NCBI GenBank assembly: GCA_029559035.1
Contig: JAKQCT010000021.1
Span: 1-55,415, forward strand
Length of the DNA: 55,415 bases
Source of the DNA: Acidobacteriota bacterium
Lineage (GTDB): Bacteria > Acidobacteriota > UBA4820
Reading direction: 5' to 3'
The first letter of the stretch is position 1. Every line of letters begins with the position of its first letter. A program made the translations under genes and the position numbers. Below the pieces are notes generated by a model. That model did not search any database, was not told the origin of the DNA, and worked only from the letters and a program-made list of their open reading frames with translations. Positions 1-55,415 of the stretch are shown here, piece after piece.

Positions 1-129
1 ATGTATCATGGGGGCTGGAAAAGAAACTTCCGGCTCTTTTTGAAAGAAATGGAGTTCAGGTTCAATCACGGAAACGAGCCGGACATCATTGATCGGCTCT
101 ACAGGAGGGTTTTAGCTGGTCCGGTTTAA
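1..129 (+). CDS. IS1595/ISXO2-family transposase, C-terminal end (cut by window edge)
   Basis: An open frame enters from the left edge and stops at TAA 127-129, giving 42 residues in view. The motif FLKEMEFRFN followed by a short helix and RRVL resembles the end of IS1595/ISXO2-type DDE transposases, whose C-terminus carries a conserved (E/K)xEFRFN stretch after the catalytic domain. The catalytic residues lie outside the window, so activity cannot be judged. No further coding sequence follows before the end of the adenine deaminase gene at 333. It is probably the 3' end of an insertion sequence. The terminal inverted repeat was not identified. Confidence 0.7.
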   Translation: MYHGGWKRNFRLFLKEMEFRFNHGNEPDIIDRLYRRVLAGPV

Positions 130-164
130 TGGATTGATCCCTAATAATTTATAAGCGCCCGGAG

Positions 165-190
165 CGAGCCAACTGCTTGGCTCGAGTCAG
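165..190 (-). repeat. Short segment matching part of structured repeat copy A
   Basis: Read on the minus strand, this stretch shares CTGACT and then the 15-base core GCCAAGCAGTTGGCT with 13541-13566 of repeat copy A, with a one-base gap and a few changes between them. The core itself is a hairpin. It lies 36 bases after the transposase stop. It may be a fragment of the repeat family or part of the insertion sequence end; the similarity is short. The rest of 130-332 shows nothing recognisable. Confidence 0.4.
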
Positions 191-332
191 GACTCGAAGC
201 TCAATTACGCCGTAATATTTCCAGCAAGCTTCAAGTCATCTTTAAGCGAGCGCTAGAAATATGAGGCAAGATTCCTTTTTGGATCATTTTATCAAAGATG
301 CGAGTTTCCCGAAGGGAAGGCGGGCGCCGCGT

Positions 333-2054
333 TCAATCCGCTTTCAGCGGGATAAGATCGAATTTCCCCACATCGACCAACCCCTTGTCGGTAAGCCTTA
401 TCTCCGGAATGACAGGCAGGGCGATGAAGGACATGGTCATGAGCGGCGAGGGGAGTGGCGTTCCGAGAGACCCCGCTATTTGATGGAGGATCTTGAGCGA
501 GGAAGCGACTTCGCCGGCAGGCTTAAGGCTCATGAGCCCGGCAACTTCAAGAGGCAGTGAGGCAAGGACTTCGCCATTTCTCACGATGACATATCCTCCT
601 CCCATTCGTGCCAGCGCTCGCGCAGCTGAAGCAATTTCCGACGGGCTGGCACCCACCGCGACGATGTTGTGGCTGTCGTGGCTCACCGTAGAAGCTATCG
701 CGCCGGTTTTGAGGCCGAACCCCGAAACGAAGCCGGTGCCGATGTTGCCGTTCTTTCCGTGTCTTTCGATGACAGCCGCGAAATTGAGCTCTCCGGTTCT
801 AGCCGCGGAAGCCGGCCGTATCTCTTTCCGGGTGAGTATCTGGTCGGGAAAGACCCTGATGGCGTTGACGAGGCAGTTCTGCGGATAAACCAGTTTCTCT
901 TCCATCCTTTCCGGAAGGGTCACGGTGGAGAGCACGCTTTCCTCCCTTAGGATCCTGAGCGGAGACGCCAGTTTCCCGTTCTCAGCCGCCAGGGTTCCCC
1001 TGTAATATACGGACCTGATGCTGAATGAGTGAAGGTCCTGGAGGAGCACGAGGTTGGCGAAATAGCCCGGAGCTACGGCGCCTACACGGTCAAGGTCGAA
1101 AGCGAGCGCCGGATTTATGGTTACCAGCCTGAGGGCGTCAACCGGCGACAGGCCCAAGGAAACCGCTTTCCTGAGAGAGGAGTCAAGATGGCCTTCTTCC
1201 AGGAGGGATTCCGGGTGACGGTCGTCGGAGACGATCGCGGCTCGGGAAAAGGACGCCGGGTTCAAAGCTTTGAGCGCCTCTTCCAGGTTTTTGGACGCTG
1301 ATCCCTCCCGGGCGAGTATGAAGCATCCTTTCCTCAGTTTTTCAAGGACCTCGTCCCTCGAAGTGGATTCGTGATCCGTGTCGACTCCCGCCGCGAGGTA
1401 AGCGTCGAGGTCCCGCCCGGTGAGCATCGGAGAATGCCCGTCAACCTTCATCCTTCTCTCTTTGGCTTCGGCGATCTTGGAAAGGACCTCTTCATCGCGG
1501 AAGAGGACGCCGGGATAATTCATCATCTCGGAGAGCGCGGGGGAACCCTGCATCGCGTCCATGAGCTCGCCGACATCCTTCGCGGATATGGAGGCACCGG
1601 ACGTCTCAAGGTGCGTAGCGGGTACGCAAGAGGGGATCGTGAAGTGGAAGTCCATGGGAAGTCCGGAGGATGCGTTCCTCATGTAAATGACTCCTGGGAT
1701 ACCGAGGACGTTGGCTATCTCGTGAGGGTCGCTGACCACGGCTCCTGTCCCGCGGGGGACCACAGCCTCGGCGAACCTCTCCGGCGAGAGCATCGAGGAT
1801 TCGACGTGGATGTGCCCGTCGATGAACGACGGCGCCACGAAGGCGCCTTTCGCGTCCACCCGATCCTTTGAAGGAAGGCCGCCGGGGTCGAGCGTCGCTA
1901 TCATCCCGTCCTTGATCCCGATGTCGATATCCAGCAGTTCTCCGGTAAAAACAGAAACGACCTTTCCCCCTTCGATGACGAGGTCGAGGATATCTTCTCC
2001 CCGGGCGGCGCCGATCAGCTTCTTCATCATCTCTTTCCTGTCGCTTATCGTCAT
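333..2054 (-). CDS. ade: Adenine deaminase
   Basis: Converts adenine to hypoxanthine and ammonia in cytoplasmic purine salvage. The 573 residues match the usual length of AdeC-type amidohydrolases. Visible metal-site and fold motifs are DGHIHVESS (HxH pair), VVSDPHEIANVLG, VDGHSP, DHES and SDDRHPE, with the characteristic C-terminal adenine deaminase domain (HDSHNIVAVG, GGGYVIV). The start has GAGGA a few bases upstream and lies 10 bases after the Nif3-like gene, at the end of the nine-gene minus-strand run that begins with the FecR-like gene. Its link to the cell-shape genes seems to be only co-transcription. Confidence 0.93.
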   Translation of the reverse strand: MTISDRKEMMKKLIGAARGEDILDLVIEGGKVVSVFTGELLDIDIGIKDGMIATLDPGGLPSKDRVDAKGAFVAPSFIDGHIHVESSMLSPERFAEAVVPRGTGAVVSDPHEIANVLGIPGVIYMRNASSGLPMDFHFTIPSCVPATHLETSGASISAKDVGELMDAMQGSPALSEMMNYPGVLFRDEEVLSKIAEAKERRMKVDGHSPMLTGRDLDAYLAAGVDTDHESTSRDEVLEKLRKGCFILAREGSASKNLEEALKALNPASFSRAAIVSDDRHPESLLEEGHLDSSLRKAVSLGLSPVDALRLVTINPALAFDLDRVGAVAPGYFANLVLLQDLHSFSIRSVYYRGTLAAENGKLASPLRILREESVLSTVTLPERMEEKLVYPQNCLVNAIRVFPDQILTRKEIRPASAARTGELNFAAVIERHGKNGNIGTGFVSGFGLKTGAIASTVSHDSHNIVAVGASPSEIASAARALARMGGGYVIVRNGEVLASLPLEVAGLMSLKPAGEVASSLKILHQIAGSLGTPLPSPLMTMSFIALPVIPEIRLTDKGLVDVGKFDLIPLKAD

Positions 2055-2064
2055 TTTACGGTCC

Positions 2065-2823
2065 TCACAGGGGGTTCCCGAGTTCGATGAACACGGTGTC
2101 TATGCCCAGAATGTCTCCGATGTGGCGCATGAGCGCGGCGACTCCGATCTTCTCGGTCGCGTAGTGGCCGAAGGATGCCATGTTGATCCCGAGCTCCCTC
2201 GCCATGTAGTAGACAGGTTCGGCCGCCTCTCCCGTGACGTAAAGGTCCAGGCCGTTCTCGGCAGCCTGCCTTACCTCGTGAGGCGCCCCGCCCGAAACGA
2301 TCCCCACGGTGGAGATCTCTTTCTTGCCGAACGGGAGCAGCACGGCTTCATGCCCGTAGTAGTCCTCCAGCATCGCCACCACCCTGCCCAGGTCTTCGGG
2401 CTGCTTAAGATCTCCCGAGCATCCGATGAGAGTCCCGTGGTAGTCGCAGAACGGCCCGATGTTCCCGAGCCCGATGTCCTGCGCGGCCTTGGCGTTGTTC
2501 CCGAGCTGAGGGTGGGCGTCCAGGGGCAGGTGGTACGCGAACAGGTTTATGTCGTTCCTGATCAGAGCCGCGAGCCGCCTGCGAAGCATCCCTCTGACCT
2601 GCTCCGCTCCGTTCTTTTTCCAGAAGAGGCCGTGATGGACGATGAGCGCGTCCGCCCCCTCGTCTGCGGTTTTCAGGAACGCCTCTTCGCACGCCGATAC
2701 CGCGAATGCAACCTTGGATATCTCGTCCTTTCCCTCGACCTGCAGGCCGTTCAGCGATTCGTCGGGTATGTTCGCCGAGTTAAGGATGTAGTTGAGGTAC
2801 GATTCAAGTTCTTTATTCTTCAT
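2065..2823 (-). CDS. Nif3-like dinuclear metal-centre hexameric protein (YbgI/GTP cyclohydrolase I type 2 family)
   Basis: A 252-residue member of the NIF3/YbgI family, whose members form toroidal hexamers with a two-metal site. The biochemical role is not settled; some members are annotated as GTP cyclohydrolase I type 2. Metal ligands are visible in HHGLFWK in the N-terminal third and in GHYATEKIGV near the C-terminus (the family GHxxTE motif). It follows the AhpD-like gene with no gap, so the two are probably translationally coupled. Function here cannot be inferred beyond the family. Confidence 0.88.
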   Translation of the reverse strand: MKNKELESYLNYILNSANIPDESLNGLQVEGKDEISKVAFAVSACEEAFLKTADEGADALIVHHGLFWKKNGAEQVRGMLRRRLAALIRNDINLFAYHLPLDAHPQLGNNAKAAQDIGLGNIGPFCDYHGTLIGCSGDLKQPEDLGRVVAMLEDYYGHEAVLLPFGKKEISTVGIVSGGAPHEVRQAAENGLDLYVTGEAAEPVYYMARELGINMASFGHYATEKIGVAALMRHIGDILGIDTVFIELGNPL

Positions 2824-3180
2824 TCACGCACCTTCCTTTTCGTTTTCAAGCTGCTGCAGAAGATCCACAGCCCTCCTGAGATGGGGGATCACGATCGAGC
2901 CTCCCACGATCAGGGCGATGTCGAACGCTTCGAACAGCTCGGCGTTAGTAGCCCCTTCTTCTTTCAGACGGATCAGGTGATAAGAGACGCAGTCGTCGCA
3001 CCTAAGAACAATGGAGGCGGCGAGACCCATGAACTCCTTTGTCTTGACGGGAAGGCTTCCCCCGGTGTAGCAGGCGGTATCCAGCGCGAAGAACCTCTTC
3101 GTGTTGGTCGTGCCTTCATCGAGTATCCTCCTGTTCATCCTTTCCCTGAACTCCCTGAACTCGCGAAGCTTGTCAGTCAT
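2824..3180 (-). CDS. Carboxymuconolactone decarboxylase/AhpD-family protein
   Basis: A 118-residue, all-helical small protein. It has the AhpD-type redox motif CDDCVSYH (CxxC followed by His three residues later) and the family signature ALIVGGSIVIPH. Such proteins are usually oligomeric peroxidase partners or disulfide-reducing enzymes rather than true decarboxylases. The start overlaps the end of the PBP2 gene by 8 bases and its stop abuts the Nif3-like start. Its substrate is unknown. Confidence 0.85.
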   Translation of the reverse strand: MTDKLREFREFRERMNRRILDEGTTNTKRFFALDTACYTGGSLPVKTKEFMGLAASIVLRCDDCVSYHLIRLKEEGATNAELFEAFDIALIVGGSIVIPHLRRAVDLLQQLENEKEGA

Positions 3181-5095
3181 CTGCGCCTCCCGGGTCTATC
3201 GGTTGCTGAACGGATTGTTCCTCCTGCTCCTGCGGCTGGCCGGGTTCTTCTCCCTGCGCCGGTACCTCAGGCGCGGCGGGAACAGGCTCCGGTATCTTTA
3301 CCACGGTCCCTTCCTCCGGCTTCTTTCCTTGAAGCACGAACTCGAGGCCGATCTTGGCGATCCGCGCGCAGATGTCCCCGCCGTGGCCGCCATGCTCGAC
3401 CATTATGACGAAGGCTACCTGCGGGTCTTCCATGGGGGCGAACCCTGCGAACCAGGCGTGGTCCCTGATCTCCTTCTCGAGCGAGTAAGTGCTTTTCCCC
3501 TGGCTCGCCTTCACGACCTGCGCCGTGCCGGTCTTCGCGCATACTTTAATTCCATCAAGCTTCGCGGCTCTGCCGGTGCCTGACTCGACGACTCTCGAAA
3601 GCCCTTCCTTGACCACCGACACCGTTCTCTGTGAAAGCGGGACCCTCATCATCACTTCCGGTCCCCCTTCGACCAGGTGCGGCCTTATCCTCACGCCGTC
3701 GTTGGCGAGGGTGGCGTAAAACGAAAGGATCTGTACCGGCGTTACGGTAAGGTAACCCTGCCCGATGGCCACGGGCAGAGTTTCTCCCTTGTACCACGGG
3801 CCCAGCTGCCTTTTCTTTTTCCACTCTTCGGACGGAAGGGTCCCCGTCCTTTCGTTGGGAAGGTCGATCCCGGTCTTTCCTCCGAAGGCGAAAAGAGATC
3901 CCCACTTGGATATCTTCTCGATCCCGATCCTGTCGCCCGCCTTGTAGAAGAAAATGTTGCATGAATTCTGAATCGCGGTCAGGAGGTCAACGCCTCCGTG
4001 CCCTCCCTTTGCCCAGCAGTGGAAAGGGTTTCCGCCGTATTCCCATACTCCCCCGCAGCTCAGGACGGTTCCGGGTTCGAGCAGCCCCTCCTCGAGGCCC
4101 ACCGTGGCGATGAAGGGCTTGAATGACGATCCGGCGGGGTATGTACCCTGGATCGGCCTGTTCATCAGGGGCTTGGACGGATCCTCGGTCAGAGCCTTCC
4201 ACTCCTCCTTCTTTACGGTCTTGGAAAAGATGTTCGGGTCGATTTCCGGAAGGCTGACGTAAGACAGCACTTCTCCCGTCTTAGGGTTCATGAATACGGC
4301 TGAACCTGTCTCCTCCCCGAAGGCCGTGACCAGTATCTTCTGCAGCTCGATGTCTATCGCGAGATGTATCGTCTTTCCCGCGGTCGGCTCTTCCTTCATT
4401 TCCATGCCGGGCAGCTTGAGGCGGGGATCCTCGACCTCCCTCCCAAGGCTGTTTACCTGCACTCTCCGCCATCCGTTCTTTCCCATGAGCACCGGGTTGG
4501 CGGATTTTTCCACGCCGGATTTTCCGACCTCCTGGAATGGATCGAGGATTGGGATGTTCATTTCCTTGGATTCCTTCTGAGAGATCAAGCCCACGTATCC
4601 GAGGGAATGCCCCAGGATCTTCCCGTACGGGTATTCCCTCCGGAGTTCCATCTCCACCCTGAACATAGGGAGGCTGTCGGAGTTGGCCTCGACCTTCTCG
4701 ACCCAGGAGGGCGGGATATCCCTCGCGATTACTCCGAGGGTGATGACAGGGCTTCGTCTGAGGGCGGTCCTGACATCCTCCATCGTGAGAGGAAGGCTCA
4801 GGATTGTCCTGGCGGCGGCGATGTTGTCTTCGAGCTTTCCCTCCCTGGTAGTGTCGATAAGCAGGCTGAAGGAGACCCTGTTCTGGCAGAGCGTCACGCC
4901 TTTCCTGTCCAGGATCATGCCTCTCCTGCCGGGGAGGATGATCGTCCTGGTGAAGTTGTTGAATCCCAGCACCCTGTAGAATTCGCCCTTTATCATCTGC
5001 ATGTGGACGAGGCGTGCCGCGAAAACGCAGAGAACCAGCAGAAGCAGAACCTTGAGGAACCTGATCTTGGGCGTTCTGGCGTCCTGGGGGTTCAT
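3173..5095 (-). CDS. mrdA: Penicillin-binding protein 2, elongasome transpeptidase
   Basis: Class B PBP that cross-links peptidoglycan during lateral wall growth together with MreBCD. It has 640 residues: a membrane anchor at about 13-30, the PBP dimerisation (pedestal) domain to about 230, then the transpeptidase domain. That domain shows SSFK (catalytic Ser323), SCN (378-380) and KTG (521-523). The last 40 residues form a Pro/Glu/Gln-rich tail. It overlaps mreD by 4 bases (ATGA). The usual partner rodA is not next to it: AhpD-like, Nif3-like and ade follow, so RodA must be encoded elsewhere. Confidence 0.95.
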   Translation of the reverse strand: MNPQDARTPKIRFLKVLLLLVLCVFAARLVHMQMIKGEFYRVLGFNNFTRTIILPGRRGMILDRKGVTLCQNRVSFSLLIDTTREGKLEDNIAAARTILSLPLTMEDVRTALRRSPVITLGVIARDIPPSWVEKVEANSDSLPMFRVEMELRREYPYGKILGHSLGYVGLISQKESKEMNIPILDPFQEVGKSGVEKSANPVLMGKNGWRRVQVNSLGREVEDPRLKLPGMEMKEEPTAGKTIHLAIDIELQKILVTAFGEETGSAVFMNPKTGEVLSYVSLPEIDPNIFSKTVKKEEWKALTEDPSKPLMNRPIQGTYPAGSSFKPFIATVGLEEGLLEPGTVLSCGGVWEYGGNPFHCWAKGGHGGVDLLTAIQNSCNIFFYKAGDRIGIEKISKWGSLFAFGGKTGIDLPNERTGTLPSEEWKKKRQLGPWYKGETLPVAIGQGYLTVTPVQILSFYATLANDGVRIRPHLVEGGPEVMMRVPLSQRTVSVVKEGLSRVVESGTGRAAKLDGIKVCAKTGTAQVVKASQGKSTYSLEKEIRDHAWFAGFAPMEDPQVAFVIMVEHGGHGGDICARIAKIGLEFVLQGKKPEEGTVVKIPEPVPAAPEVPAQGEEPGQPQEQEEQSVQQPIDPGGADD

Positions 5096-5583
5096 CGCTT
5101 GGTCAGAAAAAGTTCGAGTTTATGGAAAAGGAAATTAAGGATAATCGTGAGAAGGGGAGTGAGGACCGCGCCGAGGATCAGAGGCACGACCAGCATTGAA
5201 AAATCCCAGCCGCCCTGGAAAAGCTTGATGAGCCCCACGGTGGTGAAGAAAACGAACAGGAACGAAAGAAGGCCCACTGTGAACACCGGTATCACGCCGT
5301 GGATCACCATCTTGTGGCTGACGAGCCCGATGAAATAAGAAGCGAGAACGAAGGAGATCCCGTGATAGCCGATATGCTGAAACAGAAGCAGGTCGGTCAG
5401 CCCCCCCAGAAAAGCACCCCATAAGACCCCCTCGATCCGGCTCTCCCTCAGGGACAGGATCACGAGCAGGGCCAGCAGGGCGTTCACGGATGAGATGCTC
5501 TTTATCATGAGGGGAAGTATCGCCACCTGGGCGAGGAGGGCTGTTGACAGAAGGATAAGCTGAAGGACCCTGTGCCTGATCAT
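5092..5583 (-). CDS. mreD: Rod shape-determining protein MreD
   Basis: Small integral membrane protein of the elongasome, 163 residues with about five hydrophobic segments, typical of MreD length and topology. Sequence conservation is weak in this family, so the call rests mainly on size, hydrophobicity and its place exactly between mreC (4-base overlap) and the PBP2 gene (4-base overlap). Confidence 0.88.
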   Translation of the reverse strand: MIRHRVLQLILLSTALLAQVAILPLMIKSISSVNALLALLVILSLRESRIEGVLWGAFLGGLTDLLLFQHIGYHGISFVLASYFIGLVSHKMVIHGVIPVFTVGLLSFLFVFFTTVGLIKLFQGGWDFSMLVVPLILGAVLTPLLTIILNFLFHKLELFLTKR

Positions 5584-6389
5584 CTCGTTTTGTGGAGGAT
5601 CTCAACCCAGGTGAGGCTTTCCAGAGTGGCGGAGGGGGTTAGGGAGATCTTCTTGAGGTAATCTCCTCCGTCCTCGACGGCCGTGACTCTTCCCACCGGG
5701 AGCCCGGGCGGGAAGACGCCGTCCTCTCCGGAGGTGACGAAAAGGTCTCCCTCTCTGACGTCGGCTTCGTTCGTCACGTACCTGACGCGGAGGACTCTCC
5801 CTTCTCCGACGGCCACGCCGTGAACTTTGCTCCTTTCGTCCATCACGCCTATGGCGGAGGTCGGGTCCGTCAGGAGAGTGACGCGGGCTTTCCCTCCGCT
5901 TATGTCCTCGATCCTGCCCACCACCCCCGCCGTGTCTATCACCGGCGATTTCGGCTGAATGAAGAGAGGGTCCTGGACGGAGAGCAGGAGCGACCTCGTG
6001 AAGGGGGCACCGTAGAGTATTATCGCCCTGGCGACGCTGAACCTGTAGTTCTCGGGAGGAGGCGCGGACAGCAGGGCGCGCAGCTTCGCGTTCTCGTTTT
6101 CCAGAGGCTTGAGGACCGCGATCTCGGCTCTCAGCGCCAGGTTCTCCTTCTGCATCTGTTCGTTGTTCAGGGCCAGGTCCTTCTGCCAGATGTAGTCCTG
6201 AAAGCCTTCCTTGAAAGTCCTGATGGATAACTCGGCGCCGTTCAGGAGGGGAAGGAAAGCCGTCAGGGCGAACTTCCCCAGGACCGTGCGTTCGCCGTGC
6301 TTGACCTGCAGGCCGAGAGCCAGGAAATATGCGAGTAAAATGACCACCAGGAACTGTTCAGGTTTCTGAACAGAGAACGGCGCTCTCAT
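5580..6389 (-). CDS. mreC: Rod shape-determining protein MreC
   Basis: Periplasmic scaffold that activates PBP2. From the ATG at 6389 it has 269 residues: an N-terminal membrane segment (FLVVILLAYFLALGL), a coiled coil (about 60-100, LALNNEQMQKENLALRAEI), and the beta-barrel MreC domain with VVGRIEDI and the LLTDPTSAIGV stretch. An in-frame start farther upstream would overlap mreB by 70 bases. The 6389 start is preferred because it forms a TGATG junction with the mreB stop and gives a normal MreC N-terminus. Confidence 0.94.
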   Translation of the reverse strand: MRAPFSVQKPEQFLVVILLAYFLALGLQVKHGERTVLGKFALTAFLPLLNGAELSIRTFKEGFQDYIWQKDLALNNEQMQKENLALRAEIAVLKPLENENAKLRALLSAPPPENYRFSVARAIILYGAPFTRSLLLSVQDPLFIQPKSPVIDTAGVVGRIEDISGGKARVTLLTDPTSAIGVMDERSKVHGVAVGEGRVLRVRYVTNEADVREGDLFVTSGEDGVFPPGLPVGRVTAVEDGGDYLKKISLTPSATLESLTWVEILHKTR

Positions 6390-7420
6390 CAGTCGAGGGC
6401 GACCCTCTTGAGCAGTTCGAAATCCTGCAGCATCTTGCCGGTTCCCAGTGCGACGCACGCGAGAGGCTCGTCGGAAATGAGGATGGGCAAGCCTGTCTCT
6501 TCCCGGAGCCTCTTGTCGAAGTTCTTGAGCAGGGCTCCTCCGCCTGTCAGAACAATGCCCCTGTCGACGATGTCCGCCGCAAGTTCCGGCGGCGTCTGTT
6601 CGAGCGCCGACCTTACCGCCTGGATGACTATCGAGACGGGACCGGAGAGCGCTTCCCGGACTTCTTCGGAGGTCACCACGAAAGTCTTGGGAATACCGTC
6701 CGTGAGGTCCCTTCCCTTGACATCCATGCTCTCTTCCTTTTCGAGCGGATAGGCGGAGCCGAGCCGTATCTTGATCTCTTCGGCGGTCCTTTCCCCAATG
6801 AGCAGGTTGTATTTCCTCTTGATGTACTGTGCGATCGCCTCGTCCATCTCGTTCCCGGCTACCCTGACCGTCTGCGAATAGACTATCCCAGCCATGGAAA
6901 TGACCGCGACGTCGGTGGTTCCGCCGCCTATGTCGACAATCATGTTGCCCGTCGGCTCGGTGATCGGCATGCCCGCTCCGATCGCCGCAGCCATGGGTTC
7001 TTCGACAAGGGCCACTTCGGCCGCCTTTGCCCTGTAAGCAGATTCCTTGACCGCCCGTTTCTCCACCTGGGTTATCTGGGAGGGGACTCCTATTACGATC
7101 CTCGGCCTGACGAACATCCGGCGGTTGTGGGCTTTCTGAATGAAATAGTTGAGCATGTGCTCGGTATGTTCGAAATCGGCGATGACGCCGTCCCTCATGG
7201 GTTTTATGGCGAGGATGTTGCCCGGGGTCTTTCCGAGCATCTCCTTGGCGGCCGAGCCGACGGCCTCGATCTTTCCCGTCTTCTGGTTGACGGCGATTAT
7301 CGAAGGTTCCCTGAGAGTTATGCCCTTTCCCTTGACGTAAACCAGGGTGAAGGCCGTGCCTAGGTCTATGGCGAGGTCGTTGGACAGGAATGAGAAGGGG
7401 GATCGGAAGCTGAATGGCAT
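6389..7420 (-). CDS. mreB: Rod shape-determining actin homologue MreB
   Basis: Bacterial actin that organises the elongasome under the inner membrane. The 343 residues include the phosphate-1 motif IDLGTAFTLVY, the phosphate-2 motif MIVDIGGGTTDVAVI and the adenosine motif GIVLTGGGALLKN. The start is 12 bases after the GGDEF gene stop, with TTAGGAG upstream. The direct linkage to a diguanylate cyclase gene and a FecR-like gene upstream is unusual. Confidence 0.97.
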   Translation of the reverse strand: MPFSFRSPFSFLSNDLAIDLGTAFTLVYVKGKGITLREPSIIAVNQKTGKIEAVGSAAKEMLGKTPGNILAIKPMRDGVIADFEHTEHMLNYFIQKAHNRRMFVRPRIVIGVPSQITQVEKRAVKESAYRAKAAEVALVEEPMAAAIGAGMPITEPTGNMIVDIGGGTTDVAVISMAGIVYSQTVRVAGNEMDEAIAQYIKRKYNLLIGERTAEEIKIRLGSAYPLEKEESMDVKGRDLTDGIPKTFVVTSEEVREALSGPVSIVIQAVRSALEQTPPELAADIVDRGIVLTGGGALLKNFDKRLREETGLPILISDEPLACVALGTGKMLQDFELLKRVALD

Positions 7421-7432
7421 CTGGAAGGGCTC

Positions 7433-8557
7433 CTAATCGCTCAAAGCGACAGCGTTCTTGGTGGATTCCTTGACTTTGTACATGGCCTGGTCCGCTTTCT
7501 GGATAAGCGATTCCGGGTCCTGGGCGTGATGGGGGAAGATCGAAACGCCGAAGCTGGCGGATAGTTTTATCTTCACTCCAAGTTCTTTTTCGTAAGCGTG
7601 GTCCTCGATGCTTTTTCTAAGGCGTTCGGCCACGATCAGCGCACCTTCCTTGTCCGTGTTGGGAAGAAGGAGCGTGAACTCGTCGCCGCCGTACCTCGCC
7701 ACGATGTCTATGCTCCTGACGCCGGCGGTAAGGATTTTAGCGACGATCTTGAGGGTGGTGCTCCCAATGAGGTGTCCGTTGGTGTCGTTGACGGCCTTGA
7801 AGCCGTCCAGGTCCAGAAAGAGGACCGCGAGGGGGTATCCGTACCTTCTCGCCCTCGAGATCTCGTTCTTGAGAGACTGGTAAAGGTACCTTGTGTTGAA
7901 AAGATGGGTGAGGTCGTCCATCAGAGTCAGTTCGGTGGTCTTCTGGAACAGGGTCGCGTTCTCTAGGGCGATGGCCGCTGGTTCGAGGAAGAGCATCACG
8001 GTCTCCAGGTCCTGTTCCTGGAAGCGGGCTTTTTCTCCTCCTCTCTTGTTGAGGATTTCGAGCACCCCGGTGACTTTTCCCCTGGTCTTCAACGGAACGG
8101 CGAGGATGTTCGTGGTCTTGAAATCGGTCATCTTGTCCACGTCCGCGTTGAAATACGGGCTGTTCTGGGCGTCGTCGACTATCATCGGCTGTCCCGTCTG
8201 GGCGACCTTTCCGGCGACCCCCTCCCCGAGCTTGAGGCGGATCTCGTTTAGCTTGTCCGATTTCGCGCCCAGGGCGGACTTGAAATAGAGGCTTTTCTGC
8301 TCCTCGTCGAGGAGTAGAAGGCTCCATGCCTGTCCCTCGACGAGATGCTGGATCCTTTCCATTATGAAAGTTATGACCGCGTCCGGTTCAAGGTAGGAGT
8401 TGGCCGTGCGGACCACTTCCGAGAGCAGCCGGAGCTGCTCCGATTTCCGGTGTAGCTCCTCCGCCAGGACCGACGCCCGGTCCGCGGCGCTTCCGGAGGG
8501 GCTACATCGTCGACGATTTGAATTCGCGCTGCCAGAGTTTTTCGTTCCCTTGGTCAT
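7433..8557 (-). CDS. GAF-GGDEF diguanylate cyclase
   Basis: Likely makes c-di-GMP from two GTP in response to a ligand or redox signal bound by the GAF domain. The 374 residues have a polar N-terminus, a coiled segment (30-50), a GAF domain (about 55-205) and a GGDEF domain (about 212-370). The active-site motif GGDEF is intact at 290-294, and the inhibitory-site motif RSID lies at 281-284, five residues upstream, so product inhibition is expected. No transmembrane segment is seen. The ATG start overlaps the FecR-like gene by 56 bases; a CTG at codon 31 is the only nearby alternative. Confidence 0.93.
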   Translation of the reverse strand: MTKGTKNSGSANSNRRRCSPSGSAADRASVLAEELHRKSEQLRLLSEVVRTANSYLEPDAVITFIMERIQHLVEGQAWSLLLLDEEQKSLYFKSALGAKSDKLNEIRLKLGEGVAGKVAQTGQPMIVDDAQNSPYFNADVDKMTDFKTTNILAVPLKTRGKVTGVLEILNKRGGEKARFQEQDLETVMLFLEPAAIALENATLFQKTTELTLMDDLTHLFNTRYLYQSLKNEISRARRYGYPLAVLFLDLDGFKAVNDTNGHLIGSTTLKIVAKILTAGVRSIDIVARYGGDEFTLLLPNTDKEGALIVAERLRKSIEDHAYEKELGVKIKLSASFGVSIFPHHAQDPESLIQKADQAMYKVKESTKNAVALSD

Positions 8558-9926
8558 CGAAAGCCCGCACTATAATTATCTGACTGCCAATGTCGCTGAA
8601 GAGCACTATCTTGCTGAACGATCCGTCCGCGTTAGGGGATATCTCGATGTCGTTGACCGAGACATGCACGCCCGGATTGGTGGTCCCCCTTATTATCGCT
8701 CCGTCCCCAAGAGGTGTTGCCGTCACGTCGAGCTTGAGGTTGCGTTCCAGCTTGGGGGCTTTAAGCTTCTGGATTATCCTGAAGCGCTGGGCCGAGGACC
8801 AGTAACATTTCGATTCGTCGCCTTCGACCCTGACACGCCAGTAGTAGGTGCTGGGGGCGAATCCTTTTATCTGGAACTTGTTCTGGGTGATGGCCGGCTT
8901 GTCCAGTATGATGTTCTTCTGGAATAGCGGCTTCGTGGCGATCTGGATCTGCACGCTCTTGTTCCCGGGGTTGTCCCACTCGAAAGAGATCGCCGTGCTC
9001 ATGGCGTCCTCAAGCTGGAGTATCTGTTCGTTCCTGGGCTGGAGCGGGACCGGCGGGGAGACCAGGTCGGTCATCTGCACACCCCCCTGTTCGTCGATCG
9101 AGAGGGCGATCGCCCGGCTCTGCGCGTTCAATTCCTTCGTCTCGGACCCTGTCTGAACCTGGGTGACCCCGCTCATGGCCTGCGCCTGGGTCCCTCCGCT
9201 CTCCGTTTTCTGGACCGCAATCCTGCTGGCAGGACCTGACCTGAACTTCGCGTTGGCCGTCTCAAGGATACTTTCATCCTGGGGGTTCATGTCCGCAGGC
9301 GTCTGTTTTTCGACGGTGCCCTGTTCTATCTTGGTCTTGACTATGTTGCCTCCCCCGGGTTTGGTTCCAAGGTTCTGGATCACCGCGTAAGTGTCCGGGG
9401 CGACTATATGGTATTCGCCGGTGAAATACTTGATACGGGCTGAACTTTTCGCGGCAGTCTTGACCATGTCGCCCTCGCCGAGAAGCTGATTGTCCTTGGC
9501 CGGGCTGAAAATGTGCTGGCTGGCCTTCTTTACCTCCACCGTGCCGTCGGTCTCGATGATTATGGCGAACTTCTGGCCGGTGTTCATTCCTATGTCCTTC
9601 AGTACCTCCAGGGCCTGGCTCGCCTGCTGGATAGCCTCCTTGTAATGCTCCTTGGCGAAAGCGTCCTTGGCGTCGGCGATGTTCTGCCTCACCCTGTCTA
9701 TGTTAGTTCTGGCGGCCGGGGCCGCGTTGGGCTCCACCTCGGCGAACTTTTTTTCGGCGCTCTTTATCTTTATCTCGGCCTTGTAGCGCGGGCTGCCGGA
9801 ATGTCTCCAGAAGTATATTCCGCCGATCGCGAGAGCGATGAGGCCCACAACGATGGCGATGATCATGTATATGTCCCTGTAGCGGAACGTGACCCAATCG
9901 ACAGGCTGTTTTCTTCCCTGTGCCAT
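8502..9926 (-). CDS. FecR-domain membrane-anchored protein with Fn3/Ig-like C-terminal repeats
   Basis: Function unknown. The 474 residues have one transmembrane helix (about 19-40) and then a periplasmic part. A helical region (about 45-110) resembles a tetratricopeptide/coiled stretch. It is followed by a FecR-type domain (about 118-200, DGTVEVKKAS ... LLGEGDMVKTAAKSSARI), a low-complexity linker, a fibronectin-III-like domain (about 300-385, STYYWRVRVEGDE) and an Ig-like domain (about 395-470, GTTNPGVHVSVND). No sigma-factor gene (FecI) is nearby, so it is not a classic iron-signalling pair. As first gene before GGDEF and mreBCD it may be an envelope sensor; this is inference. Confidence 0.82.
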   Translation of the reverse strand: MAQGRKQPVDWVTFRYRDIYMIIAIVVGLIALAIGGIYFWRHSGSPRYKAEIKIKSAEKKFAEVEPNAAPAARTNIDRVRQNIADAKDAFAKEHYKEAIQQASQALEVLKDIGMNTGQKFAIIIETDGTVEVKKASQHIFSPAKDNQLLGEGDMVKTAAKSSARIKYFTGEYHIVAPDTYAVIQNLGTKPGGGNIVKTKIEQGTVEKQTPADMNPQDESILETANAKFRSGPASRIAVQKTESGGTQAQAMSGVTQVQTGSETKELNAQSRAIALSIDEQGGVQMTDLVSPPVPLQPRNEQILQLEDAMSTAISFEWDNPGNKSVQIQIATKPLFQKNIILDKPAITQNKFQIKGFAPSTYYWRVRVEGDESKCYWSSAQRFRIIQKLKAPKLERNLKLDVTATPLGDGAIIRGTTNPGVHVSVNDIEISPNADGSFSKIVLFSDIGSQIIIVRAFDDQGNEKLWQREFKSSTM

Positions 9927-9947
9927 TTTTCGGCCCCTTTCCCGGAT

Positions 9948-9953
9948 ATTCTA
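9948..9953 (-). promoter_or_regulatory. Probable -10 element of the fecR-like/mre operon
   Basis: Read on the minus strand the sequence is TAGAAT, 22 bases before the FecR-like start codon, with a GGAAAGGGG ribosome site between. The same hexamer recurs upstream of pyrG, xseA, yebC and the 52-kb lipoprotein gene. No good -35 box is seen 17 bases upstream. Confidence 0.5.
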
Positions 9954-10022
9954 CTATTTTCGCGGGAAAAAAGCCATCGCCCCGCGGCAGGGCCTGCCGA
10001 TTCCGTCGAGAGTCGCCGAGCC

Positions 10023-10051
10023 TTGTCAAACTGGCCTCTTTCAAGGATAAT
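10023..10051 (+). promoter_or_regulatory. Sigma-70-type promoter of the TlpA-like gene operon
   Basis: TTGTCA (10023-10028), a 17-base spacer and GATAAT (10046-10051), ending 17 bases before the GTG start at 10069, with GGAGG at 10059-10063. Box match and spacing are both good. Confidence 0.75.
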
Positions 10052-10068
10052 TTAATCCGGAGGTTGAA

Positions 10069-10635
10069 GTGAGGAAAGCGCTCAAAAGCATCATAGCGGG
10101 AGGCGCGTCTCTTACGTTGGCGTTTGCCTTGTCCTTTCTCATGATGTCCTGCGGCCGGGTTCCAGGAGGACCGGCCGGCAAGAGGGGCTTCGTCCCCGCG
10201 GGCGAAAGGGTCCAGGCTCCTTCGTGGGAATTCGCCGGCCTAGGTAGGGATGGCTCCATCTCCGCCTCCGATGCCGCGGACAAGGTCGTCGTCCTTCATT
10301 TCTGGGCGAGCTGGTGCCCTCCCTGCAGGATGGAGTTCCCCTCGTTCGCCAGGTGGGCCGGAGCGCGACCGATGGATTCCGCGATAGAGGTGGTCCCCGT
10401 CTCGATCGACGAAAATGTCGAAAAGGGAAGGGCTTTTTACGAGGGGGCGGGAGTTCCTGCCGCAGGCTATCACGGGTCTTGGGAGGACGCGGAGAAGTTC
10501 GGCATTTCGGGGATACCGGCGACGGTGATAATAGACCGGAAGGGAATGGTCGCTTTCGTCACTGAGGGGGCCGTGGAGTGGAATCAGAACGGCGTCGACA
10601 GGGTCATCGGCGCCATCGCTGAAGAAGGGTCGTGA
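10069..10635 (+). CDS. TlpA/ResA-like thioredoxin-fold lipoprotein
   Basis: A membrane-anchored periplasmic thiol-disulfide oxidoreductase. The 188 residues start with GTG, preceded by GGAGG five bases upstream. The signal peptide ends in a lipobox-like MMSC (Cys28 would be lipidated). The thioredoxin fold carries the redox motif WCPPC (Cys83 and Cys86), with the cis-Pro segment GISGIPATVIID near 145-156. Relatives reduce disulfides for cytochrome c maturation or act as general reductants, but no cytochrome gene is nearby. It opens an operon with the amidotransferase and the DinG-like helicase. Confidence 0.88.
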   Translation: MRKALKSIIAGGASLTLAFALSFLMMSCGRVPGGPAGKRGFVPAGERVQAPSWEFAGLGRDGSISASDAADKVVVLHFWASWCPPCRMEFPSFARWAGARPMDSAIEVVPVSIDENVEKGRAFYEGAGVPAAGYHGSWEDAEKFGISGIPATVIIDRKGMVAFVTEGAVEWNQNGVDRVIGAIAEEGS

Positions 10636-10638
10636 GAC

Positions 10639-11355
10639 ATGGAAAAACCTCCGCTGATAGGGGTGACTTCTGACTGGAACAGCGAGAACGGCGCTCTTTA
10701 CGCGAGGGTTGACCGGCGGGTCATCGGGTGGCTCAAGGACGAGGGTATGACCCCCGTCGTATTTCCTTCCTTTCCCGGCGCCGAAGAGGAGCTTCTGACG
10801 GCGGTATCGGGGCTTCTGATATCCGGCGGAAGGGATATTGATCCCTATTTTTACAGCGGCGTCCCTGAAAAGGAGTTCGAAGAGGAATACTGCCACCGCG
10901 ACAGGACATCATTCGAAATAGCTCTCCTGTGGAGGGCGGCGAGGCTGGGCGTTCCCGTACTGGGTATCTGCCTGGGATGCCAAGTCATCAACGTGGCGTT
11001 CGGCGGCGATCTGATCCCTCACCTCCACGACCCCAAGGGCAGGCACCGGAGAAGGAACGGAAGGAAGGCGGTCAACCACAGGCTCCATTCCTACGAAGGT
11101 TCATTCATCGAGGAGATGGAGTTGACCGGAGATACGCGGGTCTCCTCGTCCCACCACCAGGCGGTCGGAAGGGTCGCCCCCGGCTGGAAAGTTACCGCCT
11201 TCGGCCCCGATGAAGTCGTCGAGGTGATCGAATCGGAGGAGTATCGGCTGGTAAAAGGGATCCAGTGGCATCCCGAGAGGACCCCCAATTCTCCTCTTTC
11301 GAAAGACCTCGCTTCCTGGCTTAAGGACAAGGCTCTTGCCCTGAAACTGTCATGA
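10639..11355 (+). CDS. Gamma-glutamyl-gamma-aminobutyrate hydrolase family protein (peptidase C26)
   Basis: Class I glutamine amidotransferase-like hydrolase, 238 residues, of the PuuD/peptidase C26 family that cleaves gamma-glutamyl amide bonds. The nucleophile elbow GICLGC places the catalytic cysteine at about 111, and the His-Glu pair is in GIQWHPE near the C-terminus. The N-terminal ISGGRDIDPYFY segment is typical of the family. Putrescine pathway genes are absent here, so the substrate is open. It ends in an ATGA overlap with the helicase gene. Confidence 0.88.
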   Translation: MEKPPLIGVTSDWNSENGALYARVDRRVIGWLKDEGMTPVVFPSFPGAEEELLTAVSGLLISGGRDIDPYFYSGVPEKEFEEEYCHRDRTSFEIALLWRAARLGVPVLGICLGCQVINVAFGGDLIPHLHDPKGRHRRRNGRKAVNHRLHSYEGSFIEEMELTGDTRVSSSHHQAVGRVAPGWKVTAFGPDEVVEVIESEEYRLVKGIQWHPERTPNSPLSKDLASWLKDKALALKLS

Positions 11356-13271
11356 CCGTCCCGCGCTCCTACGACATCTGGATGAAATACCTCGGTCCCG
11401 GGAGTCCGCTGTCTTGTAAACCTTACTACGAGTTCAGGAAGGACCAGGTCGAGCTGGCCGCCCATCTTGCCGAGGTCCTCGAAGGACAAGGCGTGACCCT
11501 TGCGGAGGCCGGCACCGGGACGGGAAAGAGCCTCGCGTACCTCCTGCCGGCGATAAACCTCCGCCAGCGGGTGGTCATCGCCACGCACACCAAGTCCCTC
11601 CAGGACCAGCTCGCCGAGAAGGACATCCCTCTCGCCGCGGAGATCCTCGGCAGGAGAGTCGACGCTCTCAGGGTTAAGGGGAAGGCGAATTATCTCTGCC
11701 TTTTCTATTACGACAGATTCAGGATGAACCCTCTCTTCAGGGACCCTCAGGAGATAGAATTCTACAGGATGGTGGAGGAGTGGATACCGCGGACCACCTT
11801 CGGAGACAGGAGCGAACTGAAGGATGTACCGGAGGAGCTTGACTTCTGGAACAACATAAGCGCTAGGCCGGAAAGGTGCTCCTGGAGCAGGTGCCCACGT
11901 TTCCAGGACTGTTATCTGCTCAAACTCAGGAGGGCCGCGGAGGCGGCGGACATAATAATCACCAACCACCACCTTCTTTTCGCCGACCTCAGCGTCCGCT
12001 CGAGAGGGGTGAACGCCTCGGTGCTTCCCGATTTCGTCAACCTCGTGATAGACGAGGCGCACGAAGCGGAAGACTCCGCGACCTCCTTCTTCGGCGTCAC
12101 CGTTTCGAAGAAGATGATCGAGGAGTGGGCCCACGACTGCGGCCAGGAGCTGAAGACATCAAAAAAAGCCAAGAGCCGCAAGCACCATCTCTCGCTGGAG
12201 CCCGAACTTTCCGACTTTTTCGGGAGGCTGCCGGGGGCCGCCGAGAGGAAAAGGCTTGCGCACGAGGACCTTTCCGGATCTGGCGAAGCCCTGGAGATGC
12301 TTGTCTCCAAGATGACCGTCTATCACCGCTCCCTTGAAGGCTCGCTTGACGAGGAGGCCCTGCTGAGTCTGGAAGCCAGGCTCCAGGTCCTCGCCGAATC
12401 TCTCCGTTTCGTCTTCTCGGAGGACGAGCGGAACTATGTCAGAAGCGTTGAAACAAGGGGAAAGAACGTAGTCCTGAACGCGAGCCCCGTCCTCGTCGGG
12501 CCGATGCTGAGGAAAAGCCTTTTCGAGAAGATCAAGAGCGGAGTGCTTACCTCGGCGACTCTTTCAGTGAACGGCTCGTTCGACTATCTGAAAGGCCGCC
12601 TGGGCGTGCCGACCGACAACTTCGAGATAAAGATAGAGAGCCCGTTCGATTACGGGAAGCAGGGGCTTTTCTATGTCCCCGAGACCTTCCCGGAGCCGAT
12701 GTCGAAGGAGTTCATCATCTCGGCGATGGACGCGATCGACAAACTGGTCCTCTATTCGAAGGGAAGAGCTTTCATCCTCTGCACGTCGATCAAGAACATG
12801 AACTCGATCCATGAAAGCCTGAAGGGGACGGTTCCTTATCCGCTCTTCCTGCAGGGGGAGAAGCCGAGGAACACGACGCTGGAGGAGTTCAGGGAGGCGG
12901 GGAACGGGGTGCTGGTGGCGACGAGCTCTTTCTGGCAGGGGGTGGATGTGCAGGGGGAGGCTCTCTCGCTGGTGGTGATCGACAAGATACCGTTCGCGGT
13001 GCCGGGGGACCCGATCATAGAGGCGAGGATCGAGGAGATCAGACAGAGGGGGGAGGACCCGTTCTCGACGTACCAGTTGCCGATGGCGGCGATGATACTG
13101 AAGCAGGGGATGGGGAGGCTGATACGGTCGAGGAGGGACCGGGGGGTCGTGGCGTGCCTGGACAACAGGCTGAGGAGGAAGGGCTACGGGAAGCGGATAC
13201 TCCAGAGCCTCCCGCCGTTCCCGCTCACTTCTGACCTTCAGCGGGTCAAAGCCTTCTTCGAAGAAAAGTAG
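11352..13271 (+). CDS. DinG/XPD-like ATP-dependent DNA helicase
   Basis: Superfamily 2 helicase of the Rad3/XPD type, 639 residues. Walker A is GTGTGKS (54-60) and the Walker B motif is DEAH (234-237). Four cysteines at about 116, 176, 181 and 187 fit the Fe-S cluster ligands of this family (NYLC, CSWSRC, DCY). The C-terminal helicase domain has the SSFWQGVDVQG and GMGRLIRS motifs. The start overlaps the upstream amidotransferase stop by 4 bases. It probably acts in unwinding damaged or R-loop DNA. Confidence 0.92.
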   Translation: MTVPRSYDIWMKYLGPGSPLSCKPYYEFRKDQVELAAHLAEVLEGQGVTLAEAGTGTGKSLAYLLPAINLRQRVVIATHTKSLQDQLAEKDIPLAAEILGRRVDALRVKGKANYLCLFYYDRFRMNPLFRDPQEIEFYRMVEEWIPRTTFGDRSELKDVPEELDFWNNISARPERCSWSRCPRFQDCYLLKLRRAAEAADIIITNHHLLFADLSVRSRGVNASVLPDFVNLVIDEAHEAEDSATSFFGVTVSKKMIEEWAHDCGQELKTSKKAKSRKHHLSLEPELSDFFGRLPGAAERKRLAHEDLSGSGEALEMLVSKMTVYHRSLEGSLDEEALLSLEARLQVLAESLRFVFSEDERNYVRSVETRGKNVVLNASPVLVGPMLRKSLFEKIKSGVLTSATLSVNGSFDYLKGRLGVPTDNFEIKIESPFDYGKQGLFYVPETFPEPMSKEFIISAMDAIDKLVLYSKGRAFILCTSIKNMNSIHESLKGTVPYPLFLQGEKPRNTTLEEFREAGNGVLVATSSFWQGVDVQGEALSLVVIDKIPFAVPGDPIIEARIEEIRQRGEDPFSTYQLPMAAMILKQGMGRLIRSRRDRGVVACLDNRLRRKGYGKRILQSLPPFPLTSDLQRVKAFFEEK

Positions 13272-13290
13272 CGACATCGATGTGAATAAA

Positions 13291-13644
13291 GGCGCAGGCA
13301 AATCTGCTTTCGCAGATTATCAGAGCTTCCAGTCAGCCTCTCAGAAATGCAAGACATTTCCCGAGGCTTCCTCTCGCTCTTTCGCCGCCTTTTGGCGGCT
13401 TTGCCTGCGCCTGAAATAATTCCACACCACCCCCCCCACACTCGGCCATACGCCGACGGCTACGGGCCATATGCTGTGTCAGACTTCGGGATTTTCAAAT
13501 GCTCGATTTCTATATTATTCCGCTCGGTACGGAGCCCTCGCTGACTAGAAGCCAAGCAGTTGGCTTCAGATGCCTCCGGCTCGATCGCCTCATCTTCCTA
13601 GTATCTGCTCCATCGGCGTCTATGCGTCAGCGGCTCCGCCGCTG
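13291..13644 (+). repeat. Structured repeat family 1, copy A
   Basis: A non-coding element. The outer stem is GGCGCAGGC (13291-13299) with GCCTGCGCC (13403-13411), nine perfect pairs. Inside are a hairpin AATCTGC/GCAGATT (13301-13318), a two-part hairpin GCCTC..GAGGC and GAAATG..CATTTC (13336-13367) with CAAG in its loop, and GCCGCC/GGCGGC (13384-13399). Then come a C8 tract (13430-13437), ACGCCGACGG (13450-13459) able to pair 9 of 10 with CCATCGGCGT (13610-13619), TGTCAG (13477-13482), a hairpin GAAGCCAA/TTGGCTTC (about 13548-13567) and a terminal hairpin CAGCGGC/GCCGCTG (13628-13644). It ends 63 bases before the 128-residue orphan gene. It fills the 435-base gap after the helicase gene. Confidence 0.75.
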
Positions 13645-13706
13645 GGGCCGAAGTTTCTTATATCCTGCCAAGAAATGTGCTATCTTGATATCTGGGGATA
13701 TGGAGA

Positions 13707-14093
13707 ATGCGTGATAACAATAGGTGTATGCCCGAATTAATTGATACAATAAAAGAGAAAGAATTATTTTTCGGAATAGTCCGCCTCGAAAGAATGAATG
13801 AAACAGGTTATTTTAAATTTGGTGTTACATCTGCTGAGTATGTTGCGTGGAGAAAAATAGCTTCCTTGAAACCTTTTGACAACTTAAGTCGGGAATTAAT
13901 TAAATACTTTTTTTCACCGTGTACTTGGCGAATTGAGGGTAGGACATTTTGCAGGATTAGAATCGAGCAAGGCAAAGATGGAAAGGAATTCGACGTCCAG
14001 CTCCCGGAAAGATTAATCGCGAATTTGCTATGGTTTTTTGAGTTAGAATCGTTGGAAAAAGCCGATCACCTTCGTATAGAATTGAAAACATAA
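13707..14093 (+). CDS. Orphan AT-rich gene, unknown protein
   Basis: Unrecognised 128-residue protein. It has no signal peptide or membrane segment, and a mix of charged helices and strands (WRIEGRTFCRIRIEQGKDGKEFDVQLPERL). Base and codon use is far more AT-rich than its neighbours (ATA, AAA, TTA, GAA codons), which suggests recent transfer. It sits between repeat copies A (plus) and B (minus), with both 3' ends facing the gene. The ATG at 13707 has GGAG almost touching it; an internal ATG at 13728 (MPELIDT) is an alternative start that would give 121 residues. Confidence 0.65.
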   Translation: MRDNNRCMPELIDTIKEKELFFGIVRLERMNETGYFKFGVTSAEYVAWRKIASLKPFDNLSRELIKYFFSPCTWRIEGRTFCRIRIEQGKDGKEFDVQLPERLIANLLWFFELESLEKADHLRIELKT

Positions 14094-14147
14094 CAGAAAT
14101 AGATAAAATCACTTGTTTTTATTTAAGGGTGGTTGAAGCTTGGCAGG

Positions 14148-14442
14148 GCAAGCACCGCTTGCAGCGTCCCGACGCCGATGGGCGGCATGCGAGGAAGGCA
14201 AGGGGGACAAGCCCGACGTGTACTGTGATGTACTCGGAGGGTTTTGGACCCCGCAGGCTGACAAAGCAGTTCGCTCCATCGCCGTCGGCGCATGCATCGG
14301 GGTGGGGGGGTGGCTTGTAGTTTTTATGGCGCAGGGGAAGCTGAAAGCTGATCAAGGCGAGCATCAAGGCTCGGAGCGAGCTTGCTCGTTATAGGGCCTT
14401 GAGCGAAGCCGAAAAAGATGCGAAGGCATCTTTCCCTGCGCT
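14148..14442 (-). repeat. Structured repeat family 1, copy B (inverted)
   Basis: Same architecture as copy A, on the opposite strand. The outer arms are 14434-14442 and 14328-14336 (eight pairs plus one wobble). The hairpins are AAAGATGC/GCATCTTT (14414-14433), CGAG/CTCG (14377-14388) with CAAG in the minus-strand loop, and AGCT/AGCT (14339-14349) with a TTC loop. A C7 tract (G7 at 14304-14310 on plus) follows, then GCCGACGGCGATGG near 14277-14290, TGTCAG (14258-14263), GAGTACATCACAGTACAC (14218-14235, shared exactly with copy C), CCCATCGGCGTC near 14171-14182 and the terminal hairpin GCAAGC/GCTTGC (14148-14162). Together with copy A it brackets the orphan gene. It fills most of the gap before pyrG. 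Confidence 0.75.
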
Positions 14443-14498
14443 AAAAGGCTGTCAAGATTCCCTGTGATTTCCCATTTCTTACTTGTCGCCACTTGTGA

Positions 14499-14504
14499 TA
14501 GAAT
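14499..14504 (+). promoter_or_regulatory. Probable -10 element of pyrG
   Basis: TAGAAT 52 bases before the pyrG start codon, with TTCTTA 17 bases upstream as a weak -35 box. The GGGAGG ribosome site follows near 14545. Confidence 0.4.
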
Positions 14505-14517
14505 CAAATCCCTTTGA

Positions 14518-16170
<1,653 letters not shown>

Positions 16171-16172
16171 CC

Positions 16173-16979
16173 TTGGCAAGAAAAATATATGCCGAAATGG
16201 ACAGGAAGCCTCTTTTCATTGCAGGCCCGTGCGTCATCGAGAGCAGGGAGCACACGCTGAAGCTCGCGAAAAAGATCTGCGCCTTCGCGGAGAAGCTCGG
16301 AGCGACGGTAGTTTTCAAGGCGAGTTTCGACAAAGCCAACAGGACATCCGTGAAGAGCTACCGCGGGCCGGGCCTCAACAAGGGGCTGGAGATCCTTGCC
16401 GCGGTGAAGAAGGAAACAGGCCTGAAGGTCCTTACAGACGTGCACGAAACCGCCCAGGTTGAACAGGTCGCGGAAGTGGCCGACGTGATCCAGGTCCCCG
16501 CCTTCCTTTGCAGGCAGACCGACCTCCTTCTCGAGTGCGCGAAGAGCGGAAGGACCGTGAACGTCAAGAAGGGGCAGTTCCTCTCACCGTGGGACATGAT
16601 CTTCGTGGTCGGGAAGCTTGAGAGCGGAAGGGCGAAGGAGATCTGGCTTACCGAGAGGGGCGCGACCTTCGGCTACAACAACCTGGTCGTGGACATGCGC
16701 TCGATACCCGCGATGAAAGAGCTGGGCTACCCGGTGATCTTCGACGCGACCCATTCGGTCCAGAGGCCCGGAGGAGGGCAGGGTAGGTCTACTGGAGACG
16801 CCAAGTTCATAGTGACCCTGGCGCAGGCGGCAGCAGGCGCGGGAGCCGACGGATTCTTCTTCGAGATGCACGACAATCCGGCAAAGGCGCTCTCGGACGG
16901 CGCGAACTCGATGAAGATAGACGAATTTCCGGCGGTCGCCGCGAAGCTCTCGGCAATATTCGGCCTCGTGAGGAAATGA
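16173..16979 (+). CDS. kdsA: 2-dehydro-3-deoxyphosphooctonate aldolase (Kdo-8-phosphate synthase)
   Basis: Condenses phosphoenolpyruvate with arabinose-5-phosphate to Kdo-8-phosphate for lipopolysaccharide core synthesis. Family motifs are FIAGPCVIES, FKASFDKANRTS, GPGLNKGL, DATHSVQRPGG and the C-terminal GADGFFFEMHDNP. The start is taken as TTG at 16173, which has GGAG eight bases upstream and gives 268 residues. The first ATG (16197) would give 260 residues and lacks a clear ribosome site. It overlaps kdsD by 4 bases. Confidence 0.95.
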   Translation: MARKIYAEMDRKPLFIAGPCVIESREHTLKLAKKICAFAEKLGATVVFKASFDKANRTSVKSYRGPGLNKGLEILAAVKKETGLKVLTDVHETAQVEQVAEVADVIQVPAFLCRQTDLLLECAKSGRTVNVKKGQFLSPWDMIFVVGKLESGRAKEIWLTERGATFGYNNLVVDMRSIPAMKELGYPVIFDATHSVQRPGGGQGRSTGDAKFIVTLAQAAAGAGADGFFFEMHDNPAKALSDGANSMKIDEFPAVAAKLSAIFGLVRK

Positions 16980-17941
16980 AGATGGAATTCAAAGCCGCAA
17001 GGAAGGTGCTTGAAACGGAAGTCAGGTCGGTGACGGAAGCCATGTCTTCGCTGGACGAGAGTTTCGGGAAGGCGATCGACATGATGCTGAGGTGCGAGGG
17101 CAGGGTGGTAGTGTCGGGCCTCGGAAAGAGCGGCCTCGTCGGAAGGAAGATATCCGCGACGCTTGCTTCGACGGGGACGCCCAGCTTCTTCCTGCACCCC
17201 TCCGAAGCGATCCACGGGGACCTCGGGATGCTGAGGAAGGGGGATGTTGTCCTGGCGCTTTCGAACAGCGGGGAAACGGAGGAACTGGTCAACCTCGTTC
17301 CGTTCCTGAAGAGGATCGGGGTTTCCGTCATCTCGATGACCGGGAACGGCGGGTCCTCCCTGGCCCTCAATTCTGACGTCCGCATTCTCGTGAGGGTCGG
17401 TGAGGAAGGATGCCCGCTCGACCTGGCCCCGATGGCTTCCACCACTGTCCAGATCGCGCTGGGCGACGCCATAGCCGCTGAACTGATGGAAAGGCGCGAC
17501 TTCAGGCGGGAAGATTTCGCGAAATACCATCCGGGCGGAAAACTCGGCAAGAGGTTCCTTAAACTGAAAGAACTCATGCACACGGGCGACGAGCTCCCGG
17601 TAGTCTCTCCGGGGACCCCGATGAAGGATCTTATCTACGTGATATCGTCGAAGAAGCTCGGCGTGGCGATCATCACCGACAGGGCGAACTTCCTTAAGGG
17701 GATAATCACGGACGGCGACCTGAGGAGGATGCTGGAGAAGTACGGGGGGGAGATCCTGCAGAGGTCGGCCATAGAATGCGCCAACACGAGGCCTCTCGCC
17801 CTCCAGGAGGAGGCTCTCGCGGTTGAAGCTCTCGGCGTCATGGAGGATAAAAAGGTGACTTCGCTCGCGGTCACGGACCCTGACGGAAAGGTTACGGGGA
17901 TCATCCACCTGCACGACCTGTGGCGGTTGCAGCTGATATAG
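16976..17941 (+). CDS. kdsD: Arabinose-5-phosphate isomerase (KpsF/GutQ family)
   Basis: Interconverts ribulose-5-phosphate and arabinose-5-phosphate, supplying the substrate of the preceding KdsA. The 321 residues comprise an SIS sugar-isomerase domain (about 30-165; VVVSGLGKSGLVGRKI, HPSEAIHGDLGML, LSNSGETEEL) and two CBS domains (about 205-255 and 265-320). The ATGA overlap with kdsA indicates one operon. The later steps (kdsC phosphatase, kdsB) are not in the window. Confidence 0.95.
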   Translation: MKMEFKAARKVLETEVRSVTEAMSSLDESFGKAIDMMLRCEGRVVVSGLGKSGLVGRKISATLASTGTPSFFLHPSEAIHGDLGMLRKGDVVLALSNSGETEELVNLVPFLKRIGVSVISMTGNGGSSLALNSDVRILVRVGEEGCPLDLAPMASTTVQIALGDAIAAELMERRDFRREDFAKYHPGGKLGKRFLKLKELMHTGDELPVVSPGTPMKDLIYVISSKKLGVAIITDRANFLKGIITDGDLRRMLEKYGGEILQRSAIECANTRPLALQEEALAVEALGVMEDKKVTSLAVTDPDGKVTGIIHLHDLWRLQLI

Positions 17942-17946
17942 GGTGG

Positions 17947-18288
17947 GCAAGCTTCGCTTCAATTGAAAATATTAAATTGAAAATTGAAAATTATAAAATT
18001 GAGGAATCTGTTTCCTTATTGACCTTCAGCTCTTCCGCCTTCAGCCTTCAGCTCCCGTGCAAGCTTCGCTTGAATTGAAAATTGAAAATTGAAAAGTGAA
18101 GATTGAAAAGTGAAAAGTTTAGGAATCAATTTCCTTGTTGAACTTCAGCTCTTCCGCCTTCAGCCTTCAGCCCTGCAGGCTGCGCCTGCATTGAAAAATG
18201 AAAGTTGAAAATTGAAAATTTTAAAATTGCGGAATCATTTCCTTATTGAACTTCAGCCTTCAGTCTTCAGCCCTGTAGACAGCCTTCA
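17947..18288. repeat. Repeat family 2 array, three units, after kdsD
   Basis: Three imperfect units of about 112-116 bases. On the plus strand each has a hairpin with a 3-base loop (GCAAGC/GCTTC at 17947, GCAAGC/GCTTG at 18059, GCAGGC/GCCTGC at 18175-18189). Then come several TTGAAAA/GTGAAAA heptads, a GGAATC..TTCC mini-hairpin, TTGAAC or TTGACC, and CTTCAGC heptads. Read on the minus strand, the first GCTGAAG begins at the TGA stop codon of the carboxypeptidase gene (18286-18288). The array fills the whole gap between the convergent kdsD and carboxypeptidase genes. TGAA and TTCA heptads could pair to form a long imperfect stem, perhaps acting as a terminator. Confidence 0.8.
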
Positions 18289-19170
18289 GCTCTTTTCGAT
18301 GACATCCTCTATCCACTTGCGGATCGTTTCGGCGTCATTGTCGCGCTGATAAACGGAGGGTTCGCCGAGGAGGATCATCGCGTAGTCTTTGCCTTTCACT
18401 TCGAAGACGAGCGCCAGGCAGCGCCCCGCCTCGAGGATGTAACCCGTCTTGCTCATCTTCACGAGCCATTTGTCGTTCACCACTATATTGTTGGTGTTGC
18501 CGAAGTAGCGCCTGAACTTGCCGGTCCGGCTCGCGAAGAGCAGGTCGTCCCGGGTCGAGAAATCCCTGATCAGGTCCTTGCAATAGGCTGCTCTCACGAT
18601 TCTGAAAAGGTCGGAGGCAGTGGAGACGTTCACGGGGCTGAGTCCTGCCGGGTCGACGAAGTAGCTGGTGTCAGCCCCTATCGTCCTGCACAGCCTGTTC
18701 ATGTCCCTTACGAAGATGTGAGTCCCCCCCTTGTAATTCCTCGCGAGGCAGAGAGCTGCCCTGTTCTCGGACGACATCAAAGCCAGGTTGAGAAGTTCTC
18801 CCCTCGTGAATACTGCGCCGTGAGGTATATGGGAGCTCGAACCCTTGATCGTGTCCCAGTCGGCCTCGGTTATCTCGAGCTCTTCGTCGAGGTCCTGTCC
18901 GCCGTTCAGGACTGTCAGCGCCGTGACAAGCTTGGTGACCGAGGCGATCGACCTGGTCTCGTTCTCGTTCTTGGCGATTATTATTTTTCCGGAAGCGGTT
19001 TCGCCCACGATGACCGAAGCCGCGCTCAAATAAGGATTGATGGGGCTGAGGGACATCCTGGCGTCGGGGAAGGAGTATTCAAGACGATATCGGTAGTCTT
19101 CGAGAAAATTGAGATCCCGGACGGAGAGGAAGGAGAGGACGATCAAGATAGCGGAAAAGAGAGTTTTCAT
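18286..19170 (-). CDS. D-alanyl-D-alanine carboxypeptidase-like protein (peptidase S11)
   Basis: Serine DD-peptidase of the PBP5/6/7 family that trims peptidoglycan peptides in the periplasm. The 294 residues begin with a hydrophobic signal (LFSAILIVLSFLS). The three penicillin-site motifs are SVTK (in SIASVTKLVTALT), SEN (in SSENRAALCL) and KTG (in KMSKTGYI). The C-terminal amphipathic anchor of PBP5 is missing, so it resembles PBP7-type endopeptidases in length. Its TGA stop is the first base triplet of the adjoining repeat array. Confidence 0.88.
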   Translation of the reverse strand: MKTLFSAILIVLSFLSVRDLNFLEDYRYRLEYSFPDARMSLSPINPYLSAASVIVGETASGKIIIAKNENETRSIASVTKLVTALTVLNGGQDLDEELEITEADWDTIKGSSSHIPHGAVFTRGELLNLALMSSENRAALCLARNYKGGTHIFVRDMNRLCRTIGADTSYFVDPAGLSPVNVSTASDLFRIVRAAYCKDLIRDFSTRDDLLFASRTGKFRRYFGNTNNIVVNDKWLVKMSKTGYILEAGRCLALVFEVKGKDYAMILLGEPSVYQRDNDAETIRKWIEDVIEKS

Positions 19171-19180
19171 GGAAGATCGA

Positions 19181-19206
19181 AGGGGGGACCCTTAAGAGTC
19201 CCCCCT
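19181..19206. terminator. Hairpin between the H+-PPase and carboxypeptidase genes
   Basis: AGGGGGGAC (19181-19189) and GTCCCCCCT (19198-19206) form nine perfect pairs around an 8-base loop, 10 bases after the H+-PPase stop on the minus strand. The following minus-strand bases have few T residues, so it may pause or protect the mRNA end rather than act as a textbook terminator. Confidence 0.6.
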
Positions 19207-19215
19207 GAAAAGTCC

Positions 19216-21459
19216 TTAAAGGAACAGAGGTGCGAGAACCAGCGTGATGGTGGAGAGCAGTTTGACGAGGACGTGGATCGAGGGCCCGGCGGTGTCCTTG
19301 AAGGGATCGCCGACGGTGTCGCCGACAACTGCCGCCGCATGGGTCGGGTTCTTTGTCTTGTTGCCTTTCGCGTCGGTCAGGTACTTGCCGCCATGCGCTC
19401 CAGTCTCGATGTATTTCTTGGCGTTGTCCCAGGCACCTCCGCCGTTGTTCAGGAAGAGAGCCATGAGAATGCCTGCGATCGTCCCGACCATCAGCAGGGA
19501 GGCCACCGCTTCGGCGGAGATAAGCTCGTTGCCTTCGGAGATGAAGACCTTGAAGATGAGGCCGACCGCGAGGGGCGTCAGGACCGGAAGCAGGCCGGGG
19601 AGGATCATCTTCTTGAGGGCGGACTTCGTCACGATGTCCACGCAGCTTCCGTAATCGGGCTTGAAATCATCGGGGAACTGGATGATGTCGTTTTCCCTGG
19701 GGAGCTTCGCGTACTGCCTCCTGACCTCTTCGATGATCGCCTGGGCGGCCTTGCCGACTGCCCTGATGGCGAGGGCTGAAAAGAGGAAGACGAGCATGGC
19801 GCCTATGAGCCCGCCGACGAAAACCACAGGCTTCGCCAGGTTTACGGTGAAGTTGAAATCCTCGGCCTTGCCGGCGTAATTCTTGATCTCGTCCATGTAT
19901 GCCTGGAAAAGGAGGAAAGCCGCGAGACCCGCCGAGCCGATAGCGTAGCCCTTCGTCAGGGCCTTGGTGGTGTTCCCGACCGAGTCGAGCCTGTCGGTCT
20001 TGATCCTCACTTCTTCAGGCTGTTTCGACATTTCAATTATGCCGCCCGCGTTGTCAGTTATGGGGCCGAAGGTGTCCATGGCGAGGATGAAGGCCGCAGT
20101 AGCGAGCATGCCCATGGTTGCAACCGCGGTTCCGAAAAGGCCCGCCCCGGGAAGGCCGCTCATCTCTCCGAGGTAGTAGGAGGCGAGAAGGGCCGCCCCC
20201 ATGCAGAGGGTGGGCATCCAGACGCATTCGAGGCCGACGCTGACGCCCGTGATGATGTTGGTGGCGGGGCCTGTCTTGGAGGCCTCGGCGATGCTCTGGA
20301 CGGGTTTGTACTTGTACTCGGTGTAGTACTGGGTTATGTATACGAAAGCTACGGATGTGAGCACTCCGATGATCCCGCAGACGAAGAAATAGATCCAGGC
20401 GTTGGGGGCCTTGTCGGTGTGAAGCAGCCAGCGTGAAGCCGCGCCGAAGCCGATCATCGCGAGGATGACCGCCACGTAGTAGCCCCTGTTCAGCGCCTGC
20501 ATAGGGTCCATCTTCTCTTCCTTGTCCATCTTCACCGAGAGGATGCCGATGATCGAGGCGAGGATGCCGAGGGCGCGGGCGACGAGCGGGAACATCATCA
20601 CGCCTACTACTCCCATGGAGAAGGCGAACCCCGCCTTTTCGGCGTGCGCGGCGAGCGTCGCGCCCAGGATCATCGCGCCGATGTTCTCCGCCGCCGTAGA
20701 TTCGAAGAGGTCCGCTCCGCGGCCCGCGCAGTCGCCGACGTTGTCGCCGACGAGGTCCGCGATGACGGCTGGATTCCTGGGGTCGTCTTCGGGGATGCCT
20801 GCTTCGACTTTGCCGACGAGATCGGCCCCGACATCGGCCGCTTTCGTGTAGATGCCTCCGCCTAGCTGGGCGAAAAGCGCCACGAAGGAGGCTCCGAAAC
20901 CGTAGCCGACGATCAGGAGCGGGATCCTGGTCTCCTCTACGCCTCCTATCGCGTAAACGAGCGCGTAGAGGCCGGCGACGCCCAGAAGGCTCATGGCCAC
21001 GACGAGAAGCCCCGAGACCGCCCCGCCCCTGAGCGCGATCCTAAGCGCGTCGTTCAGGCTGGTCATCGCTGCGGAAGCTGTCCTGATGTTGCTGCGGATC
21101 GATACCCACATCCCCACGTAGCCCGCGAAGACAGAGCAGAGAGCTCCGAAGATGAAGGAGATCGTTATCCACATGGCCAGTTTCATTGAGCTGTCGACGG
21201 GATCGAACTGCCTGTGCTCCCTGATGAGGCCGTACCCCACGAAGATGAGTACCGCGCACACCAGTGAAAGCATCAAAATAGTCATATTCTGTCTTCTTAA
21301 AAATGCCTCGGCGCCCTCCTTGATGGCGTCCGAGATCTTTCTCATCTCAGGCGAACCTGTGTCTTTCCTCAGGACCCATTTTGCGAGGTAGGCTGCGGCG
21401 AAAAGCCCGAATACGCTGAAACCCAAAGTGAAAAGAATGAGTTGCCAGGTAGGGTTCAC
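19216..21459 (-). CDS. hppA: Membrane-bound H+-translocating pyrophosphatase, K+-independent type
   Basis: Couples pyrophosphate hydrolysis to ion pumping across the inner membrane. The 747 residues have about 16 membrane segments and the substrate-site signature DVGADLVGKVEAG, then DNVGDCAGRGADLFES, plus a second acidic cluster near the C-terminus (GDTVGDPFKDTAG). The motif GNTTKA carries Lys where K+-dependent enzymes have Ala, which by published mutagenesis of the family points to the K+-independent H+-pumping class. The start is GTG with GGAGG eight bases upstream. Confidence 0.95.
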   Translation of the reverse strand: MNPTWQLILFTLGFSVFGLFAAAYLAKWVLRKDTGSPEMRKISDAIKEGAEAFLRRQNMTILMLSLVCAVLIFVGYGLIREHRQFDPVDSSMKLAMWITISFIFGALCSVFAGYVGMWVSIRSNIRTASAAMTSLNDALRIALRGGAVSGLLVVAMSLLGVAGLYALVYAIGGVEETRIPLLIVGYGFGASFVALFAQLGGGIYTKAADVGADLVGKVEAGIPEDDPRNPAVIADLVGDNVGDCAGRGADLFESTAAENIGAMILGATLAAHAEKAGFAFSMGVVGVMMFPLVARALGILASIIGILSVKMDKEEKMDPMQALNRGYYVAVILAMIGFGAASRWLLHTDKAPNAWIYFFVCGIIGVLTSVAFVYITQYYTEYKYKPVQSIAEASKTGPATNIITGVSVGLECVWMPTLCMGAALLASYYLGEMSGLPGAGLFGTAVATMGMLATAAFILAMDTFGPITDNAGGIIEMSKQPEEVRIKTDRLDSVGNTTKALTKGYAIGSAGLAAFLLFQAYMDEIKNYAGKAEDFNFTVNLAKPVVFVGGLIGAMLVFLFSALAIRAVGKAAQAIIEEVRRQYAKLPRENDIIQFPDDFKPDYGSCVDIVTKSALKKMILPGLLPVLTPLAVGLIFKVFISEGNELISAEAVASLLMVGTIAGILMALFLNNGGGAWDNAKKYIETGAHGGKYLTDAKGNKTKNPTHAAAVVGDTVGDPFKDTAGPSIHVLVKLLSTITLVLAPLFL

Positions 21460-21492
21460 TTTAATTCCTCCTTTCCCAGTTCATGCTCGGAA

Positions 21493-21517
21493 GATAAAAA
21501 AAAGGCCAGAAGCCTTT
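21493..21517 (-). terminator. Hairpin with T-tract in the hppA leader
   Basis: On the minus strand AAAGGC, a 5-base loop and GCCTTT are followed by a run of T residues. It ends 34 bases before the hppA start codon and lies downstream of the best hppA promoter candidate. It is therefore either a second terminator for the exb operon or a leader attenuator. Confidence 0.6.
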
Positions 21518-21531
21518 GAATAAGAATGGTT

Positions 21532-21560
21532 ATTTTAATAGAAAAAAGGCTCTTCTTCAA
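21532..21560 (-). promoter_or_regulatory. Candidate hppA promoter
   Basis: On the minus strand TTGAAG (21560-21555), a 17-base spacer and TAAAAT (21537-21532). The -35 box lies inside the stem of the exbD terminator. The predicted transcript would begin near 21525 and run through the hairpin at 21493-21517 before reaching hppA. Confidence 0.5.
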
Positions 21561-21582
21561 GAGGGTGTCCTGAAAAAGAGCC
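21540..21582 (-). terminator. Intrinsic terminator of the tonB-exb operon
   Basis: On the minus strand GGCTCTT and AAGAGCC close a long stem with inner TTTCA/TGAAG-type pairing, followed by TTTTTT. It lies 24 bases after the last exbD stop. Confidence 0.85.
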
Positions 21583-21605
21583 TTGAGCAGTAAAAAAAGA
21601 TGTAA

Positions 21606-22004
21606 CTAGTTCAGAACAAAGCCGATTGTTTCAACCTTACCCTGTCCCTTGGCCACGTCGATCGCCTTGACCACTTCCTCGTAGACTGCTTTGTCGTCCG
21701 CGTCGACGAAGAGGATCTTGTCCGGCCTCGTCGAGTAAATGGCGTTGAGCTCGTCCCCGAGGTCGTTGAATGTGACCGACTTCTTGTTGATGGAGAGGCC
21801 GCCGTTCGGGTCGATCTGAAGGACGATGACGTTGCTGGGCCCGGACTGCGGTCCAGTGGCCTTCTGGGGAACCTGCGAATCGAAGCCCTTCTGCATGATC
21901 GGAGTGATGATCATGAAGATGATCAGGAGAACGAGAAGGACGTCGATAAGAGGCGTTATGTTGGGGTCGGACTTGGTTTTTGAAGCGCCAACTTCCATAG
22001 ACAT
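21606..22004 (-). CDS. exbD: ExbD/TolR-family biopolymer transport protein (second copy)
   Basis: Inner-membrane partner of ExbB that transmits proton-motive force to TonB. The 132 residues have a short cytoplasmic N-terminus, one membrane helix (PLIDVLLVLLIIFMIITPIMQ) whose Asp (PLIDVLL) is the conserved protonatable residue, and a periplasmic domain with DADDKAVYEEVVKAIDVAK. Two ExbD paralogues in tandem are common where TonB systems energise Oar-like receptors. It is the last gene of the operon. Confidence 0.92.
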   Translation of the reverse strand: MSMEVGASKTKSDPNITPLIDVLLVLLIIFMIITPIMQKGFDSQVPQKATGPQSGPSNVIVLQIDPNGGLSINKKSVTFNDLGDELNAIYSTRPDKILFVDADDKAVYEEVVKAIDVAKGQGKVETIGFVLN

Positions 22005-22016
22005 CGTATCTTCTCC

Positions 22017-22481
22017 TTATTCGGCCATCTTCGCGGCCGCGGAACCGGAAATCACGTTGCCCTTTTCGTCCACGTGCTGGGTCAAAAGGGCGACCTTCTT
22101 GAAACCGGTGTCCTGGACTGACTTCAGGACCCTCTTGACTTCATAGAAGGGTATGGTCCTGGAGGCCTTGATGAAGACCGGTTTCGCCGGGTTCCTCTGG
22201 TAGTCCTCGCCAATTTGCTCCTTCAGAGCTTCGAAGGGAAGTCCGTCCTTGCCTATGTGATAGCTGTTCTCGGAGGGGATAGCTATGACAAGGCTGCTCT
22301 CCTGGTCGGCCTCAGGCTGGTCCTGAGGGTTCCTGGAGTTGGGGAGCTGGACCGGGACGCCTTTCTGCAACATGGGCGTGATGACCATGAAAATGATCAG
22401 CAGAACAAGGACAACGTCGCAAAATGGCGTTACGTTGATGTCGCTGTTTACAGATTTACCGCCGCCGACATCCATACTCAT
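22017..22481 (-). CDS. exbD: ExbD/TolR-family biopolymer transport protein (first copy)
   Basis: Paralogue of the following gene, 154 residues. It has an N-terminal glycine-rich cytoplasmic part, a membrane helix with the conserved Asp (TPFCDVVLVLLIIFMVITP), and a periplasmic domain ending in a longer tail (HVDEKGNVISGSAAAKMAE). The gap to exbB is 15 bases and to the second exbD 12 bases. Two different ExbD proteins may form a heteromeric ExbD dimer in the ExbB pore; this is inference from similar systems. Confidence 0.92.
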   Translation of the reverse strand: MSMDVGGGKSVNSDINVTPFCDVVLVLLIIFMVITPMLQKGVPVQLPNSRNPQDQPEADQESSLVIAIPSENSYHIGKDGLPFEALKEQIGEDYQRNPAKPVFIKASRTIPFYEVKRVLKSVQDTGFKKVALLTQHVDEKGNVISGSAAAKMAE

Positions 22482-22496
22482 TGGGAACCTCCGTTC

Positions 22497-23171
22497 TTAG
22501 TTGCCCTCTGCGCCTGAGATCTTGATGAAGTGATCCACGAGCTCTGAGGATGAGTTCTTCATCTCGACTTCGAAGAGGTCGGATTTGTTCACGAAGTAGT
22601 TGAAGAACCAGACCGCGATGACCGCGACGCCGATGCCGAAAGCTGTCGTGACGAGAGCTTCGGCGATGCCGCCTGCCACCGCGCCGATGCCGCCCGAACC
22701 TGTCATCGAAATGCCCTTGAAAGCGTTGATGATGCCGACGACCGTTCCGAACAGCCCTACGAATGGGGCCGTGGAGCCGACGGTCGCGAGGAGGCTGAGC
22801 CACCTCTTCATTTCGGCCGTCGTCTTGACCGTGGCGCGCTCGATCGCCCTCTTTGCCGCCTCGATGACGTTGTAGCTTATGCCTCCGCCCTGTTCGGCCT
22901 GGAACTCGAGGATGCCGGCGGCGAAGACCTTGGCAATGTGGCTGTTCTTGAAGCTCCTGGCCACCTGGATAACGTCTTCAAGCCTGTTCTGCTTGATTAG
23001 GGGAGACGCCTTGGCGATGAACTGCAGAGACTGCTTCTTGGCCGAGAGGAAGAGAAGGAAACGGTCGATGAACGCCCACAGCGAGATCAACGACATCCCG
23101 AAGAGAAGGATGACGACCGCCTTTGCCAGAAAACCCATCGATTTCCAAAGTCCCATGATGCTTAGATCCAT
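22497..23171 (-). CDS. exbB: ExbB/TolQ/MotA proton-channel family protein
   Basis: Pentameric inner-membrane proton channel of the TonB motor. The 224 residues have three membrane helices: one near 14-33, and two in the conserved C-terminal half (LSLLATVGSTAPFVGLFGTV and AEALVTTAFGIGVAVIAVWF). A cytoplasmic domain lies between the first and second helices. The order tonB-exbB-exbD-exbD on one strand supports a dedicated TonB energiser rather than a Tol system, since no tolA, tolB or pal is present. Confidence 0.93.
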   Translation of the reverse strand: MDLSIMGLWKSMGFLAKAVVILLFGMSLISLWAFIDRFLLFLSAKKQSLQFIAKASPLIKQNRLEDVIQVARSFKNSHIAKVFAAGILEFQAEQGGGISYNVIEAAKRAIERATVKTTAEMKRWLSLLATVGSTAPFVGLFGTVVGIINAFKGISMTGSGGIGAVAGGIAEALVTTAFGIGVAVIAVWFFNYFVNKSDLFEVEMKNSSSELVDHFIKISGAEGN

Positions 23172-23231
23172 TGTTTCAACTCCTTTCTGAACTAGTTAAA
23201 GTATTCCTATCTTTTAACTTAAAATCCTATC

Positions 23232-23951
23232 CTAATTGCTCGATTTGAAGTTGATCGCCCTGATGAAGTAAACGGCGACCTTCTGGCCCCTTTCATCTGT
23301 AGGGGGCGAGAACTTCCACCTTCTGGCGGCCTCTAGAGCAGCGTCGTCGAAGATATGGTTGTTGGAGCTGAGGATCCTGGCGTTCTCGACCTCTCCGCTC
23401 TCGTTGATGATGACCTCCACGACCACTTTGCCGGAAAGGCCCATCGCGAGCGCGGCGGGGGGATAGACGGGCTGGTAGTCCCTGATCAGCTTCGGCGGCT
23501 TGACGGCTCCGATCTGCATGATCTTCCTAGTGGTGGTTGTCTCTCCTCCGAGGACTCCGCCGAGGACTCCGCCCTCGACTCCGCCTTCGACTCCGCCTTC
23601 GACTCCGCCTTCACCGGTGCCGGTGATCAGCTGGGCCGGAGGGATCTTGTCGGGGACGACGGTCGGGGTGACAAGCTTCTCGGGGTCCAGCGGCACGGGC
23701 GCCTGAACCTGCTTCACCTGCGCGGCGGGCGGCCTGGGCGGCGGCGGCGGCGGCGGGGGCGGCGGCGGGGGCGCTTCGGCCTGGAAAATGGAGACCATCA
23801 GGATCGGGGCTTCCAGTTCGTCGACAGCGTAGATGTTCCAGACGATCAGCACTGAAAGAAGAATGATGTGGGCGCCCAGGGCGATGGGGAAGGTCGCCAG
23901 GGCCCTCTTGGTCTGCCTCTCTCTCTTCGTTTCAACAAGAGTATCGAACAT
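23232..23951 (-). CDS. tonB: TonB energy-transducing protein
   Basis: Spans the periplasm and drives outer-membrane receptors. The 239 residues have an N-terminal helix (about 25-45), a proline run (about 62-72, PPPPPPPP), a Gly/Val/Glu repeat (GGVEGGVEGGVEGG then GGVLGG) and a C-terminal TonB domain (about 155-237; YPPAALAMGLSGKVVVEVIIN, AARRWKFSPP). The Gly-rich linker is built from five 12-base DNA repeats at 23550-23609. The likely client is the Oar-like receptor at 34613. Confidence 0.92.
   Translation of the reverse strand: MFDTLVETKRERQTKRALATFPIALGAHIILLSVLIVWNIYAVDELEAPILMVSIFQAEAPPPPPPPPPPPPRPPAAQVKQVQAPVPLDPEKLVTPTVVPDKIPPAQLITGTGEGGVEGGVEGGVEGGVLGGVLGGETTTTRKIMQIGAVKPPKLIRDYQPVYPPAALAMGLSGKVVVEVIINESGEVENARILSSNNHIFDDAALEAARRWKFSPPTDERGQKVAVYFIRAINFKSSN
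23550..23609. repeat. Five tandem 12-base repeats inside tonB
   Basis: The plus strand carries five successive 12-mers of the form (gag/ctc/ttc)GACTCCGCC, encoding GGV(E/L) units of the TonB linker. Such in-frame repeats can change in number by slippage, altering linker length without breaking the frame. Confidence 0.9.
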
Positions 23952-23962
23952 TCATCACCTCT

Positions 23963-24862
23963 CTATTTCGACCCTTCGGTCTTGCCGGAGGACGCGGGCT
24001 TGTTCTTCCTTATTTCCTTGGCGATGTCTCTTTCGGCGTCCGCTTTCTTGAGGAAAGCGTCGGCTTCGTCCATCAGCTCTTTCTTTTTCCGCCGGTCCTT
24101 CTCGTCTTCGGCCCTCAGCTTCGATATCTCGGCGAACTGGCGGTAGAGAAGGTTCTTGTAAACATGCCCTTCGAAGCTGTTGTTGTCGAGGGAGAGGGCC
24201 TTGTCGACCATCTGCATGCCTTCGGCCACCAGCTTCTCGCGCTGTTCCTTCGGCAGGGGGTTGAACTTGTTGTAGGATCTTTCCCAGCAAAGCGCCGATA
24301 TGAAGATGTACCCGGCCGGGTCGGTCGGGGTCAGGTCGGCTTTTTTCTTGGAATACATGAGGGATTTGTCGAAATCCCCGAGCTTGCCGTACATGACGCT
24401 CAGGGTGTAAAGGATCCTGGGGTCGGTCGGGTTCTCGGCGAGGAGGCTTTCGTAGAACTTGACACCGTCCTCGATCCTGTTCTGGTTCAAATACAGATTG
24501 ATTATGTAGTCCTGGATCGCCGGATCGTTCTTCACTATCTTCAGGTAGTTCTGGAACGCTTCGAGGGCGTTGTTGGTGGCTTCCACGTCTTTCGGCTGGC
24601 TGGAGCCCGGCTCAATGATGTTCCAGTAGCAGAATCCCAGGTGTTTCCAGTTCTCGGGCCTGTACTGGTTTATCGCCAGGGCTTTCTTGTAATTCGTTAT
24701 CGCTTCGTCCCAATGGCCGGCCTTGTAGGCGGCCGCCGCGTCCTTCATCGCCAGGTGCTCTTTGAACGACGCGCAGCCGGTCAGGGAGGAGAGCAGCAGG
24801 AAGAACAGTAGAAACGCCGCCAGACCCGCAGAAAACCTTTTCACCTTTTTGTCAATCACCAT
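23963..24862 (-). CDS. TPR-repeat lipoprotein of the TonB operon
   Basis: A 299-residue secreted lipoprotein with signal peptide and lipobox LTGC (Cys30). Several tetratricopeptide units run from about 38 to 250 (AAYKAGHWDEAITNYKKALAIN, YRPENWKHLGFCYWN, PTDPRILYTLSVMYGKLGDFDKSLMYSKKK). A charged helical tail rich in Lys/Glu follows (KLRAEDEKDRRKKKE). GGAGG precedes the start by eight bases. As first gene of the operon with tonB-exbB-exbD-exbD it may be an accessory scaffold of the TonB machine; similar TPR proteins accompany Oar-type systems, but the role is inferred. Confidence 0.85.
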   Translation of the reverse strand: MVIDKKVKRFSAGLAAFLLFFLLLSSLTGCASFKEHLAMKDAAAAYKAGHWDEAITNYKKALAINQYRPENWKHLGFCYWNIIEPGSSQPKDVEATNNALEAFQNYLKIVKNDPAIQDYIINLYLNQNRIEDGVKFYESLLAENPTDPRILYTLSVMYGKLGDFDKSLMYSKKKADLTPTDPAGYIFISALCWERSYNKFNPLPKEQREKLVAEGMQMVDKALSLDNNSFEGHVYKNLLYRQFAEISKLRAEDEKDRRKKKELMDEADAFLKKADAERDIAKEIRKNKPASSGKTEGSK

Positions 24863-25016
24863 AACTGAGCCTCCATTTTGACGCTGAAGAGGGACGGCCC
24901 CGGCGGTTCCGATTCCGCGAAAGCCTGTGCAGGCGGGGTGAAAATCCGGCGACCGTTCATAAACTTCCTTTTACCCCCGGGTGCCCGGATGTCACTCCGA
25001 ACACTTGAAAGGCGCT

Positions 25017-25045
25017 ATTATAGCTTTTTTATTTTTGTTCGTCAA
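25017..25045 (-). promoter_or_regulatory. Strong promoter of the TPR-tonB-exb operon
   Basis: On the minus strand TTGACG (25045-25040), a 17-base A-rich spacer and TATAAT (25022-25017). It overlaps the last codons of the upstream EamA gene, and the predicted leader is about 150 bases. This is the best consensus promoter in the window. Confidence 0.8.
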
Positions 25046-25934
25046 CAAGCCCGTCCGTCCTCCCGAAAAAGAAATACCTGACCTGGGAAATGACGATCCC
25101 GGCGAAAATGAGCAGCCCGCCCGCGACCGTCCTTCCCGTTATCCGCTCGCCCCACATGAAGTAGGCGAAAACGCCTGCGAAGATCGGCTCCAGGGTGAAT
25201 ATGAGGGCCGCCTCGGTGGCTGAAGTGACCTTCTGGAAGGTCGTCTGGACATAGTAACTCAGGGCTGTGGCGAAGACCGCCGTCAGGAGGATCCCCTTCA
25301 TCGCCGCGGGAGGCACGGGGGCAAAATGAGCCCTTACCATCAGGGCGGCCGCCAGGGAAAGCAGCGACACCGTGAAGACCTGGAGGAAGGCGAGGCCGAG
25401 GGTGTCGTGCTTCTTCGACCAGCGGTCGATCAGGATCAGGTGGAAGGCGTAGATGATGGCGCAGATGAGGCTCAGGAAGTCGCCGATGTTGATCCCTTCC
25501 GCGCCCGGGTCGTAGGAGAGGACGAAAAGCCCGACGGTGGAAAGGACAAGAGAAAATACGACCGCCGGGTGAGGCTTCCTTTTAAAGATGAACGATTCGA
25601 AGACGGGCGTGAAAACGACGAAAAGCCCGGTTATGAACCCGCTGTGAGCGGGAGTGGTATAGAGGAGCCCCGTCGTCTGGAAGGCGTAACCGCCGAAAAG
25701 AAAAAGGCCCAGCATGCATCCGGCAAGCATGGTCGACCTGTCCATCTTGAAAATGGACCTTCCAAGGAACGCTGCGAGGATCACCGCGCCGAGGAAGAAC
25801 CTGAGCGAAAGGAACGAGAAGACGGGATAAACCGATACGGACTCCTTTACGATGACGAAGCTCCAGCCCCAGATGGCCGTGATTGCCGTCAGGAAGAAGA
25901 TCGCCGCCGGTCTCGAGAAAAGAAGCTTTTTCAT
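25029..25934 (-). CDS. EamA/DMT-family transporter (first)
   Basis: Inner-membrane transporter of the drug/metabolite superfamily, 301 residues with about ten membrane helices and the two-fold EamA repeat (first repeat starts FFLTAITAIWGWSFVIVKE; second ends AYFMWGERITGRTVAGGLLIFAGIVIS). The substrate cannot be told from sequence. It follows ornithine aminotransferase on the same strand with a hairpin between them, so an amino-acid or metabolite exporter is possible but unproven. Its 3' end contains the promoter of the tonB operon. Confidence 0.88.
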   Translation of the reverse strand: MKKLLFSRPAAIFFLTAITAIWGWSFVIVKESVSVYPVFSFLSLRFFLGAVILAAFLGRSIFKMDRSTMLAGCMLGLFLFGGYAFQTTGLLYTTPAHSGFITGLFVVFTPVFESFIFKRKPHPAVVFSLVLSTVGLFVLSYDPGAEGINIGDFLSLICAIIYAFHLILIDRWSKKHDTLGLAFLQVFTVSLLSLAAALMVRAHFAPVPPAAMKGILLTAVFATALSYYVQTTFQKVTSATEAALIFTLEPIFAGVFAYFMWGERITGRTVAGGLLIFAGIVISQVRYFFFGRTDGLVDEQK

Positions 25935-25945
25935 CCGGATATCAG

Positions 25946-25971
25946 AAGGGCAGCCCCTAAGGACTGCCCTT
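25946..25971. terminator. Hairpin between rocD and the EamA gene
   Basis: AAGGGCAG (25946-25953) and CTGCCCTT (25964-25971) form eight perfect pairs around a 10-base loop. No T-run follows on the minus strand, so it may only partly end rocD transcription. Confidence 0.55.
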
Positions 25972-25995
25972 TCTTCATGGCATCGGGGAATAGTT

Positions 25996-27195
25996 TCAGG
26001 CGAGGACCTTGCCGATAGTCGATACTGCCCAGTCCACTTCCTCGGCGGTTATGGTCAGCGCGGGGGCGAACCTGATCACCTGTTCGTGAGTGTCCTTGGC
26101 GAGGAGCCCGTTCTCCATCAGCTTCATGCAGTAGGGGCGCGCCTTTCCCGCCTCGTTCTTTATGACGAGCCCGATCAGGAGACCTTTCCCCCTGACCAGG
26201 GCGACTTTGGGGTTGTTGAGTTTCCTGAGGCCTTCCATGAAGCGGGTTCCCATCTCCTCAGCCCGTTCGGCCAGCTTTTCGTCCCGGAGAACTTCGAGGG
26301 CTGCCTGCGAAACGGCCGCGGCAACCGGATTTCCTCCGAAGGTCGAGCCGTGGTCGCCCGGGTGGAATACGCCCATCACCTCTTCGCCGGAAACGATCGC
26401 GGAAACAGGATACATCCCGCCGCCGAGGGCCTTGCCCAGCACCAGGATGTCGGGCTTGATCCCTTCCCACTGGGTAGCGAACCACTTGCCGGTGCGGCAG
26501 AAGCCCGTCTGGACCTCGTCCGCGATGAAGAGCACCTTGTTCTGTTTGCAGATGTCGAAGCACTCCTTCAAGTAGCCTTCGGGAGGCACTACGACCCCCG
26601 CCTCGCCCTGGATGGGCTCGACGAGGAATCCGACCGTGTTCTTGTTTATGGCTTTTTTGAGAGCCGCCGGGTCGCCGTAAGGGATCGTTACGAAGCCGGG
26701 CGTGTATGGCCCGAAGCCGTCACGCGTCTGCTCGTCGGAGGAGAACCCGATGATCGTGGTCGTCCTTCCGTGGAAGTTCTGCTCGCAGACGATGATCTCC
26801 TGTTTCCCGTTCTCGACGCCCTTGACGTATTTTCCCCACTTGCGGGCGGCCTTGATCGCCGTCTCGACCGCCTCGGCGCCGGTGTTCATTGGGAGCGCCT
26901 TGGGGTAGCCTGTGAGCTCGCACAGGAGCTTCAACCAGTCGCCCATCCTGTCGTTGTGGAACGCTCTCGAGGTGAGAGTGACCCTGTCGGCCTGGGCTTT
27001 GAGGGCGGCCACGATCTTCGGGTGGCGGTGGCCCTGGTTGACGGCCGAGTAGGCGGAGAGGCAGTCCATATACTTCTTTCCGTCGACGTCCCAGACCCAG
27101 ACTCCCTCGGCCTTTTCGATGACGACCGGGAGGGGGTGGTAGTTGTGGGCGCCGTATGTTTCATCTGTTTTGATAAAGTCCTGGGTTCTTGACAT
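25996..27195 (-). CDS. rocD: Ornithine--oxo-acid aminotransferase
   Basis: PLP enzyme that moves the delta-amino group of ornithine to 2-oxoglutarate, giving glutamate semialdehyde and linking arginine and proline metabolism. The 399 residues show the RocD-type opening YGAHNYHPLPVVIEKAEG, NTGAEAVETAIK, FHGRTTTIIGFSS, DEVQTGFCRTGKW and the PLP lysine in LGKALGGGMYPVSA. It starts with GGAGG eight bases upstream. No other arginine pathway gene is adjacent. Confidence 0.94.
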   Translation of the reverse strand: MSRTQDFIKTDETYGAHNYHPLPVVIEKAEGVWVWDVDGKKYMDCLSAYSAVNQGHRHPKIVAALKAQADRVTLTSRAFHNDRMGDWLKLLCELTGYPKALPMNTGAEAVETAIKAARKWGKYVKGVENGKQEIIVCEQNFHGRTTTIIGFSSDEQTRDGFGPYTPGFVTIPYGDPAALKKAINKNTVGFLVEPIQGEAGVVVPPEGYLKECFDICKQNKVLFIADEVQTGFCRTGKWFATQWEGIKPDILVLGKALGGGMYPVSAIVSGEEVMGVFHPGDHGSTFGGNPVAAAVSQAALEVLRDEKLAERAEEMGTRFMEGLRKLNNPKVALVRGKGLLIGLVIKNEAGKARPYCMKLMENGLLAKDTHEQVIRFAPALTITAEEVDWAVSTIGKVLA

Positions 27196-27244
27196 GTCTT
27201 ACCTCCATTTGAATTTTCCGCGGTTTTTACTGCGGAGAAGGCTA

Positions 27245-27273
27245 ATTGTATCTGATTATTGGCAAAATGGCAA
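27245..27273 (-). promoter_or_regulatory. rocD promoter
   Basis: On the minus strand TTGCCA (27273-27268), a 17-base spacer and TACAAT (27250-27245), about 50 bases before the rocD start. A small CCGCGG/CTGCGG-type hairpin lies in the leader. Confidence 0.7.
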
Positions 27274-27376
27274 CACGGTGCCGGCCTTGCCGGAATCGAG
27301 AATATAAAATTGAAAAGTGAAAACTGCAAAATGGATGTAGGGGCTAACGGCTGTTCGCCCAATTAGCCATAGTAAG

Positions 27377-27662
27377 GGCGCAGGGCGATGCTGAGCATCT
27401 TGCCAGGCATCGCTTGAGTCTCTCTGTGAGCAAGCTCACTCGGAGCCTTCAGCTCGCCTTTGTCCGCCTTCGGCGCCCCCTGCTGCGCCACATAACATCC
27501 CCCCCCCCCCACCCAAACACACGCCGACGGCGACGGACCATCTACGTTGTCAGACATCGACGTCCGCATCCTCAGAGTACATCACAGTACACTTCCGGTG
27601 CGGCCGTCTCGTTTTCCTAGTAGCTGGCCCATCGGCGTCTATGCGTCGGCGGCTTCGCCGCC
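27377..27662 (+). repeat. Structured repeat family 1, copy C
   Basis: Same layout as copies A and B. The outer stem is GGCGCAG (27377-27383) with CTGCGCC (27483-27489). The hairpins are GATGC/GCATC (27387-27399), GTGAG-CAAG-CTCAC (27426-27439) and CGCC-TTC-GGCG (27465-27475). A C12 tract (27499-27510) follows, then ACGCCGACGG near 27531-27540, TGTCAG (27548-27553), GAGTACATCACAGTACAC (27575-27592), CCCATCGGCGTC near 27628-27639 and the terminal hairpin GGCGGC-TTC-GCCGCC (27648-27662). It ends 78 bases before the ankyrin gene. With the rocD promoter and a short TTGAAAA stretch near 27307-27320 it fills the 544-base gap. Confidence 0.75.
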
Positions 27663-27706
27663 GGGCTCAAATATTGGGCATTCTGCAAATTTCTACGATT
27701 TGGGAT

Positions 27707-27712
27707 TATAAT
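27707..27712 (+). promoter_or_regulatory. Possible -10 element of the ankyrin gene
   Basis: A perfect TATAAT 27 bases before the ATG at 27740 and 45 bases after repeat copy C. No convincing -35 box is seen. GGGGGAG directly precedes the start codon. Confidence 0.4.
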
Positions 27713-27739
27713 TTGATTGCCCAGGATGAAGGGGGAGAG

Positions 27740-28549
27740 ATGTTGAAGAGAGTTGTTGCGCTGAGTCTGCTGATCCTGCTTCCTGTCGTCTCTTTTAACG
27801 CCAAAGGCAAGCCTATAAGTAAAAAAGAACTCAGAGAGTATTTTGCCGATGAAAAAGTTGTGGAATTGATCCTCGCCGCGAACAAGGGTGACATCAAGAA
27901 AATCGACTCGCTCGTGTCGCAGGGAGCGGATGTCAACTATATCGGAAAAGATAATGTGACCCCGCTTATTGCGGCATTTTCAAGTCTAAATATTAAGGGG
28001 TTCAAACGGCTGCTGGAACATGGCGCCAACCCTAATATCGCCACATCTGAAGGCGAATCCGTAATCTGGTTTGCGGCTATGGGTGGCGAAATCTCCAAGG
28101 AAACTCTTCCCTTCCTCGAACTATGCCTTCAGCACGGCGGAGACCCCAATTGGGTTTTCCGCAAACGATACGAAGATGGTGTCAATCATTTTGACGATGG
28201 TCGCCCGCTGATAGCTGCTGTGATCATGTACAATGAAAGGGCGATGGAGGCTTTGAAATTGCTGTTAAATTCCGGCGCTGACATAAATATGAAGGACAAA
28301 GATGGAAATAACGCTTTATGGCATGCCGCTGGCGGCCACTATGAAATTCTATTATATTTATTGCAAGCTGGTGCCGATTATGCTGCCAATAATAATTATG
28401 GGAGAAGCTTTATCTGGGATTTGGAAAAATCTCCAACGATCTCATTTGGCGACGAAAAAGATATGGCCCAACAGAAAGAATGGAAGAAAAAAGTCATCGC
28501 CTTCCTCAAAGAAAAAGGAATCGAGGTTCATCTTAAATATCCGGATTGA
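27740..28549 (+). CDS. Secreted ankyrin-repeat protein
   Basis: A 269-residue protein with a signal peptide (LKRVVALSLLILLPVVSF). At least four ankyrin units follow (VELILAANKGDIKKIDSLVSQGADVNYIG; NVTPLIAAFSSLNIKGFKRLLEHGANPN; LKLLLNSGADINMKDKDGNNALWHAAGGHYEILLYLLQAGADY). The exact target is unknown; periplasmic ankyrin proteins act as protein-binding scaffolds. The 3' half is clearly AT-richer than neighbouring genes, suggesting acquisition. Start 27740 is preferred over an upstream in-frame ATG because of the signal peptide and the GGGGGAG site; the longer form would read through repeat copy C. Confidence 0.85.
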   Translation: MLKRVVALSLLILLPVVSFNAKGKPISKKELREYFADEKVVELILAANKGDIKKIDSLVSQGADVNYIGKDNVTPLIAAFSSLNIKGFKRLLEHGANPNIATSEGESVIWFAAMGGEISKETLPFLELCLQHGGDPNWVFRKRYEDGVNHFDDGRPLIAAVIMYNERAMEALKLLLNSGADINMKDKDGNNALWHAAGGHYEILLYLLQAGADYAANNNYGRSFIWDLEKSPTISFGDEKDMAQQKEWKKKVIAFLKEKGIEVHLKYPD

Positions 28550-28620
28550 TCGAAATGTCTCCGTTTTGAATGTTAGCACTTCGATCTAATGTTTATCCTC
28601 CCCGCTCTTAAGGGCCACCC

Positions 28621-28683
28621 GTTTTGCTCAAGGGGACACGATCCCGATCCAAGAAGCCGAATCGAGTCATGTCCCCGCAAAAC
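28621..28683. repeat. Long two-part inverted repeat after the ankyrin gene
   Basis: GTTTTGC (28621-28627) and GGGGACA (28632-28638) are mirrored by TGTCCCC (28670-28676) and GCAAAAC (28677-28683), fourteen perfect pairs with a 4-base bulge (TCAA) in the left arm only. Inner CGAT/ATCG bases can extend it. The loop is about 30 bases. The T-poor flank makes an intrinsic terminator unlikely, and the form resembles REP-type palindromes. The rest of 28550-28805 shows no gene. Confidence 0.7.
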
Positions 28684-28805
28684 TTCGCACTTGCGTTCTT
28701 CCCGTCTTTCGCTTTTACCCTCATTTGCTATTTCCCATTTACCACTTAACTGGTTCTTCCGACCGCCTTCATTTATGGTAAAATTCTTGCGGGAGGAACC
28801 GGACA

Positions 28806-30629
28806 GTGGAGATCAAGACCGTACTGGATATCTACGACCATTACCTCGACAGGCTGGGGGGCGAGAGCTCTTTCGGCCACCACGACGGCAAAGCTTGGAA
28901 AAGCATCACGGGCAATGAATTCCGGGAGAGAGGCCGGAGGTTCGCGGCGTTCCTGTCGAGCATGGGGGTTTCAAAGGGCGACAAGATCCTCCTGATCTCC
29001 CACAACAGGCCGGAGTGGCACCTCACCGATTACACCGCCCACCTCCTGGGAGCGGTCCTCGTTCCGGCCTACCCTACGCTTACGGCCAAGGACACGGCTT
29101 TCGTCGCCGTCCATTCCGAGGCGAAGGCAGCCATCGTTTCTACGCCCCTGATCGCGGAGAAGCTTTCGGAGGGCAAGACCTGGGTCGGAGACCTCAAGGA
29201 AGTGATCGTCCTCGAACACTCCGGAGCCCCGCATGAGGCGCTTTTTTATCTTGACGAGGCGCTGAGAAAAGGGGAGAGCCTGATAAGCGAAGGGTTCGAC
29301 CCGGCAGGAAAGGACAGGCCCGAGGCTTCGGACCTCGCGTCCATAATATACACTTCCGGGACGACCGGTGAGCCGAAGGGAGTCATGCTCACCCACGACA
29401 ATTTCGTGAGCAACGCGAAAGCCGGCCTCGCAAGGTTCGAATTCAGAGAGAGCGACACCACTATCGTTTTTCTGCCTCTCGCGCATTCTTTCGAAAGGCT
29501 TGCCTGCTACGCCTATATCCTTGAAGGGCTGAAGATATCCTACGCGGAAAGCATTGACCGGCTCCTGGCCAACCTCCGGGATGTCCGCCCCACGGTCATG
29601 TGCGCCGTCCCGAGGCTCTACGAGAGGATCTACGGCCGCCTTATGGAGAACGCGTCGAGGTCCAACTACCTGAAAAAATATTTCATCCACGCGGGGGTCA
29701 ACATTGCCGAAAGGTGGGCAAAGGCCAGGGTCATGGAGAACAGGAAGCCGTTCTTCCTCTCCATTGCGAGAGAGTTCTTCGATCTCCTTTTCTACCGGGG
29801 GATCAGGACCCGCACAGGAGGCCGGATCAGGTTCTTCGTCTCCGGGGGCGCGGCGATAAACCCCGACCTCGAAGCATTCTTTTACGGCGTCGGCCTGAGG
29901 ATAGTGCAGGGTTACGGCCTCACGGAGACCGCTCCGGTCCTGACGTCCAACAGCGAAAGCCACATCTGTTTCGGTTCGGTGGGAGTTCCGCTGGACGGTG
30001 TCGAGATAAAGATCGACACCGACGGCGAGATCCTCGCGCGCGGCCCGAACATCATGAAAGGCTATTTCAAGAACGAGGCCGCGACAAGGGAGTGCTTCAC
30101 CGAGGACGGCTGGTTCAGGACGGGAGACATCGGCCATCTCGACGAGAAGATGAGGCTGTTCATCACGGACCGCAAGAAGGAACTGATAGTCACCGCTGGC
30201 GGAAAGAACATCGCCCCGCAGCACATTGAGAGCGTCCTGGCGGAGAACAACTACGTCAACCAGTCGGTGGTCATAGGAGACGCGCTTCCTTACCTGAGCG
30301 TGGTCATCCATCCCAACTGGGAGAACGTCAGGGCTTACGCCGAGAGGAAGGGGGTGGCCGTGACCGCCGTCGAGGAGCTTATAGTCCATCCTCAGATAGA
30401 ACACCTCTTCGACAACGTACTCAAGCGGGCGAACGTCAAGCTGTCGCGTTTCGAACAGCTGAAGGCTTACAGGCTTCTTCCCGGTGAGCTGTCGGTGGAA
30501 AGCGGCGAACTGACGCCGACCCTCAAGATAAAGAGAAGGGTCGTCCTGTCGAAATACAAGAGCCTTATCGACTCCATGTACGAGGGAGGAAGAGGCGGGC
30601 TGGGAAGGGAGAAGAGGACGGCGAAATGA
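28806..30629 (+). CDS. Long-chain acyl-CoA synthetase (AMP-forming)
   Basis: Activates fatty acids to acyl-CoA via acyl-AMP. The 607 residues show the AMP-binding motif YTSGTTGEPKG (182-192), GYGLTETAPV, the hinge region DGWFRTGDIG and GGKNIAPQHIES. It belongs to the FAA1/FadD15-like group. GTG is the start, with GGGAGG about eight bases upstream; TAAAAT at 28779-28784 may be its -10 element. The stop overlaps the recG start by 4 bases. Confidence 0.93.
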   Translation: MEIKTVLDIYDHYLDRLGGESSFGHHDGKAWKSITGNEFRERGRRFAAFLSSMGVSKGDKILLISHNRPEWHLTDYTAHLLGAVLVPAYPTLTAKDTAFVAVHSEAKAAIVSTPLIAEKLSEGKTWVGDLKEVIVLEHSGAPHEALFYLDEALRKGESLISEGFDPAGKDRPEASDLASIIYTSGTTGEPKGVMLTHDNFVSNAKAGLARFEFRESDTTIVFLPLAHSFERLACYAYILEGLKISYAESIDRLLANLRDVRPTVMCAVPRLYERIYGRLMENASRSNYLKKYFIHAGVNIAERWAKARVMENRKPFFLSIAREFFDLLFYRGIRTRTGGRIRFFVSGGAAINPDLEAFFYGVGLRIVQGYGLTETAPVLTSNSESHICFGSVGVPLDGVEIKIDTDGEILARGPNIMKGYFKNEAATRECFTEDGWFRTGDIGHLDEKMRLFITDRKKELIVTAGGKNIAPQHIESVLAENNYVNQSVVIGDALPYLSVVIHPNWENVRAYAERKGVAVTAVEELIVHPQIEHLFDNVLKRANVKLSRFEQLKAYRLLPGELSVESGELTPTLKIKRRVVLSKYKSLIDSMYEGGRGGLGREKRTAK

Positions 30630-32707
30630 GTCCCATCCGCTCCCTGACGCCCCGTCAGGCGGCGAAACTGTCCAAGGCCGGCATCGATTCCCCGAGGGAG
30701 CTTCTGTACAATTTCCCCTTCCGCTACGAGGACAGGAGGAACTTGAAGCCCGTCTCTGGCGTCCGCGAAGGCGAATGGGCAACGCTCCTCGTCACCGTCC
30801 TGGACAAGAAAGGCCGCCGCAGCTTCAGGAGCAGGGTTTCCGTCTTCGAGGCGCTCGTGACGGACGGGGCCTCGAACCTTCACGTGGTGTGGTTCAACCA
30901 GCCGTGGCTCGACAAAACCCTGGAAAAGGGCAGGAAGTATTATCTTTACGGAAAGGTGTCGCTTTTCCCGACAAGGAGCGGAAACCGCCTCCAGATGGAA
31001 AACCCGGACATCGAGACTTTTTCCGAAAAGGAAGAAGAATCGATCCACACTAACAGGATCGTTCCGGTTTACAGGAAGATCGGGAACTTCGGCACGAAAA
31101 GCCTCAGGGCGGCCATGTTCAGGGTCCTCGCGGACGATGAGATAGTCGAATGCCTGCCGTCGGCGATCCTCGAAAAAGAAAAATTCCCCGAAGCAGGAGC
31201 GGCGTTCGGGGAGATACATTTTCCGAGGGATGATAAGTCGGCGGCGGAGTCGGCGGGGAAAACATCTCCCGCGATAAGGCGTTTTATCTTCGAAGAGCTT
31301 TTTTCCTTCGAGACGCTTGTGCTCCGGGAATCCGCCAAGAGGAAAAAGGAGAAGGCCAGGCCGATCAGGAAGTCGGCCGAGATAGGGGAGCGGCTCAGAC
31401 AGGCACTTCCGTTCGACCTCACATCCGCCCAGAAAAGGGTCTTCCGGGAGATGGCGGATGATCTTTCGTCAGACATGCCCATGTACAGGCTGCTCCAGGG
31501 AGACGTCGGAAGCGGCAAGAGCATCATGGCTTACCTTGGAATGCTCTGGGCGGCGCTGTCGGGGTTCCAGTCGGCCTACATGGCGCCGACGGAGACGCTC
31601 GCTTCCCAGGTGTTCCTGGGGCTCGGCGGAATGTCGGAGAAACTTGGGCTCGAAACGGTGCTGCTTCTTTCCTCGACTAGGGCCTCCGAGAAAAGGAGGA
31701 TCCTCGAAGGCCTTGGAAGCGGATCGATCAGGCTTGTAGTGGGGACCCAGAGTCTCTTTCAGGAAGGAGTCGGATACAACAACCTCAACTTCATCGTCAT
31801 CGACGAACAGCACCGTTTCGGGGTGAGGCAGAGGGCCGCTCTGGCCTGCAAGGGGGTTAACCCGCACATGCTCGCCATGTCGGCCACGCCGATACCCAGA
31901 AGCCTCGCGCTGACCCTACACGGGGACCTGGATATCTCCGTACTTGACGAGATGCCCCCGAACAGGGAGAAGGTCGTCACTGCCGTCAGGAACGAGTCGG
32001 CGAGGGATAAGGTCGAGGATTTCGTCCGGCGGACGATGGACCAGGGCAAACAGGCGATATTCGTCTTCCCGCAGATCGGGGAGAACGAGGCGGTCGACAT
32101 GCGGGCCGCTTCCGAGGCGTTCGAGAAGTTCAGGCTCGGCCCCTTCCGCGGATATCCGCTCGCCATGATCCACGGCAGGATGGCCGCTAAGGAGAAGGAC
32201 AGGGTCATGGAGTCGATGAGGAAGCGGGAGACGCTCCTTCTCGTGGCGACTACCGTCGTGGAGGTGGGGATAGACCTTCCCAGGGCGGGCGTCATAGTGG
32301 TCGAGAACGCCGAAAGGTTCGGCCTCGCCCAGCTCCACCAGCTCAGGGGCAGAGTGGGGAGGGGAAGGGAAAAGGGATACTGCGTCCTGATGACCGGGGA
32401 GGGCAGGTCGAAGGCATCCTGCGAGAGGCTCAGAGTGCTCGAGGAAACCTCCGACGGCTTCAGGATAGCGGAGGAAGACCTGAGGCTGAGGGGGGCCGGG
32501 GAGATCGCGGGGACCAGGCAGTGGGGGATATCCCAGTTCCAGTTCGCCAACCCGGCGAGGGACCTCAGTATGCTCGAAAAAGCGAGAAAGTACGCCGAAA
32601 AGATGCTTGCGGGAGAGCTTTTCAGGAACGACGATGAAAGGGTGAGATTCGAAGAATGGCACGGCGAATTCGCGAAAAAATTTCAATTCTTGTCCAGAAG
32701 CGGCTGA
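30626..32707 (+). CDS. recG: ATP-dependent DNA helicase RecG
   Basis: Remodels stalled replication forks and branched DNA. The 693 residues have an N-terminal wedge/OB domain (about 45-140), a helicase core with GDVGSGKS (292-299), DEQH (393-396), TATPIPRSLALT-like motif SATPIPRSLALTLHG, and the TRG-type C-terminal segment DLRLRGAGEIAGTRQWG. It is coupled to fadD by an ATGA overlap and overlaps lnt by 52 bases. Confidence 0.96.
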   Translation: MSPIRSLTPRQAAKLSKAGIDSPRELLYNFPFRYEDRRNLKPVSGVREGEWATLLVTVLDKKGRRSFRSRVSVFEALVTDGASNLHVVWFNQPWLDKTLEKGRKYYLYGKVSLFPTRSGNRLQMENPDIETFSEKEEESIHTNRIVPVYRKIGNFGTKSLRAAMFRVLADDEIVECLPSAILEKEKFPEAGAAFGEIHFPRDDKSAAESAGKTSPAIRRFIFEELFSFETLVLRESAKRKKEKARPIRKSAEIGERLRQALPFDLTSAQKRVFREMADDLSSDMPMYRLLQGDVGSGKSIMAYLGMLWAALSGFQSAYMAPTETLASQVFLGLGGMSEKLGLETVLLLSSTRASEKRRILEGLGSGSIRLVVGTQSLFQEGVGYNNLNFIVIDEQHRFGVRQRAALACKGVNPHMLAMSATPIPRSLALTLHGDLDISVLDEMPPNREKVVTAVRNESARDKVEDFVRRTMDQGKQAIFVFPQIGENEAVDMRAASEAFEKFRLGPFRGYPLAMIHGRMAAKEKDRVMESMRKRETLLLVATTVVEVGIDLPRAGVIVVENAERFGLAQLHQLRGRVGRGREKGYCVLMTGEGRSKASCERLRVLEETSDGFRIAEEDLRLRGAGEIAGTRQWGISQFQFANPARDLSMLEKARKYAEKMLAGELFRNDDERVRFEEWHGEFAKKFQFLSRSG

Positions 32708-34203
32708 GCTGGAACGCGTCGCTGTTCCTCTGGGTGGCGTTCTGGTGCGCGTCGCTGCCCCCTTACGGCATCCCCATCCTCGCCGTGGCGGCTTTCGTCT
32801 TTCCCCTGTCGGCGATTGACAGGGCGGACAGAAGGGAAGTCCTGCTTTGGACTCCTTTGTGGACAGCTCTTTTCGAGGTCGCGACGGTCTGGTGGATAGT
32901 TCCGACCATACACAGGTTCGGCGCGATCCCGTTCCCGGTCGCCGCGCTGCTCGTCCTCATGCTCTGCGCGTACCTCGGCTTTTTCAGCTATCTGTTTTTT
33001 GTCCTCGTCAAGATCCTGACCGTCAGGCTCGGCCCCGCTGGCATCTGCTTCGCCCCGCTGATATGGGCGCCGACGGAATGGCTGAAGGGAAGGCTCTTCG
33101 GAGGGTTCTCCTGGTGGGGGCCGGGGTACGCCGCGTCGATGTACGACGAGCTCCTTCAGAACGCACATGTTTTCGGCGTCCTGGGCCTTTCATTCCTGTT
33201 CGTGATGGCGGCAGCGAGCATCGCCCTTCTGCTGACCGAAAGGCGAAAGCCTGGCACGCTGGCCTATTCGCTGGTGGCCGTCGCGCTGCTCGCGGGAGCA
33301 TTTCTCCACGGCGCTTCGTACGGAAAGCAGGACCTGACGAAGTATACACGTTTCAGGGCGGGCGTCGTTCAGCCGTCCATACCCCAGGACATGAAATGGG
33401 ACGAGGGCTTCAGGGAGGAAACTATGGAGAGGCTCACGGGGCTTTCCATCAGGTTGAGCGGCGAATCCCCGGAGCTTCTTGTATGGCCGGAATCGTCCAT
33501 ACCTGTCGGGTGGGGCCAGGACCGGGCGTGCGACGAAAAGATCCGTCAGACCGCAAAGGAAACCGGTGTCCCTATGCTGTTCGGGACCGTTTTCTCGGAT
33601 GAAAAGGGGACCTACAACGGCGCGATACTTCTCGATCAATGGGGAACGCCTTCGGGAAACTACAAAAAAACACACCTTGTCCCGTTCGGAGAGTACGTTC
33701 CCATGGAAAAGTTCCTTTTCTTCGCCTCTCCCCTCGTGGAGACGGTCGGAAGCTTCGAGCCGGGGGACGATCTCTCGCCGATAGACCTGTACGGCGTTAG
33801 GTTGGGGGTGACCATATGCTACGAGGCTATCTTCCCGGGGCTGATAAGGAAGCAGGCCAATTCGGGATCGGATATCCTAGTCAATCTGTCAAACGACGCC
33901 TGGTACGAAGGAACCCCCGCGATCTACCAGCATTTCCTCATGGACCGGGTAAGGGCTGTCGAGAATTTCAGGTATATGGTCAGGAGCGCCAACGGAGGCT
34001 ATTCGGCCATCGTAGACCCGCATGGAAGGGTCGATTCGGTCTGCGGCCCGGGAAAGGCCGACGGCTGCGTCGGCATTACGAGGATAATAAGAGAAAGGTC
34101 CGTTTACGGAAGGTTCGGCGATCTCTGGCTGGCTCCCGTTCTGCTCATGTTCCTCGCATCGTTCTTTCTACCGGGAGTTCGGCGCATGGAAGCTTCCACC
34201 TAA
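32656..34203 (+). CDS. lnt: Apolipoprotein N-acyltransferase
   Basis: Inner-membrane enzyme that adds the third acyl chain to lipoproteins. The 515 residues have about six N-terminal membrane helices, a periplasmic nitrilase-like domain, and a last helix near 490-508. The catalytic triad is visible: Glu in VWPESSIPVGW, Lys in GNYKKTHLVPFGEYVP and Cys in GVTICYEAIFPG. The ATG lies 52 bases inside recG; no nearer start codon other than CTG exists. It supports lipoprotein maturation for the several lipoproteins encoded here. Confidence 0.95.
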   Translation: MARRIREKISILVQKRLSWNASLFLWVAFWCASLPPYGIPILAVAAFVFPLSAIDRADRREVLLWTPLWTALFEVATVWWIVPTIHRFGAIPFPVAALLVLMLCAYLGFFSYLFFVLVKILTVRLGPAGICFAPLIWAPTEWLKGRLFGGFSWWGPGYAASMYDELLQNAHVFGVLGLSFLFVMAAASIALLLTERRKPGTLAYSLVAVALLAGAFLHGASYGKQDLTKYTRFRAGVVQPSIPQDMKWDEGFREETMERLTGLSIRLSGESPELLVWPESSIPVGWGQDRACDEKIRQTAKETGVPMLFGTVFSDEKGTYNGAILLDQWGTPSGNYKKTHLVPFGEYVPMEKFLFFASPLVETVGSFEPGDDLSPIDLYGVRLGVTICYEAIFPGLIRKQANSGSDILVNLSNDAWYEGTPAIYQHFLMDRVRAVENFRYMVRSANGGYSAIVDPHGRVDSVCGPGKADGCVGITRIIRERSVYGRFGDLWLAPVLLMFLASFFLPGVRRMEAST

Positions 34204-34556
34204 ACCCCGGTGTTCCCTGGAGGCGAATCCCTCTCTTTCCCCCGGGGATCAACGATGATCGGTCAAACGCCGGAACACATCCCGTGCCCGTGGCGATCTC
34301 AGAGGGCTCGTTTCTTAACGATCTGTTTGATCACGGTCATTTCGCAACGATGGTCATGTCTCGCCCTCACCCATTGTGTGGTGCAGCTCACGCGGTCGGA
34401 TAATCCCGCGGGGGACCCGTCGGGCAGCGCGGCCTGACGAATGCACTTTCACCCAGATCGGAAGTCGCATGATGCCTGCATGTCGGCATGAATGGCCGCG
34501 GGGTTGGTCGGGGCCTGTAATATTGAACAGGCAAGTATTGGATAGCTGTCACTGGA
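34204..34556. other. Unassigned intergenic region between lnt and the TonB receptor gene
   Basis: About 350 bases with no supported gene. A CCCCGG (34205-34210) / CCGGGG (34242-34247) stem follows the lnt stop and could end that transcript. The remainder is GC-rich and has no tRNA, RNase P, SRP or tmRNA signature that I recognise. Confidence 0.5.
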
Positions 34557-34590
34557 TTAAAAAAAGCCCCGGACGAGCCGGGGCTTTTCC
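34557..34590 (-). terminator. Intrinsic terminator of the TonB-dependent receptor gene
   Basis: On the minus strand a GC-rich stem GCCCCGG/CCGGGGC with a short loop is followed by seven T residues, 23 bases after the stop codon. On the plus strand the hairpin is followed by TTTTCCTTT, so it may work both ways. Confidence 0.92.
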
Positions 34591-34612
34591 TTTAACGATG
34601 TGGCGGGATGAA

Positions 34613-37393
34613 CTAGAAGCTCATCTTGAAGCCGACCTTGGCAGAGCGTCCGCCCTGTCTTCCGGTCGTCTGTCCCCAGATGGGGAGCCCGTTCCATGTG
34701 GTCGTGCCGTAGTAATCGACATAATCGAACACGCTGGTCGCGGTCTGGTTGTTGGTGACGTTGAAGATATCCGCGATGACTGCCCAATCCGTTTTCCAGA
34801 TCTTGAATGAGTATTCGGCGTGAAGGTCGAGGGACCAGGTAGCGGGAAGTCTGCCGCCGGCTCCACGAGGGATAACGAACCTGGGCGCGCCGGAGTAGTT
34901 GTTGTAGTTGAAATCGGCGTCGTAGATCTTCAGCTTGTCGATGGGGCGTCCGGTCTGCAGGTCGAAGGACGTTCCGAGGGTGAGGCCCCAGTCGAACTTG
35001 TAGGAGCCCTGGATCTTCATGACATGCCTTCTGTCCGTGGGAAGGAAGCCGTAGGAGTTCTGCTGGAGAACGCCGTCCGGAACGTCGTAATACTGCGAAG
35101 CGTGGCTGTTGCCCCAGGCCGTGGAAAGACCCCTGCCGCCGCCTTCAAAGTTGCCTTTGAGGGAGGAGAGGACATAGTTGGCGTTGAGGAACCAGTGATT
35201 GGAGAAGCGCTTGTTGGCCTTGATCGTGAGAGCCTTGTACCTTCTGACCGGCTTCGCCCACGGAACCGGCGTCCCGACGACCGAGCCTGACCAGTTGGAG
35301 ATGGGTCCGCACTGATCGGGGTAGGTGCCGTCAGGGTTGCCGATGAAGTAGTTGATGAGGCCGTCGGAGGTCATGTAGCCGATGTCTTCGATGACCTGTT
35401 TCAGCTCGCGGTACTGGGCGACCACGCTGATGGCGAAATCGGGGGTGACTTCGATGTCGAATCCGCCCGCGAGTTCTTCGGCGTACTGGTTGCCCGTGCC
35501 GGGAAGGACCGTGGCGGGGATGCTGCCGGAGTAGTCGATGAACCAAGGGTTGTCGCCGCGGTAATACTCATAAACATAACCGCGTCCCGGTTCCATCGAA
35601 TTGATGAACCCGGTGGGGATCCTTTCGACGTAACGGCCCCAGGAAAGGTAGAACTTGGATCTGCCGTTCTTCCAGGGATCCCATGAAACGGAGACCCTGG
35701 GGGACCAGCTGTCCAGGTCGAAATACTGGCCGCCCTCGGGCTTCATGCTGTTCCTCTCGAAACGCATTCCGAGGTTGATGAGCAGGCCTTCCCTGAGCGT
35801 CCACTTGTCCTGGGCGAAGAAGGCGAAGTAGCCTCCCCTTTCCTTGGACCAGGGGTTCTCGGGATAGAGCCTGTACCAGTAGCTGTAGGCGTTCCTGTCC
35901 TTGGTGAGGGGGTCGCTGGTGTTGGGTCTTACCAGCGTAATGTAGGCGCCGCCGGTGGGACCCTGCTTGGTCGAGGAGAGGTTGTTCTCCTTGTCGAACC
36001 CGATCTTGAACTCATGTTTCTTTGCGATGTATTGGACCTTCGCGTAGATCTGCGACATGTCCCTGTCGTTGAAGGAATAGAATCCAGGAGTGTTGTTCAG
36101 CTCGAGGCCGAGGTAATAGTTCTGAACCGAGGGGATGCCGTACTGCCAGTCGAACCACGGGATGATGTCCAGCCTGGAGTGGTTCTTTCCGTAACCGACT
36201 TCCGAGAAAAGGTTGTTCGTCCAGGTTCCGTACCACTGGACAGAGGTGTTGTAGCCGGACTGGAAGCGCTTGGTCATCCTGGCTGTGTCGTAGGGGCTGA
36301 ACAGCGACCCTTCGTTGTACCAGATGTGGGAAGGATCCGAGCTGATGCTCGCTTCGACATTGTGCCTGTCGGAGAGGCGGAGGGTGAACTTGGCAGACCA
36401 CATCCACGATCTCCAGACGTCGTCGTAACTGTAATCCTTCGTGTAGCTCTGGGGGCCCCAGCTGCTGGTTGAGCTTCCTTCGCTGTGGTAGGAGGAGAAG
36501 TTGGGGTTGTATCCGACGAAGAACCAGAGGCGGTCCTTCATAATCGGCCCGCCGACGTCGAAGCCGTAGTCGTAAGACTTGTACTGTGCATCGCCCGCGA
36601 CGCCGAAGTCGGTCGAATGGGGCTTGGCGTTGAACGAGTCGTCAGTGTAATAGAAGAAGACTTCGCCGTGGTACTCGTTGCTTCCGCTCTTGGTCAGCAT
36701 GTTGAAAAGGCCGCCGGTCGAGCCGCCGTATTCGGCGTCCATCGAGCCTGTGGAGACCTCTGTTTCACGGATGAAGTTGTAGTTGACGTTGGTTCCGAAA
36801 GTGCCCGTGGCGGGATCCGTGGTGTTGATCCCGTTCATAAGGTAGATGTTCTCTCCGGCAGTTCCGCCTGAAACCGACGGGTTGCCGCCCGAACCGGAAG
36901 CCACGACGTTCGGGGCGAGATAGAGCGTGCTCTGATAGCTCCTGTCCACGGGAAGGCTCTCGAGCTCTTCCTGGGTCAGGTTGGTCGACACTTTGGTCTC
37001 TTTCAGCGTGACGACCGGGGGACGACCGGTAACGGTCATCTCTTCGCCGGCGGTGATCAGGGTCACGAGCGTGTTGGTGGTGGAGCCCAGGTTGACGACA
37101 ACGCCGGACTGCACGACCTTGCCGAAGCCGGGGGCTTCGACCGTTAGCTTGTAATCGTTGGCCGGGGGAAGGAACGGGATCATGAACTCTCCGTCCACGC
37201 TGGCCTGTGTGCCCCTGGTTCCCTGAAGGTAGTTGGAACTTACGACGACTGTTGCTCCGGGAATCGGTTCGCCGTTCGGGTCAAGGACCTTGCCCGAAAT
37301 GGATCCCGTGTTGCCGGACTGCGCCCACACTGCGGTGACGGCAAGAATCGCCACCAGGACCGTGAGCAGTTTCGTTACGACCCTCCAATTCAT
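34613..37393 (-). CDS. TonB-dependent receptor with carboxypeptidase-regulatory-like N-terminal domain (Oar-like)
   Basis: Outer-membrane importer or adhesin-like receptor. From the ATG at 37393 (AAGGAGG seven bases upstream) it has 926 residues. It has a signal peptide (LLTVLVAILAVTAVWAQ), a CarboxypepD_reg-like domain (about 26-105, GSISGKVLDPNGEPIPGATV), and a plug with LPVDRSYQSTLYLAPNV and GGNPSVSGGTAGENIYLMNG. A large barrel rich in aromatic strands ends in the terminal Phe signal KVGFKMSF. Such Oar-type receptors are expanded in Acidobacteriota-like genomes. The ligand is unknown. The energising TonB system is at 21606-24862. Confidence 0.92.
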   Translation of the reverse strand: MNWRVVTKLLTVLVAILAVTAVWAQSGNTGSISGKVLDPNGEPIPGATVVVSSNYLQGTRGTQASVDGEFMIPFLPPANDYKLTVEAPGFGKVVQSGVVVNLGSTTNTLVTLITAGEEMTVTGRPPVVTLKETKVSTNLTQEELESLPVDRSYQSTLYLAPNVVASGSGGNPSVSGGTAGENIYLMNGINTTDPATGTFGTNVNYNFIRETEVSTGSMDAEYGGSTGGLFNMLTKSGSNEYHGEVFFYYTDDSFNAKPHSTDFGVAGDAQYKSYDYGFDVGGPIMKDRLWFFVGYNPNFSSYHSEGSSTSSWGPQSYTKDYSYDDVWRSWMWSAKFTLRLSDRHNVEASISSDPSHIWYNEGSLFSPYDTARMTKRFQSGYNTSVQWYGTWTNNLFSEVGYGKNHSRLDIIPWFDWQYGIPSVQNYYLGLELNNTPGFYSFNDRDMSQIYAKVQYIAKKHEFKIGFDKENNLSSTKQGPTGGAYITLVRPNTSDPLTKDRNAYSYWYRLYPENPWSKERGGYFAFFAQDKWTLREGLLINLGMRFERNSMKPEGGQYFDLDSWSPRVSVSWDPWKNGRSKFYLSWGRYVERIPTGFINSMEPGRGYVYEYYRGDNPWFIDYSGSIPATVLPGTGNQYAEELAGGFDIEVTPDFAISVVAQYRELKQVIEDIGYMTSDGLINYFIGNPDGTYPDQCGPISNWSGSVVGTPVPWAKPVRRYKALTIKANKRFSNHWFLNANYVLSSLKGNFEGGGRGLSTAWGNSHASQYYDVPDGVLQQNSYGFLPTDRRHVMKIQGSYKFDWGLTLGTSFDLQTGRPIDKLKIYDADFNYNNYSGAPRFVIPRGAGGRLPATWSLDLHAEYSFKIWKTDWAVIADIFNVTNNQTATSVFDYVDYYGTTTWNGLPIWGQTTGRQGGRSAKVGFKMSF

Positions 37394-37468
37394 TTGCGTA
37401 CCTCCTTTCAAACCTCTAACTAGAAATTTACAACCAAAGGGAAAAACCCTTTCTCCACGAACGATGAA

Positions 37469-37498
37469 ATTTTACCATTATAAAAAGGGCCGTGTCAA
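37469..37498 (-). promoter_or_regulatory. Promoter of the TonB-dependent receptor gene
   Basis: On the minus strand TTGACA (37498-37493), an 18-base spacer and TAAAAT (37474-37469), 75 bases before the start. The leader contains a small stem AAAGGG/CCCTTT (37436-37452). A second TTGACA box lies 15 bases farther upstream. Confidence 0.7.
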
Positions 37499-37512
37499 TG
37501 GCTTGTCAATAC

Positions 37513-37541
37513 TTGTTAATCTTGTTTCTTTTTAGTAAAAT
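37513..37541 (+). promoter_or_regulatory. Promoter of the receiver-PilZ gene
   Basis: TTGTTA (37513-37518), a 17-base spacer and TAAAAT (37536-37541), 21 bases before the ATG. It lies back to back with the receptor promoter, 14 bases away. Confidence 0.7.
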
Positions 37542-37562
37542 CCTGTCTTGAGGTAGACGGCG

Positions 37563-38240
37563 ATGGCGAAGAAGATCCTGATCGTTGAAAGCGGAATAAC
37601 GGTGATCCCTTTCGAGGAAACCCTTCTTCTGAGAAGGGACCACGATGTGAAGAGGGCTGCGAGCGGAAAGCAGGCCCTTGAATATTTCGCAAAGGAAAAG
37701 TTCGACCTTCTGATCATGGACGACAGGCTGCCTGATTTCAAGGCGGAGGAACTGGTAGACAAGATCAGGTCCGAACCCTACGGGAAAGATCTTTCCATTA
37801 TAGAGATGTCGGCCGAACAGGAAAGGCCGCCTCGCGGGGTGAACAACCTTCTCAGAAAGCCGATCGAGAGCGGCGAGTTCAACGAGACCTGCAAGAAGCT
37901 TCTCCAGGTAGAAAGCCGCCGCGAGAGCAGGCTCCTCGTTTACGTTCAGGTGCAGGGTTTCATCCAATCGAACTTCTTCCTGTGCAACTCCAGGAACCTC
38001 TCCAGTAGCGGGATCCTCATTCTTACCACCAAACACCTCAAGCTGGGGGACAACGTGCAGCTCCAGATCACCCTTCCCAGAGAGAAGGAGAAGGTCAAGG
38101 CTTTCGCCAGGGTCATCAGGGAGGCCAAGGAGGTCGATTCGAGGCTCAACGCCTACGGCCTGCATTTCACCGAGATCGCGGAGAAGGACAAAGAGAGGGT
38201 CCGGAAGTTCCTCAAAGAGCTCAGGGAGGAGAAGGTCTAG
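37563..38240 (+). CDS. Atypical receiver domain fused to a PilZ domain
   Basis: A 225-residue two-domain regulator. The N-terminal receiver-like domain (1-115) has the phosphorylation-site region LLIMDDRLPD (Asp53/54) and Lys99 in LLRKP. The usual acidic pair after the first strand is replaced by Glu9-Ser10, so Mg2+ binding may be altered. The C-terminal PilZ domain (about 117-220) has RRESR (Arg119 and Arg123) and NLSSSG (145-150), matching the c-di-GMP-binding RxxxR and (D/N)xSxxG motifs. It could connect the GGDEF signal at 7433 to an output such as motility or surface change. Confidence 0.85.
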   Translation: MAKKILIVESGITVIPFEETLLLRRDHDVKRAASGKQALEYFAKEKFDLLIMDDRLPDFKAEELVDKIRSEPYGKDLSIIEMSAEQERPPRGVNNLLRKPIESGEFNETCKKLLQVESRRESRLLVYVQVQGFIQSNFFLCNSRNLSSSGILILTTKHLKLGDNVQLQITLPREKEKVKAFARVIREAKEVDSRLNAYGLHFTEIAEKDKERVRKFLKELREEKV

Positions 38241-38827
38241 GGCGAAAGCCTCTTCAAAGAAAGCCTCACGAGATCCTCGGTTCCGGCTTCGGGGGTTTCC
38301 TTCACGACATCACCCACGACTTTGTTGGCTTCTGAGGTTTTATAGCCGAGGGATTCAAGAGCGGCGACGGCGTCCTGAAAGACATCCGGTTTTCCGGGAA
38401 CGAGCCCCCCCGGGGAGTAGGATTCGACGAAAGACAACTTTTTTTCCCTCAGTTCCAGCAGGATCCTTTCCGCCGTCTTCCTGCCTACCCGCGGGATCCC
38501 GGTGAACCGCCCGGGGTTCTGCTCCCTGACAGCCCTGCAGAAATCCTCGGGGGAAATGCTGGAGAGGATCGCCAGGGCGGTCTGGGGGCCTATGCCCTGG
38601 ATATCCCTGAGGAGCCGGAAGAGTTCCCTGTCCTCTCTGTTGACGAACCCGAACAGCTGTATCGCGTCCTCGCGCACCTCCGTCTGGATGAACAGCTCGG
38701 CTTCATCGCCGGCCAAAGCGGCGCTGGCGGTGACCGGGACAGAGACAAGGTAGCCGACTCCGCCCACGTCCACTACCAGATAGGTGGGGGTTTTTTCTAT
38801 TACTCTCCCTCTCAGCCTCGATATCAT
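38237..38827 (-). CDS. ruvA: Holliday junction branch migration protein RuvA
   Basis: Tetrameric junction-binding subunit that loads RuvB. The 196 residues have the N-terminal OB domain (ISRLRGRVIEK, GVGYLVSVP), tandem helix-hairpin-helix motifs (LRDIQGIGPQTALAILS and TGIPRVGRKTAERILLELR) and the C-terminal RuvB-contact domain. It overlaps ruvC by 4 bases and converges with the receiver-PilZ gene with a 4-base overlap of ends. ruvB is not in the window. Confidence 0.96.
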   Translation of the reverse strand: MISRLRGRVIEKTPTYLVVDVGGVGYLVSVPVTASAALAGDEAELFIQTEVREDAIQLFGFVNREDRELFRLLRDIQGIGPQTALAILSSISPEDFCRAVREQNPGRFTGIPRVGRKTAERILLELREKKLSFVESYSPGGLVPGKPDVFQDAVAALESLGYKTSEANKVVGDVVKETPEAGTEDLVRLSLKRLSP

Positions 38828-39303
38828 GGATGGATTTCCTTTCTTATCAGGGCGGTCACGGCAAGCGCGAGGGCGTCGGACGCGTCCTCGGAAGAGGGCT
38901 TCGCATCCAGCCCGAGGATCTTCGTTACCATGAAGGCGACCTGTGTCTTCTCGGCCCTGCCGTAACCCGTCAGCGCCGATTTGACAAGAGTGGGCGAGAA
39001 CTCCCTGACGGATATCCCCCTCGTTCCTGCGGCGGCTATTATGGCGCCCCTGACTTGTCCCAGCTTGAGGGCGCTCTGGGCGTTCTTCGCCATGAAAATG
39101 TCCTCGAGCGCCATCACTTCGGGTGAGTACTTTTCAAAAAGGGATGATACTTCTCGAAAGATGAAATCGATGCGGTCGGTTAGTGGAAGGCCCTTCCCGG
39201 GCCTGAGCGCTCCGAAATCCACGGCCTTGAGGCAGCGGCCCTTTTCTTCCACGAAACCGAACCCCGTCGAGATCGAACCGGAATCAATGCCGACGACCAG
39301 CAT
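38824..39303 (-). CDS. ruvC: Holliday junction resolvase RuvC
   Basis: Dimeric endonuclease that cuts Holliday junctions. The 159 residues start at 39303 (MLVVGIDSG). Catalytic acidic residues are visible as Asp7, Glu67 (ALEDIF) and the C-terminal cluster SEDASDALALA. The start forms a TGATG junction with yebC. An upstream in-frame start would extend into yebC by 17 codons and lacks support. Confidence 0.95.
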   Translation of the reverse strand: MLVVGIDSGSISTGFGFVEEKGRCLKAVDFGALRPGKGLPLTDRIDFIFREVSSLFEKYSPEVMALEDIFMAKNAQSALKLGQVRGAIIAAAGTRGISVREFSPTLVKSALTGYGRAEKTQVAFMVTKILGLDAKPSSEDASDALALAVTALIRKEIHP

Positions 39304-40052
39304 CAGGTCTCGAGGGTTTCCAGTTCCTTGTCGTCTATGTCGAAGTTGCACCATACGTTGGCGACGTCGTCGTTGTCCTCGAGGGCGTCCAGGAGTTTCA
39401 GGACGCTCTTAGCGCTGTCGCCGGAAACCGGGACAGTCAGCACCGCAGTGTAAACCGGTTTGACCGATGAAGGCTGAAGCCCCGATTTCACGAGCCCTTC
39501 CGCCACCTGGTTGAGCGATTCGAAGGTGGTGACGACCGTGAAAGTCTCTCCGTCGTTCTGGACGTCCTCCGCGCCGCTGTCGATGGCGATCTCCATCAGC
39601 TTCTCTTCGTTCGTCTGGCTGGCCGGGACCGTGATGTGTCCCTCTCTCTTGAAGTTGCGGGACGCGCATCCCGGGACGCCCATGTTTCCCGCGTATTTCC
39701 CGAATATGTGCCGTATCTCTCCCGTGGTCCTGTTCCGGTTGTCGGTCTGGGCTTCGACGAGGATCGCGACTCCCGAGTGACCGAATCCCTCGAAAAGGAC
39801 CTCTTCTATCGTGAGCGCCCCCTCGGCGCCGGTACCCCTTGCGATGGCTCTCTTGATGTTGTCGCCTGGCATGTTCAGCTCTCTGGCGGCCGCGATCGCG
39901 TTCCTCAGCCTCGGGTTATGGTCAGGATCGCCCCCCGCCAGCTTCGCAGCCACGATGATCTCCTTCGCGACCTTGGTGAAATGCTTGCCCCTCTTTGCGT
40001 CCTGGGCCCCTTTTCTCGCTTTGATGTTCGCCCACTTGTTATGACCGGACAT
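39303..40052 (-). CDS. yebC: YebC/PmpR-family protein
   Basis: DNA-binding or translation-related protein of the YebC/PmpR family, 249 residues. The start at 40052 gives the invariant N-terminus MSGHNKWANIKARKGAQDAKRGK, preceded by AAGGAGGAACG. Other family blocks are NPRLRNAIAAARELNMPGDNI, LFEGFGHSGVAILVE and the acidic C-terminal segment ALEDNDDVANVWCNFDID. It is commonly adjacent to ruvCAB, as here. Members act as transcription regulators or help ribosomes at proline stretches. Confidence 0.95.
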   Translation of the reverse strand: MSGHNKWANIKARKGAQDAKRGKHFTKVAKEIIVAAKLAGGDPDHNPRLRNAIAAARELNMPGDNIKRAIARGTGAEGALTIEEVLFEGFGHSGVAILVEAQTDNRNRTTGEIRHIFGKYAGNMGVPGCASRNFKREGHITVPASQTNEEKLMEIAIDSGAEDVQNDGETFTVVTTFESLNQVAEGLVKSGLQPSSVKPVYTAVLTVPVSGDSAKSVLKLLDALEDNDDVANVWCNFDIDDKELETLET

Positions 40053-40090
40053 GGAATCGTTCCTCCTTCCGAACATGCTTTGAAAAACAC

Positions 40091-40096
40091 ATTCTA
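40091..40096 (-). promoter_or_regulatory. Probable -10 element of yebC-ruvC-ruvA
   Basis: TAGAAT on the minus strand, 38 bases before the yebC ATG, with the AAGGAGG site between. The -35 region is poor. Confidence 0.45.
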
Positions 40097-40160
40097 CACG
40101 AAATCACCATCCGATAAAAGAGATATTTTCGGATGTTTCCGGGGGCGCGGGCAAAAATGG

Positions 40161-40166
40161 TAGAAT
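40161..40166 (+). promoter_or_regulatory. -10 element directly before xseA, implying a leaderless mRNA
   Basis: TAGAAT ends only six bases before the xseA ATG (40173) and no AGGAGG-like site is present between them. A weak TTCCGG box lies 18 bases upstream. If used, transcription would begin at or next to the start codon. Confidence 0.4.
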
Positions 40167-40172
40167 CGCTCC

Positions 40173-41516
40173 ATGGTGGAAATTTTCCGTGGCCTGCCGG
40201 TCTTCAGCGTGTCGGAACTGGGGAGCCTCCTCGACAGGGAGCTCGAGCGTTCCTTCCGCGACATTTGGGTCGAAGGCGAAGTGAGCAACTTTTCCGTCAG
40301 CCCTTCCGGGCATTGCTATTTCAGGATGAAGGACGGTGAGGCGGTCGTGCGGGCCGCTTTCTTCAGGCAGCACGCCGTGCGTCTGCCGTTCAACCTGGAG
40401 AACGGGATGGCGCTCCTGGTGAGGGGCAGGCTCGGGTTTTACGGGAAATCCGGCGAACTCCAGCTGTACGTTTCCCACGCAGAGCCCTACGGGATCGGCG
40501 CCCTGCAGATGGCTCTCGAACAGGCAAAAAAGAGGCTGCACGCCGAAGGACTGACCGATCCGTCAAGGAAGAGGGCCATACCGAGGTTCCCCGAAAGGGT
40601 CGGGATCGTCACTTCCGCGGAAGGCGCCGCCATCAGGGACATCATATCCGTGCTGGAAAGAAGGTCCGCCCCTTTCGAGGTGATCGTAGCCCACTCGCCC
40701 GTCCAGGGCGGGCAGGCTCCGGCGAGGCTCGCGGCCGCGATGAAAAGCCTATTCAGGACCCGGGGGGTCGAACTGATAATCCTCACGAGGGGGGGAGGAT
40801 CCTTCGAAGACCTCAGCGCCTTCAACGACGAGGCGCTGGCAAGGCTCGCGGCGGCGTCGCCGGTCCCCGTCATCAGCGCGGTGGGCCATGAGACCGATAC
40901 GGTGCTGACGGACCTGACTGCGGACCTTAGGGCGCCCACGCCCTCGGCGGCGGCTGAAATAATAAGCCAGCCAGCTCTAGAGGCGAGGTCGAGACTCGCG
41001 GGGATGATCGGTTCGGCCGGCGCGGCGGTAAGCGCCCGACTGTCGCTCGCCCGGGAGAAGCTCCTCCTTTTCGACCCGGGGCGGCAGGGCCTCTCGCTTT
41101 TCAGGGAGATCGACAGGCTGGAGGAGTCGAGGGACAGGACCCTCGCGCTGATCTCCGGAAAAGAAGAGGGCAGGATGGGCTCCGCGTCGGCATCGCTGAA
41201 ACTCTTCGCGGCGCAGCTGCATCCTTCAAGGCTGCTTGATTCCCTTTCCGGGTCTTCGGACAAATTTTATTCGCTGATATCCGTTCTTTGCGATTCGGCG
41301 GTCAGGATGACGGCTGCAAAGGAGCGCTTCGTCGACATGTCCCTGTCGTTGATTAACGAGAGGAACCCCCTGTCGATCCTGTCCAGGGGCTATTCGGTGA
41401 TAAGGAACGGCGCGGGAAAGGTGATCGGCGATTCTTCGGAAGTGGCCGAAGGAGAATGCCTGTCGGTGATCCTCAGGAGGGGGAGGCTGAAGGTCTCGGT
41501 AGACGAAAAAGAATGA
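40173..41516 (+). CDS. xseA: Exodeoxyribonuclease VII large subunit
   Basis: Catalytic subunit of a single-strand-specific exonuclease. The 447 residues have an N-terminal OB-fold (FRDIWVEGEVSNFSVSPSGHCYFRMKD), the catalytic domain with VGIVTSAEGAAIRDI, LTRGGGSFEDLSAFNDE and SAVGHETDTVLTDLTADLRAPTPSAAA (core residues), and a coiled C-terminal region. The tail LSILSRGYSVIRN is typical. The small subunit gene xseB, often next to it, is not found here. Confidence 0.95.
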   Translation: MVEIFRGLPVFSVSELGSLLDRELERSFRDIWVEGEVSNFSVSPSGHCYFRMKDGEAVVRAAFFRQHAVRLPFNLENGMALLVRGRLGFYGKSGELQLYVSHAEPYGIGALQMALEQAKKRLHAEGLTDPSRKRAIPRFPERVGIVTSAEGAAIRDIISVLERRSAPFEVIVAHSPVQGGQAPARLAAAMKSLFRTRGVELIILTRGGGSFEDLSAFNDEALARLAAASPVPVISAVGHETDTVLTDLTADLRAPTPSAAAEIISQPALEARSRLAGMIGSAGAAVSARLSLAREKLLLFDPGRQGLSLFREIDRLEESRDRTLALISGKEEGRMGSASASLKLFAAQLHPSRLLDSLSGSSDKFYSLISVLCDSAVRMTAAKERFVDMSLSLINERNPLSILSRGYSVIRNGAGKVIGDSSEVAEGECLSVILRRGRLKVSVDEKE

Positions 41517-41586
41517 AACGGCCGAGGCCGGAAGGCCGATTGACCGCGCGCCCCCGCGAGAGTAATATTACCGATTGGAGGTCGAA

Positions 41587-41886
41587 ATGGAAAAAGGCAA
41601 AAAACAGGAGCCGTTCGAGATCAAGATCCAGCTGGATGATGCCACCGCTCAGGGCATATACGTTAATTTCCTCTCGGTGCTGCACAACAAGTCGGAGTTC
41701 GTCCTCGATTTCGGAAGGATAGTCCCGGGCAAGCAGGACGTGAAGATACAGAGCAGGCTGATCACGAACCCCGTAGCCTTCAAGCAGGTGGTCAAGACGC
41801 TGGTCGAGAACCTCGAAAGGTACGAGGCCCATTTCGGCAAGATAGAGGCCGATTTTCCGCCCCCGCCCAAGGGGATCATCCAGTGA
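41587..41886 (+). CDS. DUF3467 family protein
   Basis: A conserved 99-residue protein of unknown function, similar to DUF3467 (IQLDDATAQGIYVNFLSVLHNKSEFVLDFGRIVPG is typical). It contains a Pro-rich C-terminus (DFPPPPKGI). The ATG at 41587 is chosen because GGAGG lies at 41577-41581; the longer TTG-started form would include that site as codons. It overlaps the next gene by 4 bases. Confidence 0.82.
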   Translation: MEKGKKQEPFEIKIQLDDATAQGIYVNFLSVLHNKSEFVLDFGRIVPGKQDVKIQSRLITNPVAFKQVVKTLVENLERYEAHFGKIEADFPPPPKGIIQ

Positions 41887-42149
41887 AGAACAGGTACCCC
41901 CTCATCCTGCTGATACTCCTGACCGGGCTTTTCTGCGGCTCCGTTTTCGGCGACCTGGTCGGCAGGATCGTGCCCGCTGGGCCTGTGAAGACCATTTTCT
42001 TCGAAAGCGTGGGGATCGGGCTCAGGGACCCGCTCAGGCTGGACCTCTCGTTCGTCAGCCTGGTGCTCGGAGGCGTGCTGAGGGTAAGCTTCTTCTCGCT
42101 GCTGGGCCTTCTGGTCGCATCCATATTCGCCTACAGAATAAAAAAATGA
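41883..42149 (+). CDS. DUF4321 small membrane protein
   Basis: An 88-residue protein with two hydrophobic segments (LILLILLTGLFCGSVFG and FFSLLGLLVASIFAY) flanking a short polar loop, matching DUF4321 in size and topology. It begins with GTG inside the end of the DUF3467 gene and overlaps maf by 4 bases, so it is translationally coupled. No function is known. Confidence 0.75.
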   Translation: MKNRYPLILLILLTGLFCGSVFGDLVGRIVPAGPVKTIFFESVGIGLRDPLRLDLSFVSLVLGGVLRVSFFSLLGLLVASIFAYRIKK

Positions 42150-42748
42150 CAAGGATCGTCCTGGCTTCGAAAAGCCCGAGAAGGAAGGAGATCCTGGAGA
42201 AGCTCGGCCTCAGGTTCGATGTCCGGCCGTCAGGGATCGACGAAACGCTCGACCCCTGCGGCGATCCCAGGGCGGAGGCGGTCAGGCTGGCGAGAGAGAA
42301 GGCCCTGGATGTTTCCGGTCGCGACGGATCGCCGGACAGTCTCACGATAGGGGTGGACACGGTCGTTTACCTTGACGGCAGGATCCTCTGCCAGCCGGAC
42401 GACCACGGCCACGCCGAGGAGATGCTCGGCAGGCTGCAGGGAAGGACGCACGAAGTTTACAGCGGCCTCTGCCTCGTGACCGGGGGAGGCGGAGAGGCGA
42501 GCGGCTGCTCCGTGAGCAGGGTGACCTTCCACCCGATGAGCGAAAGGGAGATATCGTGGTACGTGAAGGACGGGGAGCCCATGGACAAGGCGGGGGCTTA
42601 CGGCGTCCAGGGCAAGGGCGCCCTCTTCGTCAAAAGCATCGAGGGCTCGTTCCACAATGTGATGGGGTTCCCGGTGGACCTCTTCTATTCGCTCCTGCGG
42701 GAGCTCGGAAAGGACTTCGCCTCTCTTCAGGCGGCTCCCCGGACTTGA
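42146..42748 (+). CDS. maf: Maf-family nucleoside triphosphate pyrophosphatase
   Basis: House-cleaning enzyme that removes non-canonical or pyrimidine nucleoside triphosphates by pyrophosphate release. The 200 residues show the phosphate-binding start IVLASKSPRRKEIL, the catalytic region TIGVDTVVYLDG, GRTHEVYSG and the C-terminal DKAGAYGVQGKGALFVKSIEGSFHNVMGFP. The stop overlaps the convergent unknown gene by 22 bases. Confidence 0.93.
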   Translation: MTRIVLASKSPRRKEILEKLGLRFDVRPSGIDETLDPCGDPRAEAVRLAREKALDVSGRDGSPDSLTIGVDTVVYLDGRILCQPDDHGHAEEMLGRLQGRTHEVYSGLCLVTGGGGEASGCSVSRVTFHPMSEREISWYVKDGEPMDKAGAYGVQGKGALFVKSIEGSFHNVMGFPVDLFYSLLRELGKDFASLQAAPRT

Positions 42749-43365
42749 CGTTGCGCGGGAAGCGCCGGAAGCGAGACGGCCAGGCTCCACCTTCCTCGGG
42801 CCCAGTTCCAATTGAAAGAACCGTTGCCGTTCTGAAGTACCGCTTCCAGGAATGGGAATCCGGGATAAGCTCCGGAGCCATCCTCGTTGTCCCAGGACAG
42901 TTTCTGGCAGAAGGTTTTCAGGTCGAACCCGTCGAACCCCGACCTGAAGCTGAAGACGGCCTCCACTTCATCTCCCGACTCTCTAAAAACCAGCGTGACA
43001 CGGGCTTTCGTTGCCGTCTCAAGAGCCCCCATCATGCCCGTCAGCGCGTCCGAGAGATCCGAAAGGCGCAGCGGGATATATAGATCCCTCCTTACCCTGA
43101 TTGATGCAATGCCGCGGGAAGACCTGCAGGACATCTCCTTCTTGAGCTCTGAAAGTAGGAACGGTCTCGGCGAAGGAGCCCTCAGCACTGCCTGCCTTCT
43201 CTGGAACCAATGGAGGATGCCCTCGATCCTGCCCACCCTTTTTTCAAAGGCTTTTTTCAGCGGGGCTCCTCCTCTTTCGCGGATCATTCCCTCGAGCTGC
43301 CTGAGATCCGCCAGGGCCGCGCTTACCTCCGAAGAGAAAAAGAAGTCTTCTTTGAACGCTGACAT
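42727..43365 (-). CDS. Unknown protein, possibly a degenerate histidine-kinase-like module
   Basis: A 212-residue soluble protein not assigned to a family with confidence. The N-terminal half is helical (VSAALADLRQLEGMIRERGG) and the second half carries SDLSDALTGMMGALETATKARVTLVFRESGDEVEAVFSF and ends NGSFNWNWARGRWSLAVSLP. That order resembles a dimerisation helix pair plus GHKL ATPase lid of sensor kinases, but no N, G1 or G2 boxes are clear. AAGGAG lies upstream of the ATG. It follows the MIP18-family gene by 80 bases. Confidence 0.55.
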   Translation of the reverse strand: MSAFKEDFFFSSEVSAALADLRQLEGMIRERGGAPLKKAFEKRVGRIEGILHWFQRRQAVLRAPSPRPFLLSELKKEMSCRSSRGIASIRVRRDLYIPLRLSDLSDALTGMMGALETATKARVTLVFRESGDEVEAVFSFRSGFDGFDLKTFCQKLSWDNEDGSGAYPGFPFLEAVLQNGNGSFNWNWARGRWSLAVSLPALPAQRQVRGAA

Positions 43366-43445
43366 GCGCCATTCTCCTTTTCATTTAAGCGAACAGGAGC
43401 GGCCAGGCAACCCCGCGAGGATCCATTCGCGCTGTCATTCCGCCG

Positions 43446-43757
43446 TCACCACCCCAGCCCCATCCTTGCTTCCTCGCTCATCATCTCGGGAGTCCACGGG
43501 GGCGACCAGACAAGCTTAACATTGGCTTTCTCCACCCCTTCGACCTTCAACAGTTCGTTCTCGGCCGACATCACCATCTGGGGAGCGAGCGGGCATCCCG
43601 GAGAGGTGAGGGTCATATCAATGTTCACCGTCGAGCCTTCGGCCTCCAGCCTGTAAACGAGCCCGAGGTCCACGATATCGAACTGCAGTTCCGGGTCTAT
43701 GACCTTCCGGAGGGCTTCCCAGCATTTGTTCATGTCAACGGCGACATTCCCTGTCAT
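43446..43757 (-). CDS. MIP18/DUF59-family metal-sulfur cluster assembly protein
   Basis: Likely helps Fe-S cluster assembly (SufT/PaaD-like). The 103 residues contain the DUF59 core ALRKVIDPELQFDIVDLGLVY, the TSPGCPLAPQM motif with the conserved cysteine and the end LVWSPPWTPEMMSEEARMGLGW. The start at 43757 is chosen by the spacing from AAGGAG; ATG 43760 is adjacent and possible. It is transcribed away from der. Confidence 0.85.
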   Translation of the reverse strand: MTGNVAVDMNKCWEALRKVIDPELQFDIVDLGLVYRLEAEGSTVNIDMTLTSPGCPLAPQMVMSAENELLKVEGVEKANVKLVWSPPWTPEMMSEEARMGLGW

Positions 43758-43846
43758 CATCTCTCCTTTCCCTGGAGCAACGCTCCGGCAGATCGTTTTG
43801 TTCCGCCGCCTTTTTAGGATAGAATCCCTCACTGGAGGTGTCAATA

Positions 43847-45154
43847 GTGGCTACGGTGGTAATAGTGGGCAGACCCAACGTCGGGAAGTCCACGCTCTTC
43901 AACAGGCTGATCGGGAAGAGAAAAGCGCTCGTCCACAACGAACCCGGCGTGACGAGGGATATCAACTACTCGGAGGCCGAGTCCGAGGGGAGGAAATTCC
44001 TCCTCGTAGACACGGGAGGCATCCACGGCGCCTCCGAAGACCCGCTCCATTCTCTGGTGGAGGAGCAGGTCCTTCTCGCCATCGAAGGGGCGGACCTGGT
44101 TCTTTTTCTCGTCGACGGGAAGGAAGGCGTCCTTCCGGTGGAGAAAGAGCTTGCCAACCGCCTGAGAGCCTCGGGAAAGAAGATCATCCTTCTCGTCAAC
44201 AAGATCGACGAGGAGAGTCACAGGACGAGGGAGCACGATTTCTACACCCTCGGCATCCCGTCCATGGTCGCGGTATCGGCGGAACACGGCCGCGGGATCG
44301 AAGAGGTCCTTTCCCTCGTCCGCAACGCGATCCCCGAAACGGAAACGGCGGAGGAGGGAAGAGACGACAGCAGGATAAAAGTCGCCATAGTCGGCAAGCC
44401 GAACGTCGGCAAAAGCTCAATACTAAACAGGATACTCGGGGAGAAAAGGGCGCTCGTGTCCGAAATCGCCGGGACCACCCGGGACCCGGTCGATTCCCTG
44501 ATAAAAATCGGCGGCAGGGAGTTCGCGCTGGTCGATACTGCTGGCATCAGGAAGAAGAGCAAGACGGAAAAGGGGGCTGAGATACTTTCGGTGATCCTGG
44601 CAAGGAAAGCGCTGGAAAACTGCCACGTAGCCCTTCTAGTGGTGGATGCTTCCAAAAGCCCCTCCCACCAGGACGCCTATATCGGGGGGATCATCGAGAG
44701 GGCGCAGAAGGCCGGCGTTCTAGTCCTGAACAAGTGGGACCTAGTCGAGGGCGAAAAAGAGAAGAAAGAAACGGAGCTGCTTTTCAGGGAGAAGTTCGCC
44801 TTCGCTCCCTACATGCCTTTCGTGAAGGTCTCCGCACTTACGGGCAGGGGAATGAAGAACCTTTTCCCCAAGGCCGTCTCGGTATACGACAACTTCGAGA
44901 GGCAGTTCTCCACGTCGGAACTGAACCGTGTCCTGGGCGTCATCACGAGGCAGGTCGCTCCCCCGAGCGTGAAGGGAAAAGAATTCAAGATCCGCTACGG
45001 GACCCAGATAGGGCACGGTCCGCCGAGGCTGGCGCTCTTCGGCAATTCGGACGCACCCCCGCCGGAATCATACATGCGATACCTGAAGAACCGGCTGAGC
45101 GAAGTCTTCGGCCTCGAAGGTACTCCGCTGATACTGCATTTCAGGAAGGGATGA
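43847..45154 (+). CDS. der: Ribosome-associated GTPase Der (EngA)
   Basis: Double-GTPase needed for 50S ribosome assembly. The 435 residues have two G domains, with P-loops GRPNVGKST (about 9) and GKPNVGKSS (about 183), NKID and NKWD specificity motifs, followed by a C-terminal KH-like domain (about 340-435). The start is taken as GTG 43847, which is eight bases after GGAGG (43834-43838); a GTG at 43838 overlaps that site. TAGAAT about 30 bases upstream may be its -10 element. Confidence 0.95.
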   Translation: MATVVIVGRPNVGKSTLFNRLIGKRKALVHNEPGVTRDINYSEAESEGRKFLLVDTGGIHGASEDPLHSLVEEQVLLAIEGADLVLFLVDGKEGVLPVEKELANRLRASGKKIILLVNKIDEESHRTREHDFYTLGIPSMVAVSAEHGRGIEEVLSLVRNAIPETETAEEGRDDSRIKVAIVGKPNVGKSSILNRILGEKRALVSEIAGTTRDPVDSLIKIGGREFALVDTAGIRKKSKTEKGAEILSVILARKALENCHVALLVVDASKSPSHQDAYIGGIIERAQKAGVLVLNKWDLVEGEKEKKETELLFREKFAFAPYMPFVKVSALTGRGMKNLFPKAVSVYDNFERQFSTSELNRVLGVITRQVAPPSVKGKEFKIRYGTQIGHGPPRLALFGNSDAPPPESYMRYLKNRLSEVFGLEGTPLILHFRKG

Positions 45155-45635
45155 TTTTCACTCCGCCTTTCGCCGACGAAAGCCCGGCCATCTGGGCGGC
45201 CGTCAGCCCTAGAACGGGATGTCGCCAATCCGGGCATATCTCGGCGAGAGGCGCCAGGATGGAATTTCTTTCGGGTATTGCCCTGTGGGGGATCGTCAGC
45301 TCCGGAGAGTCCATTACGAGGTCACCGTAAAAAAGTATGTCGATGTCGATAAGCCTCGGCCCCTTGGGGACATCCCTGGTCCTTCCGATCGACTTTTCTA
45401 CTTCAAGGCATCGGGCGAGAAGCTCGGCGGGGGAGAGGAGGGTCTTTCCCGCTACCGCCATGTTCAGGAAATCAGGCTGGGGAGGACATCCGACCGGTTC
45501 GGTGAGATAGAGGGAGGAGAGCTTCAGCCCTTCGAAGATGCCGCTGGAGTTCAGGGCTCGAAGAGCCGCCTCCAGGTTGGAGCGCGTGTCGCCCAGGTTG
45601 GAGCCGAGGGAGAGAGCTGCTGGCAGCGGGTTCAA
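45141..45635 (-). CDS. folK: 2-amino-4-hydroxy-6-hydroxymethyldihydropteridine pyrophosphokinase
   Basis: Transfers pyrophosphate from ATP to hydroxymethyldihydropterin in folate synthesis. The 164 residues carry the HPPK signature ALSLGSNLGDTRSNLEAAL, the substrate loop EPVGCPPQPDFLNM and the metal motif GPRLIDIDILFYGD, then IPHRAIPERNSILAPL. It overlaps the MBL gene by 4 bases and converges with der with a 14-base overlap. No other folate gene is adjacent. Confidence 0.94.
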   Translation of the reverse strand: MNPLPAALSLGSNLGDTRSNLEAALRALNSSGIFEGLKLSSLYLTEPVGCPPQPDFLNMAVAGKTLLSPAELLARCLEVEKSIGRTRDVPKGPRLIDIDILFYGDLVMDSPELTIPHRAIPERNSILAPLAEICPDWRHPVLGLTAAQMAGLSSAKGGVKIIPS

Positions 45636-46435
45636 AATTCGAGGACCATCTCCTCGTAGGCGGAGTAGGATTCCGGGAATTCTTTCCTCGCGAGCGATTC
45701 CTTCTCAAAGACCTGTTCGTCGTCGTGGAAAGGATCATGATGGAAGAGGAGCAGCTTCTTCACTCCCGCTTTCTGCGCCACGCCGACGCAGTCCTTCCAG
45801 GTCGAATGGCCCCAGCCTTTACGGTCCTTTTCTTCCTCGAGGGAGTTGTTCGAGTCCATTATCAGCAGGTCGGCCCCGGCGGAGTGGCTGACGAGGATCT
45901 CGTCGAGCCTTCCTCCGTCCGGTTCCGTGTCTGTCGCGTAGACTATTACTTTTGCTTCCGCCTCGATGCGGTAGCCGATGCAACCCTGCGGGTGGTTCAC
46001 CTGGAACGGGGTTATCCTCGCGCCCAGCAGTTCCTCCGGAGATTCGAGGTGGACCGCCTCGATCTGCGCGGGAAGGGCGCCGAAAGGCACCGGGTAGAAG
46101 GGGGTGATCATCTGGCTGGAGAAGACCTTTTCGATCTCCTCCTTGCCGTAGATGTGGATCTTCGCGTCCCTGCGAAAGACGGGCTTGAAGAAGGGGAGGC
46201 CCTGGATGTGGTCCCAGTGGAAGTGCGACAGGAAAATGTTGATGGTCTCCGCGTCCTTCGGCCTGTGCTCGGACATGTGGTTGCCCATCGAAACGAGCCC
46301 GGTCCCCGCGTCGAAGATCAGCCTTCTTTCATGCCCCAGGCTCAGTTCGACGCACGGGGTGTTCGTCCCGAAATGGTTCTTCTTCTTCGAGAAACAAGGA
46401 ACGCTTCCTCTCGCACCCCAGATCCGGATCTTCAT
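45632..46435 (-). CDS. Metallo-beta-lactamase-fold hydrolase
   Basis: A 267-residue MBL-fold enzyme with the metal motif HFHWDHIQG (HxHxDH), GIDAGTGL-like IFDAGTGLVSMG, ATDTEPDG and LLLFHHDPFHDDEQV. The N-terminal IRIWGARGSVP opening is characteristic of a bacterial subgroup often annotated as phosphodiesterase or ribonuclease Z-like. The true substrate is not known. It sits between the aminotransferase and folK in one operon. Confidence 0.9.
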   Translation of the reverse strand: MKIRIWGARGSVPCFSKKKNHFGTNTPCVELSLGHERRLIFDAGTGLVSMGNHMSEHRPKDAETINIFLSHFHWDHIQGLPFFKPVFRRDAKIHIYGKEEIEKVFSSQMITPFYPVPFGALPAQIEAVHLESPEELLGARITPFQVNHPQGCIGYRIEAEAKVIVYATDTEPDGGRLDEILVSHSAGADLLIMDSNNSLEEEKDRKGWGHSTWKDCVGVAQKAGVKKLLLFHHDPFHDDEQVFEKESLARKEFPESYSAYEEMVLEF

Positions 46436-46486
46436 TCTCCACCTCTCAGGACCGGTTGTCCCGTACCATGCCGCGTCCCTATTTTA

Positions 46487-47839
46487 CTACTTTATCCTGA
46501 ATCGTTTCAAAGAGGCCTTGAGGGACTCCTCGAATATCTCCAGGGCCGCCTTTGCCTGCGTCCTGTCGATCACCAGCGGCGGGCAGATCCTGACCGTGTT
46601 GGCGCCGCACCCAAGGACCAGGAGGCCTCTTTCGAAGCATTCGACCTCCATCCTGTCCCGCAGTTCCGGGAAACGCTCTTTCGACGCCTTGTCCTTAACC
46701 ATCTCGACGCCGATCATAAGCCCCAATCCCCTTACATCGCCGATCACGGGGTATTTCTTCTCCATCTCCCTGAAGCCGTCAAGGAGGAACTTTCCCTGGA
46801 TCCTGGCGTTCTCGATGAGTTCCTTTTCCAAGAGATCTATCGTCGCTATGGAAGCCTTGAGAGCCACGGGATTCCCGCCAAAGGTGCTGGCGTGGGCTCC
46901 CGGCGGCCAGGACATGATCTTCTCGGGGGCGACGACGGCCGAGAGGGGCAGACCCGATGCGATCCCTTTTGCCATCAGCACCAGATCGGGTTCAACGCCG
47001 AAATGTTCCATCGCCAAAAATTTTCCCGTCCTTCCGAAGCCCGATTGTATCTCGTCCGCGACCATCAGGATGTGATGCTTGTCACATAAAGCCCGGACCC
47101 CTTCGATGAATTCCTTAGGAGGCACGACGTAACCGCCCTCGCCCTGGACAGGCTCGACGAAGATCGCGGCGACTTCCGACGGGGGGACGATGCTCTTGAA
47201 TATGGACTCGATGTTGCTTACGCACTTCATCTTGCACTTTCCGTAGGTGAGGCCGAAGGGGCACCTGTAGCAGTATGCGTAGTTGACGTGCGTGACCCCT
47301 CCCATCAGGGGGAAGAAGTGTTCCTTCTGGATCGACTTGGAGGCGGTAAGGGAGAGTGCTCCGATGGTCCTGCCGTGGAAGGCGCCCAGGAACGCGATGA
47401 ACCTTTTCCTCTTGGTGTAGTGCTTCGACAGCTTTATCGCGCACTCGACCGCTTCCGCGCCGGAATTGCCGAAGAAGACCCTCTTTTTCTTTTTCCCCGG
47501 GACCATGTTGGCGATCCTCTCGGCAGCTTCCGCCTGCACCGGGTAATAGAAGTCGGTGCCGCTCATGTGGAGCAGCTTCTTCGCCTGCTCCGTGATGGCG
47601 CCGACCACCTTCGGGTGGCAGTGGCCTGTCGAGCAGACGGCGATCCCCGCCGCGAAATCCAGAAAATAATTGCCGTCGGGGTCCTTAACCACCGCGCCTT
47701 TTCCTTCTTCCGCCACGAGCGGGTAGCCGCGGGTGTAGGATGTCGAGGTGTAGATAGAGTCCTTTTTGATGATTGCCTTGGCCTTCGGTCCCGGCAGGTT
47801 CTTGGAGATCTTGGGTAGTTTCGGGAAGCTCATTTTCAC
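46487..47839 (-). CDS. Class III aminotransferase (acetylornithine/4-aminobutyrate type)
   Basis: PLP-dependent omega-aminotransferase of 450 residues. It shows DPDGNYFLDFAAGIAVCSTGHCHP, NSGAEAVECAIKLSKHYT, FHGRTIGALSLTASK, DEIQSGFGRTGKF and the PLP lysine in LMAKGIASGLPLSAVV. A cysteine-rich insertion (CYRCPFGLTYGKCKMKC) is typical of the archaeal-type GabT-like branch. The amino donor, such as GABA, lysine or ornithine, cannot be fixed. It follows purD with an ATGA overlap. Confidence 0.88.
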   Translation of the reverse strand: MKMSFPKLPKISKNLPGPKAKAIIKKDSIYTSTSYTRGYPLVAEEGKGAVVKDPDGNYFLDFAAGIAVCSTGHCHPKVVGAITEQAKKLLHMSGTDFYYPVQAEAAERIANMVPGKKKKRVFFGNSGAEAVECAIKLSKHYTKRKRFIAFLGAFHGRTIGALSLTASKSIQKEHFFPLMGGVTHVNYAYCYRCPFGLTYGKCKMKCVSNIESIFKSIVPPSEVAAIFVEPVQGEGGYVVPPKEFIEGVRALCDKHHILMVADEIQSGFGRTGKFLAMEHFGVEPDLVLMAKGIASGLPLSAVVAPEKIMSWPPGAHASTFGGNPVALKASIATIDLLEKELIENARIQGKFLLDGFREMEKKYPVIGDVRGLGLMIGVEMVKDKASKERFPELRDRMEVECFERGLLVLGCGANTVRICPPLVIDRTQAKAALEIFEESLKASLKRFRIK

Positions 47840-49113
47840 GACCTTTCTACGGCTTCCATGGCGATGTCGCCCCTGAAAGCCATTCCTTCAAAATGGATGC
47901 AGGAAAGAGCCCTGTATGCGCTCTCTCTGGCCGTTCTCACGGTTCCCCCGAGCGCCGTCACGTTCAGGACCCTTCCTCCATCGGTTACGATTATTCCGTT
48001 GTTATCCCTGGTTCCGGCGTGAAAAACGATCGCGCCCTGTTTTTCCGCCTCCCTGATGCCTTTGATTTCGAATCCTTTGGGGTATTTTCCCGGGTAGCCC
48101 CCGGAAGCCGCGACGACCGATACGGCGGCCTCGTCCGATACTTCCAGCCTGAACCCTTTGATCCCTTCCTGCGCCGAAGCCGCCAGCAGTTCGAACAGGT
48201 CGCTCTTGATCCTCGGTACTACCACCTGCGTCTCCGGGTCGCCGAACCTGGCGTTGAATTCAAGGAGCTTCGGGCCTTCGGCGGTCATCATCAGCCCCGC
48301 GTAAAGAGTGCCCCTGAAAGGGCTGCCCTCCGCGGCCATCGCTCCGAGCGTCCTGTCGATGATCTTTTCTTTGATGATCGGAAGGTCGCCGTCCCGCAGG
48401 ATGGGAGCCGGGCTCAGGGATCCCATGCCGCCGGTGTTCGGCCCCTTGTCGTTGTCGAGGGCGCGCTTGAAATCGCGTGCGGTGGGAATGATGAGGCCGT
48501 TCTCGCCGTCGCAGACGGCCATGACGGAGGCCTCTTCCCCCCGGAGGAACTCCTCGACGAGAAGCCTGCTGCCTGCCTCGCCGAACTCTCTGTCCACCAT
48601 TATCGCCTTAACGGCCGCGAGGGCTTCCGCGAGGTCGCAGGCTATTATCACGCCCTTTCCCGCCGCGAGGCCGTCGGCTTTAAGGACGATCGGGAAACGC
48701 GCTTCGGAGCTTCTCAGGAATTCCGCGGCTTTCACGCTGTCCGTGAAGACCTTGAAAAGCCCGGTAGGTATCGAGTTCCTGACGCAGAACTCCTTCGTGA
48801 ATATCTTGGAGCTTTCGAGCCTCGCCGCGTTCTTAGAAGGGCCGTAGGCCTTTATCCCTTTCGCTTCCAGCATGTCCACGAGCCCCAGTGAGAGAGGCGC
48901 TTCCGGACCCACCACGACGAGGTCTATCCGTTTGTCGACGGCGAAATCGGCCAGTTCGGTTACGGAATCCGGCGAGATCGCGACCCGCTTCGCGAGCCCT
49001 TCCGCTCCGCCGTTGCCGGGAGCCCAGAAGATCTCGGAAACATGGCTCGATTTTTTCAATTTCCAGACGAGGGTGTGCTCTCTCCCTCCCGCGCCCACTA
49101 CGAGAAGTTTCAC
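47836..49113 (-). CDS. purD: Phosphoribosylamine-glycine ligase
   Basis: Second step of purine synthesis: joins phosphoribosylamine and glycine using ATP. The 425 residues begin MKLLVVGAGGREHTLVWKL, with the ATP-grasp domain (FPIVLKADGLAAGKGVIIA, EASVMAVCDGENGLI) and the GARS C-domain ending in the TVRTARESAYRALSCI region; LLEFNARFGDPETQVVVPR is diagnostic. It heads the four-gene group with the aminotransferase, MBL hydrolase and folK. Confidence 0.95.
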   Translation of the reverse strand: MKLLVVGAGGREHTLVWKLKKSSHVSEIFWAPGNGGAEGLAKRVAISPDSVTELADFAVDKRIDLVVVGPEAPLSLGLVDMLEAKGIKAYGPSKNAARLESSKIFTKEFCVRNSIPTGLFKVFTDSVKAAEFLRSSEARFPIVLKADGLAAGKGVIIACDLAEALAAVKAIMVDREFGEAGSRLLVEEFLRGEEASVMAVCDGENGLIIPTARDFKRALDNDKGPNTGGMGSLSPAPILRDGDLPIIKEKIIDRTLGAMAAEGSPFRGTLYAGLMMTAEGPKLLEFNARFGDPETQVVVPRIKSDLFELLAASAQEGIKGFRLEVSDEAAVSVVAASGGYPGKYPKGFEIKGIREAEKQGAIVFHAGTRDNNGIIVTDGGRVLNVTALGGTVRTARESAYRALSCIHFEGMAFRGDIAMEAVERS

Positions 49114-49147
49114 AGGTGGCCCCTTTCTAAAGTTCTTATTTTAAAGG

Positions 49148-49166
49148 AAAAATGCCTTTTTGGCAA
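49148..49166 (-). terminator. Weak terminator-like hairpin after the second EamA gene
   Basis: On the minus strand TGCC (49165-49162 complement), an A5 loop and GGCA are followed by T5. The stem is only four or five pairs, so the call is tentative. Confidence 0.4.
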
Positions 49167-49199
49167 GTGCGGGGGAGTCCGATTCTCCCGTTCTTGCGG

Positions 49200-50078
49200 T
49201 CAGTTCGCGGGCTTCCTCCGCGAGGATGCGACCGAAGCGGCGGTCACCGCGAGGATTATTATCGCGCCGCCCCAGACGGCGTTCGGGCCCGGCGATTCGC
49301 CGATCGCCAGGAATACCCAGACGGGATTGAAGACAGGCTCGATCACCGCTACCAGGGTGGCCGAGACCGCGGAGACCTTTTTGATGGCGAACGCGAAGAG
49401 GATGGCGGGAATCCCGATCTGAATGACTCCCAGCACCATTATGGCCACGAGAGACCCCCGGCTTGCTGTCGGTGCGGGCAGGAACAGGGATATGAGAAGG
49501 CAGACGGCGGCCGTCATCCAGTGGGCGAGCAGGTTCGATTCGAGAGGGGAGCCGTCCTTCTGCATCCGCATGAAGATGAAATAAAAGCTGAAGGTGAAAG
49601 CCGAAGCGACTGCTATGATGTTTCCGAGGAGCCTTCCCCCCGAAAGCTCGCCCGAGAACATCAGGAGCATCCCGAGAGCTACAAAGGGGAAAGCGGCGAA
49701 GTGCTCCGCCCGGGGCTTTTCCCTGAGCAGCTTCGCCCCGATGAAGGCGGTCAGCACGGGGGCTAGATACTGCAGGAGTATCGCGTTCGCCGCGGTGGTG
49801 GTCTTGTTCGCGGTCACGAAGAGCATCATTGTCAGAGCCAGTGATACGGACGCGGCCACCTGGGGAAAAGAAAAGTTGAACTTCGGGCGTCTCAGGTAGA
49901 GAAGTATGACCAGCGATGCTATCAGGCTTCGGGTCCCGGCTATCGCTATCGGGTTCCAGTCGATCTTCTTGATGACGAGGCCGGCAATGCTCCAGAGGAA
50001 GGCGGTCGCCGCCATCGCGAGGATCCCGGCAAGCTTGCCCGAAGACTCTGAAGGGGATGCACCCGCCCTTATTTCCAT
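49200..50078 (-). CDS. EamA/DMT-family transporter (second)
   Basis: Second drug/metabolite-type membrane transporter, 292 residues, about ten helices, with two EamA repeats (LAGILAMAATAFLWSIAGLVIKK and SAVSATLVAVIEPVFNPVWVFLAIGESPGPNAVWGG). It differs clearly from the copy at 25029. Its first codons overlap the nitroreductase gene by 10 bases. The substrate is unknown. Confidence 0.87.
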   Translation of the reverse strand: MEIRAGASPSESSGKLAGILAMAATAFLWSIAGLVIKKIDWNPIAIAGTRSLIASLVILLYLRRPKFNFSFPQVAASVSLALTMMLFVTANKTTTAANAILLQYLAPVLTAFIGAKLLREKPRAEHFAAFPFVALGMLLMFSGELSGGRLLGNIIAVASAFTFSFYFIFMRMQKDGSPLESNLLAHWMTAAVCLLISLFLPAPTASRGSLVAIMVLGVIQIGIPAILFAFAIKKVSAVSATLVAVIEPVFNPVWVFLAIGESPGPNAVWGGAIIILAVTAASVASSRRKPAN

Positions 50079-50605
50079 TCGGCGATCTCGTCAAGGGAAA
50101 GCCTCGGCGTTCTTTTTTCAGGCGCGGAAGCAGGTTTTCCCAAAGCGATCAGTGCCTGAGGCTGGATCTCCCTCGGCCAGCCGATTATTTTCCGGACCTT
50201 CTTAGGCTTGATCCATCCGATCCAGCATGTGCCGTATCCAAGTTCTGTCGCCTGAAGGACGGCGTGTTCTCCCGCGATCCCGAGATCGATGAGGGGATAA
50301 TCCACATCGGAAAGCATCGGGGCGACCTTGTGCGTTACGAGCGATCTCTTCATCCCGAGGACGAGGGTCACGGGAGCAACCTTCGCCCAGTCCATGTTGA
50401 TCCCGGGGAGTAATCCCTCTTCCAGAAGCCTTGTCCTGAGAGACTCTTCGGTGATCACCGCGAACCTCCACGGCTGCTTGTTGCATGCCGAAGGCGCGAG
50501 CCTCGCGGCTTCCAGGATCCTTACGACATCCTCTTTCGGGACCGGGTCGGGAAGGTAACAGCGGCACGAGAAGCGGGAAGAGACAAGATCCAGGAAGTCA
50601 TTCAT
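50069..50605 (-). CDS. Nitroreductase-family flavoprotein
   Basis: FMN-dependent NAD(P)H oxidoreductase of 178 residues from the ATG at 50605. Family features are the opening SSRFSCRCYLPDPVPKEDVVRILEAARLAPSACNKQPWRFAVI (FMN contacts), DLGIAGEHAVLQATELGYGTCWIGW and the C-terminal GKPASAPEKR. An upstream in-frame ATG at 50641 would add 12 residues but has no ribosome site. The physiological substrate is unknown. Confidence 0.88.
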   Translation of the reverse strand: MNDFLDLVSSRFSCRCYLPDPVPKEDVVRILEAARLAPSACNKQPWRFAVITEESLRTRLLEEGLLPGINMDWAKVAPVTLVLGMKRSLVTHKVAPMLSDVDYPLIDLGIAGEHAVLQATELGYGTCWIGWIKPKKVRKIIGWPREIQPQALIALGKPASAPEKRTPRLSLDEIAEWK

Positions 50606-50696
50606 CGTAAGTCTTTTTCCAAGCAAAGTATTTGAAAGCATCTGTCATAATTAATCTTGATCCTTGAATTATCTTTAAACTTCAGCCGTCAGCCTG

Positions 50697-50888
50697 GCAG
50701 GCTTCGCCTGCATTGAAAGTTGAAAAATGAAGATTGAAAAGTGAAAAATTAAGGAATCATTTTCCATATTGACCCTTCAGCTTGGCAGGCTTCGCCTGCA
50801 TTGTAAATATTAAATCTGAAATTCTAAATTGCAAATTTGAGGAAACCATTTCTTTGTTGAACTTCAGCTCTTCAGCCATCAGCCATCA
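50697..50888. repeat. Repeat family 2 array, two units, before the YihY gene end
   Basis: Two units related to the array at 17947. The hairpins GCAGGC-TTC-GCCTGC lie at 50697-50711 and 50785-50799. TTGAAAA/GTGAAAA-type heptads follow, then GGAATCATTTTCC and GGAAACCATTTC mini-hairpins, and finally CTTCAGC and CATCAGC heptads. Read on the minus strand the array again begins at the TGA stop codon of a gene (yihY-like, 50886-50888). The unit spacing is about 88 bases and the A-rich part of the second unit is degenerate. It fills the gap between the YihY and nitroreductase genes. Confidence 0.8.
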
Positions 50889-51725
50889 GCCTTTTTTCTC
50901 CCCCAGCGCCCTCGCTATCTCGGCGCCGATCAGGAAGGCGATGTTCGAAACGTAGAACCAGATGAGCAGGGCCATCAGTGATCCCATCGCCGCGTAGACC
51001 GAGACGGAGACGGCTCTCGCGAAGTACCAGGTGAGGATGAAACGCCCTGCCAGGAAGAGCGCGGAGGCGAAGGTCCCTCCCACAGCCGCGGCCCTCCAGG
51101 GGACCTTTGCTCCCGAAAAAAGGCGATAGGACAAAGTGAACGCTATCCCGCCCACGATCAGGGACATCACCTCTTCGATCAGAACCGAATAGATGCCTCC
51201 GAAGAAGGGAAAGGCGGAAAAGAAGGCGTAAGCCCACAAGAGCAATATGGCGAGGGTTCCGTAAACGACGACGCCCGTCAGGGCGTGGCCCTTGCGCCCA
51301 AGGAAGCCCCTGAAACCTTCCCTGTCGGGGACGCCCCATATCCTGTGAAGCGCGAACCTCATCTCCTGGAAAAGCGACGACGAGCCCCAGAAGGCGATCG
51401 CGGCGCTGAAGATCAGGGGGTAGTGCCCGCCGTGCGTCTTCGCGTACGCAACGGCCCGTTCGAGAAGTCCCGCGGCCTCGGTCCCGATATAATACTGGAG
51501 ATGAACGAAGAGCTCTCCCTGCATGGCTTGCTTCCCGAAAATGATCGCCGCGATGTATGTTATGACGACCAGGAGCGGGGCGAGGGAGAGCGCGCCGAAG
51601 AACGAGAGTGAGGCCGCCAAGTTCGGCACCTTGTGCGCCGTGTATCCCCTGGAGACGTTCGAGAGGAAAGAAAGGAACCCGGCGCGATCTTCGGCCGTCG
51701 CCTTCTTTCCTCCCTTCGTCTTCAT
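50886..51725 (-). CDS. YihY/virulence factor BrkB-family membrane protein
   Basis: A 279-residue inner-membrane protein with about six helices, of the family once misnamed ribonuclease BN. It shows AHKVPNLAASLSFFGALSLAPLLVVITYIA, GSSSLFQEMRFALHRIWGVPDREG and the C-terminal SVYAAMGSLMALLIWFYVSNIAFLIGAEIARALGEKKG. The transported substrate is unknown. Its TGA stop lies in the repeat array. Confidence 0.9.
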   Translation of the reverse strand: MKTKGGKKATAEDRAGFLSFLSNVSRGYTAHKVPNLAASLSFFGALSLAPLLVVITYIAAIIFGKQAMQGELFVHLQYYIGTEAAGLLERAVAYAKTHGGHYPLIFSAAIAFWGSSSLFQEMRFALHRIWGVPDREGFRGFLGRKGHALTGVVVYGTLAILLLWAYAFFSAFPFFGGIYSVLIEEVMSLIVGGIAFTLSYRLFSGAKVPWRAAAVGGTFASALFLAGRFILTWYFARAVSVSVYAAMGSLMALLIWFYVSNIAFLIGAEIARALGEKKG

Positions 51726-51764
51726 CCGTTCGCTCCCTGGACCTGAATAAAAACGGCCGCGATC

Positions 51765-52391
51765 TTATTTGCCGGTCTCGAGGAGTTCCATCGTCATCTT
51801 GGACTGTATCGTATTGCCGCCGGCGTTCATGGTCGAATCGGTGACCATCTTTACCATGCCGTTGACGGGGACTTCGGGGCACGTCCAGACCGTGGTGACG
51901 CTTTCGATCTCGCTGGGCTTGCTGACGACGACCTTGACCTTGGCCCAGTGGCAGGCGTACGACTTCCCGCCGACCGTGAGGGTTTCGTTGCCTTCTCCCA
52001 TCGGGGTTACTACCGCGTCCGTGAGACCCTGCTTGTAGGGCTCGTAAGGCTGGTTCAGCATTATCTTCACATCCTGAGGGGGCATCTTCATGCCCATCGC
52101 GGTCGTTTCGGTCCGCAGAGTGACCGAAACTTCGTCCTTCTCTACCACCGTCTGCTTCATCTGCATATCCGTCTTCGTGCCCATGGATTCGGTCGTCATC
52201 TTGAAATTGATGAACTCGCCCACCTGGGCTTTCTTCAGCGGGTTGTCGGCGGTCTTGGCAGCTTCAACCGCTTTCTTGACGGCCTTCACGGCTTTCGTCC
52301 CCTTGTCCACGTTCTCCCGGACGTCCTTGCAGGCGATCATCGACAGCAGCGCCGCGGCGATCAGCAACATTAAAACAGGGTAACGCTTCAT
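51765..52391 (-). CDS. Lipoprotein of unknown function
   Basis: A 208-residue secreted lipoprotein starting at 52391 (GGAGAACAG upstream). The signal peptide ends in SMIAC (Cys21), followed by a Lys/Ala-rich helix (GTKAVKAVKKAVEAAKTADN) and a beta-rich domain (VGEFINFKMTTESMGTKTDMQMKQTVVEKDEVSVTLRTE; TVGGKSYACHWAKVKVV). Similar folds occur in small outer-membrane or periplasmic proteins of uncultured bacteria, but no function is known. TAGAAT on the minus strand at 52451-52456 may be its -10 element. Confidence 0.75.
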   Translation of the reverse strand: MKRYPVLMLLIAAALLSMIACKDVRENVDKGTKAVKAVKKAVEAAKTADNPLKKAQVGEFINFKMTTESMGTKTDMQMKQTVVEKDEVSVTLRTETTAMGMKMPPQDVKIMLNQPYEPYKQGLTDAVVTPMGEGNETLTVGGKSYACHWAKVKVVVSKPSEIESVTTVWTCPEVPVNGMVKMVTDSTMNAGGNTIQSKMTMELLETGK

Positions 52392-52472
52392 CTGTTCTCC
52401 TTTCCTCCTTCCCGCCATGCCACCTTCGGGTCAAGCGCGGGGCAAAGAACATTCTACATTAAAAAATAACTC

Positions 52473-53411
52473 TCAGGCTCTCCTTTTGAAAAGGTCCGTG
52501 CTGAGGTATTTCATCCCCGAGTCGCACATCAGGGTGACTATGACAGCTTCGGGCCCGAGCTTCTCCGCGACAAGGGCCGCTGCAGCCGCATTCGCCCCCG
52601 AGCTCGTTCCCGCGAAAAGCCCTTCTTCCTTCGCCAGGCGCCTCGCAGTCTCTTTCGCCTCTTCGGTCCCTACGGAGATAACCTCGTCCACCAGGGAAGG
52701 CTCCCAGAGAGGCGGAATGTAGCCGATCCCGACTCCTTCGATCTTGTGGGGCCCCGGCTTTCCCCCCGACAGGACCGGAGATTCTCCCGGTTCCACGGCG
52801 ACGATCTTTATCTTCGGGTCCTTCTGTTTCAGGACGGCGGCGACGCCTCTCAGGGAAGCGGAGGTCCCGACGGAATGGACGAAAGCGTCCAGCCTTCCCT
52901 CCGTCTGCTCCCAGATCTCCTCGGCGAGGCGGTGATAGCCGGTAATGCTGTCCTCGTTGTGAAGCTGGTTGGTCCAGTATGTGCCCGGCCCGGCGCTCAT
53001 TGCCCTGGCCGCCTCGATCATGTCCAGGATCAGTTTTTTTGTCGTGAGCCCCCCTTCGCTGGGAACGAGGGTCAGCTCCGCGCCCATTGCGGCCATCTGG
53101 TTCCGCTTGTCTTCCGAGAACGCGTCCGAGGTGACTATCCTCAGCCTGTATCCCCTGGCGAGGCAGACGAGGGCGAGGGATATACCGGTGCTTCCGCCCG
53201 TGTACTCGACGACCGTGTATCCCGGCTTTAGCCGACCGTCCTCCTCGGCCCTGGAGATCATCGCCGAGGCGGCGCGGTCCTTCATGCTCCCCGTCGGGTT
53301 CTCCCATTCAAGCTTGGCGAAGATCTTTCCCGCTCCGGTAGGAACGATCCTGTTCAGCCTTACCAGGGTCGTGCCGCCGATCGCTTCAAGAACACCCGAG
53401 CATTTCTTCAT
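52473..53411 (-). CDS. Cysteine synthase-family PLP enzyme
   Basis: Beta-replacement enzyme of the O-acetylserine sulfhydrylase/cystathionine beta-synthase group, 312 residues. The PLP lysine is Lys44 in NPTGSMKDRAAS, the phosphate loop is YTGGSTGISLA, and SVGTSASLRGVAAVLK and FAGTSSGANAAAA are conserved loops. The start at 53411 has GGAGGGATCG upstream; a longer in-frame reading upstream is not supported. Donor and acceptor are not determined, and no cysE is adjacent. Confidence 0.88.
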   Translation of the reverse strand: MKKCSGVLEAIGGTTLVRLNRIVPTGAGKIFAKLEWENPTGSMKDRAASAMISRAEEDGRLKPGYTVVEYTGGSTGISLALVCLARGYRLRIVTSDAFSEDKRNQMAAMGAELTLVPSEGGLTTKKLILDMIEAARAMSAGPGTYWTNQLHNEDSITGYHRLAEEIWEQTEGRLDAFVHSVGTSASLRGVAAVLKQKDPKIKIVAVEPGESPVLSGGKPGPHKIEGVGIGYIPPLWEPSLVDEVISVGTEEAKETARRLAKEEGLFAGTSSGANAAAAALVAEKLGPEAVIVTLMCDSGMKYLSTDLFKRRA

Positions 53412-53458
53412 CGATCCCTCCCGCGCAAGTTGTCCGGAGGTCCAGGTCCCGCCGCTGT

Positions 53459-53656
53459 TTACTTGGGGTCGAACCCGAGAAGGTGCAGGCCTTCGAAATA
53501 GAACCAGAGCATCGAGGCTACGGAAGTGTATATCACTCCGCAGGCGATGACGCCGATCAGCCACTTGTACCAGGCTTCCTCTTTCTTTCCGGCAAGAAGA
53601 ACTTCCGTCGCCCTCATCAGAATGTAAGCGCTCACGGCGAAAAGCGAATATCCCAT
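53459..53656 (-). CDS. Small membrane protein, unknown
   Basis: A 65-residue protein from the ATG at 53656 (AAGGAGG seven bases upstream). It has two hydrophobic stretches (YSLFAVSAYILMRATEVLLA and KWLIGVIACGVIYTSVASMLWFYF) separated by a charged loop. A good ribosome site and its position between two convincing genes support it. No family is recognised. Confidence 0.65.
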   Translation of the reverse strand: MGYSLFAVSAYILMRATEVLLAGKKEEAWYKWLIGVIACGVIYTSVASMLWFYFEGLHLLGFDPK

Positions 53657-53705
53657 CTTTGCCTCCTTCGGACACCTCATAATTTACGCTTCACTCTTCG
53701 GCAGG

Positions 53706-54455
53706 TCAAGAAGGGGCGGAAGGGGGAAAAGTTTTCTCTCTTGAAAGGATCCTTCCTATCTCGAGGGCGGCCCTCGCCGGATTTACCTGGAGGACCAGAT
53801 GGGGGCCGGGGATCTTTTTCACGACGATGTCGGGGCGGACCGCGGTTATCTCCCTTAAGTTCTTCGATGGGACGACCCTGTCGCTCTCTCCTCCGATGAA
53901 ATAGATCGGCGCCCTTACCGATTTCAATTCTCTTCCCACATCCACTGCAAGAATCTCCCTCGCCCTTTTCGCCATGACCCTTGCTTCGACGTCGCCGTGA
54001 GCGGACCGGAGCAGGGCGTTCAACCCGGGGCTTCCGTAACCCGAGAGAAGCGCTTTTAAAAGGATGAAATGCCTCGCGGCATGAAAGACTGGAGTGACCG
54101 CCGCCAGGCGCGCGCAGGAGGGCAGCCAGGGAAGGGGATTCTTGATAAAAGTGGAAACGAGTACGAGCGCCCGAAGGTTCCCAGGCGCCTCGGACGCCAG
54201 CTTGATCGCAAGCGGCCCGGAGAACGATTCTGCGAGGAGGAAGAACGGCTCCCCTGAAGGCAGGGCGCGCCTTACCAGCGGAAGAAGTTCGTCGTAGGAC
54301 AAAGGCTCGTCGGCGGGATAAGGCACCACCCACGGAGATATCCGGGGATCGAGTTCGCCGAGGAGAGGCGCGAACAATACCCCTGTCCCGTCCATTCCCG
54401 GAAGAAGGACCAGGATGTCTTTCTCATCGGGGTCGTTCGTCCCGGCACTTATCAT
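53706..54455 (-). CDS. Alpha/beta-hydrolase-fold protein
   Basis: Serine hydrolase-like protein of 249 residues. The nucleophile elbow is ESFSGP (in FFLLAESFSGPLAIK), the oxyanion loop is LLPGMDGTGVLF, the acid is in GGESDRVVP and the histidine in GPHLVLQ. The substrate is unknown. It overlaps the CCG-domain gene by 4 bases, so the two may act together. Confidence 0.87.
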   Translation of the reverse strand: MISAGTNDPDEKDILVLLPGMDGTGVLFAPLLGELDPRISPWVVPYPADEPLSYDELLPLVRRALPSGEPFFLLAESFSGPLAIKLASEAPGNLRALVLVSTFIKNPLPWLPSCARLAAVTPVFHAARHFILLKALLSGYGSPGLNALLRSAHGDVEARVMAKRAREILAVDVGRELKSVRAPIYFIGGESDRVVPSKNLREITAVRPDIVVKKIPGPHLVLQVNPARAALEIGRILSREKTFPPSAPS

Positions 54456-55108
54456 TTATGGCTTTCGATGTAGCGGTCCAGTTCGCGGTGCCACTCGTCG
54501 GGATCAGTGGTCATCGGGATCGTTTCCTCGTTGAAGATGAGGTCGATCATGTATCTCGGCTTTTTCGATCCGACGAACATCGCCTTGCTGCATGAAACGC
54601 AGTAGACGGCGATTTCTTCCGCGGGCATCTCCGACGCTTTCTTTTTCATGAGCGCCTGGACCCGCTCCTTCGGTACCTCCCCGTAGAAGCTGTCCCCGCA
54701 GCAGGTGCTTCGAGTCCTTGTCAGAGGAGGTTCTATGATCTTGACTTTCATTTTTTTAAGGACTGCGCGAACCGCGTCGTGAACCCTCGCCTGGTCGCGC
54801 GTGGGGCAGGCGTCCAGTATGGTCATCTCCCTTCCGCCGTGGTCGGGAAACGGAAAGGCGGAGCTCTTCGCCATCAGTTCCCATACCGACACGGTCGAGC
54901 TTTCCGTGTAATTTTCGCGGTAACGCCTGTCGCAGCCGGGGCAGACGTTTATCATTTCCGTTCCCGGGGGCAGGGCGGGGATGTGCCGGCAGCACTTGTC
55001 GAACATCGAACATGGGCCGAATTCCCTGTCGAGGACATTGAGGAGTTCTTCTGCCAGATGCGGCTTGTAGAGCATCAGGGCGCAGCCGGGGGCGAACAGT
55101 TTTTTCAT
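54452..55108 (-). CDS. CCG-domain Fe-S oxidoreductase-like protein
   Basis: A 218-residue protein of the heterodisulfide reductase B/GlpC-like CCG family. Cysteine clusters are DKCCRH, VCPGC, STCCGDS (CCG core) and YCVSC, likely holding a non-cubane 4Fe-4S centre or disulfide site. In other bacteria such domains are parts of larger electron-transfer complexes, but here no partner subunit is adjacent. AGGAGAG precedes the ATG. Confidence 0.82.
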   Translation of the reverse strand: MKKLFAPGCALMLYKPHLAEELLNVLDREFGPCSMFDKCCRHIPALPPGTEMINVCPGCDRRYRENYTESSTVSVWELMAKSSAFPFPDHGGREMTILDACPTRDQARVHDAVRAVLKKMKVKIIEPPLTRTRSTCCGDSFYGEVPKERVQALMKKKASEMPAEEIAVYCVSCSKAMFVGSKKPRYMIDLIFNEETIPMTTDPDEWHRELDRYIESHK

Positions 55109-55258
55109 CTCTCCTCGCGCTCAATCATGACATTCGAAAGCCTTTTCACTCCTTGCTCGTTCAGCCGGCGGTTCGGCTCCACCGGCAATTACATTATGTC
55201 ACAGCGGCGATTGGAAAGTAATCCCGCGCCGTGATGCGGCTCCCTCTGTTCAGGAAAT

Positions 55259-55287
55259 TTGAGCTTTTTCATCGCGGAAGGTAAAAT
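55259..55287 (+). promoter_or_regulatory. Promoter of the phosphofructokinase gene
   Basis: TTGAGC (55259-55264), a 17-base spacer and TAAAAT (55282-55287), with GGAGG (55300-55304) just before the start codon. Confidence 0.7.
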
Positions 55288-55310
55288 ATGGCTTCTTATG
55301 GAGGATCAAG

Positions 55311-55415
55311 ATGAAAGTCAAAAGAGTCGGTATGGTTTTCTCCGGCGGCCCGGCGCCTGCCGCCAACAGCGTGATTTCTTCGGCCACGATATCCTTCCTG
55401 AAGAAGGGGATCGAG
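55311..55415 (+). CDS. 6-phosphofructokinase, probably PPi-dependent (partial, runs off the window)
   Basis: The first 35 residues read MKVKRVGMVFSGGPAPAANS, then VISSATISFLKKGIE. The GGPAPAAN motif matches the N-terminal nucleotide/phosphate loop of phosphofructokinases, in the form typical of long PPi-type enzymes. A PPi-dependent enzyme would share pyrophosphate with the H+-PPase of this window. The rest of the gene lies beyond the right edge, so class and activity are only probable. Confidence 0.72.
   Translation, partial: MKVKRVGMVFSGGPAPAANSVISSATISFLKKGIE

Follow-up and report, generated by a model that had tools for sequence, protein, structure and literature searches.

Inverted copies of a structured, MITE-like repeat at AT-rich passenger genes in an Acidobacteriota genome

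Introduction

The stretch of DNA analysed here (55,415 nucleotides, contig JAKQCT010000021.1 of assembly GCA_029559035.1; hereafter the window) comes from an Acidobacteriota bacterium whose draft genome comprises 2.86 Mb in 99 contigs. Between two ordinary genes of the window, two copies of a repeat in opposite orientation enclose a small AT-rich gene. This arrangement raises the question of what the repeat is, and whether copy, gene and copy form a unit that moves together or the repeat serves as a leader for a gene that was acquired independently.

Results and Discussion

Two inward-facing repeat copies around an orphan ORF

Between the gene for a DinG-like helicase, which stops at 13271, and pyrG, which starts at 14557, lie repeat copy A, one ORF and repeat copy B. 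Copy A (13291..13672, plus strand) starts 21 bp past the helicase stop codon and belongs to a subfamily with a long apical insertion. Its 5' domain (13291..13412, supported by the fold and by covariation of the domain) is closed by GGCGCAGGC...GCCTGCGCC, its 3' core hairpin (13447..13629) is matched by model R1 with 66.6 bits, and the motif TTTCTTATATCCTGCCAA (13654..13671) forms the -35-like end of the element. Copy B (14131..14442, minus strand; B subfamily) has its core hairpin at 14162..14294 (model R1, 119 bits). The 3' ends of both copies point inward and leave about 458 bp between them, which hold a single passenger ORF of 128 aa (13707..14093, plus strand), the 3' end of copy B being directed toward the 3' end of this ORF. 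Compared with dinucleotide shuffles, both copies are strongly folded (z -6.5 for copy A and -3.8 for copy B); their identity is only 57%, and they represent different subfamilies.

The passenger ORF is an orphan. A search of viral contigs did not yield a relative, and the sole match in 60 related genomes (E=0.005) was interrupted by stop codons. The structure prediction (pLDDT 43) was too poor for use. The original prediction, made from the sequence of the window, had correctly described an AT-rich orphan bracketed by inverted copies, with base use unlike its surroundings (GC 0.37 versus about 0.585 for the window) and with no transposase ORF in either copy.

Architecture and fold of the repeat

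The repeat is about 320 bases long and is present in its own genome in about 27 full and partial copies, far above chance. In a full copy, GCGCAGGG...CCCTGCGC closes a 5' domain of about 120 nt, from which a C-rich linker leads to a long 3' hairpin; a short hairpin and the conserved end TTTCAAnnATCCTGCAAA follow. The two structured domains of this three-domain architecture, the 5' domain and the 3' hairpin, covary. In 32 sequences from this genome and its relatives, 87.5% of the pairs of the 3' hairpin are kept, a percentage that is favoured by the choice of copy C as the reference structure. The double-sided changes are not favoured by this choice. They were found in 24 of the 37 pairs of the hairpin core, which none of 500 shuffles equalled, and the signal collapsed when the pairing partners were slid. 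In the 5' domain 13 of 26 pairs covary.

Since the hairpin is nearly palindromic, the core model also matches the opposite strand weakly, and both a DNA and an RNA reading are possible; the conserved G-U pairs lean slightly toward RNA. A known RNA family was rejected because Rfam gave no match at gathering score, and a search of the repeat against phage and plasmid records gave no match either.

A different repeat family is also present in the window (17930-18240, 50680-50890 and 27278-27333). It shows a hairpin of the GCAGGCTTCGCCTGC type, after which come runs resembling TTGAAAATTGAAAA, and it occurs in tandem pairs or triplets.

Polarity and passengers

Copy C (27378..27690, plus strand; C subfamily) has its core hairpin at 27518..27648 (model R1, 143 bits) and is followed by the gene for an exported-looking ankyrin-repeat protein of 269 aa (27740..28549, plus strand; Ank_4, 1.4e-19). 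The mechanically assigned start of this ORF, 27641, falls within copy C, and the likely ATG is at 27740. Hence copy C does lie upstream of the AT-rich ankyrin gene, as had been proposed, but the distance is 50 bp rather than 78. A palindrome, GGGGACACGATCC...GAATCGAGTCATGTCCCC, which resembles a REP-type hairpin, is located 3' of the ankyrin gene (28620-28700).

The same polarity is seen throughout the genome. In all 17 full-length copies the 3' side is lower in GC than the 5' side (P=1.5e-5), with means of 0.413 and 0.568, respectively, over 400 bp on each side; when partial copies are included, 24 of 25 follow this rule. The copies lie behind stop codons, usually starting no more than about 100 bp from the host gene, and the passenger ORF mostly begins 35-100 bp past the 3' end in the orientation of the copy. 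The passengers are mutually unrelated (ankyrin, carboxypeptidase-regulatory-like lipoprotein, HEAT repeats, HNH_5 and several without a family), and many have an N-terminal hydrophobic stretch.

The association is one-way: AT-rich DNA lies 3' of nearly every copy, whereas most AT-rich ORFs have no copy. In a 455-kb sample of the genome, 4 of 48 AT-rich intergenic ORFs touched the repeat family. The original prediction had noted that two of two foreign-looking genes do so, which is true for the window but does not extend to the genome sample. Its proposal that the element carries or targets passengers agrees with the AT-rich DNA 3' of all 17 full-length copies, but not with the majority of AT-rich genes, which lack the repeat.

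Two further regions were noted. One, G000:C99:40-75 kb (L237, L238), is long and AT-rich, contains many ORFs but not the repeat, and is possibly an integrated element. The passenger region of the unit at C74 (L062, G000:C74; 3236-4307) contains a transposase with an IS630-type split-frame look.

A predicted promoter at the 3' junction

At copy C a predicted promoter, CTGCAAA-N17-TATAAT (27683..27712, plus strand), spans the junction between repeat and passenger DNA, the end of copy C making up its first half. An exact TATAAT occurs within 40 nt past the 3' end in 7 of 24 copies (shuffle mean 0.64), and at four copies it stands exactly 17 nt after CTGCAAA. Genome-wide, CTGCAAA-N13-19-TATAAT has five matches, all at repeat units, and the reversed control has none. 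At one of the five (C20, L070) the leader is unlike the repeat in sequence, yet it is strongly folded (z -6.0) and has the same end. The -10 of copy A is weak. The junction promoters escaped a standard promoter scan, as their -35 does not resemble TTGACA. To judge from these motifs, the 3' end of the element probably supplies the upstream half of the passenger promoter, and the earlier suggestion that the repeat serves as a leader gains from this.

The leader at L070 (2785-3060) and that at L069 represent a second structured type. They have ATTCGACGCACGGC in common and end in the same CCTGCAAA/TATAAT junction.

Transposon hallmarks in related genomes

The core model found copies in most genomes of the same order and, with a patchy distribution, in the rest of the phylum (18 of 297 genomes); two members of the same family, G001 and G002, had none. 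In G004 and G006, sister-genus genomes of the same order, the repeat takes the form of a MITE-like element of about 390 bp with terminal inverted repeats CATGNCTGTCCAAAA at both ends; these repeats are enriched in G004 (80 matches versus 7). Direct repeats of 9 bp stand at a fixed position, exact in 5 of 11 cases and with one mismatch in 2 more. For two G004 insertions the orthologous site in G006 is empty, with continuous flanks. These features mark the repeat family as mobile in the sister genomes.

The copies in G004 and G006 carry no AT-rich cargo, and the GC polarity is absent at the 15 copies there. At one G006 locus the halves of a single element flank a gene of host-like GC that encodes an S53-type peptidase; no target duplication was found at this unit. 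An autonomous element or transposase with the same ends was not recognised among the ORFs of 20 stretches of G006, most of them beside unpaired terminal repeats. Of the terminal inverted repeats, only a weak TCAAnnnGCAGG resemblance is seen in the genome of the window.

Several related forms were encountered on the way. G006 (C3:22424-22551, C73, C74, C162 and others) contains short variants of about 128, 168, 222-295 and 756 bp whose ends are the terminal repeats of the 390-bp element. In G273, from another family of the phylum, weaker core matches (L160, L161) lie inside short elements with a terminal repeat of their own, CCGCATTTCTCACAG. The copies in G261 (L143-L150) consist of the core hairpin alone, without the 5' domain, and several are situated at most about 30 bp behind a stop codon.

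Do copy, gene and copy move together?

Pairs of full copies facing inward around unrelated AT-rich ORFs are also present at C99 and C43, and at C74 a full copy is paired with a partial one. A possible trace of an insertion is found at lpxH and rlmB. These convergent genes overlap by 18 bp in G007 and are 2132 bp apart in the genome of the window, with repeat, ORF and repeat between them. This empty site in gene order fits the insertion of a whole unit, the direction of gain or loss resting on one locus and on another family. An adjacency of lpxH and rlmB in G004 was dropped from the comparison, as the match sits in a wrong-frame N-terminal extension.

In the genome of the window, target duplications were found neither at the four pairs, A-B included, nor at seven single copies. 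Paired copies are 57-58% identical and come from different subfamilies, and no copy-gene-copy unit occurs at two sites in the genome. Two copies, L061 and L063m, share 93% identity up to sharp ends, whereas their flanks are unrelated. Thus the repeat can spread without cargo, being copied or converted alone. The adjacency of DinG and pyrG is absent in nine relatives; as gene order is not kept there, an empty site would be invisible. The neighbourhoods PolA-LolA and AsnRS-TPR are likewise not conserved.

Copies A and B with the enclosed gene had been likened to a composite unit, and target duplications around the 13.3-14.4 kb stretch were named as a means to check this. None flanks A-B. As an arrangement the composite unit stands, since it recurs at C99, C43 and C74 and is backed by the empty site at lpxH/rlmB; joint movement of A, gene and B gains no support, given the missing duplications and the different subfamilies of the two copies.

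Interpretation

The interpretation that we favour, tentatively and with close to even confidence, is that the repeat is a MITE-type non-autonomous element and that small passenger cassettes, located just downstream of ordinary genes, have its copies as their inward-facing ends. The structured element would be moved by a transposase supplied from elsewhere. It would come to lie with its 5' end abutting a host gene's stop codon and its 3' end toward an AT-rich acquired gene, to which the 3' end would contribute the upstream half of a presumably working promoter. Two inward copies would then enclose the passenger in the manner of a mobile insertion cassette, as at A-orphan-B, C99, C43 and, with a partial partner, C74, and the passengers probably arrived together with the elements. 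In the lineage of the window a MITE-like family would thus have become a polar boundary and promoter source for small AT-rich passengers, although movement as a unit was not seen when looked for.

It is also possible, though rather doubtful in our view, that the repeat is a domesticated promoter or insulator. It would spread alone and persist where it keeps a host gene apart from an AT-rich gene that was acquired independently, and it would drive the latter from its own 3' end; inward pairs would be two separate insertions at convergent gene ends. Such a history accounts for the near-identical copies L061 and L063m in unrelated surroundings, for the different subfamilies of A and B, for pairs without target duplications and for the promoter junctions at the 3' ends. 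The sister-genus copies without cargo and the many AT-rich genes without a repeat point the same way. However, it demands that element and passenger coincide repeatedly and independently at the same gene ends with constant polarity, and three events would be needed between the overlapping lpxH and rlmB. The leader at L070, with its different sequence and the same promoter end, is compatible with both the cassette and the domesticated repeat.

Copies directly behind stop codons, where insertions are tolerated, could also mean that repeats and foreign genes gather at safe sites behind gene ends with no link between them. This predicts random orientation, which is contradicted by the polarity of 17 out of 17 copies and the fixed spacing of the promoter; moreover, long gaps without the repeat have a GC content near 0.5, not 0.41. 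We therefore disfavour such accumulation as quite improbable. Least credible of all is an integron-like system with the repeat as a folded attC-type recombination site: diverse AT-rich single-gene cassettes, often for exported proteins, do lie beside a long imperfect hairpin, but of 17 copies none shows a defining core site, either GTTRRRY within its final 60 nt or RYYYAAC within its initial 60 nt, for which reason the attC reading was rejected, the copies are dispersed rather than arrayed and precede the gene instead of following it, and the sister copies have 9-bp target duplications.

The favoured cassette interpretation can be carried further, to a single-gene cassette system specific to this order, although we regard this extension as unlikely. 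In it the two-domain fold would be the inward end and would be required if the element is to move or its copies are to recombine, insertion would target host-gene 3' ends, and the passengers would be exchangeable, each provided with a ready promoter. If the cassette interpretation is right, the bacteria of this order would have a small, uncatalogued route to gain orphan genes and express them at once, and the polarity of the element together with the junction promoter could be used as marks for listing passenger genes automatically. A covarying structure inside a transposon also raises the question why a MITE keeps so elaborate a fold.

Comparison with known systems

Integron cassettes resemble the present units in their small size, in AT-richness, in carrying a single gene and in lying next to an imperfect hairpin, but here attC core sites and an array are absent and the repeat stands upstream of the gene. 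A composite transposon differs in that the flanking copies here encode no transposase, for which reason the composite-IS reading was rejected. The Correia repeat enclosed elements of Neisseria are able to make a promoter at their own end and to control adjacent genes (PMC2649163). The likeness to them is one of working only, namely a promoter formed at the end of a repetitive element; the present repeat is much longer, unrelated in sequence and from another organism, with a fixed polarity toward AT-rich passenger DNA and a promoter at the 3' end only.

The closest relations are to MITEs and to mobile insertion cassettes (MICs), as defined in the ISsaga paper (PMC3129680) and the paper on TIME elements (PMC4133298). 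Like MITEs, the repeat is small, multicopy and without an internal transposase, and the sister-genus copies, with about 390 bp, terminal inverted repeats, 9-bp target duplications, no ORF and empty sites, come nearest to them. Unlike MITEs, it has a two-domain structure kept by covariation across families, and the copies in the genome of the window lack target duplications. With MICs and other transposase-less IS derivatives (PMC3129680, PMC4133298), presumed to be mobilised in trans, it shares the passenger between inverted ends without a transposase, found at A-B, C99 and C43 and, with the second copy incomplete, at C74. In contrast to MICs, the ends are structured elements of about 320 nt and not short IS ends, the unit has no target duplication, a cognate IS was not recognised in the 20 stretches read, and the passengers are all different.

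We thus regard the family as a variant of the MITE or mobile insertion cassette kind and do not claim MIC membership, because the search for movement as one unit gave four pairs without target duplication and no unit present twice. Overall, the repeat has the look of a small and so far uncatalogued cassette system that carries extra genes and switches them on.
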